Positions 1 to 64,000 of a stretch of 64,000 nt of DNA are shown here, piece after piece (positions within the stretch are counted from its first letter, which is position 1; each line of letters starts with the position of its first letter). Source of the DNA: Synechococcus lacustris (GTDB lineage Bacteria; Cyanobacteriota; Cyanobacteriia; PCC-6307; Cyanobiaceae). The notes beneath the pieces were generated by a model that did not search any database, had not been told where the DNA came from, and saw nothing but the letters and a program-made list of their open reading frames with translations. The translations under genes and the position numbers were made by a program. The stretch covers positions 124,001 through 188,000 of the forward strand of contig CAJAQB010000008.1 in the NCBI GenBank assembly GCA_903943975.1, given 5' to 3'.

Positions 1-192
1 TTGATGGGCCACGATTTCCAGCCCCTAAATCTCACTCCAGATCAGCTGACCCTTTTGGAGACCCTTGATCGCCTTGATCAAGCTCGCCCGTCCTTGGGGT
101 CGTTGCCCCTGGGGTGGAGTGGGGAAAAACGGCTACAAATCGCCCGCGAACTTTGGGGCCTTGACGCCCTGCTGCTGGCCCACGGGGACTGA
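1..192 (+). CDS. Small hypothetical protein, possibly 5' truncated by the window edge
   Basis: The frame is open from the window edge to TGA at 190-192. TTG at 1 and ATG at 4 are both in frame, so the real start may lie outside. The readable part is 63 residues, soluble and Leu-rich, with a Trp-containing centre (GWSGEKRLQIARELWG) and no membrane segment, signal peptide or Cys cluster. I do not recognise a family. It lies on the same strand just upstream of the ATP synthase genes, but nothing ties it to them functionally. It could be a lineage-specific small protein or the tail of a longer one. Confidence 0.45.
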   Translation: MMGHDFQPLNLTPDQLTLLETLDRLDQARPSLGSLPLGWSGEKRLQIARELWGLDALLLAHGD

Positions 193-280
193 GGTCACGT
201 GATAGATTCCGCGGGCCTTGGCCGCTTTAGCGATCGTGAAATCCATGGCCTCTACCCCATCAGCCTCGGCCGAGGGTGGA

Positions 281-793
281 ATGCTCAGGAATTCGATTCT
301 TCAGCAGCTCTCCGGTCGCAGCACTCCGCCTTTGTTTCCCTCCCTTGGGGGGATTCAGCCTGGCGAAACGGCTGCGAACAAGGCCCCTGTAGGCACCAAC
401 GTCGACCCCATGGCCGACTATCGGCTGATGCAGCGGCGTCTGTTGCTAGTAACCCTTGGCCTTACAGGCTTAGAGGTGCTGGTTACAGCAGTGTTCTGGG
501 ATCGACAGACGATCCTTAGTGTGGCCATCGGAGGATTTGCGGCCCTGCTCTATCTGTTTCTTCTCACCCGGTCGGTGGAGAAGGTCGGTGGGAGCAGTAG
601 GCAATTGGGCAAAGTCCAGTTGCTTGTCCCCGTTGTCCTGGTGCTGCTTTCGAGCCGCTGGCATCAATTGCAGCTGCTTCCGGCCCTGATCGGTTTTCTG
701 GTCAGTAAATCGGCAGTGATTCCTAGCACTGTTCTCGATCTCCGGATCGGTCAGAGACCCCAAGGGTCTACCCCCAACTCTTTAAACGCTTAG
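281..793 (+). CDS. atp1: ATP synthase subunit I / Atp1-like membrane protein
   Basis: This is the small hydrophobic protein that precedes subunit a in cyanobacterial atp operons; related AtpI proteins assist c-ring assembly. The core begins at ADYRLMQRRLLLVTLGLTG and has about four hydrophobic segments ending near SAVIPSTVLDLR. Upstream of the core is a ~43-residue polar stretch. In-frame starts are TTG 218, GTG 236, ATG 245, ATG 281 and ATG 410. I chose 281 because only that one follows a Shine-Dalgarno-like GAGGG; 410 would give just the membrane core. atpB follows 6 nt after the stop. The family is clear and the start is uncertain. Confidence 0.75.
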   Translation: MLRNSILQQLSGRSTPPLFPSLGGIQPGETAANKAPVGTNVDPMADYRLMQRRLLLVTLGLTGLEVLVTAVFWDRQTILSVAIGGFAALLYLFLLTRSVEKVGGSSRQLGKVQLLVPVVLVLLSSRWHQLQLLPALIGFLVSKSAVIPSTVLDLRIGQRPQGSTPNSLNA

Positions 794-799
794 GTTCCG

Positions 800-1519
800 G
801 TGCCCTTTCACCTCCCCCTTGCTGAACTCGAGCTTGGTCAACACCTCTACTGGAGGATTGGCAATCTCAACCTGCACGGTCAGGTTTTCCTGAGTTCATG
901 GATTGTTATCGGCGTCCTGCTCGCTTTTGTGGTGCTGGGCACCCGGCGGATGGAGCGTGATCCCCGTGGTGCCCAAAATCTCCTCGAGTTTCTTTGGGAC
1001 TACATCCGTGATCTGACCCGTGATCAGATCGGTGAAAAGGCTTACAGGGATTGGATCCCCTTCATCGGCACCCTCTTCCTGTTCATTTTTGTGAGCAACT
1101 GGGGTGGTGCCCTGATTCCCTGGAAGCTTGTGCACCTACCCAGTGGCGAACTGGGGGCACCCACAGCTGACAGCAACACCACCATTGCCTTGGCCCTGCT
1201 GGTTTCTCTGGCCTATTTCTATGCCGGATTGAGCCGCAAGGGTTTGCGTTTCTTTGAGTATTACGTGGACCCCATTCCGATGATGGTCCCGTTCAAACTT
1301 ATTGAAGATTTCACTCGCCCCCTGTCACTATCTATGCGGCTTTTCGGCAACATTGTTGCCGACGAACTCGTGGTGGCGGTGCTTGTGTTCCTTGTGCCTC
1401 TGATAGTGCCCCTGCCTGTGATGTTCCTGGGGCTATTCACCAGTGCCATCCAGGCGCTCATTTTTGCCACCTTGGCCGCTTACTACATAGGTGAAGCGGT
1501 TCACGAATATCACCATTGA
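800..1519 (+). CDS. atpB: ATP synthase F0 subunit a
   Basis: This is the membrane stator subunit carrying the two proton half-channels of the F0 motor in the thylakoid membrane. Its 239 residues form a polytopic membrane protein. The family hallmark is [17 protein letters not shown], with the essential arginine at residue 180 facing the c-ring, and the C-terminus is the typical [16 protein letters not shown]. The start is GTG at 800, giving an N-terminus ([18 protein letters not shown]) close to other cyanobacterial subunits a. It sits between atp1 (6-nt gap) and atpE (145-nt gap). Confidence 0.97.
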
Positions 1520-1550
1520 GTCCCGGCGCCTGATCTACGGCGCCCGTTGA

Positions 1551-1913
<363 letters not shown>

Positions 1914-1986
1914 TCTGTTGCCCTCGGGGGGCGTTTGAACTCCCCCCAAGGCTTTGCTTTTTCCCTGTCCCAGCGCCCCCGGTTCC

Positions 1987-2457
1987 ATGCACAGCTGGCT
2001 TCTGCTGGCCGAAGCAGCCGCTCCTAAAGGCGGACTCTTTGATCTTGATGCCACCCTGCCGCTGATGGCGGTGCAGGTGGTTTTGCTCACTTTCATCCTC
2101 AACTCCCTGTTCTTCCGCCCGGTCGGTAAGGCCGTGGAGGAACGCGAGGGCTACATCAGCACCAGCCGTGCCCAGGCCAAGGAAAAGCTGGCCCAGGCGG
2201 AGCGTTTGGAAGCTGAGCTGAAGCTTCAGCTTGTGGATGCCCGTAAGCAATCCCAGGCCCTGATTTTTCAGGCTGAGCAGGAGGTTGAGCGGCTTTTCCG
2301 TGAGGCCCTCGCCCTTGCCCAGGCTGAAGCGAATGCCAGCCGCGAAAAGTCTCGGCTTGAGGTGGAGGCCCAGAAAACCAAGGCCTTTGCTGGCTTAGAC
2401 ACCCAGGCTGAAAAGCTCGGTGCTCTCATCGTTGAACGCTTGCTGGCCGCCAAATGA
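1987..2457 (+). CDS. atpF2: ATP synthase F0 subunit b' (second b-type subunit)
   Basis: Phototrophs carry two different b-type stator subunits, and this is the b' copy (also called atpG in cyanobacteria). It has one N-terminal membrane helix ([20 protein letters not shown]) followed by a long charged coiled coil (~35-156) rich in Ala, Glu, Lys and Gln. An upstream in-frame TTG at 1954 adds 11 residues. I prefer ATG 1987, whose product begins [20 protein letters not shown] and has the usual length of 156. The stop overlaps the atpF start as ATGA. Confidence 0.93.
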
Positions 2458-2975
2458 TCTCCCTGCATTCCTTTGTTCTGGCCGCCCAAGGTTTCGGGCT
2501 GAACACCGATCTATTTGAAACCAACATCATCAACCTGATCATTGTGATCGTGGTGTTGGTTTGGTTCCTGCGGGGCTTTGTTGGCGGCATCCTCCAGCGC
2601 CGTCGCGAGGCGATTCTGGTGGACCTCAAGGATGCCGAAGAGCGTCTGTTGATTGCCAACAGGGCCCTGGAGCAGGGCAAGCAGGAGCTGGCCCAGGCCC
2701 AGGTGAGCGCCGGCAAAATCCTTGCGGATGGCAAGCAGCGTGCTGTTTTGATCCGAGAGGATAGTGAGCGCCGCACAATTGAGGAAATGGTGCGGATCAA
2801 AAACGATGCCGTGGCCAATCTCAATGCAGAGGCTGCCCGGGTGGTGGATGCCCTGCGCACGCAAACTGCCAAGCTTGCGGTGGAAAAGGCACTGGCTGCC
2901 CTGCCTGGCAAGCTAAATGCCAAGGCCCAGGCCCAGTTGATTGATCGCTCCATCGCTGCTCTCGGAGAAGGCTGA
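2454..2975 (+). CDS. atpF: ATP synthase F0 subunit b
   Basis: This is the canonical b subunit of the peripheral stalk. Its 173 residues have a short N-terminal stretch, a membrane helix ([20 protein letters not shown], ~24-43) and a long alpha-helical tail that pairs with b' and binds delta. The ATG overlaps the b' stop (ATGA), and its own stop overlaps the delta start (TGATG), so b', b and delta are probably translationally coupled in stoichiometric amounts. Confidence 0.96.
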
Positions 2976-3535
2976 TGCCCCTGCTCAACTCCCTGGCCAC
3001 CCCCTATGCCGATGCCCTGCTGCAGATCGGTGAAGGGAGCCAAGAAACCGACCAGTTAACCGACCAGTTGGCAGTGGAAGCCAAGGCCCTGCTGGATGCT
3101 TGGCATAGCTCCCCGGAATTGCAGGAGGCGATGCGATCGCCTGTGCTGCAGATCGAGGCCAAGAAAAAGGCTCTGCAAGCTCTGTTTGGGGCTGATATCA
3201 GTCCCACCATGCTCAACCTCTTGAAGTTGCTGGCAGACCGCCAGCGCATCGGGGTGCTGGATGCGATTCTTGAGCGCTTCCTGGAGCTCTATCGCGAGCT
3301 GCGCGGCATCACCCTTGCCCACGTCACCTCAGCCACCAAGCTGTCTGACGAACAACAGGCCAAATTGGCCGAAAAGGTGAAGGCCGTGGCCGGTACACCA
3401 ACGGTTGACATTGACCTCACGGTGGACCCGAACCTCATCGGTGGGTTCGTCGTTCGCCTCGGCTCCCAAGTGATCGACGCCAGCCTGCTGGGCCAGGTGC
3501 GGCGTCTGGGACTGTCCCTGGCACGGGCCGCCTGA
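2975..3535 (+). CDS. atpH: ATP synthase F1 subunit delta
   Basis: Delta links the peripheral stalk (b/b') to the top of the alpha3beta3 head. The 186 residues fit the family. The N-terminal helical domain starts LATPYADALLQIGEGS and the C-terminal part holds the conserved DPNLIGGFVVRLGSQVIDAS. The start overlaps the atpF stop. atpA follows after 45 nt. Confidence 0.96.
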   Translation: MPLLNSLATPYADALLQIGEGSQETDQLTDQLAVEAKALLDAWHSSPELQEAMRSPVLQIEAKKKALQALFGADISPTMLNLLKLLADRQRIGVLDAILERFLELYRELRGITLAHVTSATKLSDEQQAKLAEKVKAVAGTPTVDIDLTVDPNLIGGFVVRLGSQVIDASLLGQVRRLGLSLARAA

Positions 3536-5098
<1,563 letters not shown>

Positions 5099-5109
5099 GG
5101 TTCTTAGTC

Positions 5110-6057
5110 ATGGCGAACCTTAAGGACATCCGAGACCGAATCAGTTCGGTCAAGAACACGCGCAAGATCACTGAGGCGATGCGGCTAGTGGCCGCCGCCA
5201 AGGTGCGTCGTGCCCAGGAACAGGTGCTGCGCACCCGTCCCTTTGCCGACCGCCTAGCCCGGGTGCTGGAAAGTCTCCAGAACCGCCTCGGCTTTGAAAT
5301 TGCCGATAGCCCCCTGTTGAAGAAGCGGGAGCCCCGCCACATCACCCTGGTGGCGATCACTGGCGATCGCGGCCTCTGCGGCGGTTACAACGCAAACATC
5401 ATCAAGCGCACTGAACTGCGTTTCGCTGAGCTCAAGGCCGCAGGCCATGAGGTGTCTTTGATCACGATCGGCCGCAAGGTGGATGTGTATTTCCGCAACA
5501 GGAAGTATCCGATTGATGCCAGCTTTATTGGTCTCAATCAGGTGCCTACGGCCGTAGATGCCAACGGCATCTCCGAAGCAGTGCTGGCTGAATTCCTTGG
5601 GGGCACCACCGATCGAGTGGAGCTGATCTTCACCAAGTTCATCAACTTGGTGAACACAAACCCCGTTTATCAAACGCTGCTGCCCCTCGATCCCCAGGGC
5701 ATCGCCCGTCCGGATGACGAGATTTTCCGGCTCACCACTAAGGAAGGCGAATTTGCGGTGGAGCGTTCGACTGCGGGTAACACCCAGCCGAAACTTCAAT
5801 CCGACATGGTGTTTGAACAGAGTCCCAATCAGCTGCTGGATGCCCTGTTGCCCCTCTATCTGCAAAACCAGATCCTGCGTTCCCTCCAAGAGGCAGCCGC
5901 CAGTGAACTGGCCAGCCGGATGACCGCCATGAACAACGCCAGTGATAACGCCAAGACCCTCGCCAAGGCTTTGACGCTGGACTACAACAAGGCCCGCCAA
6001 GCGGCCATTACCCAGGAGATCCTGGAAGTGGTGGGCGGCTCCTCCGCCCAGGCCTGA
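5110..6057 (+). CDS. atpG: ATP synthase F1 subunit gamma
   Basis: Gamma is the central rotor shaft (called atpC in some cyanobacterial nomenclature). It is 315 residues, longer than the ~287 of enterobacterial gamma because of the phototroph-specific insertion around residues 195-235, which is known to affect ADP inhibition. The insertion lacks the chloroplast regulatory cysteine pair, as in other cyanobacteria. The N-terminal ([20 protein letters not shown]) and C-terminal ([16 protein letters not shown]) helices are conserved. Its stop overlaps the next start (TGATG at 6055), so the following oxygenase gene is translationally coupled to it. Confidence 0.97.
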
Positions 6058-6758
6058 TGCTGGAGCTGTTTCCCCTGGCCGTGGCCCGGGTGCAGCTTCA
6101 ACCGGATCCCCTCGACAGTGCCCGCCTGTTTCAACAGGTGTTGCACTGGCGGGGGGATTCCACTGGAAACCCCCTGGAGGGTTGTGCCTGGACCGGCGAT
6201 CTCCATGGCGTGCATCTGGTGCACCGTTCGCCAGATGCCGCCTGGCTTGTGGCCCAGCTCGGTCAACAGGTGGGCAAGTATTTAGGAGAGCTTGGTTTTA
6301 AAGAAGGCAGCCTGGCCGTGCATATCCAGCGCAGCTGGCCGGTGCTGAGTGAACCGGGCCAGCTGGTGGGAAGGCACCACCATCCCAATGCCCATCTCAG
6401 CGCCGTTTACTACCTCAACGGCGATGGCAGCGGCCGTTGCGGTGCCCTGCGCCTCTTTAATCCGATGGCCCTCAATGAACTGGTGCCGGGCATGGCCGTG
6501 GGCTCCCAGGGGCCGTTGCGCGCTGATGCCCGCCTCAATGCCGCCCACCACGACATCCCCGCCCTGGCCGGACAATTGCTACTCTTTCCCTCCCGCCTCG
6601 ACCATGCGGTGCTGGAGAACAGCAGTGAAGAACTGCGGCTTTCGATCGCCTTTGACCTGGTGCTCAGCGCCCCGCTTGGCCCCTGCAGCAGCGAATATCT
6701 GTCCCCCCATCCGAGTCTCTGGGACCCCCTCAGTCAGGATGGCCAGTTGATGCCCTGA
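6057..6758 (+). CDS. 2-oxoglutarate/Fe(II)-dependent oxygenase family protein
   Basis: This is a 233-residue soluble protein with the signature of the small 2OG-Fe(II) oxygenases grouped with TIGR02466. A His-rich segment ahead of a strand (RHHHPNAHLSAVYYL, 107-120) supplies the likely first metal ligands. A downstream FPSRLDHAVLENSSEELRLS (177-196) supplies the distal His183 and the 2-oxoglutarate-binding Arg194. The substrate is unknown. The start codon overlaps the gamma-subunit stop, and a ferredoxin gene follows after 11 nt. This is consistent with hydroxylation of a protein or small molecule linked to energy metabolism, but that is inference from position only. Confidence 0.8.
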   Translation: MLELFPLAVARVQLQPDPLDSARLFQQVLHWRGDSTGNPLEGCAWTGDLHGVHLVHRSPDAAWLVAQLGQQVGKYLGELGFKEGSLAVHIQRSWPVLSEPGQLVGRHHHPNAHLSAVYYLNGDGSGRCGALRLFNPMALNELVPGMAVGSQGPLRADARLNAAHHDIPALAGQLLLFPSRLDHAVLENSSEELRLSIAFDLVLSAPLGPCSSEYLSPHPSLWDPLSQDGQLMP

Positions 6759-6769
6759 GGGCTGCGCCG

Positions 6770-7093
6770 ATGGCTGAGTCGTTCAACGTTGTTATCCGTG
6801 TGGGGGATCAATCCCACAACTTCGTTTGCTCCAGCGAGCAAACCCTGTTGAGTGCCGCCGAAGCGGCGGGGTTGGAGTTGCCCCAGTCCTGTTGCTCCGG
6901 CGTTTGCACCGCCTGTGCGGCCCGGGTTGAAAGCGGCAGCGTTGATCAGCCCGATGCCATGGGGGTGAAGGAAGAGCTGCGCCAGGCGGGCTATGCCTTG
7001 CTTTGTGTGGCCACCCCCCTCAGTGACTTGCAGCTCTTGGCGGGCCAGGAAGAAGCGCTCTACCAGGTTCAGTTTGGTAAGCAGCAAAAATGA
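6770..7093 (+). CDS. Plant-type [2Fe-2S] ferredoxin
   Basis: This is a 107-residue electron carrier. The cluster ligands are C41, C46 and C49 (CCSGVCTAC pattern) plus C79 (ALLCVAT). Residue 42, next to the first ligand and usually Arg in photosynthetic ferredoxins, is a fifth cysteine. The protein is less acidic than petF and ends with the basic tail GKQQK, so it is probably a specialised ferredoxin and not the main photosystem I acceptor. Its stop overlaps the next start (ATGA). Confidence 0.9.
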   Translation: MAESFNVVIRVGDQSHNFVCSSEQTLLSAAEAAGLELPQSCCSGVCTACAARVESGSVDQPDAMGVKEELRQAGYALLCVATPLSDLQLLAGQEEALYQVQFGKQQK

Positions 7094-7302
7094 GTGGGCC
7101 CGCGGCCCCGGCCCTGCGGCTAGTGCCCCTGGAGCTGGAACTCAGCTTTGCCACCAGCGACTGGCGTCAAGATCCGGTGGGGCTCTGCCGGCGGGCCTTG
7201 GCAGCCCATGGGGAACCGCTGCGCTGGGCGATCACGGCCGCTGAAGTGCGCCCTGGCGGCCAGCAATGGCTGCGGCTGGAGGCGGTGCTGTTGGTGCCAT
7301 GA
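7090..7302 (+). CDS. Small conserved-type hypothetical protein
   Basis: This is a 70-residue soluble protein starting at ATG 7090, which overlaps the ferredoxin stop, and ending in a TGA that overlaps the next start at 7299. The composition is ordinary for a real gene: the segment LELELSFATSDWRQDPVGLC is followed by a beta-rich tail (QQWLRLEAVLLVP). I recognise no motif or family. The tight ATGA junctions on both sides are the best evidence that it is translated and works with its neighbours. Confidence 0.65.
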   Translation: MSGPAAPALRLVPLELELSFATSDWRQDPVGLCRRALAAHGEPLRWAITAAEVRPGGQQWLRLEAVLLVP

Positions 7303-8354
7303 GTGCTGAGCTGCCCACGCTGTTGCTGATCCCCACCGGCATCGGTTGTGACCAGGGGGGCTACGCCGGTGATGCCCTGCCGGTGGCCCGGCTGCTGGCC
7401 GCTGCCAGTGGCTGCCTGATCACCCATCCGAATGTGATGAACGGCGCTTCCCTCTACTGGAGTGATGCCCGGATCCAATACGTGGAAGGTTGGTGTTTGG
7501 ATGCCTTCACCCGGGGGGCCCTGCGGCTGCGGCCCCAGCGGCGCCAGCGGCTCGGCCTGCTGCTGGATGCGGCGATCGAGCCGGAACTGGCCCTACGCCA
7601 ACGCCAGGTGTTTGAGGCGGCCGGCGCCACCCTTGGCTTGGAGATCGGCCCGCTGATCAGCACCGATGCCCCGCTGGGGGTGAGCCTGCGGCTGGCGGCG
7701 GGTGGTAGCAGCTGGGGCAGTTTGGAGCGGCCCGATGCCCTGTTGCGGGCGGGGGAACGGCTGCGCCAGGCCGGCGCCACGGCGATTGCTGTGGTGGCTC
7801 GCTTTCCGGAGGATTCCAGCGCTGAGGCGCTGCAGGCCTATCGCAGCGGCAGCGGCGTTGATGCCCTGGCGGGGGCCGAGGCCCTGATTAGCCATCTGCT
7901 GGGGCGGCACCTGGGCTTGCCCTGTGCCCATGCCCCGGCCCTAGCGCCCCTGGCGCCCATGGCGGAGCTGGATCCCCGCGCCGCCGCTGAGGAGCTGGGC
8001 TACACCTTCCTGCCCTCGGTGCTGGTGGGCCTTAGCCGGGCCCCGGATCTGTTGCCCCCCGAGCAAGCGGCTTTGCCTGGGGATCTCAGCATTGGCCAGG
8101 TGGGGGCCGTGGTGGCTCCGGCGGGTGCCCTGGGGGGGGAGGCGCTGTTGAGCTGTGCGGCCCGGGGGATTCCGGTGATAGCGGTGCAAAGCAATCACTG
8201 CCTGTTGCAGGTGGGGGCTGAACAGTTGGGCTTGACGGTGCTGGGCGCCCCTGACTACTGCGCGGCGGCGGGGCTGGTGTTAGCCCTGCGGGAGGGCCTG
8301 GCCCCCCGGGCGTTGTGTAGGCCATTGCCCCCCCTTGAGGACCTGTCTGGGTAG
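7299..8354 (+). CDS. DUF3326 family protein
   Basis: This 351-residue soluble protein belongs to the DUF3326 family, found in cyanobacteria and plastid-bearing organisms, whose function is unknown to me. Recognisable segments are LLIPTGIGCDQGGYAGDALP at the N-terminus, the central ITHPNVMNGASLYWSDARIQ, and the C-terminal GIPVIAVQSNH. A longer frame opens at 7266, but ATG 7299 overlaps the preceding stop as ATGA and gives the conserved N-terminus directly. It is the last tightly coupled gene of the atp-linked string; the response regulator follows after 27 nt. Confidence 0.85.
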   Translation: MSAELPTLLLIPTGIGCDQGGYAGDALPVARLLAAASGCLITHPNVMNGASLYWSDARIQYVEGWCLDAFTRGALRLRPQRRQRLGLLLDAAIEPELALRQRQVFEAAGATLGLEIGPLISTDAPLGVSLRLAAGGSSWGSLERPDALLRAGERLRQAGATAIAVVARFPEDSSAEALQAYRSGSGVDALAGAEALISHLLGRHLGLPCAHAPALAPLAPMAELDPRAAAEELGYTFLPSVLVGLSRAPDLLPPEQAALPGDLSIGQVGAVVAPAGALGGEALLSCAARGIPVIAVQSNHCLLQVGAEQLGLTVLGAPDYCAAAGLVLALREGLAPRALCRPLPPLEDLSG

Positions 8355-8381
8355 GCTGCGGTAAGCAACCTGAACGGGGTA

Positions 8382-9077
8382 ATGGACCCGGAGTTTTCTC
8401 TGCTGGTGGTTGATGACGACCCTGGGTTGGCTAATTTCCTGCAGCTGGAATTGGAGTGTGAGGGCTATCGGGTGTCCCGGGCCAAGGACGGCTTAGAGGC
8501 GCTTTCCAAGATTCGTGAGGCGGCCCCTGACTTGATCCTGATGGATTGGGGCTTGCCTGATCTGGATGGGGTTTCCGTTTGTCGTCGCTTGAGAGAAACG
8601 GGCGTCAGCGTGCCCGTGTTGATGCTCACGGCCCGGGATGAGGTGGCTGACCGGGTTCAGGCCCTGGATGCGGGGGTGGATGATTTTCTCTCCAAGCCCT
8701 TTGCGATCGAAGAATTGCTTGCCCGTTGTCGGGCCCTGTTGCGCCGGGCATCGGGCCAAACAAATGATCAAACGGCGCCGCTCGAGGTGGGGAACCTACG
8801 GCTGGATCCCCTCAGCCGCGACGTGGTTCGTGCCGGCCAGCGGATCAACCTGGCGGCCAGGGAGTATGACTTACTCCTTTATTTGTTGCGCCACGCCAAT
8901 CAAGTGGTAAGCAGAAATGAAATTCTAGAGAATGTGTGGGGTCCAAACTTTTTTGGCGATGGCAATGTGCTGGATGTGTATATCCGTTACCTGCGCCAGA
9001 AGATTGACCTGCCAGGTTGCAATCCGTTGATCCATACCCACCGGGGGGTGGGTTATATGTTGCGGCTTGATGAATAA
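8382..9077 (+). CDS. OmpR/PhoB-family two-component response regulator
   Basis: This is a 231-residue DNA-binding regulator. The receiver domain (~5-120) has the acidic triad D11-D13, the phosphoacceptor D55 (ILMDWGLPD), the T of MLTARDE and the K of LSKPF. The C-terminal winged helix (~135-229) ends with the typical IRYLRQKIDLPGCNPLIHT and RGVGYMLR. It differs from the essential RpaA and RpaB regulators in the receiver sequence. The histidine kinase at 9270-10715 converges on it from the other strand and is the obvious candidate partner. Confidence 0.9.
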   Translation: MDPEFSLLVVDDDPGLANFLQLELECEGYRVSRAKDGLEALSKIREAAPDLILMDWGLPDLDGVSVCRRLRETGVSVPVLMLTARDEVADRVQALDAGVDDFLSKPFAIEELLARCRALLRRASGQTNDQTAPLEVGNLRLDPLSRDVVRAGQRINLAAREYDLLLYLLRHANQVVSRNEILENVWGPNFFGDGNVLDVYIRYLRQKIDLPGCNPLIHTHRGVGYMLRLDE

Positions 9078-9197
9078 ACAATTTCGCGCTAGAGGGCCTG
9101 GGCGATTCGGCATTTAGTTGGGAAGCTCACGTCCCTGACCCAGCTCTGGTTCAGCCCTAGCCCAGGCCAGTCCCTCCAGCCACGCCTCTCTTGAATT

Positions 9198-9224
9198 TGA
9201 CCCTAGTCATCTGACCCTAGTCAT
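9198..9224. repeat. 13-nt tandem direct repeat between regulator and kinase
   Basis: TGACCCTAGTCAT occurs twice (9198-9210 and 9212-9224) with a 1-nt spacer, in the 192-nt gap between the convergent response regulator and histidine kinase genes. I see no gene in this gap. Response regulators often bind short direct repeats, but the 14-nt period is not the usual 11 nt and no promoter is evident. It could equally be a chance duplication. Confidence 0.6.
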
Positions 9225-9269
9225 TTTCAATAGAGTCTGCGGAGTGCTGTTTGCCCGGCAGCATGCCAT

Positions 9270-10715
9270 TCAGATGTCGTGAATTGTTGTTAGGGGCAGT
9301 TTTATCCAAAAGCGGCTGCCCTTTTCTTGCCTGGGTTCGGCGCCGATCGAGCCACCCATCTGCTCCACCAACATCTTGCTTACCGCCAGGCCAAGGCCGC
9401 TGCCTTCAATGCCTTCGGTGCGCAGTCCCCGTTCGAAGGAGCTAAAGATTCGTTGGGCCTCATATTCGGATATTCCTATGCCGCTATCTAGAATTTCCAG
9501 CTTTAGATAGGGGCCATCTTGGAGGGCATTAATGATGATTTTGCTCTCGGAATCGCTGTACTTGCAAGCGTTGCTGAGTAGATTCATTAACACCTGTTTT
9601 AGGCGGGCCTCGTCTGCCAGGAGTATTAGTGACTGGTTTTCTTCAAAGTTGCATTCCAGCGTGATTTTCCCAGGGCGAGATTCCTGCGCCATTGATACAA
9701 CATCTTGCAGTAGCTTTCCTATGAATACTGGGGTGAGTTGTAATTCGAGTTTGCCCAGGCCGCCGCGGGTGAGATCGAGAAGATCGTTGAGCAGGCTGGC
9801 CATGCGCAGGGTTTCCTGCTGGGTCATGACTAGCCGGGCCCGCAGTTTTGGTGCTAGATCTGGCTCCCTCATCAGGATGCTACTAAGGGAGCCCTGCATG
9901 ATGGTGAGGGGCTGCTTCAGTTCATGGGAGACCATGCTCACGAAGGTCATTTTTCGCTCGTCATTGGCCCGCAGGGATGCCAGTAACTGGGCAAAACTGT
10001 TGCGGAGATCGCGGATCTCAATGGCGGCATTCCCCACGGATGGCGGCTCTCCAGGTAACACATCTGTAAATATCTGTTCACTGAAACGGCGTAGGTCGGC
10101 GAGGGGCTTTACCTGTCGTTCCACGAGGATACCAATTAGTAGCAGAGCCATCCAGAGGGCCAGCAGTGAAATGATCACCTGGTCGATGGTTTGCTTGCGC
10201 AGGGACTGCATGTCTAGATTGACATTCTGAAGCAGATGTAGATGGGCGCCGGGGCCGAGCACCGTTAGGGTGGTGCCGCCGCTGAGGAAGCTGGTGCCTT
10301 CAGGGCCGGTTACAAATATTGGATTGCCGATGGGAGGGTTTTTGATTGATTTCAGCAGGCTCAGTTGTTCACTGCTAAAAACTTGCTCTTCAGGATGAAC
10401 CGTACCGAGGCTCGGGGTTTGGGCCTCCAGTAGGAAATCTGAGCTGGAATATTTGGCGAGCACATGGGCCACGGCCCTGCGGGAGAGCAATTCCGGATTC
10501 GGTTCCCGCGCCAGTTCGCGTTTCAAGGCAGTGAATAGGATTAGCGCCCGTTCGATGTGGCGTTGCTTCATCAGGTGCCGTTGCTGGAGCAAGGAGAGAC
10601 CTGTAAAGGAAGCAAGGCTGATCAGCATCACGCCAAAGGTGCTGAGCACCAGGCGATTGCGCAGCCGATCCCAGAGGTGTTGGGGGGCTTCCAATAGCCA
10701 TGGACCCTTCGCCAT
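9270..10715 (-). CDS. Membrane sensor histidine kinase
   Basis: This 481-residue sensor kinase has a membrane helix near the N-terminus (LVLSTFGVMLISLASFTGL), an extracytoplasmic sensor region of ~150 residues, and a second helix (IISLLALWMALLLIGIL). A HAMP-like linker, the HisKA box MVSHELKQPLTIMQGSL with the phospho-accepting His, and an HATPase domain (N box LLSNACKYSD, G boxes DSGIGI and GSGLGLAV) follow. The frame extends upstream to 10781, but ATG 10715 overlaps the ald stop (TAATG), which fixes the start. It is the likely partner of the convergent regulator at 8382-9077. The signal sensed is unknown. Confidence 0.92.
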   Translation of the reverse strand: MAKGPWLLEAPQHLWDRLRNRLVLSTFGVMLISLASFTGLSLLQQRHLMKQRHIERALILFTALKRELAREPNPELLSRRAVAHVLAKYSSSDFLLEAQTPSLGTVHPEEQVFSSEQLSLLKSIKNPPIGNPIFVTGPEGTSFLSGGTTLTVLGPGAHLHLLQNVNLDMQSLRKQTIDQVIISLLALWMALLLIGILVERQVKPLADLRRFSEQIFTDVLPGEPPSVGNAAIEIRDLRNSFAQLLASLRANDERKMTFVSMVSHELKQPLTIMQGSLSSILMREPDLAPKLRARLVMTQQETLRMASLLNDLLDLTRGGLGKLELQLTPVFIGKLLQDVVSMAQESRPGKITLECNFEENQSLILLADEARLKQVLMNLLSNACKYSDSESKIIINALQDGPYLKLEILDSGIGISEYEAQRIFSSFERGLRTEGIEGSGLGLAVSKMLVEQMGGSIGAEPRQEKGSRFWIKLPLTTIHDI

Positions 10716-11860
10716 TAGCGCAGGCAGGCCATCGGATGGCGGGGGGTGACCCCCAGGGCTTTGGCCACGCTGGGGTGGCAAACCGAGCCCTCCACGGTGT
10801 TTAGTCCGGAGAGCAGTTCCGGGCGCTCGGTAACGGCTTCCACCAGGCCGCGGCCGGCGATGGTAACGATGTAAGGCAGGGTGACACTCACCAATGCCTC
10901 CGTGGAGGTGAAGGGCACTGCCCCGGGCATGTTGCCCACGGCGTAATGCTGAACCCCGAATTTTTCGATCACTGGATCGGTGTGGGTTGTTTCCTCGCTG
11001 GTGGCGATGCAGCCCCCCTGGTCGATCGCCACATCCACAATTACCGAGCCAGGTCGCATTTGCTTAACCAGGCTTTCATCCACCAGGGTGGGGGCGCGGC
11101 CCCCTGGGGTGAGTACAGCGCCGATCAGTAGATCGGCGGTGGGCACCAGCCGCTCGATCAGGCCGCGGCTACTCACCAGGCTCACAAGCCGGCCGCTGCG
11201 GTAGGCCTCGAGGCTGCGCAGCCGCAGGGGGGAACGGTCGAGTAGCAACACCTCCGCATCCATGGCGGCGGCAATGCGGGCGGCATTCCAGCCCACGGTG
11301 CCGGCCCCCAGCACCACCACCCGGGCGGGGCGCACCCCCGTGCAGCCCCCCAGTAAAACGCCACGGCCCCCATGGGGCCGTTCGAGCAGGTAGGCCCCCG
11401 CCTGGGTGGCCAGGCGCCCGGCAATTTCACTCATGGGGGCCAGCAGCGGCAGGCTGCTGTCCTCCAGCTGCACGGTTTCGTAGGCGATCGAGGTGCAGCC
11501 GCTTTCCATCAGGGCCCGCCCCACCTCGGGGTAGGCCGCCAGGTGCAGGTAGGTGAACAGCACCAGGTCGTGGCGCAGGAAGGCGAATTCCTCCTCCTGG
11601 GGTTCCTTCACCTTCACCACCAGGTGGGCGCCCCAGGCCTCCTCACGGCTAACTAACTGGGCGCCGGCCTGGGTAAAGGCCTCGTCTTGGATGCCAGCGC
11701 CAGCGCCAGCTCCGGCCTCCACCCGCACCTCCAGGCCCATGGAGATCAATTCCCGCACCCCATCGGGGGTTAGGGCGACCCGTTGTTCATCGCGCTTGAT
11801 TTCCCTGGGGATGCCGATGCTGGCAATCGAGGCGGAGGATCTGGGGGGGGCCATGGGCAC
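10715..11860 (-). CDS. ald: Alanine dehydrogenase
   Basis: NAD-dependent alanine dehydrogenase interconverts L-alanine with pyruvate and ammonia. The 381 residues cover the N-terminal catalytic domain (SIGIPREIKRDEQRVALTPD) and the Rossmann NAD site VVVLGAGTVGWNAARIA. Further conserved segments are GSVIVDVAIDQGGC and NMPGAVPFTSTEAL. The start is GTG 11860 or ATG 11854. The stop overlaps the start of the histidine kinase (TAATG), so the enzyme and a sensor kinase are made from one message. nadE ends 76 nt upstream on the same strand. Confidence 0.95.
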   Translation of the reverse strand: MPMAPPRSSASIASIGIPREIKRDEQRVALTPDGVRELISMGLEVRVEAGAGAGAGIQDEAFTQAGAQLVSREEAWGAHLVVKVKEPQEEEFAFLRHDLVLFTYLHLAAYPEVGRALMESGCTSIAYETVQLEDSSLPLLAPMSEIAGRLATQAGAYLLERPHGGRGVLLGGCTGVRPARVVVLGAGTVGWNAARIAAAMDAEVLLLDRSPLRLRSLEAYRSGRLVSLVSSRGLIERLVPTADLLIGAVLTPGGRAPTLVDESLVKQMRPGSVIVDVAIDQGGCIATSEETTHTDPVIEKFGVQHYAVGNMPGAVPFTSTEALVSVTLPYIVTIAGRGLVEAVTERPELLSGLNTVEGSVCHPSVAKALGVTPRHPMACLR

Positions 11861-11935
11861 TGGTTACTTACCTCAGCCTGGCGACTCTGGCCCCAGATCG
11901 CTAGGGGTAGTTCGCGATCCCTATCAAGTATTGAC

Positions 11936-13678
11936 TTAGCCCCCGGCCGCGATCGGCATGCGCCAGCCAGTGCCAAAGGCCCGGGCACTCAGTTTCAGCA
12001 CCGGCGCCGCCTGGCGCCGTTTGAACTCAGCTCGGCGCAGCAGGCCCCAGATCCTTTCCACTTCCTGGCGATCAGCCCCTTCGGCCACCAGGTCTTCGGG
12101 GCTGGCATGGTCCTCCACCAGGCGCTTGAGCAGGGGATCGAGCAGGCCATAGTCCGGCAGGGAATCGCTGTCTTTTTGGTTGGGGCGCAGTTCGGCGCTG
12201 GGGGGTTTGTCGCGGATGGCGGCGCCGATCAGTTCCCCCTCGGCGGGTAGGCCGCAGGCCCGGCGTTGGGCGGCGGCGGCGCCACTGTCTAGCCAGCGGG
12301 CGAGGGCGAACACCTCGGTTTTGTAGAGGTCACCGATCACCGCCAGCCCGCCATTCATGTCGCCGTAGAGGGTGCAATAACCAACGGCCAGTTCTGATTT
12401 GTTGCCCGTGGCCAGCAGCAGCTGACCCTCCTGGTTGGCCACGGCCATCAGCAGGGTGCCGCGGATGCGGGCCTGGAGATTTTCGGCGCTTAGCCCCTGG
12501 GGCTGGCCGCCCAGCACCGAGCTCAGGCCCTGGTCAAAGCCGGCCATCAGCGCCGCAATCGGCAAGCGGTCGTGGCGCAGCCCCAGGCGCTGGGCCAGGG
12601 CCTCGGCATCTTCAAGGGAACCCAGGGAGCTGTAGGGGGAGGGCATCAACAGGGCCCGGCCCTGCTCGGCCCCGAGGGCGGCCACCGCCAGGCAGGCCAC
12701 CAGGGCTGAATCGATGCCGCCACTGAGGCCCAGCAGGGCCTGGCGGAAGCCGCATTTGTGGGCGTAGTCCCGCAGCCCCAGCACCAGCACCTGCCAGAGC
12801 TCCGCCAGGTCTCGGTCGGGCTCTGCTGGGCTGCTTATGAGGGGGTTGAGCGGCGGCGGTAGGGGCGCTGCCGTGGGGGGGGTGGGGGTCTCCCAGCAGG
12901 CCACGGCGCTGCTGGCACAGGGCAGGGTGCAGAGCAGGGCGCCGTTGGGGGCGATCACAAAGCTGTTGCCGTCAAAGATCAGTTCGTCGTTGCCCCCCAC
13001 CTGGTTCACGTAGAGCACCGGGCACTGGAGCCGCCTGGCGGCGGCGCTGGCCAGTTGTTGGCGCAGGGCCCGTTTGCCATGGCCGTAGGGGGAGGCGGAA
13101 AGATTGATCAGCAGGTCAATGCCAAAGGGCTGCAAGTCCCCCACCGGGTCCTGGTCTTGGGGCTGGTAACCAAGGATGTCTGGCGATACCCAGAGGTCTT
13201 CGCAGAGGCTGAGCCCCAGCCGCAGCTTTCCCCCGTCGCTGGGCAGATCCAGCCAGTAGGGCTGCTCACCAGAGCGGAAATAACGCAGTTCATCAAAAAC
13301 GTCGTAGGTGGGCAGCAGCCGTTTGCGGGCCACCAGCCGCCAGTGGCCTGCTTCCACCAGGGCCATGGCGTTGTAGAGACCCTCCGCCTGGGCTTCCACC
13401 ACCCCCGCCAGCAGCCGCAGGCCCGGGGGCAGCTCCCGGCAGAGCTGGTCGAGCTGGCGATCCTGTTCTTCCAGCAGGGCTGGGCGCAGCAGCAGGTCTC
13501 GGGGGGGGTAGCCCCAGAGCGCCAGTTCCGGGGCGAGGGCCAGCTGGGCCCCCTGGGCAGCGGCCTGGACACAGTGCTGCTGGAGCGCCGCGCGGTTGCC
13601 GTTGAGGTCACCCACCAGGGGGTTGGATTGGATCAGGGCGATCCGCACTGGGGGGAAGATCAGCGGTGGTGAATTCAT
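11936..13678 (-). CDS. nadE: Glutamine-dependent NAD+ synthetase
   Basis: This enzyme performs the last step of NAD synthesis, amidating nicotinate adenine dinucleotide with glutamine. The 580 residues hold an N-terminal nitrilase-type glutaminase domain with the Glu (APELALWGYPPRDLLL), Lys (ARKRLLPTYDVFDE) and Cys (LSLCEDLW) triad. The C-terminal synthetase domain has the PP-loop LLGLSGGIDSALVACLA. The open frame continues to 13822, but the extension is a shadow of nadD. ATG 13678 or GTG 13645 are realistic starts; the latter matches the usual family N-terminus (VRIALIQSNPLVGDL). Either one overlaps nadD out of frame. Confidence 0.94.
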   Translation of the reverse strand: MNSPPLIFPPVRIALIQSNPLVGDLNGNRAALQQHCVQAAAQGAQLALAPELALWGYPPRDLLLRPALLEEQDRQLDQLCRELPPGLRLLAGVVEAQAEGLYNAMALVEAGHWRLVARKRLLPTYDVFDELRYFRSGEQPYWLDLPSDGGKLRLGLSLCEDLWVSPDILGYQPQDQDPVGDLQPFGIDLLINLSASPYGHGKRALRQQLASAAARRLQCPVLYVNQVGGNDELIFDGNSFVIAPNGALLCTLPCASSAVACWETPTPPTAAPLPPPLNPLISSPAEPDRDLAELWQVLVLGLRDYAHKCGFRQALLGLSGGIDSALVACLAVAALGAEQGRALLMPSPYSSLGSLEDAEALAQRLGLRHDRLPIAALMAGFDQGLSSVLGGQPQGLSAENLQARIRGTLLMAVANQEGQLLLATGNKSELAVGYCTLYGDMNGGLAVIGDLYKTEVFALARWLDSGAAAAQRRACGLPAEGELIGAAIRDKPPSAELRPNQKDSDSLPDYGLLDPLLKRLVEDHASPEDLVAEGADRQEVERIWGLLRRAEFKRRQAAPVLKLSARAFGTGWRMPIAAGG

Positions 13679-14243
13679 AGAGATTCTGCTGCACCAGTTG
13701 CGGCAGCAGGGCCGGCGGCACCAGTTCGGGATTGGGATGGCGCCGCACGCTGGAGCTGGCCGCCTCGGGGATCTCCAGGGGCAGATGTTCCAGCTGGGCG
13801 CCGAGGTTGCGCAGGGTTTCAAGTTCCTGGGGTTGCAGCGGCCAGCCCCGCCGCGGAATTACCGCCAGTCGGCAATCGGGCAGCCAATCCTGCACCGCGG
13901 CCCAGCGGGGGATCTGGGGCACGAGATCGCTGCCCACCACAAACACCCGTTGATGGTCTGGAAATAGGCGCTCGGCGGCGGTGAGGCTGTCGAGGGCCCG
14001 GCGGCTGCTGAGTTCCTGGCGTAATTGCAGTTGCCCGGGGGGATGCTGCTGGGCGAGCTCCTCCACTACGGCGGCCAGCAGGGCGGTGCGCACCTCCAGG
14101 GGGGCGCCGTGCTGTTTAAAGGGGTTGTCGCTGGCCCAGGTGCACACCAGCGGATAAAGCTCCAGCAGCCCTGCCAGCACCGCCCGATGGCCCACGGTGG
14201 GGGGGTCGGCGCTGGTGCCGAACAGGGCGACCGCTGGGCTCAA
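13608..14243 (-). CDS. nadD: Nicotinate-nucleotide adenylyltransferase
   Basis: NadD converts nicotinate mononucleotide and ATP to NaAD, the substrate of the next gene, nadE. The nucleotidyltransferase signature FGTSADPPTVGHRAVL carries the (T/H)xGH-type motif, and SSSVRRHPN near the C-terminus corresponds to the ISxTxxR-type motif. I place the start at TTG 14243, where it overlaps the TGA of the GTPase gene, giving 211 residues. The frame is open to 14315 only as a shadow. The last ~24 codons overlap the start of nadE in another frame and are poorly conserved in character. Confidence 0.9.
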   Translation of the reverse strand: MSPAVALFGTSADPPTVGHRAVLAGLLELYPLVCTWASDNPFKQHGAPLEVRTALLAAVVEELAQQHPPGQLQLRQELSSRRALDSLTAAERLFPDHQRVFVVGSDLVPQIPRWAAVQDWLPDCRLAVIPRRGWPLQPQELETLRNLGAQLEHLPLEIPEAASSSVRRHPNPELVPPALLPQLVQQNLYEFTTADLPPSADRPDPIQPPGG

Positions 14244-15544
14244 GGCAGCCCCACCCCTGGCTTCCAGGTGGCGTGCTGGCGCAGCCAGATCCCCGCCTGG
14301 GGTTCCTGGCGGCAAAGCCTGCGCAGCAGGGCGGCGGGTCGGGAGGGGCCCTGGTGGGCCCCCAGCAGCAGTTGTCTCGCTGTTTCCCGCCCGGTGATCC
14401 GGGTGCTGTGCACGGCTAGGGCCGCCTGGGCCAGGGCCACCGGGGCGGCCGGAGCGAGGCTGAGGCCACCGCTGGCGGGGGCCGCCAGCAGCAGCAGTTG
14501 TTTCAACATTCCCAACAGGCCCTGGAGGCCCAGTTGGGCACCGCCAATCCAGGCACCATTGCGGCCGATCTGCTGGAGCAGGCGCCGGGCCTGGGGCCCC
14601 TTTAGGGGGATCTCATAGAGCTGGCAGAGCTGCAGCACCAGGGCGCCATCAACGGCGGCACTGCCGGCCAGGTCGAGCAGGGCCAGGGGATTGGCGGCCA
14701 GGCCGGCGGCCTTGAGCGCCGCAAAGCGGCCGATTAGCCCCTGGGCCGCCTTTTGGCGCTGGCCCAGCCTTTGCTCCAGCAGGCGGCCGTTAAAGCGATC
14801 AGCCCAGCGCAGGCTATTGAGGGCCAGCAACAGGGCCCCATGGGCCTCCAGCAGGGGCAGCAGGTGGGCCTCCAGGGCCTCCACATCGGCGGCGACCCGC
14901 ACGCTGCGCACCCGGCCATCGGCCAGGGGCCGCGGCTGGCGGGGGGCGGCCGCCACCCAAAGCAGTGGCAGCTCTGAGGGCTGGCCTTCGCTGCTGGCCC
15001 GGCGCCGAATCGCCCTTTCCAACTCTTGCCGTTGGGCTTGATCCCAGCGGTCGGAGCGGTTGGCCACCAGCAGCAGCGGCTTGCCACTGGCCTGCAGCAC
15101 CTGCAGGGCCTCCAGTTCGGGGCTGCTGAGGTCGCCGTCGAGCACCATCAGCACCAGGTCACTGCCGGCGGCCACCCGGCTGGCCAGCCGCTGGCGGGCG
15201 GCGGCGGCGATTTCATCGATGCCTGGGGTATCCACCAGCAGCAGTTGCTGCAGGCCTGGCACCGGCCGGGGCCAGGGGGCCTGCTCCTGGTGGCGGGTGC
15301 AGCCATGGGCCACATCGGTGCGGAAGTGCTCCTGCCCCAGCAGCGCATTAAGCAGGCTGCTTTTGCCTACCCCCACCCGGCCAAACACGGCGATTTTCAG
15401 GATTCCGGCCCCCAGCCGGGCCAGCTGTCGATCTAGGCCCTGCAGTTCGGGGCCCAGCAGGGCCTGCTCCCGATTACTCAGGCGCAGGCTGCTGCGCCAG
15501 CGCCCCAGGCTGGCGGCGATGGCAGTGGTGTGGGCCCCATTCAT
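14240..15544 (-). CDS. Era-like/dynamin-type GTPase with hydrophobic C-terminus
   Basis: This is a 434-residue GTPase. G1 is FGRVGVGKSSLLNALLG (~48-65), G3 is VDTPGIDE, and G4 is VANRSD (in place of NKxD). The C-terminal half is hydrophobic and Ala/Leu-rich (~270-400), similar to DUF697-type GTPases that associate with membranes. ATG 15544 overlaps the stop of the CNNM-like gene (ATGA); an upstream frame extension is a shadow. Its biological role is unknown. The S in place of K in NKxD could change guanine recognition. Confidence 0.8.
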   Translation of the reverse strand: MNGAHTTAIAASLGRWRSSLRLSNREQALLGPELQGLDRQLARLGAGILKIAVFGRVGVGKSSLLNALLGQEHFRTDVAHGCTRHQEQAPWPRPVPGLQQLLLVDTPGIDEIAAAARQRLASRVAAGSDLVLMVLDGDLSSPELEALQVLQASGKPLLLVANRSDRWDQAQRQELERAIRRRASSEGQPSELPLLWVAAAPRQPRPLADGRVRSVRVAADVEALEAHLLPLLEAHGALLLALNSLRWADRFNGRLLEQRLGQRQKAAQGLIGRFAALKAAGLAANPLALLDLAGSAAVDGALVLQLCQLYEIPLKGPQARRLLQQIGRNGAWIGGAQLGLQGLLGMLKQLLLLAAPASGGLSLAPAAPVALAQAALAVHSTRITGRETARQLLLGAHQGPSRPAALLRRLCRQEPQAGIWLRQHATWKPGVGLP

Positions 15545-16578
15545 GAATTGCCCTGGTCGGCCCTGGGCCGCCACCAGCCGGCCAGCACGGCCAGCACCGC
15601 ATCGGCGCCGATCAGACCCACAAAGCCACCGTATTCATCTACCACCACCCGCACTGAATCGCTGCGGCGGTGAAAGCTGGTGAGCAGCCGGTCGGCGCGA
15701 ATCATTTCCGGCACGAACTCCACCGGTTCCGAAAGGCTGGCCACGGTGGCCTGACCCCTGCCTTGGAGCAGGGCGGTGAGCAATTCATCACGGCTGGCCA
15801 CCCCCAGCACCTCATCCACCTCTTCGCCCAGCACCACCCACCAGGGGGCATCACTGCTGAGCAGGATGTCGCGCAGCTCCTGCAATTGGCTGTTGCCATG
15901 GAGGCTGGGGGCCGATACCCGCGGCAGCATCAGATCCCTGGCGGTGAGGTCGTTGAGCTGAAACACCTTGGCGATCATTGCCGCCTCATCGGCTTCGATC
16001 TGGCCCTTTTGGGAGCCGAGCCGGGCGAGCAGGCGGATTTCCTCTTCGTCTGTGGTGAGTTCGTTCTCCTCGGTGATCGCTGGCATCAGCCGCTCGAGCA
16101 GCATGATCAAGGGGGCGCTCAGCTTCATCAGCACGGCGATGCTGGGCGCCGCAAACAGGGAAATCGAGGCCGACATGCGGGTGCCGAGGGCCTTTGGCAG
16201 GATTTCCCCAAACAGGATCACCAGCACGGTGAGGGCGAAGGAAAAAAGCGTGAGCGCTGAGCCGCCCAGGCGATGGGCGTGGAACACCACCGCCGCATAG
16301 CCGCCCAGCATCAGGCTGCCGAAGATGTTGAAAATGTTGTTGGCGATCACCAGCATCGCCAGCACCCGCCCCAGGCGGCTTTTCAGCTTTTGCAGCAGTA
16401 GGGCGCCCGGCACTGAGCGGGCCACCATGTCGTGCACCCGCAGCGGATTCACCGTGAGCAGGGCCGCCTCCACCCCGGAGGAGACGGCTGAGCCGCCCAC
16501 CACCAAAATCACCAGGCTGGCCAGTACGAGGAAATCGTTCACGGAAACCCGGTCTGCGGGCCAACCTGACACACTCAT
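15541..16578 (-). CDS. CNNM/CorC-type membrane protein (DUF21 plus CBS domains)
   Basis: This 345-residue protein has an N-terminal DUF21 membrane domain of about four helices, including ILFGEILPKALGTRMSASIS. A cytoplasmic CBS pair with the linker QLNDLTARDLMLPR (~205-330) follows. Family members move or regulate Mg2+/Co2+ or other cations. The protein stops after the CBS pair and lacks the C-terminal CorC_HlyC domain found in many relatives. It is the first gene of a minus-strand string that continues through the GTPase, nadD and nadE. Its ATG is 34 nt from the divergent peptidase start. Confidence 0.85.
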   Translation of the reverse strand: MSVSGWPADRVSVNDFLVLASLVILVVGGSAVSSGVEAALLTVNPLRVHDMVARSVPGALLLQKLKSRLGRVLAMLVIANNIFNIFGSLMLGGYAAVVFHAHRLGGSALTLFSFALTVLVILFGEILPKALGTRMSASISLFAAPSIAVLMKLSAPLIMLLERLMPAITEENELTTDEEEIRLLARLGSQKGQIEADEAAMIAKVFQLNDLTARDLMLPRVSAPSLHGNSQLQELRDILLSSDAPWWVVLGEEVDEVLGVASRDELLTALLQGRGQATVASLSEPVEFVPEMIRADRLLTSFHRRSDSVRVVVDEYGGFVGLIGADAVLAVLAGWWRPRADQGNS

Positions 16579-16612
16579 TTAACCGCCTGCCCCAAGGGCC
16601 GTCAGATCCCCT

Positions 16613-17929
16613 GTGCCGATCTCCCACGCCCCCCGGCGTCAGCAGTTCCTCCAGGCCCTAGGTGGCGCAGCCGCAGTGATCCCGGCGGCCCTGGCCCAGA
16701 GACACCACGCCGATGTGGAGTTTCCTTTCCGGCAAGACAGCGATTTCTGGTATTTGACCGGTTTCGATGAACCAGGGGCAGTGGCCCTGTTCCTGCCCCA
16801 TCGGCCTGAAAACCCCTTTGTGCTGTTTGTGGCGGCCAAGGATCCGTTGGTGGAGGTGTGGGATGGCTGCCGCTGGGGCACCGAGGGGGCGGTAGCCGAG
16901 TTTGGCGCCGACCTGGCCCACCCCCTTGATCAGCTGGAAGAGCTTTTACCCCAGTACCTGCAAGGGGCCGAGGCCCTCTGTTTCCGGGTGGGACGCCATC
17001 CCCAGGTGGAGCCATTGCTGCTGAAGCTTTGGGCTGACCAGTTGGACCGCGCCCCCCGTAGGGGCAGTGGCGCCGATCGCTTGCTGGCCCCCTGCCCCCT
17101 GTTGCATGCCCTGCGCCTGCGCAAGGAACCGGCGGAGTTGGAGCGGCTGCGGTTGGCGGCCCAGATCAGTGCCGAGGCCCATGAACTGGCCCGGGCGATG
17201 GTGCGGCCGGGGGTAAACGAGGCGGAGGTGCGGGCCAAGATCAAAGGTCATTTCCTGGCCCGTGGCAGCCGCGGTTTTGCCTATCCCTCGATCGTTGCCG
17301 GGGGCGATAATGCCTGCATCCTGCATTACACCGCCAACAACGCCCCCCTGCGGGATGGCGATCTGCTGCTGATCGATGCCGGTTGCAGCCTCAGTGATCA
17401 CTACAACGGCGATATCACCCGCACTTTTCCAGTTAATGGTCGTTTCAGCGGCGAACAGCGGGCCCTCTACGACCTGGTGCTAGCAGCCCAGCTGGCGGCC
17501 CTGGCCCAGGTGCAACCGGGCCACACCGCTGAACAGGTGCATGACACCGCCGTGCGGGTGCTGGTGGAGGGCCTCTGCTCCTTGGGCTTACTCCAGGGCA
17601 GCGTCGATGGCTTGGTTGAGCAGGGGGCCTATCGACACCTGTACATGCACCGCACGGGCCATTGGTTGGGGCTGGATGTGCACGATGTGGGGGCCTATCG
17701 CCTGGGGGAACACCCGGTGACCCTGGAGCCAGGCATGGTGCTCACGGTGGAACCGGGGCTCTATGTGAGTGATCGCCTGCCGGTGCCTGAGGGGCAGCCC
17801 GCCATTGACGACCGCTGGAAGGGAATCGGCATTCGCATTGAAGACGATGTGGCGGTGCTGCCCGGCGGTGCCGAGGTGCTCACCGCCGCTGCCCTCAAGG
17901 CTCCCAGCGCCATGGAACGGCAGCTTTAG
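16613..17929 (+). CDS. pepP: Xaa-Pro aminopeptidase (M24B)
   Basis: This peptidase removes N-terminal residues ahead of proline. The 438 residues have an N-terminal AMP_N domain (DVEFPFRQDSDFWYLTGFDE) and a pita-bread catalytic domain. All five metal ligands are visible: Asp in LIDAGCSLSDHYNGDITRTF (two), His in MHRTGHWLGLDVHDVG, Glu in TVEPGLYV and Glu in IRIEDDVAV. It starts at GTG 16613. It is cytoplasmic, with no signal peptide. Confidence 0.93.
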   Translation: MPISHAPRRQQFLQALGGAAAVIPAALAQRHHADVEFPFRQDSDFWYLTGFDEPGAVALFLPHRPENPFVLFVAAKDPLVEVWDGCRWGTEGAVAEFGADLAHPLDQLEELLPQYLQGAEALCFRVGRHPQVEPLLLKLWADQLDRAPRRGSGADRLLAPCPLLHALRLRKEPAELERLRLAAQISAEAHELARAMVRPGVNEAEVRAKIKGHFLARGSRGFAYPSIVAGGDNACILHYTANNAPLRDGDLLLIDAGCSLSDHYNGDITRTFPVNGRFSGEQRALYDLVLAAQLAALAQVQPGHTAEQVHDTAVRVLVEGLCSLGLLQGSVDGLVEQGAYRHLYMHRTGHWLGLDVHDVGAYRLGEHPVTLEPGMVLTVEPGLYVSDRLPVPEGQPAIDDRWKGIGIRIEDDVAVLPGGAEVLTAAALKAPSAMERQL

Positions 17930-18693
17930 GGGTGCAGCTGGCGGCTGAGCAGGGCTGGCTTCAGGTCTGTGGTTTGCAGCAGCACCAGATCGGCGCCGGC
18001 GGCCCGCAGGTTTTGGGCATAGGGGCCCGCCAGGCCTTCGGCTTGGCGGTGGGGCGGCAGCACGGCCAGGGCGAGCAGCCGCCGTTCCGGTTGCTGTTCC
18101 CGGGCCCGCAGCACCGTGAGCACGTCGGCCACCGTGTCCCCCAGGTAGGCCAGGGGCCAGGGGCCCTGATCCCCTTCCAGCTGGCGAGCCAGCTGCAGCA
18201 GCCCGCTGGGGTCCGGCTTGTCGGGGGCATCGCCCATGGCGATCAGGGGCGGATCAACTAGCCCCAGCCGTTGCTCCAGCACGTAGCGGGCGGAGGGGGG
18301 TTCGGCGCCACTCACAAAGCCCCAGCTCAACTGGACCCGCTCCAACTCAGTAAAGAAACCCGCTGCCACCAGCAACGGTTCATCGCCGATAAAGCCCTGC
18401 CATTGGCTGGGATCCCCCTGCTCATCACCGCCGAAATAGAACTCTGAAAAGCGACTCACCAACGCCCCCCGTTCCGGCACGGCGCCCCCGTGGCGGCGCA
18501 GCAGTTCGAGGCTGGCGTCCCAGTCGTTGTTCCAGTGGCCTTCGGCCTTGAGCGCATCAATGGCGCTGGCATCGGGCCGCCAACCGCTGTAGTGGTGGAC
18601 GGTTTCCGCCAGGGCCCGGCGGTAGCTGCCGCCCACATCACGGATCACCCCGTCGATGTCGAGTAGGAGCAGGGCGGGGCTGCCGATGGCTAT
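17926..18693 (-). CDS. HAD-superfamily hydrolase (TIGR01548-like) with no canonical start codon
   Basis: This is a phosphatase-like HAD enzyme of ~255 residues. The nucleophile motif (LLLLDIDGVIRDVGG) sits at the very N-terminus. Motif III is likely the Lys in GDAPDKPDP, and motif IV is AYLGDTVADVLT. The first ATG/GTG/TTG in frame is GTG 18648, which falls inside the motif and would remove both catalytic aspartates. The frame stays open upstream to a TGA near 18733 with no canonical start. I therefore place the start tentatively at ATA 18693; ATC 18687 and CTG 18672 are alternatives. The substrate is unknown. Convergent pepP overlaps the stop by 4 nt. Confidence 0.7.
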   Translation of the reverse strand: MAIGSPALLLLDIDGVIRDVGGSYRRALAETVHHYSGWRPDASAIDALKAEGHWNNDWDASLELLRRHGGAVPERGALVSRFSEFYFGGDEQGDPSQWQGFIGDEPLLVAAGFFTELERVQLSWGFVSGAEPPSARYVLEQRLGLVDPPLIAMGDAPDKPDPSGLLQLARQLEGDQGPWPLAYLGDTVADVLTVLRAREQQPERRLLALAVLPPHRQAEGLAGPYAQNLRAAGADLVLLQTTDLKPALLSRQLHP

Positions 18694-18777
18694 GCCGCAA
18701 GCGGCTGGTAGGTTAGTCGTTTGCCTGCTGCGTCAGGTCCGCTGTCCGTAAGCCCCTTGAGCCCAGAAACCAGCCCC

Positions 18778-19335
18778 GTGACTGAATCCGATATCAACGC
18801 CGCAGTGGCCACCGAAACCCCCGCAGCCGCCGTTGCCGCCCCTGCTGCGGTGCTGGAGGCTGAGGTCGCCGCCCCTGCCATAGAAGTCCCTGCCATAGAA
18901 GCCGCTGAGCAGGAGGCCCCGGAGAAGGAAGCCCCTGTTGAGAAGGTCTCGGGCATGAAGAGTGCCAATGCGGTGTTGGCCAAGGCCACCATTGATGCCG
19001 ATGGCGTGCCTTCGGGCTACACCCCTAAGGCCGACGAGGGTCGGTTCCTGCTCAAGATCCTCTGGCTGCCAGACAATGTCGCCCTGGCCGTTGATCAGAT
19101 CGTTGGTGGCGGTCCTAGCCCCCTAACGGCCTATTTCTTCTGGCCCCGGGAAGATGCCTGGGAAACCTTAAAAGGGGTGCTGGAAGCCAAGAGTTGGATC
19201 ACCGAAAATGAGCGGGTTGAAATTCTCAACAAGGCCACGGAAGTGATCAACTACTGGCAGGAAGAGGGCAAGGGCAAGAGCTTGGATGATGCCAAGCTGA
19301 AGTTCCCCGAAGTCACCTTCTGCGGTACCGCCTGA
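18778..19335 (+). CDS. PSRP-3/Ycf65 ribosomal protein with an Ala/Pro/Glu-rich N-terminal extension
   Basis: The C-terminal ~100 residues are Ycf65, the 30S-associated plastid-specific ribosomal protein 3 shared by cyanobacteria and chloroplasts. The key stretch is [20 protein letters not shown] followed by [16 protein letters not shown]. Ahead of it is a ~75-residue low-complexity segment of Ala, Pro, Glu and Val with a repeated PAIE unit ([11 protein letters not shown]). I use GTG 18778; the frame opens at TTG 18721, and an internal ATG 18955 would give only the conserved domain. A hairpin terminator follows at 19414. Confidence 0.88.
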
Positions 19336-19413
19336 ATCTGGCTGGCCTAGGGGATGCTCTGAGCACAGACATCCCCTGGACCATTGGAAACTTAACAAGA
19401 TCTGATTATGTGT

Positions 19414-19441
19414 AAAAAAAGCGGCCTTCTGGCCGCTTTTT
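19414..19441. terminator. Bidirectional rho-independent terminator
   Basis: GCGGCC-TTCT-GGCCGC (19421-19436) is flanked by seven A on the left and five T on the right. It can end the PSRP-3 transcript on the plus strand. On the minus strand it can end the atpD-atpC-PCP_red transcript, which arrives from the other side. Confidence 0.9.
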
Positions 19442-19460
19442 AATGGTTGATAGTGGCCTC

Positions 19461-19625
19461 TTATTTCTTCTGGCCGAATTTAGCCTTTGCTTCGCTGTAA
19501 AAGTCTGCATCGACGCTATTCAAACCAGCATCCCGGGCCATTGCTTCAATCCGACCGCGCACAGCCGGCCGCACAAAAAAGGGAACCTCCTTAAGAAGTT
19601 CCCTGGCTTGCTCGCTCCATTCCAT
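19461..19625 (-). CDS. 54-residue PCP_red-domain protein
   Basis: This small gene reads ATG 19625 to TAA 19461 and encodes 54 residues starting MEWSEQARELLKEVPFFVRP and ending FYSEAKAKFGQKK. The pattern (W, Ala/Leu helix, VPFFVR, later an Ala-Arg-Asp helix) is that of the C-terminal PCP_red domain (PF08369) of the light-independent protochlorophyllide reductase subunit ChlB, here standing alone. It lies 4 nt behind atpC on the same strand and ahead of the shared terminator, so it is probably the last gene of atpD-atpC. Its function is unknown; a role in pigment or photosystem biogenesis is only a guess. Confidence 0.8.
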   Translation of the reverse strand: MEWSEQARELLKEVPFFVRPAVRGRIEAMARDAGLNSVDADFYSEAKAKFGQKK

Positions 19626-19629
19626 CAAA

Positions 19630-20037
19630 TCAGAGGGCTCGGGTGGCTTGGAGCCTGGCCCGGGCTTTCTTGAAGCTTTGCTCGGCTTTCACTTTTTCAG
19701 GGCTGTTTTCCTTGCCTTCGAAGGAAGCCGCTGTTTGTTGGGCAGCATCTAGTTCCTGCTGCGCTTTGCTGGCGTCGATGCTGCTGGCTGGTTCGGCAGC
19801 GTTAACCAGCACATTCACCTCATCAGACTCCACCTCGGCGAAGCCACCCATGAGGGCAATGGCGGTCCAACGGTTGCCTTCCCGTAGGCGCAGTACACCT
19901 ACGTCTACGGCGGTGAGCAGCGAAACGTGACCAGGGAGAACACCGAGTTGACCGGTGGTGCTGGGCAGGATCACCTCGTCGGCAATGCCGTCGAAGACGC
20001 TCTGGTCAGGGCAGAGCACCCGCAGGGTGAGCGGCAT
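19630..20037 (-). CDS. atpC: ATP synthase F1 subunit epsilon
   Basis: Epsilon binds gamma and the c-ring and acts as an intrinsic brake on ATP hydrolysis. Its 135 residues comprise the N-terminal beta sandwich (MPLTLRVLCPDQSVFDGIAD, STTGQLGVLPGHVSLL) and a C-terminal helical hairpin (DASKAQQELDAAQQTA). It follows atpD by 42 nt on the minus strand. Confidence 0.97.
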   Translation of the reverse strand: MPLTLRVLCPDQSVFDGIADEVILPSTTGQLGVLPGHVSLLTAVDVGVLRLREGNRWTAIALMGGFAEVESDEVNVLVNAAEPASSIDASKAQQELDAAQQTAASFEGKENSPEKVKAEQSFKKARARLQATRAL

Positions 20038-20079
20038 GGGGGAAAGTCCTCAGGGAAGGGGGCAGAGGCGGGATGCTGA

Positions 20080-22069
<1,990 letters not shown>

Positions 22070-22133
22070 CATCGAGCTTGAGACCCCTGCTGGGGTCCCA
22101 CGTTTCACCCCTTTTCCCTTTCCCCAACTCTGA

Positions 22134-23786
<1,653 letters not shown>

Positions 23787-23797
23787 TCGCATACCCA

Positions 23798-23856
23798 GGG
23801 GGCTTAGCCCCCAAATCAATAGGGGCAGAAGGGTTTTTACCCTTTTGCCTTTTTTT
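23798..23856 (+). terminator. groESL terminator
   Basis: Two hairpins follow groEL. The first is GGGGGC-TTA-GCCCCC (23798-23812). The second is an 11-bp hairpin with a TTTT loop (23824-23849) followed by a run of T to 23856. The second is a textbook rho-independent terminator; the first may be a stabilising or earlier stem. Confidence 0.88.
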
Positions 23857-23967
23857 ATGTCTGGCATCAGATCATGCCTTGAGCCGCAGGGTTTCGATGC
23901 CTTGGCCAGGGCAAGTTCCATGGACCGACTGGGATTTTGCTGTAATAGCCACTGAATTTTGCTTTTT

Positions 23968-23983
23968 TGTAGCAGCTGTTACA
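23968..23983. promoter_or_regulatory. NtcA-type binding site upstream of the ammonium transporter
   Basis: TGTA-N8-TACA (core GTA-N8-TAC at 23969-23982) is a perfect match to the NtcA consensus. It is centred 58 nt before the TTG start of the amt gene. NtcA activates ammonium transporters under nitrogen limitation, so gene function and site agree. I see no good TAnnnT -10 box about 22 nt downstream, so the exact promoter remains open. Confidence 0.75.
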
Positions 23984-24033
23984 GGTGGCGCCCCTGGAAA
24001 AGTTCAGGGTGAACCACGATCGCTGAAATCCCT

Positions 24034-25284
24034 TTGACTGCCGTAGCCCTGGCCACTAACGGCTTCATCCTGATCTGTGCAGCCCTCGTGTTGTTGATGA
24101 CCCCGGCCCTGGGGCTTTTCTATGCGGGCTTTGTGCGGGGTCGCAATGTGCTCAACACCCTGATGATGAGCTTCGGGGCGATGGCCCTGGTGAGTGTGCT
24201 CTGGATGCTCTACGGCTACAGCCTGGCCTTTTCCGAAGGCTCTGGTCCGTTCGCTCCTTTTGTTGGTGGTTTGGCCTGGGCCGGGCTTTCAAATTGGTCG
24301 GCCCCCTTCAACTCCAACGGCCTCAGCCACGGGGCCGTGGCGTTTTTTCAGCTCACATTTGCGATCATCACGCCCGCCCTGGTGTCTGGGGCGGTGGTGG
24401 AACGGATGAATTTCCGGGCTTGGATGCTCTTTTTGTTGCTCTGGAGCACTTTCATCTATTTGCCCCTTGCCCATATGGTTTGGGGGCCTGGGGGCTTTCT
24501 GGGCACCAGTGGGGGCCTGGGGGCCCTTGATTTTGCCGGGGGCTATGTGGTGGAGATGGCCTCAGGGGCTGCTGCTGCAGTGGCTGCCCTGGTGGTGGGC
24601 CCTCGCCGCACTTACCCCAACCACAACGCCCCACCCCACAACGTGCCCTTCATCCTGTTGGGGGCGGGCTTGCTCTGGTTTGGCTGGTTTGGTTTCAACG
24701 GCGGCAGTGGACTGGTGGCTGGAAACCTTGCCAGCCTTGCTTGCCTCACCACTAATACCGCCGGAGCCTCAGCGACTTTGGTGTGGATGCTGCTGGACAC
24801 CTACCAGCGCGGTAAACCCACCGCGGTGGGCGCGGCTACCGGGGCGGTGGCTGGTTTGGTGGCGATCACCCCGGCGGCGGGGTTTGTTAGTCCGATTGGG
24901 GCCCTATTTATCGGTGCCCTGGCTGCGCTTGTGTGTAGCACTGCCCTGCAGTTGAAGGGGCGGTTGCGGTTGGATGACAGTCTTGATGTGTTGCCTGTGC
25001 ATGGGCTGGCCGGCACGCTTGGGGTGCTGCTCACCGGCATCTTTGCCCTAAAGAGCGTTAATCCAGCAGGGGCCGATGGTTTGCTGGCAGGTAATCCCCT
25101 GCAGCTATGGATTCAACTTAAGGCCGCTGGTTTCACGCTGTTGTGGGTGGGGGTGGGCACCTTTGTGGTGTTGCAGCTGATTCGTCAGTTCATGCCCCTA
25201 AGGGTGAGTGATCAGGCGGAACGGCTGGGGCTTGATATCAGTGCCCATGGGGAAGAGGCCTATAACAATGAATTCACCGGCTGA
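24034..25284 (+). CDS. amt: Ammonium transporter (Amt/Mep family) with a Glu variant at the first pore histidine
   Basis: This is a 416-residue polytopic ammonium channel. Conserved features are the N-terminal ALVLLMTPALGLFYAGFVRG, the substrate-site Asp166 (ALDFAGG) and the second pore histidine His323 (VLPVHGLAGTLG). The first pore histidine (E. coli H168) is replaced by Glu174 (GGYVVEMASG), as in yeast Mep1/Mep3. TTG 24034 is the only usable start: an in-frame TGA lies at 24010 and no other start falls between. The cleaved signal peptide of many Amt proteins is not apparent. An NtcA-type site upstream implies nitrogen control. Confidence 0.93.
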   Translation: MTAVALATNGFILICAALVLLMTPALGLFYAGFVRGRNVLNTLMMSFGAMALVSVLWMLYGYSLAFSEGSGPFAPFVGGLAWAGLSNWSAPFNSNGLSHGAVAFFQLTFAIITPALVSGAVVERMNFRAWMLFLLLWSTFIYLPLAHMVWGPGGFLGTSGGLGALDFAGGYVVEMASGAAAAVAALVVGPRRTYPNHNAPPHNVPFILLGAGLLWFGWFGFNGGSGLVAGNLASLACLTTNTAGASATLVWMLLDTYQRGKPTAVGAATGAVAGLVAITPAAGFVSPIGALFIGALAALVCSTALQLKGRLRLDDSLDVLPVHGLAGTLGVLLTGIFALKSVNPAGADGLLAGNPLQLWIQLKAAGFTLLWVGVGTFVVLQLIRQFMPLRVSDQAERLGLDISAHGEEAYNNEFTG

Positions 25285-25300
25285 TCAATTTGTTGGCCGA

Positions 25301-27202
25301 TCAGAGATAGAAACCAACGGTGGTTATCACTCGAGTGCCCTTTCCCCTGAGGGCACTACGTAAGAAATAGGTGGATTGGTTGTGGAGTAAGGCTTCCCAG
25401 CGGTGGCGGGTTACAAATACCGGCAATACCACTGTGCAAAAAAGGTTGGCCCCCTTGCGGTGTTGTTCCTCGAATTTATGCACAAAATCCACCACTGGAG
25501 TGGTTAGGGATCGGTAGGGGGAATCCAAGATCACCAGCGGCACCTGGGGGAGTTGCTTGGCCCATTGGCGGCGAAAAGCTTCGGCTTTGCCATGGCCCAG
25601 ATCCACATGTACCGCCACCAGTTCGGTGGCAATGCTGTGGGCATAGCGCACTGCTTCGTAGCTGCCCCGGTGCAGTTGACCCACGAGAACCACCACTGGA
25701 GCCGCCCCCCCCGGGGCTGGGGCGGCGGGCAGGCTGAGCTTTACGTCGGTGGCGAGGCGTAGGCGCTTTGATACCAACCGGTAGTGGTTGTGGATCGTTA
25801 GAAATATGGTTACCAGCAGGGGCACGGCCAGCACAATCAGCCAGGCCCCCTGGTGGAACTTGCTGAACAGCAGCACTGCCGTAACTACAGCAGTTACCAC
25901 GGCGCCAAAGCCATTGATCAGGGCCTTGACCCGCCAGCCCCTGGAGCGTTCCTTCAACCAATGAATCACCATCCCTGCCTGGGAGAGGGTGAAGCTGGTG
26001 AATACTCCCACCGCATAGAGCGGGATCAGGCGACTAACGCTGCCGCCGAACAGCACCAACAAAAGACCAGCGCCGATCGAAAGGAAAACGATGCCGTTGC
26101 TAAAAACCAGCCGGTCTCCGAGGGAAGCCAGCTGCCGCGGCATGAAACCATCCTGGGCCAGAAAAGCGGCCAGTCTTGGGAAATCTGCATAGGCGGTGTT
26201 GGCCGCCAGCAGCAGGATCAGCAGGGTGCCGAGCTGGAGCACCAAGAGCAGGAAGCCGTTACCGAAAACCTTCTCGCCAATCTGATAAAGCAGCGTGGGG
26301 CCATTTTCCAGATAAACCAGCCCCAGGTGACTGGCCAGCAGGCTGATGCCCAGGAACATCACAGCCAGCAATATCACCATCGTGCCCAGCACCCGCCGGG
26401 CATTACGCCATTCCACCGGGCGGAAGGCCATCACGCTGTCGCTGATCGCCTCAATGCCGGTGAGGGCGGCACAGCCGGAGCTAAAGGCCCGCATCATCAG
26501 CACTGGACCGATGGCCATGGCCGTGCCGTGGTGGTGGCTGGCGGCCGCTTCCGTGAGCAGTTGTTGTTGTTGATCCGCTGCCAGCACCGGCAGGGATCCC
26601 TGCAGCAACTGGATCAGACCCACCCCCACCAGCAGCAGGATTGAGCCCAGAAATAAGTAGGTGGGCAGGCTCATCACCTGGGCGCTGGAGCGCACGCCCC
26701 GCAGGTTTGCCACCATCAACACCACCACGGCCGCCAAACAGAGCGGCACCCGCATGGCATCAAGGCCTGGCAGGTAGGAGGTGAGGGCGGCGATGCCCGC
26801 CGCCACACTCACCGCCACGGTGAGCACATAGTCAAGGGAGAGGGAGGCGCCGGCCACCAGGCCAGCGGTGGAGCCCAGGTTGTCGTGGGAGACCCGGTAG
26901 GAGCCACCGCCGCGGGGGTAGGCCTTGATGGTTTGGCTGTAGCTAATGCCAACCACCACCATCAGCAGCACGATCATGCCGGTGATCGGCAGGGTGAACT
27001 GCAGGGCGGCGGCCCCGGCCATGCCCAGCACCAAGACGATCTCCTGGGTGGCGTAGGCCACCGATGAGAGGGCATCGGAACTGAGGATCGCCAGGGCCTC
27101 TGAGTTGGTTAGGCGTTCTTCGTCATGGGCACTGGTGGGCAGAGGCTCGCCAAACAGTCCGCGCTTGAGGCGCTCAAGCACCAGATTTAATTGGCTTGCC
27201 AT
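25301..27202 (-). CDS. kimA: KimA-like high-affinity potassium importer (APC/KUP superfamily)
   Basis: This 633-residue protein closely resembles Bacillus subtilis KimA (YdaO) along its whole length. The membrane part has ILSSDALSSVAYATQE with Asp43 and Tyr50, AGASLSLDYVLTVAVS with the Asp-Tyr-Thr set, and RLIPLYAVGVFTSFTLSQAG. These correspond to KimA's K+-coordinating residues. The cytoplasmic C-terminal domain (~480-633) ends in the matching RHRWEALLHNQSTYFLR region. KimA is a K+/H+ symporter inhibited by c-di-AMP. I use ATG 27202 over TTG 27220; the gene lies 5 nt behind secG. Confidence 0.85.
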   Translation of the reverse strand: MASQLNLVLERLKRGLFGEPLPTSAHDEERLTNSEALAILSSDALSSVAYATQEIVLVLGMAGAAALQFTLPITGMIVLLMVVVGISYSQTIKAYPRGGGSYRVSHDNLGSTAGLVAGASLSLDYVLTVAVSVAAGIAALTSYLPGLDAMRVPLCLAAVVVLMVANLRGVRSSAQVMSLPTYLFLGSILLLVGVGLIQLLQGSLPVLAADQQQQLLTEAAASHHHGTAMAIGPVLMMRAFSSGCAALTGIEAISDSVMAFRPVEWRNARRVLGTMVILLAVMFLGISLLASHLGLVYLENGPTLLYQIGEKVFGNGFLLLVLQLGTLLILLLAANTAYADFPRLAAFLAQDGFMPRQLASLGDRLVFSNGIVFLSIGAGLLLVLFGGSVSRLIPLYAVGVFTSFTLSQAGMVIHWLKERSRGWRVKALINGFGAVVTAVVTAVLLFSKFHQGAWLIVLAVPLLVTIFLTIHNHYRLVSKRLRLATDVKLSLPAAPAPGGAAPVVVLVGQLHRGSYEAVRYAHSIATELVAVHVDLGHGKAEAFRRQWAKQLPQVPLVILDSPYRSLTTPVVDFVHKFEEQHRKGANLFCTVVLPVFVTRHRWEALLHNQSTYFLRSALRGKGTRVITTVGFYL

Positions 27203-27207
27203 CGGGG

Positions 27208-27438
27208 CTAGCTCACCCAACCGGCGCTGAGTACCACTGCAAAGCCCAGGAAGAGGGCGAGCAGGGTCCAGCTGATGCGGTTCAGGGTGTTTTCAGCGCT
27301 GCGGGCACTGGTAAACATCGAGCTGCCGCTGGCGGCAAGTCCCCCCATGCCATCACCTTTGGGACTGTGCAGCAGCACAGAAATGATCAGCAATACGCCG
27401 GTGACGGCCCAAAGCCAACTGAGGATGGATTGCAGCAT
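27208..27438 (-). CDS. secG: Preprotein translocase subunit SecG
   Basis: This is a small accessory subunit of the SecYEG channel. Its 76 residues have two membrane helices (LWAVTGVLLIISVLLH and ISWTLLALFLGFAVVLSAG). They flank the conserved loop SPKGDGMGGLAASGSSMF. It sits between gpmI (12-nt gap) and the KimA-like gene on the minus strand, so the three are probably cotranscribed. Confidence 0.95.
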   Translation of the reverse strand: MLQSILSWLWAVTGVLLIISVLLHSPKGDGMGGLAASGSSMFTSARSAENTLNRISWTLLALFLGFAVVLSAGWVS

Positions 27439-27450
27439 GACCGATGGCGA

Positions 27451-29088
27451 TTAGGCCAATGTAGGCCGAGACTGCACTGGACTTTTCGCCGTGATCGGCA
27501 CCACCAGGCTGCGGCCACTCATGGCGGCCGGCACTTCTATTCCCAGCAGTTGCAGCACCGTAGGGGCGATGTCGGCTAGGCCACCATCCTGGCGCAATTG
27601 AAGGTCCCCACCAAAGCCGGCCAGCTTGCGTTTTTCGCCTTCCACCAGGATGAAGGGCACCGGATTGGTGGTGTGGGCGGTCCAGGGGCGGCCATCGGCC
27701 CCTTGCATTAATTCAGCATTGCCGTGGTCTGCGGTGATCAGCAGGCTGCCCCCCATGCGACAGGTGGCATCCAGCAGCCTGCCCACACAGTGGTCTACGC
27801 AGCCCACGGCTTCCACGGTGGCCTGCATGTCTCCGGTGTGGCCCACCATGTCTGGGTTGGCGAAGTTGATTACCACCAGGGAATAGATGCCCTTGCGAAT
27901 GGCCGCCACACAACCGTCGGTGAGGCTCTCTGCCGACATGGCGGGGGACTGGTCGTAGGTGGCCACCTTGGGGGAGGGCACCAGGTGCCGGTCTTCGCCG
28001 GGGAAGGGTTTCTCCATCCCGCCATTGAGGAAGTAGGTGACGTGGGGATATTTCTCGGTTTCGGCGGTGCGGAACTGGCGCAGCCCCTCCCGGGAGATCA
28101 CTTCCCCCAACAGGTCATCGAGGGATTCCGGGGGGAAGGCCACCGCCACCGGCAGGCCCTTTTCGTATTGGGTGAAGGTGACCACATGCAGCGGTTGGAT
28201 CTGCTGGCGGTCAAAGCCCTTGAAATCCGGTTTGACCAGGGCGGCGGTTAGTTGCCGCATGCGGTCGGGGCGGAAGTTGAACAGCACCAGCCCATCGTTG
28301 GCGGCGATCACTTCCGGGCCAAAACGCACCGGTTCCAGGAATTCGTCGCTGGTGCCGGCCTGATGGGCACTGGCCAGCACGGCTTCAGGGGTTTCGCTGC
28401 TTACCAGGCCCACTTCAGTGAGCAGGCGATAGGCCTTCTCCACTCTTTCCCAACGGTTGTCGCGGTCCATGGCCCAGTAGCGGCCACAGAGACTGGTGAT
28501 TGAACCAACCCCGGTTTCGGCGATCGCCTCCCGCAGCTGGGCCAGGTAACCGAGGGAGCTGTTGGTGGGGGTGTCGCGGCCATCGGTGATCGCATGGATG
28601 CAAACCTCCTTGAAGCCCCGGCCGGCGGCCCAGCGCAGCAGCCCAGCCAGATGCTTTACGTGGCTGTGCACGCCCCCATCGGAGAGCAGACCCAGCAGAT
28701 GCAGGCGTCCGCCGTTCTGCAGCAGGCCGTCGGCCAGTTTGTTGAGGGCAGGGTTCTGGTTGATGCTGCCGCTGGCCACAGCCTGGCCAATGCGCACCAG
28801 CTCCTGGCGGATCACCCGGCCTGAACCAATGGTGAGGTGCCCCACCTCTGAATTGCCCATTTGGCCGTCGGGCAGGCCCACATGGGCGCCACTGGCTTCG
28901 ATCAGGCTGTGGGGATAGGCATGCCAGAGGGCGTCCATCACCGGCGTTTTCGCCGCGCGGATCGCGTTGTGGTCTGCCTCGGGCTGCTCCCCCCAACCAT
29001 CGAGGATCGCCAATACCACTGGAGCCACTGGGGGCAAACTTCGCTCCACAAGGGTTGTATCGGTGGTGGGGGGTGTCGCCGCTGTCAC
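27451..29088 (-). CDS. gpmI: 2,3-bisphosphoglycerate-independent phosphoglycerate mutase
   Basis: This enzyme interconverts 3- and 2-phosphoglycerate using two Mn2+ ions. Its 545 residues are the family length. The first metal motif is [16 protein letters not shown], the phospho-accepting serine is in [16 protein letters not shown], and later metal ligands are in [16 protein letters not shown] and ITADHGNAE. It starts at GTG 29088 after a Pro/Thr-rich lead. It is divergent from pyrR. Confidence 0.97.
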
Positions 29089-29219
29089 CCAGTTTTGCTG
29101 TGGTACCTAAGCCAAATTTACATCGCTTCCCAAGGCTTTTCCCGTCTGTGTCACGGGCGTCAGCTTTTGAGCACGCTGATCAGCCCTAGGATCTGCCTTC
29201 GTTTTAGTGGCAGCCGGTG

Positions 29220-29801
29220 ATGGGACGAGCGTCCTTCCCGCCCCAGGATTGCGACCGGGTCACGATTCTCGATGCGGCGGAATTGCATCGCACCGTGCTG
29301 CGGCTCTGCACCCAGATGCTGGAGAGTGTCCCTGACCCCAAGGACCTGGTGCTGCTGGGGATCCCCACCCGGGGGGTGGCCCTAGCCCAGGTGTTGGCCC
29401 GGGAGCTGGAACTGCTGCTGGGCCAGCCGGTGGACCATGGGGTGCTTGATCCCACCTTCCATCGGGATGACTTGAACCGGGTGGGCACCCGCCTCGCCCT
29501 GCCCACCGCCTTGCCTGTGTCGATCGACGGCCGTTCCCTGGTGTTGGTAGACGACGTGGTGTTCACGGGGCGCACCGTACGGGCGGCCCTGGAGGCGCTG
29601 CAGGCCTGGGGGCGTCCGGCAAATGTGCGCCTGCTGGCGATGGTGGATCGCGGCCACCGGGAACTGCCGATTCAGCCTGATTTTGTGGGCCGGGTGGTGC
29701 CCACCAGCCGCCAGGAATTTATCCACCTGATGCTGCAGGAGGTGGATGGCGAAGAGGGGGTGGCGCTGCTGCGGCCGCGGGGCGGCGTGTCCCTCAGCTA
29801 G
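29220..29801 (+). CDS. pyrR: PyrR bifunctional pyrimidine regulator / uracil phosphoribosyltransferase
   Basis: The 193 residues form a type I phosphoribosyltransferase fold with the PRPP loop LVLVDDVVFTGRTVRAAL (~100-117). The PyrR-type segments LGIPTRGVALA and DPTFHRDDLNRVG are also present. In Firmicutes PyrR binds pyr mRNA; in cyanobacteria it may be mainly a salvage enzyme. ATG 29220 directly follows an in-frame GTG at 29217. No pyr gene is adjacent. Confidence 0.92.
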   Translation: MGRASFPPQDCDRVTILDAAELHRTVLRLCTQMLESVPDPKDLVLLGIPTRGVALAQVLARELELLLGQPVDHGVLDPTFHRDDLNRVGTRLALPTALPVSIDGRSLVLVDDVVFTGRTVRAALEALQAWGRPANVRLLAMVDRGHRELPIQPDFVGRVVPTSRQEFIHLMLQEVDGEEGVALLRPRGGVSLS

Positions 29802-30056
29802 CTAGCTGACAGGCTCCAGTTCATCGGCCCGGAAGTGGGCCTTGTAACGACCAAAGGCCACCACCACGGGCAAAGTTGGGCTGATTGGCCGGCCTTGCCA
29901 GTCGTCTAGCACTTTGCTTACTTCCCCCTCCTGGCCTTGCATGTCGAAGGCTTGGCCGCGGTGCTCAGGGTGGGTGAATACCTGAACCGACTCACTCACA
30001 CGTACACGGTCCCCGGGCTTCATGCCTGCTTTTGCTTTTGCTAGCCATCCTGTCAT
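29802..30056 (-). CDS. ftrV: Ferredoxin-thioredoxin reductase variable chain
   Basis: FtrV is the small beta-barrel subunit that caps the catalytic FtrC subunit, which passes electrons from ferredoxin to thioredoxin. The 84 residues include the signature KPGDRVRVSESVQVFTHPEH and later GRPISPTLPVVVAFGRYKAH with FRADELEPV. ATG 30056 abuts the stop of the upstream gene (TGA-ATG); ATG 30023 would give a 73-residue protein closer to the usual length. ftrC is not in this window. The gene ends head-on with pyrR, the two stops being adjacent. Confidence 0.9.
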   Translation of the reverse strand: MTGWLAKAKAGMKPGDRVRVSESVQVFTHPEHRGQAFDMQGQEGEVSKVLDDWQGRPISPTLPVVVAFGRYKAHFRADELEPVS

Positions 30057-30899
30057 TCAGCGGCGACAGTCGCTCTCGGGGCCCTCTTCCACCACCTTGC
30101 CCCCCAGCTCCTTGCAGGCGGCCTGGAAGGCGGCCCAGTCCCCCAGCCCCTGGCCCATGTAACGGCGAACTAAGCCATCTAGCCGTTGGGGATCAACCGG
30201 GCCCCCTGGGCCGCTGCTATGGGCCGGCCCATGGCTGTTGTGGTCTTCCTGGCGCAGGCGCAGGGCTGCAATGGCAATATCCACCTGGCGGCGCAGCGGC
30301 ACAGCCTGGGTTTTCCACCAGGGGTGGTCCAGCTGATTGAGTTGATCAAGGGCCTCCCACCACTGTTTTTTTGCCACCGCCGTTTGGGCTTTTTCAAATA
30401 GGAAGCGATTGAAGGCCCAGTTTTCGCGCAGGGCCTCCTGGAGGGCTTGGCCTTCGGGAAATCGGTTTTCGCCGCTGCTGCTTAACAGCGAAAAAGCTTG
30501 GTTTAGTTCCCCCCGCTGGAACCGCTGCATCACCCATTGCTTGAGCTGCTGGCGCCAGTGCTGCAGTTGGCGGTTTTCGGCCAGGGGATTGGCGCTGCGG
30601 CTCACCAGCCGCCGCTGTTGATCAAGGGCGGCCCACCAGCGGCCCTGGTCCCAACTGAGCTGGGCCTGGCGCCGCAGGCAGGTTTCCACCAGGGCCTGTT
30701 CCTGGGGGCGCAGCGGTTGGAGGGCCCCCAGTTGCCTGCCGAGCCGTAGGCAGGCCCCCAGCTGACCCGCCTGGGCGGCGTTGCGCAGGCGCTGGGGTAG
30801 GCGTTGCTGCCAGAGACCTAGGCCAGCCAGGCCGAGCAGCAGCACCCCAAGGGTTCCGCTCAGCCAGAGCCAGGGGAGCCGGGGGGGGCGGAGGGCCAA
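30057..30899 (-). CDS. Hypothetical single-pass membrane protein
   Basis: This 280-residue protein starts, in my reading, at TTG 30899, 19 nt behind the Hsp70-like stop; the frame continues upstream to 31004 only inside that gene. It has one N-terminal membrane helix (LWLSGTLGVLLLGLAGLGLW). A long Gln/Leu/Arg-rich helical region follows, with repeated Trp (WWAALDQQRRL, WWEALDQLNQL) that resembles loosely repeated helical pairs. I recognise no family. Its position between the Hsp70-like ATPase and ftrV suggests a partner or adaptor for that ATPase. Confidence 0.65.
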   Translation of the reverse strand: MALRPPRLPWLWLSGTLGVLLLGLAGLGLWQQRLPQRLRNAAQAGQLGACLRLGRQLGALQPLRPQEQALVETCLRRQAQLSWDQGRWWAALDQQRRLVSRSANPLAENRQLQHWRQQLKQWVMQRFQRGELNQAFSLLSSSGENRFPEGQALQEALRENWAFNRFLFEKAQTAVAKKQWWEALDQLNQLDHPWWKTQAVPLRRQVDIAIAALRLRQEDHNSHGPAHSSGPGGPVDPQRLDGLVRRYMGQGLGDWAAFQAACKELGGKVVEEGPESDCRR

Positions 30900-30918
30900 G
30901 ACAGGGCCAGGGCTGGAG

Positions 30919-32448
30919 TTACTCCAGCATGCCGAGCCGCTGGGGTCCGAAGACTTGTTTGCTAACCAAGTCTTGGCCCTGCACCCAGAGCTGTTGTTGG
31001 CCATCGATGCGGAATTGAAGCCGCAGTCGATCGGCCTCCCCCTGGGCCGCTGGCTCGATGCTGAGGAGCTGGGGGGTGCCTTCCCAGGGGTAAACCCGCA
31101 CCGCCCCCGCCGCCTGGGCCCGCAGGCTGGGCAGGCCGTTGTGGAAGACCACCTCGGCGCGGCATTCGGGCTCGGGGGTGCCCAGTTGCAGTTCCAGGGC
31201 CGTTTGGCCGCTGCTGCAGCTGAGCACCAGCTCCAGCGGTTGGGGGGTGGGCCAGGCCTGGCCGGCCAGAAATAAAGGGTGCCAGCGGTGGGCCTGGAGC
31301 CGTCGATCCCAACAACGCAGGCTCACGGCTTGGCTCAGCACATCCAGCACCTGCAGGGCTGGGGTCATGGCCAGGGCGCCGCGCACCACCGCCTCCAACG
31401 GTTGGGCCACCGGCAGGAGCCGCTGGGGTAACCGTTGGGCCAGCCATTGCTGCAGCCAGGGCAGTTGGCTGCCGCCCCCCACCGCCAGCACACCATCGAG
31501 CTGATCCAGCCGTTCCCCAGCCCGGCGGGCGGCCGCCTCCACCTGGGCCAGCAGCCCATCGAGCTGGGCCGCTAGCCCGTTGTTATCCAGCACCGTTTCG
31601 AGTTGCTGGCGCCGGGCCCGCAGCAGCCGCGCTGGCCCATCGCCCTCCAGTAGCACCTGGGCAGTGCTGGCGCTGCTGAGGGCGCATTTGAGCTGTTCGG
31701 CGGCCGCCAGCCAGGCGGGGTGATCGGCGTGGGGGGCGCCCAGGGCCAGGGCCCAGTGGCGATCTATCTGCAGGCCGCCGCTGGCCTGGCCGGCTTTACC
31801 CAGCACCCGGGCGGTGCGCAGGCCCTGGCGTTCCGGGGCCAGGTTGCGGCCCGCAAAGCGCAGCAGCTGGGCCATCGGCGCCGCTTTACCTTCGCCCCCC
31901 TCAAGGCGCACTAGGGAAAGGTCGGTGGTGCCAGCGCCCATGTCGAGCACCAGCACCAGGCTGCCGGGCGCTAGGCCGGCGCCGAGGGCGGCGGCGGTGG
32001 GTTCATCCACTAGGGCCAGCTCCGGCACTGCTAAACGGCTGGCCCAGCTGAGTAACCAGCGGCGATAGGCACCGAAACCCTCCACCGGGGCGGTGAGCAC
32101 CAGCCGTTGGGGTAGGCGATCGCTGGGGAGTCGCTCCCAGATGCCCTGGAGCAGGGCTTCGGCGGCGCGCTGGGCCTCGGGGGGCGGCGTTGGCTGGTTC
32201 AGCAACAGCTTGAAGTTGCGAACACAGCTCTCTGGGCTGCCGCCATCGAGCACCTGTTGGCCCAGCAGTGGTTTGCTGGGGCCCCATTGCACCAGGCTGG
32301 GAATCAAAGGCGGGCCGCTGGGGCGGCAGAGGGGCGGCAGCGCCAGCAGTTCCGGGGCGCTGCTGGCATCCCCCTGCCAGGCCACCAGGGTGCTGGAACT
32401 GCCCAGATCGATGGCAAGGGTGCCCTGGCCCAAGCTGCGCCGAATCAA
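30919..32448 (-). CDS. Hsp70/DnaK-like ATPase, short form
   Basis: This 509-residue protein has an actin-like ATPase domain. Phosphate 1 is GTLAIDLGSSSTLVAWQG, phosphate 2 is LVLDMGAGTTDLSLV, and the adenosine motif is GVLAVGGGSQLPWLQQWL. It is shorter than DnaK (~640) and its C-terminal ~150 residues are not a recognisable DnaK substrate-binding domain: no EEVD-type tail and no obvious lid. It starts at TTG 32448. It probably is a specialised chaperone or regulatory ATPase working with the membrane protein encoded directly downstream. Confidence 0.83.
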   Translation of the reverse strand: MIRRSLGQGTLAIDLGSSSTLVAWQGDASSAPELLALPPLCRPSGPPLIPSLVQWGPSKPLLGQQVLDGGSPESCVRNFKLLLNQPTPPPEAQRAAEALLQGIWERLPSDRLPQRLVLTAPVEGFGAYRRWLLSWASRLAVPELALVDEPTAAALGAGLAPGSLVLVLDMGAGTTDLSLVRLEGGEGKAAPMAQLLRFAGRNLAPERQGLRTARVLGKAGQASGGLQIDRHWALALGAPHADHPAWLAAAEQLKCALSSASTAQVLLEGDGPARLLRARRQQLETVLDNNGLAAQLDGLLAQVEAAARRAGERLDQLDGVLAVGGGSQLPWLQQWLAQRLPQRLLPVAQPLEAVVRGALAMTPALQVLDVLSQAVSLRCWDRRLQAHRWHPLFLAGQAWPTPQPLELVLSCSSGQTALELQLGTPEPECRAEVVFHNGLPSLRAQAAGAVRVYPWEGTPQLLSIEPAAQGEADRLRLQFRIDGQQQLWVQGQDLVSKQVFGPQRLGMLE

Positions 32449-32566
32449 ACGAATACTGAAACCATTACAGACAACCTCAACCCTTAGGCGCGGTTCCGCC
32501 CAGATTTAGATCACTGGGTCTGGAGCCGAGATGGTTTTTATCGGTTGGCTAAATGGGGATCGGTTG

Positions 32567-32839
32567 ATGCGGACGGTCTTGTCTTTTTACCGGGAGGAGC
32601 CTCGGGAGTTGGCCCTGTTGGCGCCCCTGCTGGGCTGCCGTTGGCGGCGGGGCTGGTCGAGCCTGCGGCTTGCTTGCCTCGACCGCGAACACCTGGAGCG
32701 GGTTGATTCCCTGCTGGAATTGTTGCAGCCCCCCCTGGCGGCCCTGCAGTTGGTGAGCGAGATCCGGCTTGCGGCGCCGGGTATCGCCGAGCGGATTTAT
32801 CCCGTGGGCTTGCCCGTGGGGCAGGGGGCTAGGGCTTAG
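32567..32839 (+). CDS. Small hypothetical protein
   Basis: This is a 90-residue soluble protein from ATG 32567, which has a GGGGA Shine-Dalgarno-like stretch upstream; TTG/ATG options at 32531 add 12 residues. The sequence (MRTVLSFYREEPRELALLAP, later RLACLDREHLERVDSLLELL) is a plausible helical fold with no membrane segment. I recognise no family. It lies divergent from the Hsp70-like gene and just ahead of rpoZ on the same strand. Confidence 0.6.
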   Translation: MRTVLSFYREEPRELALLAPLLGCRWRRGWSSLRLACLDREHLERVDSLLELLQPPLAALQLVSEIRLAAPGIAERIYPVGLPVGQGARA

Positions 32840-32883
32840 AATTAACGATCGACGTTTAGGCCGGGCTTTGCCCGGGTGGCGCT

Positions 32884-33114
32884 ATGTACCTCACCCAGCA
32901 GCCCGATGCCAAGGAACTGGCCCAGCGGGGCGAAAGCCTGATCCGCCATTCCAGCAACCACTACCTCACCACCGTGAGGATTGCTTTCCGGGCTAAACAG
33001 CGCCGTTTTGATGATTTCGAAGGCCTGCTAGACGACAGCATGATTAAGCCGGTGCAGCGGGCAATCATTGAACTCAGCGACGAACAGGATCAACCGGACC
33101 TGTTGCCCGGCTGA
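32884..33114 (+). CDS. rpoZ: RNA polymerase subunit omega
   Basis: Omega is the small assembly subunit of RNA polymerase that holds beta'. Its 76 residues contain the cyanobacterial pattern [20 protein letters not shown] and [19 protein letters not shown]. The start is ATG 32884. The DUF1818 gene follows 5 nt downstream. Confidence 0.9.
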
Positions 33115-33119
33115 ACGGT

Positions 33120-33500
33120 TTGGCCCCCATCCAGCGGCAGGGGCCTGGCTGGCGCCTAGCCCTTGATCCCAGCCGCAGCCCCTACCAGGCCCTGATTGGC
33201 GGCGATGGTTGGGCGATAGAACTCACTGGCGAAGAACTGGCCCAGTTAAGGCAGTTATGTGGGCGGCTAGGGGCTGAGCACCAGGCCCTGGCAGACCAGT
33301 TGATGGCGGAGGAACAGCTGGAACTCTGCTTGGAGCAGGGCGGCTGGTGGTTGGAATTAAGCGGTGACCGCCGCCATTGGGCCCTGCGCTTTGTGCTTGG
33401 CGGCCCTGGCCTCGGCTCTGGCCGTGGCGCCGAGGGCCACTGGCCAGCGCCGGCCAGTGGCGCCTTTGTGCAGGCGCTGCTGCAGGGGGACTGCTTTTAG
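33120..33500 (+). CDS. DUF1818 family protein
   Basis: This is a 126-residue cyanobacterial protein. The DUF1818 character is seen in GPGWRLALDPSRSPYQALIG, WAIELTGEELAQL and the beta-rich GGWWLELSGDRRHWALRFVL. It is soluble and its function is unknown to me. It starts at TTG 33120, 5 nt behind rpoZ, so the two are probably cotranscribed. It converges with the membrane protein gene on the minus strand, overlapping it by 4 nt. Confidence 0.75.
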   Translation: MAPIQRQGPGWRLALDPSRSPYQALIGGDGWAIELTGEELAQLRQLCGRLGAEHQALADQLMAEEQLELCLEQGGWWLELSGDRRHWALRFVLGGPGLGSGRGAEGHWPAPASGAFVQALLQGDCF

Positions 33501-34258
33501 CCTTGCTGCAGGAAGCCGGTGTGATCTTCTTTGTCAAATAGGTGCTGATAGGCGGCCACCAGGCTGCAAACCACCACGGGGGCTGCCACCAGGATGCCCA
33601 CGCCGAATAGCAGCAGCCCCAGCAGGGTGATCAGCACCATCAGGATCGCAAAACCCAGCAGTCGCCAGAATTGCGGATCAACGCCGTGGCGACCGGCCTG
33701 GAAGGCGGCCAGGGGCTTTTCGCCCCGGGCCACCACCAAGGGCACGTGGAACATCTGGGTAATCGCCACATAAAACAGCACCAGCACCCCGGCCACGAGG
33801 GGCAGGGCGATTAGTTCGAGCCGGATCAGGCTGAGCAGCGCCCCCGCCAAACCTGCCACCAGGATCACCAGCACATTGATGCCTAGCAGCAGTACAGCCA
33901 TCCAGAACAGGCGTTTCATCGCCTGACTGTCCCAGCGAATGAAGTCTGCGAATTTGGGTGCTTCTCCCCCCACCGCCTTCCAGGCCCCCCGGAACAGGCC
34001 CACGTTCATCCAGAGGCTGGCGACCACGTTGAGGGCTAGGCCCAACAGGAAGAGCAGAACCCAGAACAACAGAAAGCCTGTGTTGGTTTCGATTGCCGAT
34101 GTGGCGTTTTCCTGAATTGATTGGGTGATCAGATTCAATAGCCCGCCGAGCAGGGTGAAACCGATGAAAGGCCAGGGGGCGCGGGCAAAGGCAGCCCAGC
34201 CCTTTTTGACAAGCTCACCAATGGGTAGAGCGGAAGGGGGCAGGCCTGCGGCGGTCAT
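33497..34258 (-). CDS. Hypothetical multi-pass membrane protein
   Basis: This 253-residue protein has about six hydrophobic segments, among them FLLFWVLLFLLGLALNVVASL, LFWMAVLLLGINVLVILVAG and LLGFAILMVLITLLGLLLFG. The N-terminus SALPIGELVKKGWAAFARAP and the AAYQHLF end resemble the loose group of bacterial DUF975/glycerophosphodiesterase-type membrane domains, but I cannot place it firmly. There is no catalytic motif. The start is ATG 34258. Confidence 0.65.
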   Translation of the reverse strand: MTAAGLPPSALPIGELVKKGWAAFARAPWPFIGFTLLGGLLNLITQSIQENATSAIETNTGFLLFWVLLFLLGLALNVVASLWMNVGLFRGAWKAVGGEAPKFADFIRWDSQAMKRLFWMAVLLLGINVLVILVAGLAGALLSLIRLELIALPLVAGVLVLFYVAITQMFHVPLVVARGEKPLAAFQAGRHGVDPQFWRLLGFAILMVLITLLGLLLFGVGILVAAPVVVCSLVAAYQHLFDKEDHTGFLQQG

Positions 34259-34316
34259 GGGGTGGGGGCGTTCTGCTGAAGTTAGCGGTAGCTTTTCGCT
34301 TCTGCCAGCAATCGCT

Positions 34317-34787
34317 CTAAAGCTGCACAGGGCCCAGCAGGGTCAACAGGCTGGCGGCGCTGGCGGCGGGCACCGGCAGGATTGAAAGACGGTTGCCCTT
34401 GCGCACCACGGGCAACTGTTCCGCAGTGAATAGTTCCTTGAGGCGATCAAGGCTGAGCAGCTCCTGGAAACTGCCCCCATAGGCCAGCCGCACACAGTCC
34501 CAACGGGGGGACTCTGCTTTGGAGGCGGCGTCAAAGTATTTATTGCTGGGGTCAAATTGACTGGGGTCAGTGAGGCCCACCTCCAGCACTTCCATCAGGC
34601 CAACGATCCCCGGTGGGCTGGTATTGGAGTGGTAGAAAAAGGCCCGATCACCCACCGCCATCGAGCGCATGAAATTACGCGCCTGGTAGTTGCGAATCCC
34701 ATCCCAGAGGGTGCTGCCCTCTGCCTTGAGGTGCTCGATCCCGAAAACATCGGGTTCGCTTTTCATTAACCACCAGTTCATCGTCAT
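34317..34787 (-). CDS. EVE-domain protein
   Basis: The 156 residues form a complete EVE domain (PUA-like fold that can bind modified nucleotides). Signatures are WWLMKSEPDVFGIEHLKAEG, WDGIRNYQARNFMRSM and DRAFFYHSNTSPPGIVGLME. EVE proteins are thought to read modified DNA or RNA bases. The ATG at 34787 overlaps the murD stop, so it is translationally coupled to a cell-wall gene, although no functional link is known. Confidence 0.9.
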   Translation of the reverse strand: MTMNWWLMKSEPDVFGIEHLKAEGSTLWDGIRNYQARNFMRSMAVGDRAFFYHSNTSPPGIVGLMEVLEVGLTDPSQFDPSNKYFDAASKAESPRWDCVRLAYGGSFQELLSLDRLKELFTAEQLPVVRKGNRLSILPVPAASAASLLTLLGPVQL

Positions 34788-36169
34788 GGCTTGCTGGGCA
34801 GGGCCTGCACCAACTGGCGAAAATGCTCGCCCCTCACCTCGAAATCCCGGTATTGGTCAAAGCTGGCGCAGGCTGGCGAGAGCAGCACACTGCTGGCCCC
34901 CAGTTCCTCGGCCAGGGCCTGGGCCAGGGGCAGGGCCTGGTCTAGGTGTTCCTGTTGCTCAATCCGGCCCGGGTAGCCGCTGGCGCCCAACAATTCGTTG
35001 AAGGTGGGCATCGCTTCGCCGAATAACACCACAGCCACTGCCTTTTCCCCGAGGGCCTGCAGCCACGTGGCCGGTTCCCCCCGTTTGGCCCGGCCCCCCG
35101 CCAGCAGCACCAGCGGCCCCTCCAGGGCCTGGAGGGCCACCAGGGAGGCGTCGTAGTTGGTGGCTTTGCTGTCGTTGTAATAGCTGACCCCCTGGTGCAC
35201 CCGGATGCGTTCCAGCCGGTGGGCAACGCCGGGAAAGCTGCGGCAGGCGGCTTCCATCTGGGCGCCACTCACCCCGGCGGCCTGGGCAACCGCTGCGGCC
35301 AGCAGCAGGTTTTGACGGTTGTGGGCCCCGGGCATGGCCAGGGCCCTGGCATCCAGCAGTGGCCCATCGGGCCCCAGCACCTGGTCGCCTTCCATCCAGA
35401 GCAGGGGCCGGGCGCCGGCGGGCAACGCCTCCCGGGGACCGGCGGTGACCCAGCCGGCCTCGGGCCAGGTGTCGGCATGGGCCCTTAGGTCTGGGTCATC
35501 ACCATTAAGGATCTGGAGGCCGCAATAGCGCAACAGATCGGCCTTGATGCTGCGGTAGTGCTCCACGGTGCCGTGGCGATCGAGGTGATCTGGGGTGAGG
35601 GTGGTCCAAACGCCGATGCGGGGGGCCAGGGCCGGTGCCGCTTCGATCTGGAAACTGCTTAGTTCCACCACCACCCAGTCGGGCTGTCTGCCGTTTTGGC
35701 AGGCGAGGGCCAGTTCCGCCGCTGAGCTGCCGATGTTGCCGCACACCGGCGCATCGAGGCCGGCCTGCTGGAGCAGATGGCCCACCAGGGAAGTAACGGT
35801 GGTTTTGCCGTTGGTGCCGGTGATGCCGATCCAGGGCACCCCGGCTAGCCCCTCCCAGGCCACCTGCATTTCGCCTACCACCTCGATGCCCCGGTCCCGC
35901 AGCTGGTTCAGCACCGGATGGTCAAAGGGGATGCCGGGGCTGATCACCACCCGGCTGGGGGGGGGGACCAAGGCCTCAAAACTGGCCAGGGCTAGGGGTT
36001 GACCCAATTCCACCTGGATACCCTCCTGGGCCAGCAGATCAGCCTGGCGTTGCAGTTCGCTGTTCTTGTTGCTGTCGATCAGAGTTACGTTGTGGCCCCG
36101 GGCATTCAGCAGGCGGGCAGCACCGGTGCCGGAACGGCCGAGACCCACCACCACCACCGGTTCCTGCAT
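34784..36169 (-). CDS. murD: UDP-N-acetylmuramoylalanine-D-glutamate ligase
   Basis: MurD adds D-glutamate during peptidoglycan precursor synthesis in the cytoplasm. Its 461 residues include the N-terminal Rossmann-like domain (VVVGLGRSGTGAARLL), the ATP loop ITGTNGKTTVTSLVGHLLQ, and the C-terminal ligase segment YYNDSKATNYDASLVALQAL. The start is ATG 36169, only 19 nt from the 3' end of the tRNA-Val gene. Both are on the minus strand, so they could share a transcript. Confidence 0.96.
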   Translation of the reverse strand: MQEPVVVVGLGRSGTGAARLLNARGHNVTLIDSNKNSELQRQADLLAQEGIQVELGQPLALASFEALVPPPSRVVISPGIPFDHPVLNQLRDRGIEVVGEMQVAWEGLAGVPWIGITGTNGKTTVTSLVGHLLQQAGLDAPVCGNIGSSAAELALACQNGRQPDWVVVELSSFQIEAAPALAPRIGVWTTLTPDHLDRHGTVEHYRSIKADLLRYCGLQILNGDDPDLRAHADTWPEAGWVTAGPREALPAGARPLLWMEGDQVLGPDGPLLDARALAMPGAHNRQNLLLAAAVAQAAGVSGAQMEAACRSFPGVAHRLERIRVHQGVSYYNDSKATNYDASLVALQALEGPLVLLAGGRAKRGEPATWLQALGEKAVAVVLFGEAMPTFNELLGASGYPGRIEQQEHLDQALPLAQALAEELGASSVLLSPACASFDQYRDFEVRGEHFRQLVQALPSKP

Positions 36170-36187
36170 GCTTCTAATAGAGGGAAG

Positions 36188-36259
36188 TGGGCGATACTGG
36201 AATCGAACCAGTGACTCCTACCGTGTCAAGGTAGTGCTCTACCTCTGAGCTAATCGCCC
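36188..36259 (-). tRNA. tRNA-Val (GAC)
   Basis: A complete cloverleaf reads on the minus strand: acceptor GGGCGAT/ATCGCCC, D arm GCTC/GAGC, anticodon stem CTACC/GGTAG with loop TTGACAC (anticodon GAC), and T arm with loop TTCGATT. The 3' CCA is not encoded. It lies directly upstream of murD. Confidence 0.96.
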
Positions 36260-36419
36260 ATGGGGGCCGCCACGGCCCTCTGGCCATGGCTTGTCAACCG
36301 AATCCCTCCTACTCGCTAGGGTTCACCACTGTCAAATCCGGCCCCAGGCCTAGGCAAGGCCCCAGTGGATTTCTCTCTGGATTTGGCACTATTATTTAGT
36401 GCCTTGAGATTCCTATCAA

Positions 36420-37289
36420 GTGGTTGAAATCGATGCGCTAGACGCATTGGATCAATTGATTTGGAAGCGCAGTGGTGTTGCCGCTGCCAAGGCAGTGAAA
36501 ATGCACCAGTCCACCGTCAGTCGTAAGACCCGGGAGGTGCTCCAGCTGTTGGGGCTCCAGATGGTGCAACGGGCGGGGGAATGGGACCTGGAAGGCTGCC
36601 ATGACTTCATACGGCTGGAAAGACAACTCCACCAACTGCACCGGCTGAAAAGCGGTGCTCCTTTGAGATTAGAAGGGGTTTTTTGGTGGCAGCCTGTCCT
36701 GGCTACACCCCCAGCGGGTTGGTGCACCGGAGTCTTCGACCATCTAGGCCTTGTTAGGGCCCACCAATTGTTGCGCCAGCGGGTGGTGGATGCCTGGTTA
36801 ATTGCGCCGCCGGATCATCCCGAGGAGGATGATCCCGATCTTGCTGTGGTGCCCTTGGCAACAATGCCTGTGCGTTTAGTGGTGGGCAAATCCCACCCCC
36901 TGGCCGATGAGAGGGGCGTAACTTTTAGGGACGTGCATCGATTCCCCACCTTGGCATTGCCCGCCGGTTTGTTGCCAAAAACGGAAAAACGTTTGCAGGA
37001 ATTGGGCCTATGGAATTCGCCAGTAAGGATGCAATTTTATGACCATGATTCCTGGCAAGGTCAATGCCATGACCAGGCAACAATTAACTATGGCTCTGGG
37101 CTTTCCCTGGCCCAGCAGCCACACCTCACGACCCTTGATTTGCCGCTGAATTTCCACTCAGGTGATGCTTTGGTTGTGCATCGAGACCTGGTTTCCAGTC
37201 CGCGGATAGAGCTTTTAGTTAGACATTTGCGAGGTTGTTTGCAGCGGCTGATTCAACATCAACATGGCTTTAGATTGGCGGCGATTTGA
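36420..37289 (+). CDS. LysR-like transcriptional regulator, divergent
   Basis: This 289-residue protein has an N-terminal helix-turn-helix (~17-45, SGVAAAKAVKMHQSTVSRKT). It then resembles a LysR effector-binding domain, with VVPLATMPVRLVVGKSHPLA typical of that fold. The linker and first helices differ from standard LysR proteins, and the C-terminal domain is short. It starts at GTG 36420 after a 160-nt gap from the tRNA gene. The neighbouring genes do not reveal a target. Confidence 0.75.
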   Translation: MVEIDALDALDQLIWKRSGVAAAKAVKMHQSTVSRKTREVLQLLGLQMVQRAGEWDLEGCHDFIRLERQLHQLHRLKSGAPLRLEGVFWWQPVLATPPAGWCTGVFDHLGLVRAHQLLRQRVVDAWLIAPPDHPEEDDPDLAVVPLATMPVRLVVGKSHPLADERGVTFRDVHRFPTLALPAGLLPKTEKRLQELGLWNSPVRMQFYDHDSWQGQCHDQATINYGSGLSLAQQPHLTTLDLPLNFHSGDALVVHRDLVSSPRIELLVRHLRGCLQRLIQHQHGFRLAAI

Positions 37290-37346
37290 TAATTGAAAAT
37301 TTGGCTTTGTATCTCATTTCTTATTTGCCCCCTATTTGACCCCCGG

Positions 37347-38123
37347 TTAAAGAACCCTGGTTAAGCTCAGCCGCCAGCGGTCCCGTTTGGTGAGCAGCAC
37401 CGTTTCAAGTACCAGTTCACCACGCCCCACCAGTTGAATCCGGTCGCCGGGTTTGAGTTCGCGGCTGGGGCTGTCCACGGGGTTCCAGTTGATGCGCACC
37501 TTGCCCAGGCGGATCAGTTCGGCCATGCGGCTCCTGGAGATGCCAAAACCAGCCGAGGCCACCGCATCAAGGCGCAGGGAGGCCTCCACCGTGCTGAGTG
37601 ATTTTTGTCGAGGCTCCTGGGCCCCCAGCAGGGCCCAATCTGCGGGCTGCAGTTGACAGGCGACGCTGCGCACCAGCAGCGGCTGCCCTTGCAGTTGCTG
37701 GGCCGCCTCGGGGCTGCAGATCAGCAGGGCGCCCCGATCGCCGCGCACCAGCAGATCCCCCAGGGCCGCCGCCGCCACACCGCCCTGCTCCAGGGCCAGG
37801 CGGAAATCGGCGGCTTCGGCCGGATCAAAGAGAAAATTGCCGCTGATTTCCAGCAGGGCTAGGGGCGCTGCTGGGGGCGGCGGGCTGCCCTGGCGTTCCA
37901 GCCGCAGGCGTCGGCGTTCCGCCTGGCCATAGCCCCCCTCCGCCGCCAGCTGCAGTTCCCCCAGGGGGGCAAAGCGCGCTTCGGCTTCCTCCCGCACCGG
38001 TGCCGCCAGAAAGCCGCTCCAGCAGGGCTGGTGGGTGCGCAGGGCGGTTTCCGCCAGCGCCAACAGCTGGCTAAGCGCTTCGGGGTGGGCGGCGCCCGCC
38101 AGTAACTGCTTGCGGGGCAGCAT
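37347..38123 (-). CDS. Photosystem II S4-domain protein
   Basis: This 258-residue RNA-binding protein belongs to the photosystem II S4-domain family (TIGR03069-like) of cyanobacteria and plastids. The C-terminal S4 domain (~180-250) contains RLDAVASAGFGISRSRMAEL and VRINWNPVDSPSRELKPGDR. The N-terminal part holds FLAAPVREEAEARFAPLGEL. It is thought to act in photosystem or ribosome-related RNA metabolism, though the exact target is not known to me. The ATG overlaps the upstream stop (TGATG). Confidence 0.88.
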   Translation of the reverse strand: MLPRKQLLAGAAHPEALSQLLALAETALRTHQPCWSGFLAAPVREEAEARFAPLGELQLAAEGGYGQAERRRLRLERQGSPPPPAAPLALLEISGNFLFDPAEAADFRLALEQGGVAAAALGDLLVRGDRGALLICSPEAAQQLQGQPLLVRSVACQLQPADWALLGAQEPRQKSLSTVEASLRLDAVASAGFGISRSRMAELIRLGKVRINWNPVDSPSRELKPGDRIQLVGRGELVLETVLLTKRDRWRLSLTRVL

Positions 38124-38623
38124 CAGTCTTCTTTCAGGCGCACCACGGCCTGGGGGCGGGCCTTTTGAATCAGGCCCCAGGGCATGGCGTCGCCGCTAAT
38201 GGCCTCCACCAGCAACACCCAGTTGCCCTCCTCAAGGCGGTTGCGCACGGTGCGGATCTGGTCATCCCCTTCGCCGGTAACGCTGGCCGCCGCCGCATAG
38301 CTACCCATCCAGCCCGAAGCGAGCCCCAGCAGACCGCCGATCAAGGGTTGGCCCATGGGGCCAGCGAAGCCGAAGGTGTCGAGGTTGGTGATGAAGGTGA
38401 ACATCGCCCCGGCGGCGAAACCGAAGGGCAGCAGCCAGCGGGCCATGGTGCGTTGGCGGTCGCGCCTGTCTAGGGCTGGGTTTAGTTCCCGTACGGTCTT
38501 TGGATCAAGGGCCTCGGCGCCCACGGCCCGCAGGCCCAGGGGGGGCTGCAGGCTGGCCAATTCCTGGCGGAGCTGCTCCAGCCGTTCCCACTTATCCAGC
38601 ACCACTGCCACGTAGAGGCCCAT
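38123..38623 (-). CDS. Conserved-type membrane protein of unknown function
   Basis: This 166-residue protein begins with a soluble alpha/beta stretch (MGLYVAVVLDKWERLEQLRQ). It then has a Gly-rich membrane hairpin (LLPFGFAAGAMFTFITNLD and GQPLIGGLLGLASGWMGSYA) and ends with a soluble domain (IRTVRNRLEEGNWVLLVEAI). This layout looks like the cyanobacterial proteins with a DUF1269-like or stress-type soluble part, but I cannot name the family. Its stop overlaps the S4-protein start, so the two are coupled. Confidence 0.7.
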   Translation of the reverse strand: MGLYVAVVLDKWERLEQLRQELASLQPPLGLRAVGAEALDPKTVRELNPALDRRDRQRTMARWLLPFGFAAGAMFTFITNLDTFGFAGPMGQPLIGGLLGLASGWMGSYAAAASVTGEGDDQIRTVRNRLEEGNWVLLVEAISGDAMPWGLIQKARPQAVVRLKED

Positions 38624-38681
38624 CCGAATCGAAGCCCATAGGAGCGGTCACTACACTGCACCCCCGCATGCCCCGCGGACC

Positions 38682-40268
38682 ATGACCAAAGTTTTGGTGT
38701 CTGACCCCATCGACCAGGTAGGGATCGACATCCTTTCCCAGGTGGCCCAAGTTGACGTGCGCACGGGCTTACCCCCGGCGGAGTTGAAACAGATCATTGG
38801 CGAATACGACGCCCTGATGATCCGTTCTGGCACCCAGGTGACCGCTGAGATCATCGAGGCAGCGCCCCGGCTCAAGATCATCGGCCGCGCTGGCGTGGGG
38901 GTGGACAACGTTGATGTGCCCACGGCCACCAAGCACGGCGTGCTGGTGGTGAATTCTCCGGAGGGCAACACCATTGCCGCCGCCGAGCATGCCCTGGCGA
39001 TGATGCTGGCCCTCTCCCGTCACATTCCTGCGGCCCACAGCAGCACCGCCGCCGGCGGTTGGGACCGCAAAACCTATGTGGGCAACGAGCTCTACAAGAA
39101 ACGTCTTGGCGTGGTGGGTTTGGGCAAGATCGGCTCCCATGTGGCCCGGGTGGCCCAGGCCATGGGCATGGAGGTGATTGCCTACGACCCCTTCATCTCC
39201 AATGAGCGGGCCCAGCAGTTGCGGGTGCGGCTCAGCGCCCTGGAGCCCCTGTTTAAGGAAGCCGACTACATCACCCTGCACCTGCCCCGCACCCCAGACA
39301 CCGAAAACCTGGTGAATGCGGAGCTGCTGGCCAAGATGAAACCCACGGCGCGCTTGGTGAACTGTGCCCGCGGCGGCATCATCAATGAGGCCGACCTGGC
39401 CGTCGCCCTCAAGAACGGGGTGATCGGCGGGGCCGCCCTCGATGTGTATGCCCATGAACCGCTGGAGGCTGATTCCCCGCTGCGCAGCGTTGGCGAGCGG
39501 CTGATCCTCACCCCCCACCTGGGGGCCTCCACGGAGGAGGCCCAGGTGAACGTGGCGGTGGATGTGGCCGAACAGATCCGCGACGTGTTGCTGGGGCTGC
39601 CAGCCCGCAGCGCCGTGAATATTCCCGGGCTCACCCCCGAGGTGATGGAGCAGCTCAAGCCCCACCTGCAACTGGCCGAAACCCTGGGCCTGCTGCTCAG
39701 TCAGCTGTCGGGGGGCTCCGTGCAGGAGCTGGAGGTGCGCCTGCAGGGGGAATTTGCCGAACATCCCAGCCAGCCCCTGGTGGTGGCCGCCCTCAAGGGG
39801 CTGCTCAGCTCCGCCCTGGGGGATCGGATCAACTACGTGAATGCGGCCCTAGAGGCCAAGGGCCGGGGCATCCATGTGCTCGAGGTGAAGGACGCCGCCA
39901 GCCACGATTTCGCCGGTGGTTCGCTGCAGCTCTCCTGCCGCAATTCCCAGGGCAGCCACACCGTGACCGGGGCTGTGTTTGCCGATGGGGAACTGCGGAT
40001 CACCAGCATCGATGAGTTCCCCCTCAACGTGCCCCCCAGCCGTCACATGCTGTTTACCCGCCACCGCGACATGCCGGGGATCATTGGCCATCTCGGCTCG
40101 CTGCTGGGTGAGCACAATGTGAACATCGCCTCGATGCAGGTGGGCCGTCGCATCGTGCGCGGCGATGCGGTGATGGTGCTGAGCCTGGATGACCCCATCC
40201 CCCCCAGCCTGCTCACCAGCATCTATGCCATCAACGGCATCCAGGAGGCCCATCCCGTCACCCTCTAA
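38682..40268 (+). CDS. serA: D-3-phosphoglycerate dehydrogenase
   Basis: SerA performs the first step of the phosphorylated serine pathway. The 528 residues make the long (type I) form. They comprise a substrate domain (MTKVLVSDPIDQVGIDILSQ), the NAD-binding GVVGLGKIGSHVARVAQAMG with the catalytic Arg/Glu/His set (NCARGGIINEADL; LTPHLGASTEEAQ), an intervening domain, and a C-terminal ACT domain (TRHRDMPGIIGHLGSLL) for serine feedback. prmA follows 3 nt downstream. Confidence 0.97.
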   Translation: MTKVLVSDPIDQVGIDILSQVAQVDVRTGLPPAELKQIIGEYDALMIRSGTQVTAEIIEAAPRLKIIGRAGVGVDNVDVPTATKHGVLVVNSPEGNTIAAAEHALAMMLALSRHIPAAHSSTAAGGWDRKTYVGNELYKKRLGVVGLGKIGSHVARVAQAMGMEVIAYDPFISNERAQQLRVRLSALEPLFKEADYITLHLPRTPDTENLVNAELLAKMKPTARLVNCARGGIINEADLAVALKNGVIGGAALDVYAHEPLEADSPLRSVGERLILTPHLGASTEEAQVNVAVDVAEQIRDVLLGLPARSAVNIPGLTPEVMEQLKPHLQLAETLGLLLSQLSGGSVQELEVRLQGEFAEHPSQPLVVAALKGLLSSALGDRINYVNAALEAKGRGIHVLEVKDAASHDFAGGSLQLSCRNSQGSHTVTGAVFADGELRITSIDEFPLNVPPSRHMLFTRHRDMPGIIGHLGSLLGEHNVNIASMQVGRRIVRGDAVMVLSLDDPIPPSLLTSIYAINGIQEAHPVTL

Positions 40269-40271
40269 CCC

Positions 40272-41186
40272 ATGACATCCCCTCTTCACTCCTGGTGGCG
40301 CCTCGAATTGGAGCCGCCCGGGGAGCTGGAGGAGTCGTTGCTCTGGCGCCTGGAAACCCTGGGGATTCCCCGGGTGGCTGTGCAGTTCCGACCGGAACAA
40401 CCGCTGCAGCGCACCCTGGTGGCCTGGTTGCCGGAGGCCGACTGGCCTGAGGCGGAACGGCAGCGCCTTGGCGAGGCCCTTGCCGCCCTGGCGGAGCCCT
40501 TTGGCTGTGGGCTGCCGCCCCTGCGTTGGCAGCGGCAGGCGGAGGAGGACTGGGCCCTGAGCTGGAAGCAGCACTGGCAGCCGGATCCCGTGGGCCAGCG
40601 GCTGCTGATTCTGCCCGCTTGGCTGGAACTGCCGCCGGAATTTCGCCAGCGCCAGGTGTTGCGCATTGATCCCGGCAGCGCCTTTGGCACCGGCAGCCAC
40701 CCCACCACCCGCCTCTGCATGGAGGCGCTGGAGCGGCTGGAGGGGCTCGAGCTGCGGGATGCCCTGGTGGCAGACCTGGGCTGTGGCAGCGGCATCCTCG
40801 GCCTCGCTGCCCTGGCCCTGGGGGCCAGCCAGGTGCTGGCCACCGACACCGACAGCCTGGCGGTGCGGGCCACCGGCGAAAACTCTGCCCTTAATCAGAT
40901 CAGTGCTGGCCGTTTGCAGGTGGCCCTGGGCTCTGCGGAGGCCCTGGCCGTGCTGCTGGCCGGCCGGCGGGCTGAGGTGTTGCTTTGTAACATCCTGGCG
41001 CCGGTGCTGGCGGAGCTGGGGCCCAGCTTTGAGGGGCTGTTGAGCCCCACGGGGGTGGGCCTGCTCAGTGGCTTGCTGGTGGAGCAGGTGGAGCCCCTGA
41101 TGGCAGTGCTGGAGCCCCTTGGCTGGCGTTGTCGCCTAGGCGCAGAGCAGTCCCGCTGGGCCCTGCTGGAGATCCGCCGGGCATAA
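40272..41186 (+). CDS. prmA: Ribosomal protein L11 methyltransferase
   Basis: PrmA trimethylates ribosomal protein L11 using S-adenosylmethionine. Its 304 residues include the family hallmark DPGSAFGTGSHPTTRLCMEA, motif I VADLGCGSGILGLAALALG, and LLCNILAPVLAELGP. It is 3 nt behind serA, a serA-prmA pairing I believe is common in picocyanobacteria. A 130-nt gap follows before petF. Confidence 0.95.
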   Translation: MTSPLHSWWRLELEPPGELEESLLWRLETLGIPRVAVQFRPEQPLQRTLVAWLPEADWPEAERQRLGEALAALAEPFGCGLPPLRWQRQAEEDWALSWKQHWQPDPVGQRLLILPAWLELPPEFRQRQVLRIDPGSAFGTGSHPTTRLCMEALERLEGLELRDALVADLGCGSGILGLAALALGASQVLATDTDSLAVRATGENSALNQISAGRLQVALGSAEALAVLLAGRRAEVLLCNILAPVLAELGPSFEGLLSPTGVGLLSGLLVEQVEPLMAVLEPLGWRCRLGAEQSRWALLEIRRA

Positions 41187-41316
41187 CCCAGGCTTATGAG
41201 TACTTGAATTTTGATTGGCCTTCCCCCGCCTCAGCCCATGGGGGGTGGGTGTGAGGTGTAGAAAGGTGCGGCCCAACAGGCCCGGCTCGCCGAGGACCTG
41301 AGCAACCACCACTGCC

Positions 41317-41616
41317 ATGGCGTCCTACAAGGTCACCCTCGTCAACGAAAGCGAGGGCCTGAACAAGACCATTGAAGTGCCCGATGACCAGTACATCCTC
41401 GACGCAGCCGAGGAACAGGGCATCGACCTTCCCTATTCCTGTCGTGCTGGCGCCTGTTCCACCTGCGCCGGCAAGATCACCGCTGGTACGATTGATCAAA
41501 GCGACCAGAGCTTCCTCGACGACGATCAAATCGAAGCTGGCTTCGTGCTGACCTGTGTGGCTTACCCCACCAGCGATTGCACCATCAAGACCCACGCTGA
41601 AGAAGAGCTGTATTGA
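41317..41616 (+). CDS. petF: Photosynthetic [2Fe-2S] ferredoxin
   Basis: This is the major soluble electron acceptor of photosystem I. It has 99 residues and is acidic, with cluster ligands C42, C47, C50 ([10 protein letters not shown]) and C80 ([12 protein letters not shown]). The acidic C-terminus HAEEELY is typical for docking to FNR. It is monocistronic: a 130-nt gap lies upstream and a strong terminator follows at 41658. Confidence 0.97.
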
Positions 41617-41657
41617 TTGCCTGCTAAGGGCCGTTCTGCGGCCGCTGAGCAGTTCTG

Positions 41658-41682
41658 GCCACCCCTCCGGGGGTGGCTTTTT
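41658..41682 (+). terminator. petF rho-independent terminator
   Basis: An 8-bp GC-rich hairpin (GCCACCCC at 41658-41665, GGGGTGGC at 41670-41677) with a 4-nt loop is followed by TTTTT. It lies 41 nt behind the petF stop. Confidence 0.92.
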
Positions 41683-41732
41683 CGTAGCTACTTTTTTTGT
41701 TGCTGATCACCCCAGGTTTCTGTTGCGCCCCT

Positions 41733-42104
41733 GTGACTGCTTCCCCGCCGCTTTCCCATGACCAGCTGCTGGCTAGCGGCAGTGAACATCCCAGCCCCGG
41801 CGGCATGTACAGCTATCGGGTGCTGGGCCCCTGCTGCCGCCTGTTTGACCGGGAGGAGTTGCCCTGGCCCTGCTGCCGCCTGCATTGGCGCACTAAGGAG
41901 CCGAGTTGGCGGCGGGTGGGCAGGCGCTTTGTGCCCGACCTGGCGGCGCGGCGCTGTCCCAGCTATGTGGTGGAGCTGCTGCAACCGGGTCTGAAGCCCA
42001 CCCAAACGGTGCTCACCCTGTTTGCCGAACGGCTCAGTCCGGAGCTGCAGGGGTGGTGGTACGCAAAAAAAGGGCCCTCGGCCATAGCCGAGAACCCTGA
42101 ATAG
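41733..42104 (+). CDS. Hypothetical Cys-rich small protein
   Basis: This protein has 123 residues from GTG 41733; the frame opens at TTG 41697, and ATG 41805 would leave 99. The readable core is MYSYRVLGPCCRLFDREELP, WPCCRLHWRTKEPSWRRVGR and CPSYVVELLQPGLKPTQTV. Two Cys pairs (CC) spaced 20 residues apart could bind metal or form disulfides. I recognise no family. The last dozen codons coincide with the terminator of the convergent psbV gene, so the true 3' end is constrained by that hairpin. Confidence 0.55.
   Translation: MTASPPLSHDQLLASGSEHPSPGGMYSYRVLGPCCRLFDREELPWPCCRLHWRTKEPSWRRVGRRFVPDLAARRCPSYVVELLQPGLKPTQTVLTLFAERLSPELQGWWYAKKGPSAIAENPE
42065..42098 (-). terminator. psbV rho-independent terminator, inside the convergent gene's 3' end
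   Basis: On the minus strand a hairpin is formed by AGGG..CCCT outer pairs and a CTCGGC/GCCGAG inner stem with a 4-nt loop, followed by seven T. It lies 25 nt behind the psbV stop and inside the last codons of the plus-strand gene ending at 42104. Confidence 0.85.
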
Positions 42105-42122
42105 CAATCAATCTGGAGCTAA

Positions 42123-42626
42123 TCAGAAGTAGATCTTGCCGCCACCCCATTGCTGGCCCTGCACTTTCGGGGCCACAAGGATGTAGCCGGCGATCCGGCG
42201 CAGGTCTTCGTCGGTGAGGTTTCGCATGGTCACGAAAACATCGGCGCTGCGCAGGCTGGGGTGCAGGTCGGCGATGGAAGTTTCCCCGTCGTAGGAGGTG
42301 GGATCCTTCATGTAATCGACCAGGGCATTCACTGAATCCCGGGGCGGGGTGGCCAGGGCCAGGGTGGCGGGGTCGAGACCCACGTTCTGGTTGGTCTTGG
42401 TGATACCACCGGCGTGGCAGGTGCCGCAGCTGTGGTTGAAGACTTTGCGGCCTGCTTTGATTTCCGACTCGCTGAAGGTGACCGTGGTGCCACTCGGATC
42501 GGCGGGAACGGTCAGGGTCTCGGCAGTCCACTGCAATGCCTGGGCCGCAGGGGCCAGCAGCAGTAGAACAACGGGAAGCAGCAGCAGTACGACTACGCGC
42601 CGCAGACCCTGGAGGACGGTGGACAT
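42123..42626 (-). CDS. psbV: Photosystem II cytochrome c550 precursor
   Basis: PsbV is the lumenal extrinsic PSII subunit that stabilises the oxygen-evolving cluster. It has 167 residues from ATG 42626 (ATG 42641 adds five). A signal peptide (LLLLPVVLLLLAPAAQA) leads to the mature ALQWTAETLTVP. The heme site is CGTCH, the second axial His is probably in ADLHPSLRSADV, and the C-terminus QQWGGGKIYF is the conserved PSII-binding end. It is transcribed in the same direction as rnz, 81 nt downstream of it. Confidence 0.96.
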   Translation of the reverse strand: MSTVLQGLRRVVVLLLLPVVLLLLAPAAQALQWTAETLTVPADPSGTTVTFSESEIKAGRKVFNHSCGTCHAGGITKTNQNVGLDPATLALATPPRDSVNALVDYMKDPTSYDGETSIADLHPSLRSADVFVTMRNLTDEDLRRIAGYILVAPKVQGQQWGGGKIYF

Positions 42627-42707
42627 GGAGGAAGCGTGCAAGGGGACGGACTCCTGAGTCCTTGTATCACGCGCAACCGGTCCTCTGGGGCGGAATCCCG
42701 GGGCGAC

Positions 42708-43676
42708 TCACGAACTGTTGCAGGCCCCGGGGCTTAGTTCCAGGCTGAGAAAGTCTTTTGCCAGCAGGCTGTTGCTGAAGATCGCCTGGGCTTCCTTGAG
42801 CAGATCCTCTGGGGTTTCGCCATTGCCAGGGGCGTAGCGGGGGCTGAGGTGGGTGAGCGCTAGCTGGCCCACGCCGGCTTCCGCCGCCGTTTGGGCCGCC
42901 ATGGTGCTGGTGGAGTGCTGGCGCTGGAAGGCCATTTCCGCATCCTGGTGGGAAAAGGTGGCCTCATGGATCAGCAGGTTGGCCCCCCGGGCCAACTGCA
43001 CGGCTGCTTCGCAGAACACCGTGTCGGTGCAATAGGCCACGGCTACGCCGGGCTGGGGTGGGCCACAGAGGCTGCGGCCATCCACCTGGCGGCCATCGGG
43101 GAAGTTGACCGTTTCGCCGGCCTTCAGGCGGGCATAGAGGGGCCCCGGGGGTAGGCCCAGGGCCCTGGCCTGGTCGATGTTGAACCGGCCCGGCCGCGGC
43201 TCTTGCTGCACCCGATAGCCAAAGGCCGGTATCCGGTGCTTTAGGGGGGCACAGGTAACCGTGAGTTCGCCATCCACCAGCAGGGGGGCGCCACTGCTGG
43301 CGGCGGCTTCCACCCGATGGAATTTGAGCGGGTAGCCGATCCGGGTGGAGGAGTGCTGCAGGGCCCCCAGCAAAAAGGCCTCCAGGGGCGCCGGCCCATA
43401 GAGGTCAATGCCAGGGCAGGTGCCGGCCATGCCGAGGCTGGCCAGCAGCCCCGGCAGCCCAAACACATGGTCCCCATGCATGTGGGTGATAAAAATTCGC
43501 CGCAGTTGCGACACCCGCAGCTCACTGCGCATGAACTGGTGCTGGGTGGCTTCACCGCAATCCAGCAGCCAGAGCTCCGAGCGTTGCGGTAGGCGCAGGG
43601 CCACCGCCGACACGTTGCGGCTGCGGCTGGGAACCCCTGAACTGGTGCCGAGAAAGGTGACCTGCAATGGCGCCAT
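42708..43676 (-). CDS. rnz: Ribonuclease Z
   Basis: RNase Z cleaves the 3' trailer of tRNA precursors that lack an encoded CCA, which suits the CCA-less tRNA-Val in this window. It has 322 residues from ATG 43676; the longer frame to 43985 is a shadow of the divergent gene. The metallo-beta-lactamase motif is [17 protein letters not shown], with further metal ligands in YCTDT and [10 protein letters not shown]. The family N-terminus ([16 protein letters not shown]) begins four residues after the Met, which confirms the start. Confidence 0.95.
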
Positions 43677-43694
43677 GCCTTCGCCCCAGCTTTG

Positions 43695-44885
43695 ATGGTG
43701 CCACGGCAGCCCAGGCATCTGTTGATTCCGCTTTTCTTTGCTCTCTCCCTCCCCCTGGTGGCTGAACCGCAGCTGCGGGTGCTGGTAGACGAAGGCGCTG
43801 CCCTGCGGGTGGTGCCTGGGGAAGGACGTTTGTTGCTCCAGGACGGCCAGGGGCGTTCCCTGGGGGCGGTGGAATCTGGTTTGACCCTGCGGGCCAGCGC
43901 CGCCGGCATCGAGGGGGCCGGTGCCCCCCAGGAGGAGCTCTGGATCAGCCCCGATAGCCCCGCTGGCAGCCTCTGGTTGCAACAACGGCGCTACCGGGGG
44001 CGGCTGCAGTTGCGCCTGGAGCAGGGGCGTCTGCAGGCGATCAATCGCTTGGGGGTGGAGAGCTATCTACCCAGCGTGGTGGGGGCGGAGATGCCGGCCC
44101 AGTGGCCCCTGGAGGCGTTGCGGGTGCAGTCGGTGGCGGCCCGCACCTATGCCCTGCGCCAGCTCAAGCCCTCCGCCCCCTTTGACCTGCGCGCCACGGT
44201 GAGCAGCCAGGTGTACCGGGGCCTGGAATCGGAAACCGACAGCACCCGCCAGGCGGTGCAGAGCACCCGCAGCCTGGTGCTCACCTATGGCAACAAGCTT
44301 ATCGATGCCGTTTTTTTCAGTAGCAGCGGTGGGTTCACCGAAAACAGCGGTGAGATTTGGCCGCGGCAGATGCCCTACCTCAAAAGTGTTCCCGATTTCG
44401 ACCAGGCCAGTCCGGTGTACCGCTGGACCAAACCGCTCGATGGCCCCACCCTGTTGAGTTCCTTCCGGGAGATTGGTGGGGTCAATGCGATCGAGCCCCT
44501 GGAAACCACCAGCACGGGTCGGCTCAAGCGGGTGCTCGTCCATGGCCCCACCGGGGACCTGCGCCTGGAGGCCGGCGAACTGCGTCAGCGCCTGGGCCTG
44601 CGCAGCACCTTCGTGCAGTTCGAACGCTCCGCCCCCCCCACAAACCCCTTCGACCAGGTGGGGGAATGGCTGGGCTTGAATCCCCCCCTGGTGGCGGTGG
44701 GCCGCGGCTATGGCCATGGGGTGGGGATGAGCCAGTGGGGGGCCTTCGGCCTGGCCCAGCAGGGGGAAGGCTTTGGTTCGATCCTGCGGCATTACTACCT
44801 GGGGGCGAAGTTGGAGCCCTATGCCCCCCTGGCCAATGCGGTGGCCCCTGGGCCAGCCTGGCCAAAGGCTCCACCAAATCCTTAG
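43695..44885 (+). CDS. SpoIID/LytB-domain protein, exported
   Basis: The 396 residues start with a signal peptide ([17 protein letters not shown]). A SpoIID domain follows, with the typical [35 protein letters not shown] region (residues ~114-150) and [10 protein letters not shown]. The C-terminal [20 protein letters not shown] is also diagnostic. SpoIID is a lytic transglycosylase for denuded glycan strands; the cyanobacterial versions probably act in cell-wall remodelling. ATG 43695 is 18 nt from the divergent rnz ATG. Confidence 0.9.
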
Positions 44886-44897
44886 TTGCCGTTGTTT

Positions 44898-45647
44898 ATG
44901 TCTGTTGCTGCCGGCCCCAGCCTGGAGGTGCTGCCGAGTCTTGAGGCGGTGGCGATCCGGGGGGCCACCCTGTTGGCCGAGGCCTTGCTGGATCCCCAGC
45001 GGCCCCCCAGTGGTTTAGCCACCGGTCGCACGATGCTGCCGCTCTATGGGGCGCTGCGGCCCTTGCTGCTGGCGGATCGACGCTTTGAGCCCAGCGCCTG
45101 GCGCAGTTTCAACCTTGATGAATATGTGGGCCTGGCGCCCACGGATTGCCGTTCCTTTGCTGGCTACATGGCCGCCCAGCTGGGGGATCCGCTCGGGCTA
45201 GCCCCCGGCCGGCTGGCCCTGCCCGATGGCCTGGCCCCCGACCCGGCCCTGGAGGCGGATCGTTATCGCCAGGCGCTGCTGCAAGCGGGCCTGGGGCTGC
45301 AGTTGCTGGGCCTCGGCAACAACGGCCACGTGGGTTTCAATGAGCCCCCCTGTTTGCCCCAGGCCCGCTGTCGGTGGGTAGAGCTGAGTGCTGAAACCCG
45401 CCGCCAGAACGCCGCTGGCTTCGGTGGCGATCCCGGGGCCGTGCCCCCCCTGGCAATCACCCTGGGGCTGGCGGAAATCCTGGGGGCCCAGGAGCTGCTG
45501 TTGGTGGTCACCGGCGCGGCCAAGGCCCAGGTGTTGCGGCGGGTGTTGGAGGAGCCCCCCCATGGGGAACTGCCGGCCAGCTGGCTCCAGGGCCATGGCC
45601 GCTGGCGGGTGCTTTGTGATCGGGATGCCGCCAGCGCCCTGAGCTAG
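44898..45647 (+). CDS. nagB: NagB-like glucosamine-6-phosphate deaminase / 6-phosphogluconolactonase family
   Basis: The 249 residues carry the NagB-type motifs SFNLDEYVGLAPTDCRSFAG (general-base Asp) and LGLGNNGHVGFNEPP. GLATGRTMLPLYGAL provides the sugar-phosphate loop. NagB converts glucosamine-6-phosphate to fructose-6-phosphate and ammonia. Canonical NagB has GIGxDGHIAFNEP; the NNGHVGFNEP here fits the family, so the exact substrate is uncertain. ATG 44898 is chosen over TTG 44886. It lies 12 nt behind the SpoIID-like gene, consistent with amino-sugar recycling from the wall. Confidence 0.82.
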   Translation: MSVAAGPSLEVLPSLEAVAIRGATLLAEALLDPQRPPSGLATGRTMLPLYGALRPLLLADRRFEPSAWRSFNLDEYVGLAPTDCRSFAGYMAAQLGDPLGLAPGRLALPDGLAPDPALEADRYRQALLQAGLGLQLLGLGNNGHVGFNEPPCLPQARCRWVELSAETRRQNAAGFGGDPGAVPPLAITLGLAEILGAQELLLVVTGAAKAQVLRRVLEEPPHGELPASWLQGHGRWRVLCDRDAASALS

Positions 45648-45657
45648 CTGGCCTCCG

Positions 45658-46398
45658 CTAGCTGGCTTCTGGAGTGGTGAGATTGCAGCTAACGCTGCGC
45701 ACGTCATCGAGGTTTTCGAGGCTGTCTAGGAGCCGTTCCAGTTGGCTTAGCTGTTCCCCTTCCGGCAGGGCCACCAGGGTTTGGGGCTGCCAGCGCAGTT
45801 CCGCTCCCTGTACGGGCCAGCCCGCCTGGGCCAGGCTGCGGTGCAGCCGTTCCAAGGCCGGCAGCTCACACCAGATTTCCCCCTGGGGGCCCTCCAGGGC
45901 ATAGCTCACCACTTCCTGCTCCATTAACAGCTCCAGCAGCGGCTCCTCCTCGAGGGGGCCATCGCCCTCCAGCCACACCACCCCCAGTAGGGCAAATAGG
46001 TAGGCCACACAGCCGTTTTCGCCGAGGTTGCCGCCGTTTTTGCCAAAGGCCAAGCGCAGGTCGGCGGCGGTGCGGTTGCGGTTGTCGGTGAAGGCCTCCA
46101 CCAGCACGGCCACCCCGCCGGGGCCATAGCCCTCGTAGCGCACCTCCTCAAAGCTGTCGCCCTCCTCCGACCCCTGGCCGGCCCCCTTGGCGATCGCCCG
46201 CTCGATGTTGGCGTTGGGCACCCCGGCGGCCCGGGCCTTTTCCAGGGCGGTGCGCAGCTGGAAGTTGCCGGCCGGATCAGCCCCCTGGCGGGCGGCCACG
46301 GTGATTTCCCGGGCCAGGCGGGTGAACACCACCCCCCGCTTGGCATCGACCACGGCCTTCTGCCGCTTGATTTGGGACCATTTGCTGTGGCCGGCCAT
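45658..46398 (-). CDS. YebC/PmpR-TACO1 family protein
   Basis: The 246 residues match the family throughout: the N-terminal [20 protein letters not shown], then [36 protein letters not shown] and [14 protein letters not shown]. These proteins were long annotated as regulators; recent work links the family to relief of ribosome stalling, including on polyproline. It starts 17 nt behind truB on the same strand. Confidence 0.94.
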
Positions 46399-46415
46399 AG
46401 GGGTTAAACGGCGAC

Positions 46416-47297
46416 TTAGCCGGCGGCGTCAAACACCAGCTTCGGTTGCAGGCTGCCATCAGGCCGTTGCCGGGCCATGCCCGCCAGGCTGCCATCGGGC
46501 CGCAGGATCACCCAGGCCTGGTCAACGGCCCCCTCGGCATCGGTGCCGCTGAGCCGCTGGCCCCGGCTCCAGCCCAGCCATTCGCCCTCCAGCAGCTGCC
46601 GTTGGGGCAGGTGGCCCAGGGGCTGTAGGGGGTCGATCAGGGGACTGTCGGGGTTGAGTTCCTCAAGTTCAAGGGCTTGCTCCAGTTGGAAGCCCAGGGC
46701 GGCGGTGCGACGCAGGTGGGCCAGGGCGCCACCACAGCCCAGCTGCTCCCCTAGGTCCCGGGCGAGGGAGCGCACGTAGGTGCCGGCGGAACAGCACAGG
46801 CGCAGGCCCAGGCGGCCCGTTAGCTGATCCCAGCTGGTGAGTTCCAACTGCTCGATCGTCACCGGCCGCGGCGGCAGCTCCAAAATTTCGCCGCGGCGGG
46901 CCCTGGCATAGGCCCGTTCGCCGTCCACATGCACGGCACTCACCGCCGGGGGGCGCTGCCATTGGGCGCCCCGGAAGCCCTCCAGCAGTTGCTCCAGCTC
47001 GGCAATGCTGAGGGCGGGCCAGGGGGCCTCGGTCAGCAGGCTGCCGCTGAGGTCATCGCTGCTGGTGCTTAGCCCCAGTTGCACGCTGCCCTCGTAGCAC
47101 TTGCGGCCATCGAGGTAGGGCAGTAGCCGGGTGGCCGGGCCGATCGCCAGGGGTAAAACGCCGGTTACGGCCGGATCCAGGGTGCCGCCATGGCCCACCC
47201 GGCGGGTGTTGAGCAGCCGTCGGGCCCTGGCCACACAGTCGTGGGAGCTGGGGCCGGCGGGTTTGTTGATCACCAGGAATCCACAGGGATCCGCCAC
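46416..47297 (-). CDS. truB: tRNA pseudouridine(55) synthase
   Basis: TruB makes the universal pseudouridine at position 55 in the T loop of tRNAs. Its 293 residues have the N-terminal [20 protein letters not shown] and the catalytic Asp in [20 protein letters not shown]. The [19 protein letters not shown] region is also conserved. It is divergent from the methyltransferase gene (41-nt gap). Confidence 0.96.
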
Positions 47298-47338
47298 GGG
47301 GTTCAGGGGCTGGGGAGCCCTAGCTTGAACCCCGAGGG

Positions 47339-48148
47339 GTGCAGGCCAAAACAGACGTGGAGCAACAAAAGTTGGTGGAGCAACAGCAGGTGCTGGATCA
47401 AAAAATGGCAGTGGAGCAAGGCATTGCTCGCTTTCTGGAGGATGGCTTTGGGCTGCGCCGGCAGCTGGCCCAGCATCTTCAGCTCAGTGCTGAGCTGCTG
47501 GAGGAAAGGCTGCCGCTCAGCACCGCCGCCCTGGCCGCCCTGCATCCGGGGGCCTTTGTCGCTGATGCAGCGGAGGCCTTCTATGAATCAGAAGTGGGCG
47601 ATGGCCATTTGTATGAGCTGGCGGCCTGGCACCTGGGCAGCGCCGATTACATCGCCGCCACCCTGCGGCTCCAGGCTGAAATCGCCCACGGCCAGCACCT
47701 CGATTTCGGTGGTGGCATCGGCAGCCATGCCCTGGCGGCGGCGGCCCTACCCCAGGTGGAGCGGGTGTGGATGCTGGACCTCAACGGCCACAACCGGGAA
47801 TTTGTGGCCTATCGGGCTGAACAGCTGGGCCTGGCGGACAAACTGCACTGCTGTCGCGATCTCGGCGACCCGCAGCTGCCCGCCAGTTTTGACAGCCTCG
47901 TTTGCCTGGATGTGCTGGAGCATTTGCCTGATCCGGCCGCCCAGCTGCGCTGCTTTGCCGAACGGCTGGATCCAGGGGCCGGAGCTGCCCTATTCAATTG
48001 GTATTTCTTCAAGGGCTTCTCGGGGGAATATCCCTTCCACTTCGATGACCCCGCCATGGTGAAGGCGTTTTTTGAAACCCTGCAGGACCTGTTCCTGGAA
48101 CGCTTTCACCCCCATCTGATCACCGCCCGCACCTACACCCTGCGCTGA
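47339..48148 (+). CDS. Class I SAM-dependent methyltransferase
   Basis: This 269-residue protein has a Gln/Glu/Val-rich helical N-terminus (VEQQKLVEQQQVLDQKMAVE, coiled-coil-like). The methyltransferase core follows: motif I HLDFGGGIGSHALAAAALP, the acidic residue after strand 2 in VWMLDLNGHN, and SLVCLDVLEHLPDPAAQL. The DVLEHL motif is common in small-molecule and O-methyltransferases; the substrate is unknown. It starts at GTG 47339. Its stop overlaps the DUF2127 start by 1 nt (TGATG). Confidence 0.85.
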   Translation: MQAKTDVEQQKLVEQQQVLDQKMAVEQGIARFLEDGFGLRRQLAQHLQLSAELLEERLPLSTAALAALHPGAFVADAAEAFYESEVGDGHLYELAAWHLGSADYIAATLRLQAEIAHGQHLDFGGGIGSHALAAAALPQVERVWMLDLNGHNREFVAYRAEQLGLADKLHCCRDLGDPQLPASFDSLVCLDVLEHLPDPAAQLRCFAERLDPGAGAALFNWYFFKGFSGEYPFHFDDPAMVKAFFETLQDLFLERFHPHLITARTYTLR

Positions 48149-48588
48149 TGCTGCTGAAACTAATTCTGATCAAAAAATTGGTGGAGGCGTTCCTGCTACT
48201 GGCCGTGGCCTTCCTTGCCACGGTGGGCAGCCGCCACTACGCCCAGTTGCCCCTGCTGGTGGATCAACTCACCGGGGCTGATCGCCAGCTGCTGGCCGGG
48301 CTGGCCGACCGGGCCATCGAGGCAGGACCAAGTCGGCTGGAGCTGGTAGGGGCCGGGGCCGGGGTTTATGCGCTACTTATCGTGATTGCGGCGGTCGCCA
48401 CCTGGCGGCGGGCCCCCTGGGGGGAATGGCTGATGTTGGTGGTGTTCCTCAGTGCCCTACCGATGGAATTTCGGGAGATCACTAAGGAACCCTCCCCGGC
48501 CCATGGCTTGATCCTTGCCCTAACCCTGCTGGGCTTGGGCTTGCTGCTGAAGGAGATGCGACCCCTGCTCAGAGGGGCGCGACGGTGA
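48148..48588 (+). CDS. DUF2127 family membrane protein
   Basis: This 146-residue integral membrane protein has about four helices. The N-terminal helix is [20 protein letters not shown], followed by a polar loop, then [20 protein letters not shown] and [20 protein letters not shown]. This pattern (basic-aromatic start, Trp-rich [10 protein letters not shown]) fits DUF2127. Its function is unknown. It is coupled to the upstream methyltransferase. The 3' end overlaps rpmA on the other strand by 20 nt. Confidence 0.78.
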
Positions 48589-48832
48589 TGCGCTTGCGTT
48601 CGCGGGTGGCCCGGCGGATCGTTTCAAACACCACCACCCCATCGATCAAGGCGTACAGGGTGTCGTCTGAACCCTGACCCACATTCACGCCGGGCAGCAC
48701 AGAGGTGCCCCGTTGGCGGATCAGGATCGAGCCAGCGGTGACCTTTTCACCACCAAAGCGCTTTACGCCCAGGCGCTTGGAATTGGAGTCGCGGCCGTTA
48801 CGGGTTGAGCCTGTGCCTTTCTTGTGGGCCAT
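48569..48832 (-). CDS. rpmA: 50S ribosomal protein L27
   Basis: L27 reaches the peptidyl-transferase centre with its N-terminus. The 87 residues start [20 protein letters not shown] with [20 protein letters not shown], fully typical. It follows rplU by 83 nt on the minus strand. Confidence 0.98.
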
Positions 48833-48915
48833 GGGGTGGGAAGCGAGAAGTCGGTAGTTGTAGGAAGTATGGGTGCTGGCCGAAAACCTGGCATTTGCCT
48901 AAAGCCGTGAAATCG

Positions 48916-49290
48916 TCAGCTCAGGGCCTTGCCGGCCACGGTGATCGATTCCACCATCACGCGGGTGAGCTCCTGGCGGTGGCCGTTTTTGCGGCGGGTT
49001 TTCTTCTTTTTGCGCATCTTGAAGATGATCAGCTTGGGGCCGCGGCGATGGGCCAGCACCTTGAGGCTCACCTCAGCGTCTTGGACGTAGGGCTGGCCAA
49101 GGTTGGTTCCATTGCTGTCGCTAACCAGCAGCACCTCCTTGAGCGTGATCACCGAATCCACATCGGCGGCGATCCGGTCAAGGTCGTAGTAACGGTTCGG
49201 CTGGATCCAGAACTGCTGGCCAGAGGCCTCAACGATTGCGTACTGGCTGGTGCCGGGGGCCGGCGCCTGGGGTTTCTCGGATGGGCTCAT
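48916..49290 (-). CDS. rplU: 50S ribosomal protein L21
   Basis: The 124 residues carry the L21 core YAIVEASGQQFWIQPNRYYD and the basic stretch FKMRKKKKTRRKNGHRQELT. The rplU-rpmA pair beside kai genes is the arrangement known from marine picocyanobacteria. It is divergent from kaiA with a 146-nt gap that probably holds both promoters. Confidence 0.97.
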   Translation of the reverse strand: MSPSEKPQAPAPGTSQYAIVEASGQQFWIQPNRYYDLDRIAADVDSVITLKEVLLVSDSNGTNLGQPYVQDAEVSLKVLAHRRGPKLIIFKMRKKKKTRRKNGHRQELTRVMVESITVAGKALS

Positions 49291-49436
49291 GGAACACAGT
49301 TGGCATGGCCAGGCAGACCTCGCGGTCTTTGGGCCTGGCTCACGGCCAATCGAAAGACAAACAAAGATCTTCGCTGATCGCTATTACTTTCGTCAATACT
49401 GCCCGCCGGCACGGCTTCTGCCTTTCCTTTTTTTTG

Positions 49437-50276
49437 ATGGTGGATTCGGATCTGGTGATTGGTGCCCTGGTGCAAAAACAGGAGTTGCTGGCGGCCTGTG
49501 GCCAGTGGCTCCAGGGGGGGCGCTACCGGCTTAAGCCCATACCCCTGGACCAGCTGCAGGACTGCTGGGAGGGTCTCGATGGCATGTTGATCGAGGCGGA
49601 CGCCCTCGATGCAGCGGGGCTTGAGCGGTTGCGGCGGCAGGGCATGCTCCTGCCGGCGGTGGTGATTGGCGAGGTCACCGGTGGGGTGACCTACCACGAA
49701 GCGGAGATGCATCTGCAGCCGGATCAGCTGGAGCAGTTGCCCTACAACCTCGATGCGGCGGTTTCCCGCTTCCTGCAGCAGCGGCTGCAGCGGCAGAGCA
49801 CCCAGGAGCCGGTGCCCCCTGAGCACTGGAAATTGCCCCAGCGCCTGGAGGGGCGGCTCGGCTACCTGGGGGTGTTCTACAAACGCGACCCGCGCCTGTT
49901 CCTGCGCAACCTCGCCCACGGCGAGCAGCGGGAACTGCTCCAGTCACTGGAACGCAGTTATCGGGATGTGCTGCTCAGTTATTTTCGCGATCCCCCGGCC
50001 GCCAACCAGGCGATCGAGAGCTTTGTGAATACGGCCTTTTTCAGTGACCTGCCGATTCCTAAAGCTGTGGAAATCCACATGAATCTGGTGGATGGCTGGT
50101 CTAAGCAGCTATTGCTGGAGGGCCATAAGAGCGAGTTTATTCAGGATTATCGACTTGCTCTTCTCGATGTGATGGCTCATCTTTGTGAGATGTATCGACG
50201 GTCTATCCCTCCGGATGCTGCCGCTGGTCTTGGCCGCCATAGGGACCACCACAGACGTCAGGCGGAAATGTCATGA
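49437..50276 (+). CDS. kaiA: Circadian clock protein KaiA
   Basis: KaiA binds the KaiC A-loops and stimulates KaiC autophosphorylation. It has 279 residues from ATG 49437 (S. elongatus KaiA is 284): an N-terminal pseudo-receiver domain ([20 protein letters not shown]; the acidic phosphosite is absent) and a C-terminal four-helix KaiC-binding domain ([40 protein letters not shown]). The open frame to 49236 is not coding. The stop overlaps kaiB (ATGA). Prochlorococcus lacks intact kaiA, so this is a true oscillator locus. Confidence 0.96.
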
Positions 50277-50635
50277 GCCCCAGAAAGACCTACATCCTCA
50301 AGCTCTACGTGGCGGGGAACACCCCCAACTCGATGAGGGCCCTCAAGACCCTGAGAAACATTCTTGAGACTGAGTTCCGCGGGGTGTATGCCCTCAAGGT
50401 GATCGACGTGCTCAAGCAGCCCCAGCTGGCTGAGGAAGACAAGATCTTGGCAACGCCTACCCTGGCCAAGATTCTTCCCCCGCCTGTGCGTCGGATTATC
50501 GGTGACCTTTCCGACCGGGAAAGGGTGCTGATTGGTTTGGATCTTCTCTACGAGGAGCTCACTGACGACGACAACGACTACTCCTTTGAAGAGGCTTCTG
50601 ATCAAGAGGTTTCTGATCAAGAGGCTCCTGAATAG
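50273..50635 (+). CDS. kaiB: Circadian clock protein KaiB with acidic C-terminal extension
   Basis: KaiB antagonises KaiA by binding phosphorylated KaiC after a fold switch. The core ([20 protein letters not shown] to [20 protein letters not shown]) matches KaiB. The protein is 120 residues against ~102 in S. elongatus because of an acidic tail with a duplicated [10 protein letters not shown] unit (15-nt DNA repeat). It overlaps kaiA and lies 9 nt before kaiC, so the three genes are one operon. Confidence 0.96.
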
Positions 50636-50644
50636 CCATTTTTT

Positions 50645-52201
50645 ATGATCTCCCCAGCGATGCCAGAAAACAGTTTTGAACCCACGCACCTCAACCAGGT
50701 GCAAAAGCTTGCCACCGGGATCGAGGGGTTTGATGACGTTTGCCATGGGGGGCTGCCGATTGCCCGCTCCACCCTGATCAGCGGTACCTCGGGCACAGGC
50801 AAAACAGTATTTTCCCTACAGTTTCTCCATAACGGCATCAAGAATTTTGATGAGCCGGGAATCTTTGTCACCTTTGAGGAATCCCCCCTCGACATCCTGC
50901 GCAATGCGGCCAGTTTTGGCTGGGATTTGCAGAGCATGGTGGACCAGGACAAGCTATTCATTCTTGACGCCTCCCCAGATCCCGAGGGCCAGGATGTGGC
51001 GGGCTCCTTTGACCTTTCAGGCTTGATCGAGCGCGTTAACTATGCGATTCGCAAGTACAAGGCCAAGCGGGTGGCGATTGATTCGATCACCGCTGTATTC
51101 CAGCAATACGACGCCGTTTCAGTGGTGCGTCGCGAGATCTTTCGTTTGATTGCCAGGCTCAAGGAGATCGGCGTAACCACGGTGATGACCACCGAGCGCA
51201 TTGAGGAATATGGGCCGATCGCCCGCTATGGCGTTGAGGAATTTGTTTCCGACAACGTGGTAATCCTGCGCAATGTGTTGGAGGGGGAGCGGCGGCGGCG
51301 CACCTGCGAGATCCTCAAGCTGCGGGGCACCACCCATATGAAGGGTGAGTTTCCCTTCACGATGGGACCCCATGGCGTCAGCATCTTCCCGCTGGGGGCG
51401 ATGCAACTCACCCAGCGCTCTTCAAATGTGCGCGTTAGCTCTGGGGTGCCCCGCCTCGATGAGATGTGCGGCGGTGGCTTCTTCAAGGATTCGATTATTT
51501 TGGCCACCGGGGCCACCGGCACGGGCAAAACCCTGCTGGTGAGCAAATTTCTCGAAAATGCCTGTGCCAATAAGGAGCGGGCAATTCTATTTGCCTATGA
51601 GGAGTCTCGGGCCCAACTGCTGCGCAATGCCACCAGCTGGGGCATGGACTTCGAGCAGATGGAATCCGACGGGATGCTCAAGATCATCTGTGCCTATCCC
51701 GAATCCACCGGCCTTGAAGATCACCTGCAGATCATCAAAACTGAAATCAGCCAGTTCAAGCCCTCGCGCATGGCGATTGATTCGCTCTCAGCCCTAGCCC
51801 GGGGGGTGAGCCAAAACGCCTTCCGCCAGTTTGTGATCGGCGTGACCGGTTATGCCAAGCAGGAGGAGATTTCCGGCTTCTTCACGAACACCTCTGAGGA
51901 GTTCATGGGTAGCCATTCGATCACTGATTCGCATATCTCCACGATTACCGACACGATCTTGCTGCTCCAGTATGTGGAGATCCGCGGTGAAATGTCTCGG
52001 GCGCTAAATGTGTTCAAGATGCGGGGCTCCTGGCACGACAAAGCCATCCGGGAATTCATGATCACTGGCCATGGGCCGGAGATTAAAGATTCCTTTGCCA
52101 ATTTCGAGCGGATTATCAGTGGCGTTCCCCATCGGATCACCAGCGACGAACGCAGCGAACTTTCACGGATCGTGCGGGGTGTGGGCAGCGATGAGTTCTA
52201 G
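50645..52201 (+). CDS. kaiC: Circadian clock ATPase/kinase KaiC
   Basis: KaiC is the hexameric core of the clock. Its 518 residues have two RecA-like domains. CI carries the P-loop GTSGTGKT (47-54) and catalytic E78-E79; CII carries GATGTGKTLLVSKFLE. The autophosphorylation pair Ser432-Thr433 (SHISTITDT) corresponds to S431/T432 of S. elongatus. The C-terminal tail for KaiA binding is present (DERSELSRIVRGVGSDEF). ATG 50645 or ATG 50660 can start it. It converges with nblS, 15 nt away. Confidence 0.98.
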   Translation: MISPAMPENSFEPTHLNQVQKLATGIEGFDDVCHGGLPIARSTLISGTSGTGKTVFSLQFLHNGIKNFDEPGIFVTFEESPLDILRNAASFGWDLQSMVDQDKLFILDASPDPEGQDVAGSFDLSGLIERVNYAIRKYKAKRVAIDSITAVFQQYDAVSVVRREIFRLIARLKEIGVTTVMTTERIEEYGPIARYGVEEFVSDNVVILRNVLEGERRRRTCEILKLRGTTHMKGEFPFTMGPHGVSIFPLGAMQLTQRSSNVRVSSGVPRLDEMCGGGFFKDSIILATGATGTGKTLLVSKFLENACANKERAILFAYEESRAQLLRNATSWGMDFEQMESDGMLKIICAYPESTGLEDHLQIIKTEISQFKPSRMAIDSLSALARGVSQNAFRQFVIGVTGYAKQEEISGFFTNTSEEFMGSHSITDSHISTITDTILLLQYVEIRGEMSRALNVFKMRGSWHDKAIREFMITGHGPEIKDSFANFERIISGVPHRITSDERSELSRIVRGVGSDEF

Positions 52202-52216
52202 GGGAGGGCGAGGGCT

Positions 52217-54097
52217 TTATACCCCCATCAACGAGGGTTGACGCCTTTCGGCTTTCAAGATCAGTTCATCGTCGTCGGCCTGTTCTAGGGGCAGGTCAAA
52301 CCAGAAGGTGGTGCCTACACCGAGTTCGCTAACAACCTGCACGCGGGAGCCATGCTTTTCAAGGATGCCCCGCACGATTGAAAGACCAAGGCCGGTGCCG
52401 GCTTCAGTGTGCACATTATTCTCCACCCGGTAGAAGCGTTCAAATACCCGGCGGCAATCCTCTTCGCCGATGCCATTACCGGTATCCGCAATTTCCACCC
52501 GCAGCCGTGGTAGCTGAGAGCTGGCATCCTGGGGTTCGAGCGGGCAGCTGTCTGGCCAGGGATAGGCCCGCAACTGCACCACACCACCGGCGGCGGTGAA
52601 TTTGACGGCATTGCCCACCAGATTGTCGAAAACCTGCAGGAGCAAATCCCAATTACCCCTCACCCTTGGTAGTTGCGGGGCCACATCAAGTTCTAGGGTC
52701 ACCCCCTTGTCCTTGGCATTGAGCCGATAGCTGCGCAAGGTTTGTTCCATGGCCGTGGGCAGTTCCAGCGGTTCGAAGTTCCAAACCCGATCGGATTCCA
52801 GTCGGGAGAGATCGAGCACGTCATTAACGAGTCGGGTGAGTCGATCGGTTTCGGCGTTGGCAGTGGCCAGAAACTCCTGCTTCTGTTCATCGGTGAGCTG
52901 ATCGCCCAAGTCGTGGAGAGTTTCCACATAGCTCTTGATGTTGAACAGCGGTGTGCGCAGCTCGTGGGACACATTGCTGATGAAGCGGCTCTGGGCGGCA
53001 TTCAGTTCCACCTCCCGGGTGAGGTCTTGCACTGTTACGGCGATGCCCTTAAGGGTTTCGCCGCTGCCATCGCGCACCGCTTGCAGTACTAGGCGCAGGG
53101 TGCGGGCCGGTTCGCCCATGGCACAGCGCACTTCGGCACTGTCTTTATTGCCGCTTAGCACCGCCTCCAGGGGATCCTGCAGTTCCATGGCCAGGCTGGA
53201 GGGCAGCAGGCTGCCAAGGGCACAGCCCTCCAGGTTGCGGCCTTCCCAGCGAAATAGGCGGCGGGCGGTGGGGTTTGCCAGCACCACCTGGCTCTCCGGA
53301 TCTAGCAACAGGGCGCCATCGGCCATGGTGGCGATCAGGGTCTGTTGTTTCACCTGGGCGGCGGTGAGTTCTTCGATGTTGGCGGCGTCGTAGGCCTGCA
53401 ATCGCGAGGCCATGTCATTGAAGCCCTCCAGTAATTCCCCCAGTTCGCCGCCCACCGGCAGGGAGATGCGGGTGCCGAAATCACCGTCGGCGATTGAACG
53501 CACCCCCCGCAACAGTTCTTTAACGGGGTGGGTGATGGTGAGGGCATTGAAGACTGCCCCAAGAATCACCAGCACCCAAATCGAAACAAATACCGCCACG
53601 GTCACGTCGCGGGTGAGGGCGGCACTGGCCAACACGGCCTCATTGGGGTTGATGCCCAGGGCCACTACCCCCAGGTAGCGGTCGCCGGCCAGCATCGGCA
53701 CAAACACGTCGGTGACTAGGCCATCGGGGGTGAGGTGTTGGCGGATCAGCGGGTTCTGGGTCCGTTCTTTTAGGTCTGGGGGGAGTTCAAGGCGGCGGCT
53801 TACCTGAAGTTCATTGCTGCCATCAACACGACTGATCGGAATGCCTAGATAGATCACCCCCTCGGGGTCGGCATAAAAGATGTAGCGAAGGCTGCGGCTG
53901 GCCCGCCAGAAGTCTTCGGTGACCTGGGCCAGCTCCCGATCGCGGCCTTCCGCTGCCAGGGGGGTGACATTGCTGGCCAGCAGTAGCCCCAGGTCGCGGG
54001 CGTAGCGGGTATCCCCCATGCGGGCCTCCATCTGGATGCCGTTGAGGGAGAAGAAGGTGAGGCCTGTCATCACCAGGCTCACCACCAGGGTGGCCAC
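52217..54097 (-). CDS. nblS: NblS-type sensor histidine kinase
   Basis: NblS (Hik33/Ycf26 group) is the conserved cyanobacterial kinase for high light and stress, acting with RpaB. There are 626 residues from GTG 54097: membrane helix 1, an extracytoplasmic region, helix 2 (TVAVFVSIWVLVILGAVF), HAMP, PAS (ATMADGALLLDPESQVVLAN), HisKA with FISNVSHELRTPLFNIKSYV, and HATPase (NLVGNAVKFTA, DTGNGIG, GTGLGLSI). The frame remains open 40+ codons upstream (QRWWAEFSLQTKLLA), resembling NblS N-termini, but has no ATG/GTG/TTG. CTG 54217 is a possible true start. Confidence 0.92.
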   Translation of the reverse strand: MATLVVSLVMTGLTFFSLNGIQMEARMGDTRYARDLGLLLASNVTPLAAEGRDRELAQVTEDFWRASRSLRYIFYADPEGVIYLGIPISRVDGSNELQVSRRLELPPDLKERTQNPLIRQHLTPDGLVTDVFVPMLAGDRYLGVVALGINPNEAVLASAALTRDVTVAVFVSIWVLVILGAVFNALTITHPVKELLRGVRSIADGDFGTRISLPVGGELGELLEGFNDMASRLQAYDAANIEELTAAQVKQQTLIATMADGALLLDPESQVVLANPTARRLFRWEGRNLEGCALGSLLPSSLAMELQDPLEAVLSGNKDSAEVRCAMGEPARTLRLVLQAVRDGSGETLKGIAVTVQDLTREVELNAAQSRFISNVSHELRTPLFNIKSYVETLHDLGDQLTDEQKQEFLATANAETDRLTRLVNDVLDLSRLESDRVWNFEPLELPTAMEQTLRSYRLNAKDKGVTLELDVAPQLPRVRGNWDLLLQVFDNLVGNAVKFTAAGGVVQLRAYPWPDSCPLEPQDASSQLPRLRVEIADTGNGIGEEDCRRVFERFYRVENNVHTEAGTGLGLSIVRGILEKHGSRVQVVSELGVGTTFWFDLPLEQADDDELILKAERRQPSLMGV

Positions 54098-54423
54098 CGC
54101 CAGCAGTTTGGTTTGCAGGCTGAATTCCGCCCACCAGCGCTGGATGGCCTCCCCGAGGCTGCGGCGTGGGCAGGGAGCTGGGGCGGGGGCCGCAGGGTTT
54201 GGGGTGGCGCTGGTCAGGGGGATTGCAGGGGGAAGTGGCCTCAGCCTAGGGAGCGAGCAAGGCGGTTAAGTGTTTTCAGCTAGTAAGGCTGCTACTACTT
54301 AGATCAAGGCGTAGCTGGCCCCATGCAGCAGCAGACTCATCGTCTTTCCTAGGATACTCTATGGCACTTGCGCCCCTATGATTGTTAATGCTAAAATAAT
54401 ATGCGTAATTTGTAGTTTTGTTG
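54098..54423. other. 326-nt region between nblS and the PhoD-like gene
   Basis: The nblS-proximal half probably encodes the N-terminus of NblS from a non-canonical start (in frame on the minus strand up to a stop at ~54267-54269). The other half turns AT-rich. It holds a possible promoter for the PhoD-like gene, TTGCGC (54368-54373), 18 nt, TAAAAT (54392-54397). I see no RNA gene or repeat. The base-composition change from GC-rich core to AT-rich block happens here. Confidence 0.6.
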
Positions 54424-56823
54424 ATGCCTGCGAAGATTGATGCTGTCTCTTCAGGTGCCTCCACAGCAAATTCGGGTACTTTTTGGGTACATGCTTCAGA
54501 CAGCAGCGCTGTTAATCAAGCAGCAACATTGCGCCTTGAGATCTCAACTAATAAAAATTTCTCTAGTCCGATTTCAAGCCAAAGCATCACAACTAAACCG
54601 GAGGATGGCTTAACTGCCAAGCTAACAATAAACACCCTCACCCCAGGGGTAACTTATTACTACCGATTTTTAGATGCAAGCACTTCGGCTGTTTCCCTGG
54701 ATGGTGTGTTTAAAACAGCACCATCGGCTGATTCAGCGGCAGCTCTGAAATTTGCATTTAGTGGCTGTGCCGATGGCCAGTACGCACCGTTCCCTGCGGT
54801 TAATTGGGAAACAACTAATCCTGGTTACGACTTCTTCATTATGAATGGAGATGCCGCCTATCCAACGGATGCCAATCTGTCTTCTGTTGGGGTTGTAAAT
54901 CCTATAACTGATCCAATTGCGAGTACGCTTACTGGTACTCAAGAGAAATATCTAGCCAATTTATTGCCTGCTGTGAAAGCTGCTGGTGCTACAAGTCAAT
55001 CCTCACTACAAAGCCTCTACCGCTCCCAGGGGCTATATGCTAGTTACGATAATCATGAAACAGGCGACAGCTATCTGGAGGCTGGAGGCGCACCCTTGGC
55101 ATTGCTTAATGATGCTGGGATGAATAATCGAGAAGGAACAGATAATCCCCAGTATTTTGTAAACAGCAATGGCAATCCTTCTGCATCTCTAAATGACTCT
55201 GCCAACTTTAAGGCAGTGATCAAGGCCTGGGGAGATTATATGCCTATTCCCCAAGCGTCTCTAGCATTTGCAGATCCTAATAATAGCGCAGCTATAGAGC
55301 CAGTGCTCTATAGTTCACAGTATTGGGGGAAAGGTGCATTAATAATCAATCTTGATGATAGAAGCTACCGCGATGCAAAAATTACCGATGCCGGCGATAA
55401 AGATGTATCAGTAATTGATCTTAAGGGGGCAGATGATCCCAATCGAACAATTCTCGGCAAAATCCAGCTTGATTGGCTTAAAAACGAATTAAAGCAGGCT
55501 CAGGCTAAGCAAACTACCCAGCAAAATCCGGTATGGAAATTTATAAATATTTCGAGCCCAATTGATGTTGCCGGAGCGCCTGGCAATACCGAAAGCAAGA
55601 CGATCAATGCTGAATACGCCCAAGGAGTTGTAAATGCAAAAAGTTGGTGGGGTAACTATCGCTATGAGAGGAATGAGCTGCTCAAGTATATTGCTGAAAA
55701 CGCAATCACTAATGTTGTATTCCTGGCATCAGATGACCACGAATTTCGCGTAAATGAGCTTACCTATGATCCAACATTGACAACTGGTGCCACTGCCAAC
55801 GTTTCCCTGGCCAATATGAAGGTTGTACCAGGTGCCTTTTCGGTAGTTGCTGGGCCTTTAGGGGCCACCCGTGCCGATAACTTTGCCGCTACTGCAAATA
55901 ATTTCTCCACATCTATTACGCTTGATCCGCGGTATGGAGATCCCATAACCTATGCCGGCGGATTTCAGCAGTTATCTACTGAATTGGCTAAAAATCAATT
56001 GCTAAGCAATGTCAATCCTATTGGGCTTGAAAAGCAGTTCCCAGGCTTGCTTTCGCTAAATCGCCATATTAATTTGTTTACCGATGCAACCGCTGCTACC
56101 ACGACGACTTATAAGGCCAACAAAGACCTACCTAACCCCGTGGATTTTTGGTCACCACAAACATTTAATATTGCCGAGTTAAGCCTCTCTAGTCAAGGGG
56201 ATTTGACCGTAGCAGCAAAGGGAATAACCGCCTATAAGCCAACTAATAGTACCTCTACAAAGTCGGCAAATATAGCTGTCCCTACAAGCGTGCCTAGTTC
56301 AATTCTTGATTTTACCATTAGCGGACAGAAGCTCTCGGATTTCAAGCTAGAAACCACTCCATTAAAGCGTTTTTATAATTCCAACTCCGGTGATCATGTA
56401 TGGACCAATGATCAAGCGGAGATTGATAAAATAACAGGAGCTTCTGCCCTTAAGTCTGGCTATGTGGAAGAAACCTATGATAAGATCACGCTCTGGAATC
56501 AATCTGCAGCATTAGCGGCCAATAATAATGATTTTTCAAAATTGTATCGCCTATACAATGGGGCTAAAAGTGATCATCTTTACACTTCTTCCCTGGTGGA
56601 AAAAGACAATGCCACAAAGAATCTCGGCTATGTAGACGAGGGTGCAATCGGTGCCGCCTGCTTGGTGAAGGCCTCCGCTGATGCCATGGGATTGAGTGGC
56701 ATTGCAAGGTTTCTAAATAATACAACAAATCAGCATCATTTTGTATTGGATCAATCACCAGAGTTTACGGCGCTAGCTGGCAATGCAAGCTTTAAAAATG
56801 AGGGAATTGTATGCTGGCTCTAG
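54424..56823 (+). CDS. PhoD-like metallophosphatase with C-terminal DUF5648-like repeats
   Basis: This 799-residue protein starts at ATG 54424 (two TTG codons precede it). An N-terminal fibronectin-like PhoD_N domain (~20-100, TPGVTYYYRFLDAS) comes first. A calcineurin-like PhoD core (~105-480) follows, with FSGCADGQ, FIMNGDAAYP, ASYDNHETGD and FLASDDHEFRVNEL as metal-site segments. The last ~155 residues hold three lectin-like repeats (RFYNSNSGDHVWTND, RLYNGAKSDHLYTSS, RFLNNTTNQHHFVLD). There is no Sec/Tat signal peptide. It is probably a surface or type I-secreted phosphatase; whether it is active is unknown. Codon usage is AT-richer than the core genes. Confidence 0.82.
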   Translation: MPAKIDAVSSGASTANSGTFWVHASDSSAVNQAATLRLEISTNKNFSSPISSQSITTKPEDGLTAKLTINTLTPGVTYYYRFLDASTSAVSLDGVFKTAPSADSAAALKFAFSGCADGQYAPFPAVNWETTNPGYDFFIMNGDAAYPTDANLSSVGVVNPITDPIASTLTGTQEKYLANLLPAVKAAGATSQSSLQSLYRSQGLYASYDNHETGDSYLEAGGAPLALLNDAGMNNREGTDNPQYFVNSNGNPSASLNDSANFKAVIKAWGDYMPIPQASLAFADPNNSAAIEPVLYSSQYWGKGALIINLDDRSYRDAKITDAGDKDVSVIDLKGADDPNRTILGKIQLDWLKNELKQAQAKQTTQQNPVWKFINISSPIDVAGAPGNTESKTINAEYAQGVVNAKSWWGNYRYERNELLKYIAENAITNVVFLASDDHEFRVNELTYDPTLTTGATANVSLANMKVVPGAFSVVAGPLGATRADNFAATANNFSTSITLDPRYGDPITYAGGFQQLSTELAKNQLLSNVNPIGLEKQFPGLLSLNRHINLFTDATAATTTTYKANKDLPNPVDFWSPQTFNIAELSLSSQGDLTVAAKGITAYKPTNSTSTKSANIAVPTSVPSSILDFTISGQKLSDFKLETTPLKRFYNSNSGDHVWTNDQAEIDKITGASALKSGYVEETYDKITLWNQSAALAANNNDFSKLYRLYNGAKSDHLYTSSLVEKDNATKNLGYVDEGAIGAACLVKASADAMGLSGIARFLNNTTNQHHFVLDQSPEFTALAGNASFKNEGIVCWL

Positions 56824-56867
56824 ACACATATATCATCATGACTGGTTTGGCTTGCTTCACATCCCTA

Positions 56868-56896
56868 TTGCCCTGGCCCGGCAATTGTACTATAAT
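56868..56896 (+). promoter_or_regulatory. Sigma-70-type promoter for the giant repeat protein
   Basis: TTGCCC (56868-56873), a 17-nt spacer and a perfect TATAAT (56891-56896) lie 36 nt before the GTG start of the 2,170-residue gene, in the 109-nt gap behind the PhoD-like gene. No Shine-Dalgarno sequence is evident before the GTG. Confidence 0.75.
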
Positions 56897-56932
56897 GGAC
56901 TGCGTTAAAACGATTTTAGTCTTGGTTTAGTT

Positions 56933-59900
56933 GTGACTCTGCCTACTAAAATCTCGTTTCCAGTTGATCTAAATCTAGGCATAGCCAATCTGTTGGTTGA
57001 CGATATTACATGGAATCTCGATGATTCAGGTGCTACTCCTTCGTCAATTTTATTAGATGGCAAGCAATTAGATGGTTGGCTTGGAACGGCAACAGGAATC
57101 ACAATTGATTTTGCTGGTGCATTAAAAGGAATTCAGTTAATAGGGGGGGCAAAATCAGGGATCAATTTATTCGATAGCGATTACAATGGGTTGGTAGATT
57201 CTTTTTATGTGGATCAAAGTATAATTGAGATTCCGGTTGTTCAATTGGGCCCTTTGCGGATTGAAAATGTTTCTTTTGAGCTTAATAAGTTTACCAACCT
57301 TGTTGATTTTGGCGCAGGGAAAAATCTTCCCTTCGCTGGTTCAATCAAGCTTAGTGCTGATCGGAATACCCTTGATATGGGTGATTTGCTACAGCTAGTA
57401 TCGGACAAGTTTAGTGGTGACTTTAATCTGAACACCGGAGATCTTGTCACTTCACTGGCAAGTTTAACAGGAACTTTGGGCTCATCAGCAGCACCTTTGC
57501 TTTCCTTCTCAGCTAGCAATGTTTCATCCACAATCAAAGGGCTGGCCACAGCAAATCAGGATGTACAGATTGATCTTGGAAAGCTCTCCGCTAGCCTGAA
57601 TCCCCTGGCAATTGGGAATAGTATGCCTCGGGCAACTATTGATCAACTAGTAGTAGAGTCAGGTGAAAATATAAATTTTGATAGCATAACCGTTGATTTT
57701 CCTGAAGGATATGACCTTTCGATCTTCGGCCTGGCTGAGTTAATTCCGCTAAGTTTAAAGAGTGGCAAGCTTAGTTTTGCTAAAAAGACAGATCAAACCC
57801 TAGACCCAGAGCAGCCGATACTATCTGTACAGGCGGTTATGAATACAGCTCTTTTAAAAGCAAAGCTAGCTACGATTCTGCAATCTCCCAAGCTCGACCT
57901 TAAAGTTGAGCGAATAGATTCAGCTGGCAAAAGGCAACAAATTACTGCTGCTGATAATCTTTCGCTGACAGTAAAGCGTGTGGCAAACCAATGGAAGACA
58001 GTTGCTAGTGATATATATGCAATAAACTTGAGTGATCTGGTTATTCCATTGCAGGGCGAGAGTGACCCAGAAGTAAGTGCCTCACTCTATTTGCCGGCCA
58101 TTGACGACAAAGGCAGCGCATTGGCTTTGCCGCAATTCATTACCGAAGCAGCTAAAAAAGATGGGTACTCTATTCCTAGCGGTACTCAGGTTTTGGCATC
58201 CATACAGGGTACGTATAGCAATGCTTCCATCTTTACCAGTACAACTGGAATCGCTTGGCTTTCCGGCAGTCTCCAGCAGCAACAGAATGTCAGCACATAT
58301 TCCTTCTTAGGTCAAGCTAATCTTTCAGCTCAATTAGATTACGGAAATCAATTCAAGGCAACTGGGTCAGTTCAAGCTAATTTAGCCCTTAATCTTAATT
58401 CCACAATAAATCAAGGTAAATCCCAAGAGATCACTGGATTGCCATCAATTAAGCTTGATTTTGGCGGGGCTCAGCTAAGTGATATATTGCTCAAGTTTGA
58501 TGCTTTTGATCTCTGCCTAGAGTATCTCGATTGGTATCCCAAGGATAAGAATCGCTCCCAGGAAATTGGAGGAGTCAAGATTTCAGGCCTTGTCGCCCAA
58601 GCCAAAGGCTTAAAAATAGATTTTAAGAAGGCACTTAATGGTGTTTCAGCCACCAGTGGTGTCAATCAATCCGGTGCAGATATTTTCTTATTTGATATTG
58701 ATCAAAATGGCAGTGTTGATGGCTTTTATCTTGATCAGGCAAGCATCAATGTTGCCTCTATCAAGACTGACTCGTTAACAATTGATAATGCTGTGATTTC
58801 CTTGAAAGGCTTATCTAACTTGGCAGCTCTGTCTGCAGATAAGTCTCAATCTCTTAGTGGTAAGGTTCAACTCTCTGCTGATCAAGCGGCTTTAGGTAAA
58901 TCCAAGGATTTGAATCTTATGGCGAAAGATTTTAAAGCTGATTATCTGTTAACTAGCGGTGCCCTTGCCGCTTCTGTTGGAAGCATTGGGGGCAGTTTGT
59001 CGGTAGACAGTCAACCTCTTCTGACTATTAGTACTTCTACTGATAATACTCAAAATCGAGTAAATCTAAATATAAACCCTAAAGCAGGCAACGATGAAGC
59101 ACTCGTAAGCATCCCTTCTCTTTCCGCAACATTTCAGGCTCTGACTGTTAACAAGCTAAGCCCCAGTGTGATAATTAATAATTTCAAGATCCAACAGGAT
59201 TACGATCTCGAGCTAGATGATCTTAAACTGATTTTACCAAAGGATTATCTGTCATCTGCGCTCGGATTGGCTGGTATTCTGCCTTTCCAAGTTACTAGTG
59301 GCAGCCTTACTTTCTCAAAACGCGCTGATGGCTCGATCGATAGCACTCAGCCGTCAGTAACAGTTGCTGGAACTATTGATATTGCTATGTTGGAGAAGCA
59401 ATTACGTGCATTGGTTCACTCTGCTGATCTTTCAGTATCGGTTTCCAGCTATGACCGTAGCGGCAAGCTAACTCCTTTGACAAATCAAACTATAACAGCA
59501 AAGCTTATACAGAAAGATTCAAAATGGATTCTGGTGGATTCCCCTGGTTTTGAGCTAACTATTGGAAATTTGCCCCTACGCTTTGCCACAGGCGCTAACC
59601 CAGTGGCGGTTACTTCTATATTGACGCTCCCAGCAATTGATGCCCAAGGTAAGTTGCAGTCATTGCCGGATAATTTAATTAGCCAATATCAATCGCTAAG
59701 CCAGGCTGCTTCAAATAGCAACCCCCAAGTCCTAGCCCAATTTAGTGGCAGCTATAAAGGTGACTCAGTTGTGAAATCTGCTAATGGTGCGGCTTGGTTG
59801 GCTGGAAGTTTAGATTTTAAGGATGGGATATCAACTCTTATCCTTGATGGGGCTGCAAATCTTTCCTCCAGCCTCGATTTTGGCAGTGGTAATAGCTTTA

Positions 59901-62900
59901 CTGGTGAGGTTGGTGCCAAGTTTAATTGGACTATGCTGGCGAGTCGTTCAACAGCAGGTGAATTTCAGCTTACTGGTAAGCGCTCTGTTGATCTTGATAG
60001 AGTTTCATTGAAGGATGTGAAACTTACTTCTGATGCCTTTGATGTTAGCCTTTCTGGCTTTGATTATCAGGCTGCAACTAGTGTTGCCATAGCTGGCAAG
60101 ACAATTTCTGGTTGTGTTGGCAAGGCGACTGGATTGACACTGAATCTAAGGGGACTGTTTAGCGGTGTTTCATTGAGCACTTCATCTAATCTTGTTGTTA
60201 ATAATGATCCTGCTTCGACTTCTGATATTTATTTGTTTGATCAAGATGCCAATGGTGTTATTGATGGCTTTTATCTAGATGCGGCTACAGCCAAGCTGGG
60301 ATCTGAAGTTTCAATTGGTCTTCTCCAAGTAGCGGCCCCAACACTTTCCCTTTCAAAACTAAGCAATTTACCTGAATTTTTCAGCAATAATAAATCATCT
60401 TTTACTGGAAGTATAAAGCTGGCAAGCCAATCAGCCAGATATGGTTCAGGGAAAGATTCTCTGATTAGTTTCAATAGCCCCAGCTCTGGGCCAGGAACTC
60501 AAGCACTCGAGGCCACGTATCAATTCGGGGTTGATCAATTTGATTTTGCTGCCAATTCAATTGGCTTGAATTTGAAGCAACTTAAAATAAATGCCAAGGC
60601 CTCTGCTCAATTAATCTCGAGCAGTAATGGCACCAGCTTAAATATTAACGCGAATGGATCTATCAACCTTGACGGTGCAGGTCTCAGTGAATTACAAGGT
60701 GATCTTGATATTTCATTCTTAAATGATTCACTTCAAACTGTCAAAGGTACATTTGAACTTTCGCAGCCCGTGCCTGGGCTTGACTTGAAAGGTAAACTTG
60801 TTCTTGATCACTCTTTTGTTGATGGTAAGGGCTCTTTGAAGCTGGAGGACGCTACATTTTTGGGGGCCAGTGTTAAAGGCTCTTTGAATTATGGCTTGGA
60901 CTCATTTACCGGCCAGTTTGATTTCAATAATTCGAAATCCTTGCAATTGCTTGACGGCTTTAGTCTGTTGCCAGAGTCCGCGGATTTCACACTTGCTTGT
61001 ACAAGAAATCCTGCAAATGTTGCAAGCTATAGTTCCTCCATCAAAGAAGGAATATTCAAACTTAACTTTGGAGATACTGAAACTCGTTTCCAGGGCGACA
61101 TATCATTGTCTTCATCTGGTGGCAGTCCATTGCAATTGGATTCAGTTCAGTTGAATCTTCTAAATGACACCACTATTAACGTTAATGGCTATCGCTTGCA
61201 ACTGATCGCCTCAGATCCAACAGCCCCATGCAATATCGCTTTTGACCGTAGCAATGGTTTGTTGACTCCCTCTATTTCTGGTAAGGTGAGATTTCCTGAT
61301 TTGGCAAATTTAACTTTTACATTGCCCCAAAATGGCTTGACATGGAGTGACAATGCCTGGTCTTTGAATTCCTTTAAAGCCGATTTTGGCCAGAAGCCAC
61401 TTGATCTTGGCCCCATAGAAATTGGACCTAATGCAACGATTGATTATTCAAATAAGACTTTAACTCTGAATCCTGATCTGAGCCTTGATCTGGGCGAGAT
61501 GAGTGCTGCCTTGCGCCCCCTTGGTGAAAAGATAAATACATATGTGACTCCAATTGCAGCTCCGATAGTGAAGTTTCTGCTAACTGATCTTGATTTGAGG
61601 TCAAATCCATCTATTTCCAAGACCATAGCTGATATCGAGAAAATTAATATTCCTTTCTATGATGGCAGGCCAGACGTGCCGATCACAAAAATATTGAAAA
61701 CACTTGCTGATTATTTTGAGGGTTATCCAGGTAACCCTTATCAAAATGACCGTATTCAGCTGGTGGAACTATTTGACAAACCTTTGTCTGATCTATATTC
61801 ACTCCTTAGGACAAATCCAGCGGCCGCCCAGAAATTGGCTGATACCATCGGGTTTACTATTCCCCAGCTTTGGCTGGATATCGCAGCTAAGGTTGATTAT
61901 AAGGATATTTCCCTCTCTAATTCTGTTAAATCTTTAGAATCATTGATTACCTTTGGCGATACCCTTGCCAGATCATCGGCCACTGATTCTTCAATTAAGC
62001 TGGATGGATTATCATTTACATTGAATTTGGATGCTGCCTCTGCATCCGCTCAAGCAGGTGCTACCACTTCAGCTAATTTAAAAACTGAGATTGCAAAGCT
62101 TTCTGGTGCATTTGATGCCATCCTTGCGGCAGGAGCGCAGAGCCCTAACCAGCCTCAAGCGACATCAGGTTCTCTATTCTCTGTGGATGCGACTATGCGG
62201 AGTGATCTTCTTGATGATCCCTTTGCCACTGTAGGGAAACTACTTACTAACAAACCCTTTGATCTAGCGGCGCTAGATCTAAAGTTAGATGCTGGTTTTT
62301 CTCTCAATCAACGCATACCAATTCCCTGGGAGTCGTTGTTAGGGATTCCGCCGGGCATCATTAATACTTCTTTGAATCTTAATGAAGGTTTGCAGTTTAA
62401 GGCGGGATTGTCTGTGGGGGTAACGACAGATAGAGATCAGTTGTCTGCTCTTACCATGGTGCCACTGAAAGAGATACCTGCAAATTTGTTACCGCTGCTG
62501 GCTGGTACGTCTGATAAGGGGGATCCATTGGGGCTGTACCTCGGTCAAATTCCGAATACTCCTCTTATGCAGCTTATCCCCACACTGGGAGTTGGTTTGA
62601 GCCTAGGAGCTGCATACGTTGGTGATTTGATTCGGCTCTCAACCACACTCACTGGAAATGTTTCTCTTGGCTTGAATCCTTCTTCCAGTCGCCTGTATCT
62701 TCAGAATATCATTGATAAGGGCTTTTCTCTTCCCGGTTTTTCTGCTAGCGCTGATCTAGATGCCAAGCTTGCCTTGGAGGCCTATGTTCCTTTTAAGGGC
62801 TGGAAGGGACCATCGTGGACATGGCCGATTCTTGATAATCAGTCTATATTTTCGACGTCAACGGCTGATGCGCCAAAGCAGGTCAAGGCGGATATTGCTG

Positions 62901-63445
62901 CTGTTATTGATTCTGATTTGTTTTTGGGAACCAAGGAGCTATCTGATGCTGATAAACAGCTTTTAAATACCCCCATTGGATCTGGTTACCAGCTTGCTGT
63001 GGGTCTATCTATTCAGCATCCCAATCAGAATCTAAGGAGTATAGGCTTTTATCCAGTAACTGATACCTTTGGCAGTATTGTAGATCCAATTACGGGAAAC
63101 TCCTTGAAGCCCTCTGATGGTAACTATGCCTCAGTGGCTAAAAGTTTGACCAGCCCTGAGTTGACAGTTGAATTCAGTGATACTGGTTCTTCAGTCCAAG
63201 CTGATTCGCATTTTCTAATTAGCAAGAATAAGATTTTGGCTCCTTTTGTTTCGGTTGACACTGCCGCCGGCGCTCAGGATTATTTTGCTTATGCAGAGGC
63301 AAACAAGGCTTCCTCGCCTCTTGTGAGCCCGAATGGTTTTTATTCTTTTGGCCTTGATTTAACACCCAGCACTTTTGACAGCTCCTTTAAGGATCTACTG
63401 GTGACAATTTCTAGTATTGACCCTCAGGAGATCCCTGCCACGTAA
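56933..63445 (+). CDS. Giant repeat protein (2,170 residues), probably cell-surface or secreted
   Basis: I do not recognise this protein as a whole. It starts at GTG 56933, has no Sec signal peptide or membrane helix, almost no Cys, and is rich in Ser, Leu, Asp, Gly and Asn. Two full tandem repeats (~500 residues, starting at 13 and 508) and part of a third (1021) make up the first ~1,230 residues. Each carries a D-x-D-x-N-G-x-x-D loop (81, 588, 1103) like a calcium-binding EF-hand/dockerin loop. The next ~800 residues are diverged beta-rich sequence. The C-terminus (QDYFAYAEANK, NGFYSFGLDL) recalls modules of cyanobacterial secreted proteins. Size, composition and lack of a signal fit type I-exported surface-layer or adhesin proteins. 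Confidence 0.8.
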   Translation: MTLPTKISFPVDLNLGIANLLVDDITWNLDDSGATPSSILLDGKQLDGWLGTATGITIDFAGALKGIQLIGGAKSGINLFDSDYNGLVDSFYVDQSIIEIPVVQLGPLRIENVSFELNKFTNLVDFGAGKNLPFAGSIKLSADRNTLDMGDLLQLVSDKFSGDFNLNTGDLVTSLASLTGTLGSSAAPLLSFSASNVSSTIKGLATANQDVQIDLGKLSASLNPLAIGNSMPRATIDQLVVESGENINFDSITVDFPEGYDLSIFGLAELIPLSLKSGKLSFAKKTDQTLDPEQPILSVQAVMNTALLKAKLATILQSPKLDLKVERIDSAGKRQQITAADNLSLTVKRVANQWKTVASDIYAINLSDLVIPLQGESDPEVSASLYLPAIDDKGSALALPQFITEAAKKDGYSIPSGTQVLASIQGTYSNASIFTSTTGIAWLSGSLQQQQNVSTYSFLGQANLSAQLDYGNQFKATGSVQANLALNLNSTINQGKSQEITGLPSIKLDFGGAQLSDILLKFDAFDLCLEYLDWYPKDKNRSQEIGGVKISGLVAQAKGLKIDFKKALNGVSATSGVNQSGADIFLFDIDQNGSVDGFYLDQASINVASIKTDSLTIDNAVISLKGLSNLAALSADKSQSLSGKVQLSADQAALGKSKDLNLMAKDFKADYLLTSGALAASVGSIGGSLSVDSQPLLTISTSTDNTQNRVNLNINPKAGNDEALVSIPSLSATFQALTVNKLSPSVIINNFKIQQDYDLELDDLKLILPKDYLSSALGLAGILPFQVTSGSLTFSKRADGSIDSTQPSVTVAGTIDIAMLEKQLRALVHSADLSVSVSSYDRSGKLTPLTNQTITAKLIQKDSKWILVDSPGFELTIGNLPLRFATGANPVAVTSILTLPAIDAQGKLQSLPDNLISQYQSLSQAASNSNPQVLAQFSGSYKGDSVVKSANGAAWLAGSLDFKDGISTLILDGAANLSSSLDFGSGNSFTGEVGAKFNWTMLASRSTAGEFQLTGKRSVDLDRVSLKDVKLTSDAFDVSLSGFDYQAATSVAIAGKTISGCVGKATGLTLNLRGLFSGVSLSTSSNLVVNNDPASTSDIYLFDQDANGVIDGFYLDAATAKLGSEVSIGLLQVAAPTLSLSKLSNLPEFFSNNKSSFTGSIKLASQSARYGSGKDSLISFNSPSSGPGTQALEATYQFGVDQFDFAANSIGLNLKQLKINAKASAQLISSSNGTSLNINANGSINLDGAGLSELQGDLDISFLNDSLQTVKGTFELSQPVPGLDLKGKLVLDHSFVDGKGSLKLEDATFLGASVKGSLNYGLDSFTGQFDFNNSKSLQLLDGFSLLPESADFTLACTRNPANVASYSSSIKEGIFKLNFGDTETRFQGDISLSSSGGSPLQLDSVQLNLLNDTTINVNGYRLQLIASDPTAPCNIAFDRSNGLLTPSISGKVRFPDLANLTFTLPQNGLTWSDNAWSLNSFKADFGQKPLDLGPIEIGPNATIDYSNKTLTLNPDLSLDLGEMSAALRPLGEKINTYVTPIAAPIVKFLLTDLDLRSNPSISKTIADIEKINIPFYDGRPDVPITKILKTLADYFEGYPGNPYQNDRIQLVELFDKPLSDLYSLLRTNPAAAQKLADTIGFTIPQLWLDIAAKVDYKDISLSNSVKSLESLITFGDTLARSSATDSSIKLDGLSFTLNLDAASASAQAGATTSANLKTEIAKLSGAFDAILAAGAQSPNQPQATSGSLFSVDATMRSDLLDDPFATVGKLLTNKPFDLAALDLKLDAGFSLNQRIPIPWESLLGIPPGIINTSLNLNEGLQFKAGLSVGVTTDRDQLSALTMVPLKEIPANLLPLLAGTSDKGDPLGLYLGQIPNTPLMQLIPTLGVGLSLGAAYVGDLIRLSTTLTGNVSLGLNPSSSRLYLQNIIDKGFSLPGFSASADLDAKLALEAYVPFKGWKGPSWTWPILDNQSIFSTSTADAPKQVKADIAAVIDSDLFLGTKELSDADKQLLNTPIGSGYQLAVGLSIQHPNQNLRSIGFYPVTDTFGSIVDPITGNSLKPSDGNYASVAKSLTSPELTVEFSDTGSSVQADSHFLISKNKILAPFVSVDTAAGAQDYFAYAEANKASSPLVSPNGFYSFGLDLTPSTFDSSFKDLLVTISSIDPQEIPAT
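56969..58453 (+). repeat. Protein repeat unit 1 of the giant gene
   Basis: Residues ~13-507. Landmarks: LDGWLGTATGITIDFAGALK, the loop LFDSDYNGLVDSFYVD, AGSIKLSADRNTLDMG, LSFAKKTDQ, LYLPAIDDKG, GIAWLSGSLQ. Boundaries are approximate. Confidence 0.75.
58454..59992 (+). repeat. Protein repeat unit 2 of the giant gene
   Basis: Residues ~508-1020. The same landmarks occur in the same order: ISGLVAQAKGLKIDFKKALN, LFDIDQNGSVDGFYLD, SGKVQLSADQAALGKS, LTFSKRADG, LTLPAIDAQG, GAAWLAGSLD. Similarity is at the protein level; the DNA has diverged. Confidence 0.75.
59993..60620 (+). repeat. Partial protein repeat unit 3 of the giant gene
   Basis: Residues ~1021-1230. Landmarks of the first part only: ISGCVGKATGLTLNLRGLFS, LFDQDANGVIDGFYLD and TGSIKLASQSARYGSGKD. 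The later landmarks are missing, so the unit is truncated and runs into unrelated beta-rich sequence. Confidence 0.7.
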
Positions 63446-63450
63446 TGTGA

Positions 63451-64000
63451 TCATAGGCCCAATGCTGGAAAGAGATATTTATAACCTTCGCTGCTAAAAG
63501 CTTCTCGTGCAAAGGTATAGTTTTGATTGTATTCAGCAAGTGTCTCAGGTCCAATAGGCATCGCGATTGAGGAGCTATTGTTCAGCTGAATAATCTCTAC
63601 ATTCCCCTTTTGCCCGCCTTGAATCCCGTAGATTTTATTTTCTACAGTTACCACTTCAAGATCATAGGAACTAAGCTGCCATGTGCCGTTGTCTAGGGTT
63701 TTAGTCCATACGGGTGCTTCTCCATACCAGGCATTTGGGTCAAAAATTGTTGGTGTTGGCACTGGTACGTTCCCCCCTAAGCCTGTTAAGGGATCAAACA
63801 CTGATACTTGGGCTGGATCAGTTTTCTTCCCGGTTACTGGATCAACATAGGTAGTGGCATATCCAAATAACTTTGCTGTGTCTGGGGTAAGCTTAAAGCT
63901 ACTTTTTGTACCTTGGCTGTCAACATTCACCACAGCACCTTCTTTGTCGTAATTCACGTTAGAGTTCATCAGAATTGTCAAGTTGAATGGCGTGGAAGCA
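63451..64000 (-). CDS. C-terminal part of a probable large surface/secreted protein, cut by the window edge
   Basis: The frame is open from the window edge to TGA 63451. A TTG lies at 63981, but the codons before it stay open (STPFNLT), so the gene very probably continues beyond the window. The visible ~183 residues are Asn/Thr/Val/Gly-rich with no Cys: YDKEGAVVNVDSQGTKSSFK, YVDPVTGKKTDPAQVSVFDP and VENKIYGIQGGQKGNVEIIQ. I recognise no family. It converges with the giant gene, 5 nt apart, and shares its AT-rich composition. Confidence 0.7.
   Translation of the reverse strand, partial: ASTPFNLTILMNSNVNYDKEGAVVNVDSQGTKSSFKLTPDTAKLFGYATTYVDPVTGKKTDPAQVSVFDPLTGLGGNVPVPTPTIFDPNAWYGEAPVWTKTLDNGTWQLSSYDLEVVTVENKIYGIQGGQKGNVEIIQLNNSSSIAMPIGPETLAEYNQNYTFAREAFSSEGYKYLFPALGL

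Follow-up and report, generated by a model that had tools for sequence, protein, structure and literature searches.

The transporter gene and its pore

The window, that is the whole 64,000-nucleotide stretch of DNA that was analysed, carries downstream of groEL a gene for an ammonium transporter (Amt) in which a glutamate stands in the place of the first of the two pore histidines (Table 1). The product scores 443.9 bits against the NCBIfam model TIGR00836 amt (cut-off 343.3) and, in a search of its own genome, 395 bits against PF00909 (cut-off 23.2). Its predicted structure (pLDDT 86.8, pTM 0.88) adopts the Amt fold, with a TM-score of 0.88 both to AmtB (2ns1) and to Amt-1 (2b2f), and places Glu174 in helix 170-188 and His323 in helix 319-337.

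Table 1. Features of the Glu-type amt locus in the window
Feature	Position	Strand	Basis
groEL, upstream neighbour of the window Amt	22137..23786	+	tblastn
NtcA-type box GTAGCAGCTGTTAC, 52-65 nt before the TTG start	23969..23982	+	exact GTAN8TAC
Palindrome GTTCAGGGTGAAC, 19 nt after the NtcA box	24002..24014	+	upstream comparison
Glu-type ammonium transporter (Amt) gene, 416 aa, TTG start	24034..25284	+	ORF; TIGR00836; PF00909; predicted fold
GAT, Asp166 (AmtB Asp160), retained	24529..24531	+	alignment
GAG, Glu174, replaces first pore histidine (AmtB His168)	24553..24555	+	HMMER alignments to E. coli AmtB
GTG, Val319 (AmtB pore Val314)	24988..24990	+	alignment
CAT, His323, second pore histidine (AmtB His318), retained	25000..25002	+	alignment

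A first-pass annotation of the DNA had assigned Glu174 to the position of AmtB His168 and had considered the aspartate and the second histidine to be kept. HMMER alignments to E. coli AmtB, which are free of gaps nearby, bear out these three assignments. The residues of the S1 site, the Phe gate and the aspartate are likewise those of AmtB: F109, W150, D166, F221 and S225 correspond to F107, W148, D160, F215 and S219. The window Amt thus lacks the proton-relaying twin-His pair of the pore, having Glu174 first and His323 second. Twin histidines are not demanded by the Amt family models, and they vary in yeast Mep1 and Mep3. Of all PDB chains, 2now_A, which carries Glu at the AmtB 168 place, scores highest by sequence (307.1 bits), against 304.8 bits for wild-type AmtB (1xqe); 2now is also match 8 in the structure comparison with the predicted model. 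The structure of the engineered AmtB H168E variant has been solved and differs only locally, according to PMC3647058. From its sequence and predicted fold, we identify the window gene as a true Amt-family ammonium transporter with an otherwise unaltered pore.

A Glu-type clade in the Cyanobiaceae

The glutamate is shared by many relatives of the host. By a hand count, the motif D-F-A-G-G-x-x-V-E occurs in 37 of 400 Cyanobiaceae genomes and 8 of 59 genera, and Glu occupies the AmtB 168 position in all 28 full-length Cyanobiaceae Glu-type sequences analysed; the 28 twin-His paralogues of the family all have His there. A sequencing error or a lone oddity is excluded by these counts, and a misalignment by the gap-free region and the agreement of all orthologues. 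The named members are L070, from Cyanobium usitatum str. Tous, and L180, from a metagenome-assembled genome that bears the label Synechococcus sp. UW140. Among 291 cyanobacterial genomes sampled class-wide (36 within the family, 255 outside), where His, Gln, Asp or Glu codons were allowed after DFAGGxxV, both Glu rows fall inside the Cyanobiaceae, and none was seen by this pattern in the 255 genomes outside. Glu is, on these alignments, fixed in a paralogous Cyanobiaceae clade and not the oddity of one gene.

The rest of the pore is equally constant. The equivalents of AmtB Y32, F107, L114, W148, D160, W212, F215, S219, V314 and H318 are unchanged in 28 of 28 Glu-type sequences, and I28 is Leu in all of them, as in twin-His cyanobacterial Amts. 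Among the pore positions checked, two differences from the twin-His Cyanobiaceae paralogues are constant: His to Glu, and Ala or Thr (28 of 28 paralogues) to Val (28 of 28 Glu-type) at AmtB 314. Across a wider set, 80 of 89 Glu-type rows have Val at this position, as do 15 of 55 twin-His rows. Among the columns listed, this Val and a replacement at window residue 331 stand out as varying with Glu, but neither reached 0.05 in independent-pair tests (median p 0.25 and 0.07).

The first-pass annotation had also pointed to a possible second, twin-His Amt in the genome, and one exists. The PF00909 search of the host genome returned two Amts in total, the second lying on contig 13 (G000:C13:263038), with twin histidines, the motif IDFAGGTVVHIASG and 56% identity to the window Amt. 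A further Amt, in some cases a fragment, is present in 36 of the 37 Glu-type Cyanobiaceae genomes, and full-length second copies from 26 of them and from the host itself are all twin-His. No second Amt was found in the remaining genome, G166, which is 73% complete.

groEL adjoins the Glu-type gene in several other Cyanobiaceae genera (tblastn); this synteny was detected for only part of the clade, some loci being too short to show groEL. One Glu-type gene (L041, G284:C36:786-2028) is split over two frames, through a pseudogene or an assembly error. In other cyanobacterial families, Amt1-type copies occur in pieces or with internal stops (L017, G055:C26:748692-749654; L016, G042:C1:109481-110733), which suggests that the Amt1-type gene is decaying there.

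The upstream region

GTAN8TAC is the NtcA consensus, accompanied by a -10 box TAN3T downstream (PMC9430850). Exact matches number 3 in the whole window against 1.8 expected by chance, and the box before the window Amt is, taken alone, weak evidence for NtcA control. Within 600 nt before the conserved domain, an exact box occurs in 28 of 28 Glu-type regions, which are not independent since the orthologues are related. Of the twin-His paralogues, 4 of 26 have one. In 500 base-shuffled control sets, the count averaged 1.9 of 28 and never exceeded 6. The sequence flanking the box varies widely among the Glu-type orthologues. A TAN3T box is absent within 36 nt downstream of the NtcA box in all 28 Glu-type regions, so that the promoter is not of the canonical NtcA-activated type.

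A palindrome, GTTCAnnnTGAAC, lies 19-20 nt past the NtcA box in 9 of the 28 Glu-type upstream regions (the window, L004, L005, L033, L034, L035, L040, L042 and L043), about where the -10 box would be expected. Many Glu-type upstream regions also have a second, often degenerate NtcA-like box some 30 bp upstream of the exact one, and L062 carries two exact boxes 30 bp apart.

Glu-type transporters in other prokaryotes

A scan of contigs for the Glu motif returned at least 118 loci, of which 116 of the 118 listed are real Glu-type Amts and two (L079, L179) are not Amts. The second histidine is retained in 107 of the 107 listed loci that reach its position, 9 others stopping short. By their record titles, the matches listed belong mainly to Actinomycetota, followed by Planctomycetota, Verrucomicrobiota, Bacillota (Desulfosporosinus, Clostridium magnum), Pseudomonadota (Acetobacteraceae) and methanogens (Methanobrevibacter, Methanoregula), a phylum mix that is no census. 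Counts by pattern cover DFAGGxxV followed by one codon; other spellings of the motif (DYSGG, DFAGS) fall outside.

Single groups were also sampled with this pattern (Table 2). In three of them, the Glu counts are inflated by the own rows of G655, G657 and G659, genomes picked for carrying Glu. All 8 Glu rows of the Actinomycetota sample are real Amts, and in Pseudomonadota and Verrucomicrobiota a real Glu-type Amt was found only in the centre genome. Four Glu rows (L237-L240, three from Pseudomonadota and one from Verrucomicrobiota) and two His rows of Actinomycetota (L258, L259) proved not to be Amts and were dropped. These counts agree with the earlier statement that most bacterial Amts keep both histidines. 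With few real Glu rows per phylum sample, Glu at the first histidine is rare overall in prokaryotes and yet far from absent.

Table 2. Residue after DFAGGxxV in samples of genomes (row totals are hand counts; Glu counts of the three phylum samples include genomes picked for carrying Glu; His rows of all four samples, save those fetched as proteins, and the Asp and Gln rows are motif-level matches)
Sample	Genomes	Motif rows	His	Glu	Asp	Gln
Cyanobacteria, class-wide	291	114	110	2	1	1
Actinomycetota	149	69	61	8		
Pseudomonadota	120	102	95	4		3
Verrucomicrobiota	96	33	29	2	2	

Glu-type genes outside the cyanobacteria have twin-His partners too. In 14 of the 116 listed loci, a twin-His Amt lies on the same stretch, within 8 kb. 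A search of 13 whole Glu-type genomes turned up another Amt in every one, always twin-His; the Amts of these genomes, whether Glu- or His-type, share 36-51% identity with the window Amt. Among 50 more Glu-type genomes, 48 by hand count have a His codon at the motif (a reading of the motif, not of the whole protein); in the other two, the motif of the His-type Amt is spelled otherwise. A His-type Amt is also present in G675, in G690 and in four Actinomycetota genomes for which the pattern had shown Glu alone. A partner, as motif or as Amt, is thereby present in 69 of 69 non-cyanobacterial Glu-type genomes followed.

Genes for PII proteins near these loci offer no such regularity. With the downstream PII gene scored by a sequence motif, a first count found it at 1 of 90 loci of the Glu type and 5 of 14 of the twin-His type; with looser spacing and added loci, loci without room being omitted from both groups, the figures were 7 of 97 and 8 of 35. 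A PII (GlnB/GlnK-like) gene follows the Glu-type Amt in L077, L083, L088, L092, L125, L139 and L162. Since some Actinomycetota Glu-types have one, PII is no clean difference between Glu- and His-types.

Recurrent origins of the glutamate

Trees were built with the residue-174 column left out, the Glu rows being named by that residue. On a tree of 144 rows, 16 changes are required to explain the Glu state, and well supported branches force 13 of these; on a tree of 56 rows under a mixture model, 14 are required, of which 12 are forced. A single Glu clade appeared in none of the bootstrap trees of the 56-row set, and one shared origin of all Glu-types was rejected by the AU test (p-AU 6.9e-6, with 27 Glu rows held together). 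At least 12 forced changes indicate that the replacement of His by Glu recurred independently in bacteria and archaea.

The Cyanobiaceae Glu clade has full support on the 56-row tree. Its six rows join 12 cyanobacterial twin-His rows with support of 98/97 on this tree. A horizontal gain from Actinomycetota is unsupported, as the clade joins cyanobacterial twin-His Amt1, on the 144-row tree with support of 96.

Six Glu/His sister pairs lie each within one genome (L065, L087, L147, L141 with L187, L084 with L200 and L105 with L182). The Glu branch is the longer in five pairs and equal in the sixth. This points to Glu as the derived state, although gains and losses are indistinguishable on the tree itself.

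The possible function of the Glu-type transporter

The functional argument rests on the engineered AmtB, for which measurements are given in two papers. AmtB H168E carries 22.28 nA against 3.38 nA for the wild type, with a Km of 12.87 against 0.8 mM, 16-fold higher; it gives no K+ current in liposomes and a weak K+ rescue in yeast (PMC9040831). It supports growth on low ammonium and is the sole variant of 14 that still moves methylamine (PMC3647058). As the pore residues are the same in 28 of 28 Glu-type sequences, with Leu for I28, this variant is a close stand-in for the native protein. The proposal of the first-pass annotation that the window Amt differs in rate or selectivity is, in light of these measurements, plausible.

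The native pore being nearly that of AmtB H168E, we infer, with confidence about evenly balanced, a high-flux, electrogenic ammonium carrier of lower affinity than its twin-His partner, made alongside it under nitrogen shortage. The outer site would strip NH4+, as in E. coli AmtB H168E and yeast Mep1, and NH3 and the proton would then pass electrogenically through a less hydrophobic pore. Maximal flux would be higher and affinity lower than in the twin-His partner. Made under nitrogen shortage via NtcA, the protein would take up ammonium rapidly alongside the twin-His Amt. The 116 real loci among the 118 listed, the second histidine retained wherever the locus reaches it, the recurrent origins, the Glu/His sister pairs within genomes, the twin-His partners and the NtcA box in 28 of 28 regions count for this explanation. 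Against it count the noncanonical promoter, the genome G166 without a second Amt, the poor complementation of yeast by AmtB H168E at 1 mM ammonium, which the authors attribute to toxic influx (PMC9040831), and the behaviour of Mep2 H194E, which gives no current in oocytes, where the protein is unstable (PMC7048316). Its weakest link is the awkward match of a high-Km carrier with a regulator of nitrogen starvation.

This weakness keeps alive the converse idea of a high-affinity scavenger, whose Glu pore would be electrogenic and concentrative at micromolar ammonium while the twin-His Amt served richer conditions. The NtcA boxes, in 28 of 28 Glu-type but 4 of 26 twin-His regions, would suit it, as would the Km of 258 uM of Mep1 in oocytes at -100 mV, far below that of AmtB H168E (PMC7048316). 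We consider it unlikely, given the 16-fold rise in Km in AmtB H168E (PMC9040831) and a native pore that is little different. An equally low probability is given to a near-neutral swap, by which an ordinary Amt of the same rate, affinity and mechanism would be kept as a second copy for dosage only. The growth of AmtB H168E on low ammonium and its transport of methylamine (PMC3647058) fit such a swap, but the invariance of Glu throughout the clade (28 of 28), the 12 or more forced changes, the twin-His partner kept in 69 of 69 non-cyanobacterial genomes and the effect of His to Glu on current and Km in vitro (PMC9040831) speak against it. A role mainly outside uptake, whether in sensing, as an overflow valve or in the transport of some other small amine, appears very improbable: PDB 6eu6 and 8qj3, which we take to be the sensor-type Amts Ks-Amt5 and Sd-Amt1, are among the matches, but the window Amt has no fused signalling domain, ends 5 residues past an AmtB-like HGEEAYN tail and has at S1, the Phe gate and S2 the residues of transporting Amts.

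A pair of transporters beyond fungi

His to Glu has been described as the only common natural variant, in fungi (PMC3647058), and the twin-His pair as widely conserved save in fungal Mep1-like proteins (PMC7048316). At the level of sequence, the prokaryotic Glu-types contradict this restriction. No published report of them was found in the literature searched, which covered few subscription papers, and they go unmentioned in the accessible parts of PMC3647058, PMC10433425, PMC10794816, PMC7048316, PMC9430850, PMC7447429, PMC4814505, PMC4852598, PMC9277239, PMC6603209 and PMC9040831.

Going further, prokaryotes may repeatedly and independently have evolved, by duplication and His to Glu change, a yeast-like pair of twin-His and Glu-His Amts with two transport mechanisms per cell, a proposal to which we give slightly less than even credence. 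If true, the two mechanisms would bring different flux, affinity and charge coupling to one cell, the fungi-only view would not hold, and pairing two such Amts would be a general strategy of ammonium uptake. Work on the role of the twin histidines in rate, selectivity and proton coupling has relied mainly on engineered variants of AmtB and Mep2. Natural Glu- and His-type Amts, on the same stretch in 14 of 116 listed loci, provide ready-made matched pairs shaped by selection. For picocyanobacteria, the window points to a second, separately controlled entry route for ammonium in a freshwater-type host.

Comparison with known systems

The closest known system is E. coli AmtB H168E (2now), an engineered protein with the same residue in the same place and a pore identical at nearly all positions checked. 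The window Amt differs in being a natural cyanobacterial paralogue, about 42% identical to it.

The annotation had compared the window Amt with yeast Mep1 and Mep3, which combine Glu at the first histidine with a twin-His Mep2 alongside (PMC9040831, PMC3647058), a coexistence shared by the host genome. The likeness at this residue stands, with Glu first and His second in the window Amt as well. As Glu arose many times in prokaryotes, the link is one of convergence so far as a tree of prokaryotic rows can tell. ScMep1 has a Glu one residue before the second histidine (PMC9040831), where the window Amt has Val322. In yeast, transport by Mep1 is electrogenic and that by Mep2 electroneutral; the Mep2 variant H194E acidifies cells more, in a Mep1-like manner, and loses signalling (PMC7048316).

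The Glu-type Amts of Actinomycetota and other phyla share with the window Amt the Glu, the Asp, the second His and a twin-His partner in the genome; their origins are separate. The nearest relatives of the Glu clade are the twin-His, PII-controlled cyanobacterial Amt1 proteins, known from Synechocystis (PMC6603209), with which the window Amt groups on the prokaryotic trees and from which it differs by Glu for the first histidine and by Val at AmtB 314, where they have Ala or Thr.

Follow-up and report, generated by a model that had tools for sequence, protein, structure and literature searches.

A 2,170-residue picocyanobacterial protein with an undescribed tandem repeat, encoded on an inserted island

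Introduction

Does a long picocyanobacterial reading frame, whose front is built from tandem repeats of no familiar kind, encode another of the giant proteins that these organisms export, or do its neighbors and base composition call for a different explanation? The question arises from a 64,000-nucleotide stretch of DNA (hereafter, the window), for which an earlier note made from the sequence alone had proposed a new calcium-dependent surface protein comparable to SwmB. The functions of giant exported proteins in picocyanobacteria are mostly unknown, with SwmB as the main exception. In marine Synechococcus they are reported to be strain-specific and rarely similar between strains, and their transfer on islands has been proposed (PMC4949707). 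An estuarine strain has four large exported proteins with cadherin-like or RTX-like repeats (PMC9387257).

Open Reading Frame and Tandem Repeats

The reading frame had been placed correctly and at its full length of 2,170 residues, with a GTG start at 56933 and a stop at 63445 on the forward strand. Upstream of the GTG the frame stays open for eight codons before an in-frame stop, and no start codon is among the eight; the open frame is 2,178 codons in all. Features of the gene and its surroundings are listed in Table 1.

Table 1. Features of the repeat gene and its surroundings, in window positions.
Feature	Residues	Positions	Strand	Basis or remark
AT-rich island, window part		54300..64000	.	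GC content; ends past the window near L003:2820
PhoD-type phosphatase fused to DUF5648		54418..56823	+	no signal peptide seen
Sigma-70-like promoter, TTGCCC-17-TATAAT		56868..56896	+	consensus match only; ends 36 bp 5' of GTG
Repeat-protein ORF	2,170 aa	56933..63445	+	GTG start
Repeat copy 1	1-514	56933..58474	+	self-alignment
DxDxNGxxD loop 1	81-89	57173..57199	+	motif
Repeat copy 2	518-1030	58484..60022	+	self-alignment
DxDxNGxxD loop 2	588-596	58694..58720	+	motif
Partial repeat copy 3	1031 to about 1184	60023..60484	+	HMM of copies 1+2, BLASTP
DxDxNGxxD loop 3	1103-1111	60239..60265	+	motif
Beta-strand-like stretch	1185-1487	60485..61393	+	hydrophobicity alternates strongly every two residues; matches no family
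Giant-protein core module	1488-1985	61394..62887	+	common to 8,311-, 6,027-, and 3,809-aa cyanobacterial ORFs
Degenerate DUF4114-type C-terminal domain	2035-2159	63035..63409	+	profile of 28 relatives
Convergent 763-aa gene (L003:452-2743), window end		63451..63999	-	N-terminal DUF5648 plus cPLA2-like domain by motif only

The two complete copies and one partial copy of a repeat described earlier are borne out by BLASTP, Smith-Waterman alignment, and hidden Markov models. Self-alignment, which had been named as a check that could overturn the claim, returned significant internal repeats: copies 1 and 2 are 30.7% identical over 479 columns (BLASTP, E = 1.3e-60), and their Smith-Waterman score is 590, against a maximum of 88 among shuffles (n = 100). 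Copy 3 aligns by BLASTP with copy 2 (E = 2e-16) and with copy 1 (E = 8e-12), and a model of copies 1 and 2 matches it at residues 1047-1175 (i-E 1e-24 in a single-sequence database). The length of the unit, first put at ~500 residues, is about 510, while the end of the repeats moves from residue 1230 to near 1184. Profile matches over residues 1176-1292 are circular, because this stretch was part of the profile's alignment; the model built from copies 1 and 2 alone ends at 1175-1184.

That the unit belongs to no nameable family, as the earlier note held, agrees with every library consulted. Pfam and NCBIfam scans of the whole protein gave no family at E ≤ 10, and hence no Pfam match that would explain the unit as a known domain, and three profiles searched against PDB sequences gave nothing useful, the repeat unit being without a match. 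Among 400 genomes of the same family and 386 of the same phylum, the repeat profile matched only once outside its own genome (L035, E = 0.003), in an NADH-dehydrogenase-like membrane subunit that we rejected as a chance match. Neither the other genomes of the genus, three in number, nor about 790 genomes of cyanobacteria contain the N-terminal half. No relative of the protein was found in phages and plasmids by tblastn. Two pattern-based scans covering 85,000 species genomes were also negative, though scans of this kind depend on a handful of short peptides and would overlook remote relatives; viral contigs contain no match to the repeat profile or to the core module described below. Alignment of the repeat unit with that core module, or with the part upstream of it, gave no relation (hhalign probability under 1%). 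Judged by sequence, the ~510-residue unit is an undescribed repeat domain, without precedent in the libraries searched.

Residues 1-1985 show the hydrophobic periodicity of beta strands, with a period near two, and it is strongest at 1185-1487. AlphaFold models were made from three-row alignments, with a mean pLDDT of 48.9 and pTM of 0.34 for the full repeat unit and a pLDDT of 61 and pTM of 0.54 for the 154 loop-bearing residues. The full-unit model led Foldseek to an actin-capping protein, which was rejected (TM 0.17, rmsd 14). With the 154-residue model there was no Foldseek match below E = 1, and the best VIA-align match, OspA (Z 5.0), is inside the chance range. We claim no fold for the repeat unit, since pLDDT values of 49 and 61 are too low and a Z of 5.0 is within chance.

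Conserved Loops

The motif DxDxNGxxD occurs only three times in the protein, exactly where it had been reported (residues 81, 588, and 1103), and in register between the copies. All copies are identical at 11 of the 18 loop columns (77-94), vs. 12 of 87 flanking columns (Fisher p = 7e-5). Because the copies have otherwise diverged so far, this conservation signals a clear constraint on the loop. The full pattern of the loop, described earlier as EF-hand-like, is DxDxNGxxDxFY, with Tyr at position 12 in three of three copies where a canonical EF-hand needs an acidic residue, so this is not a canonical EF-hand. An EF-hand loop lies between two helices; the model of the 154 loop-bearing residues, which is weak, would place this loop between beta strands.

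Relatives of the Back Half

The earlier note overlooked the relatives of residues 1488-2160, together with the recent three-gene insertion described in the next section. Its comparison with giant proteins gains support from them, as the core module and the C-terminal domain are both common to giant cyanobacterial ORFs. An 8,311-aa ORF from another picocyanobacterial genus aligns with residues 1488-1927 (24% identity, 489 columns, E about 1e-13). More distantly, the core-module profile reaches a 6,027-aa ORF (E = 3.5e-5) and a 3,809-aa ORF (E = 0.0025). With hhalign, the core module matches the 6,027-aa ORF at a probability of 92% over 87 columns around LLDDPFATVGKLLTNKPFDL; the link to this protein amounts to 87-150 aligned positions.

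The 8,311-aa ORF (G021:C9; L042-L044) resembles the window protein in having the core module with its YPGNPY landmark and a DUF4114-type C-terminus, but its front is made of ELWxTDGTxAGT propeller-type, Ig-like, and short beta-strand repeats, with no 510-residue unit. The core module occurs in it twice, the second copy being weak. The 6,027-aa ORF (G528:C78; L075), from another cyanobacterial family, shares a distant version of the core module and differs in its many EF-hand-like inserts and in the RTX repeats at its end, the window protein having no RTX. C-terminal RTX repeats are a mark of type I secretion. Two back-half modules are thus connected across giant ORFs, one of them without annotation in the libraries searched.

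Of 400 genomes in the family, 39 encode the C-terminal domain, within ORFs that reach 4,844 aa. DUF4114 (PF13448) is matched in Pfam by 28 of the 29 aligned copies, the window copy alone being unmatched. A profile of the 28 relatives, with the window row left out, matches residues 2035-2159 (E = 1.4e-19, 76.1 bits; best shuffle 6.3 bits). Work on other organisms has tied DUF4114 to the binding of Ca2+ and sugars (PMC9109919, PMC11934332). The family includes Myxococcus PilY1.1 and the Acanthamoeba mannose-binding protein, and the C-terminal 125 residues of the window protein are related to sequences matching it; unlike these, the window copy falls below detection and is missing the GGGDRDFDD stretch. 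In the relatives this stretch is part of an Asp/Gly-rich putative Ca2+ site, EDxxGGGDRDFDD, in whose place the window copy has DLTPSTFDSSFKD; lacking it, the domain may no longer bind Ca2+ or sugar.

Inserted Island and Neighboring Genes

The repeat gene is located on an 11.5-kb AT-rich island with sharp edges (about 43-45% GC in a region of 63% GC). Three genes make up the island: a phoD-DUF5648 fusion, the repeat gene, and a convergent DUF5648 gene of 763 aa. On its outer flanks are nblS (52217-54097; best NCBIfam match TCSHisKinNblS) and purD, which overlap or lie within 65 bp of one another in five of the five relatives examined, two of them of the same genus. Because these two genes abut in the relatives, the three-gene block is an insertion between them. 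The circadian clock genes kaiA, kaiB, and kaiC adjoin nblS and are intact (window positions 49236-52201).

The convergent gene has SGGGW and DGG motifs like those of cytosolic phospholipase A2; its cPLA2-like domain found no support in Pfam or the PDB. The genome has DUF5648 at ten places (L062-L071), mostly in AT-richer patches, and the partners of this domain include PhoD, a GH9 cellulase, and the phospholipase-like domain, all probable exoenzymes, as well as Ig-like repeats. DUF5648 may serve in sorting or retention.

This company could mean that the three genes form a nutrient-scavenging cassette. PhoD and the phospholipase-like enzyme would free phosphate and lipids close to the cell, and the repeat protein, as a secreted scaffold or helper for these two neighbors, would retain what they release. 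Such a role is consistent with the joint insertion of the three genes between nblS and purD, and with the presence of DUF5648 on both neighbors and, elsewhere in the genome, on the GH9 cellulase. However, DUF5648 is absent from the repeat protein itself, the repeat gene is preceded by a promoter-like site of its own, DUF5648 proteins are found at eight other places without a repeat protein, and the joint insertion may be accidental. We regard a scavenging cassette as unlikely, if worth keeping in mind.

The composition of the gene (43% GC vs. 63%) could also indicate a passenger, that is, a recently acquired ORF with little or no expression in its host. The absence of its N-terminal half from the three same-genus and about 790 cyanobacterial genomes fits with this, as does the degenerate C-terminal motif. 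Against it, 6.5 kb have remained open with no stop, copies with no more than about 30% identity have kept the loop aspartates, and the promoter-like site has a perfect -10. We think it quite improbable that the gene is merely carried along.

Possible Export Route

The absence of a signal peptide, claimed from the outset, is confirmed by a Kyte-Doolittle scan, which found no N-terminal hydrophobic stretch and no transmembrane-like window (19-residue maximum 1.49). There are no GGxGxDxxx nonapeptide repeats in the protein (no Pfam family at E ≤ 10, and none visible). In the immediate surroundings the neighbors are nblS, phoD-DUF5648, the DUF5648 protein, and purD, and the island has no secretion genes; other contigs (C9, C11, and C20) encode HlyB-like transporters with HlyD partners. 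As the protein has neither a signal nor an island transporter, yet ABC/HlyD pairs are encoded elsewhere, type I export is possible for it. On contig C3 (G000:C3:70712-75849, L053), genes for an LssB/PrtD-like ABC transporter and HlyD precede a large ORF that matches DUF5801 and probably encodes their substrate.

Least probable, and in our view doubtful, is that the protein stays in the periplasm or spans the envelope as an AsmA/TamB-type beta-groove protein that transports lipids or holds outer-membrane proteins while its phospholipase-like and phosphatase neighbors act on lipids and phosphate: the two-residue hydrophobic alternation in residues 1-1985 with its maximum at 1185-1487, a weak T2SSN Pfam match (E = 0.06) in one segment of the 8,311-aa relative, and a neighbor that is lipid-active by motif all fit, but the signal peptide or inner-membrane anchor that AsmA/TamB proteins carry is absent, as is any transmembrane-like window, AsmA, TamB, and DUF748 are unmatched in Pfam at E ≤ 10, and the DUF4114-type C-terminus and the RTX-ended relative indicate an extracellular site.

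Interpretation

The explanation that we prefer, and to which we give about an even chance, places the product among the giant modular exoproteins of picocyanobacteria, as a strain-specific member that is probably stabilized by Ca2+ and has an undescribed repeat at its front. The gene has what is typical of such proteins: it is a long repeat-built ORF without a signal peptide, it is strain-specific and lies on an island, and it shares domains with giant ORFs. In favor of this reading are the tandem copies, the conservation of the loops, the shared back-half modules, the HlyB/HlyD-like pairs, and the beta periodicity. Weighing against it, three loops in 2,170 residues would give a calcium-folded protein a low calcium load, the island has no secretion gene, there are no RTX repeats, the DUF4114-type site is degenerate, and the models of the repeat are poor.

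From these observations we infer export, Ca2+ binding, a rod shape, and a role in cell contact. With no Sec signal, the exoprotein would most likely be exported by one of the HlyB/HlyD-type pairs encoded on other contigs. Where the water contains calcium, each loop would bind one Ca2+ and stiffen its beta-rich unit, and the stiffened units would make the N-terminal half an elongated rod. The C-terminal half, perhaps through contact with glycans, would anchor the protein to the cell surface or the matrix. The protein would then either mediate contacts with grazers, other bacteria, phage, or detritus or block them. A bolder version is that the ~510-residue unit represents a new domain family, one that folds or stiffens when a single Ca2+ binds in a non-EF-hand beta-turn loop, and that a mobile three-gene cassette delivers it, along with a phospholipase-like enzyme and a phosphatase, to equip a picocyanobacterium to make contact with other cells or to feed on them; this combination seems to us a long shot.

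Comparison with Known Giant Proteins

Like SwmB, the window protein is a large and probably exported repeat protein of a picocyanobacterium. SwmB has a role in swimming. The earlier note had called the two comparable in scale, but 2,170 aa is a fifth of the 10,791 aa of SwmB in Synechococcus WH8102 (PMC4949707). Unlike the giants of the estuarine strain, the window protein has neither cadherin-like nor RTX-like repeats. An orphan repeat within a strain-specific exoprotein is an already known pattern; the repeat itself is new to the libraries searched.

Its small size, clear repeat, and clean insertion make this protein a tractable case for the function and export of such proteins. It is expressible in parts and offers a clear repeat unit and a testable candidate calcium site, and excision of the cleanly bounded island would give back the ancestral gene order.
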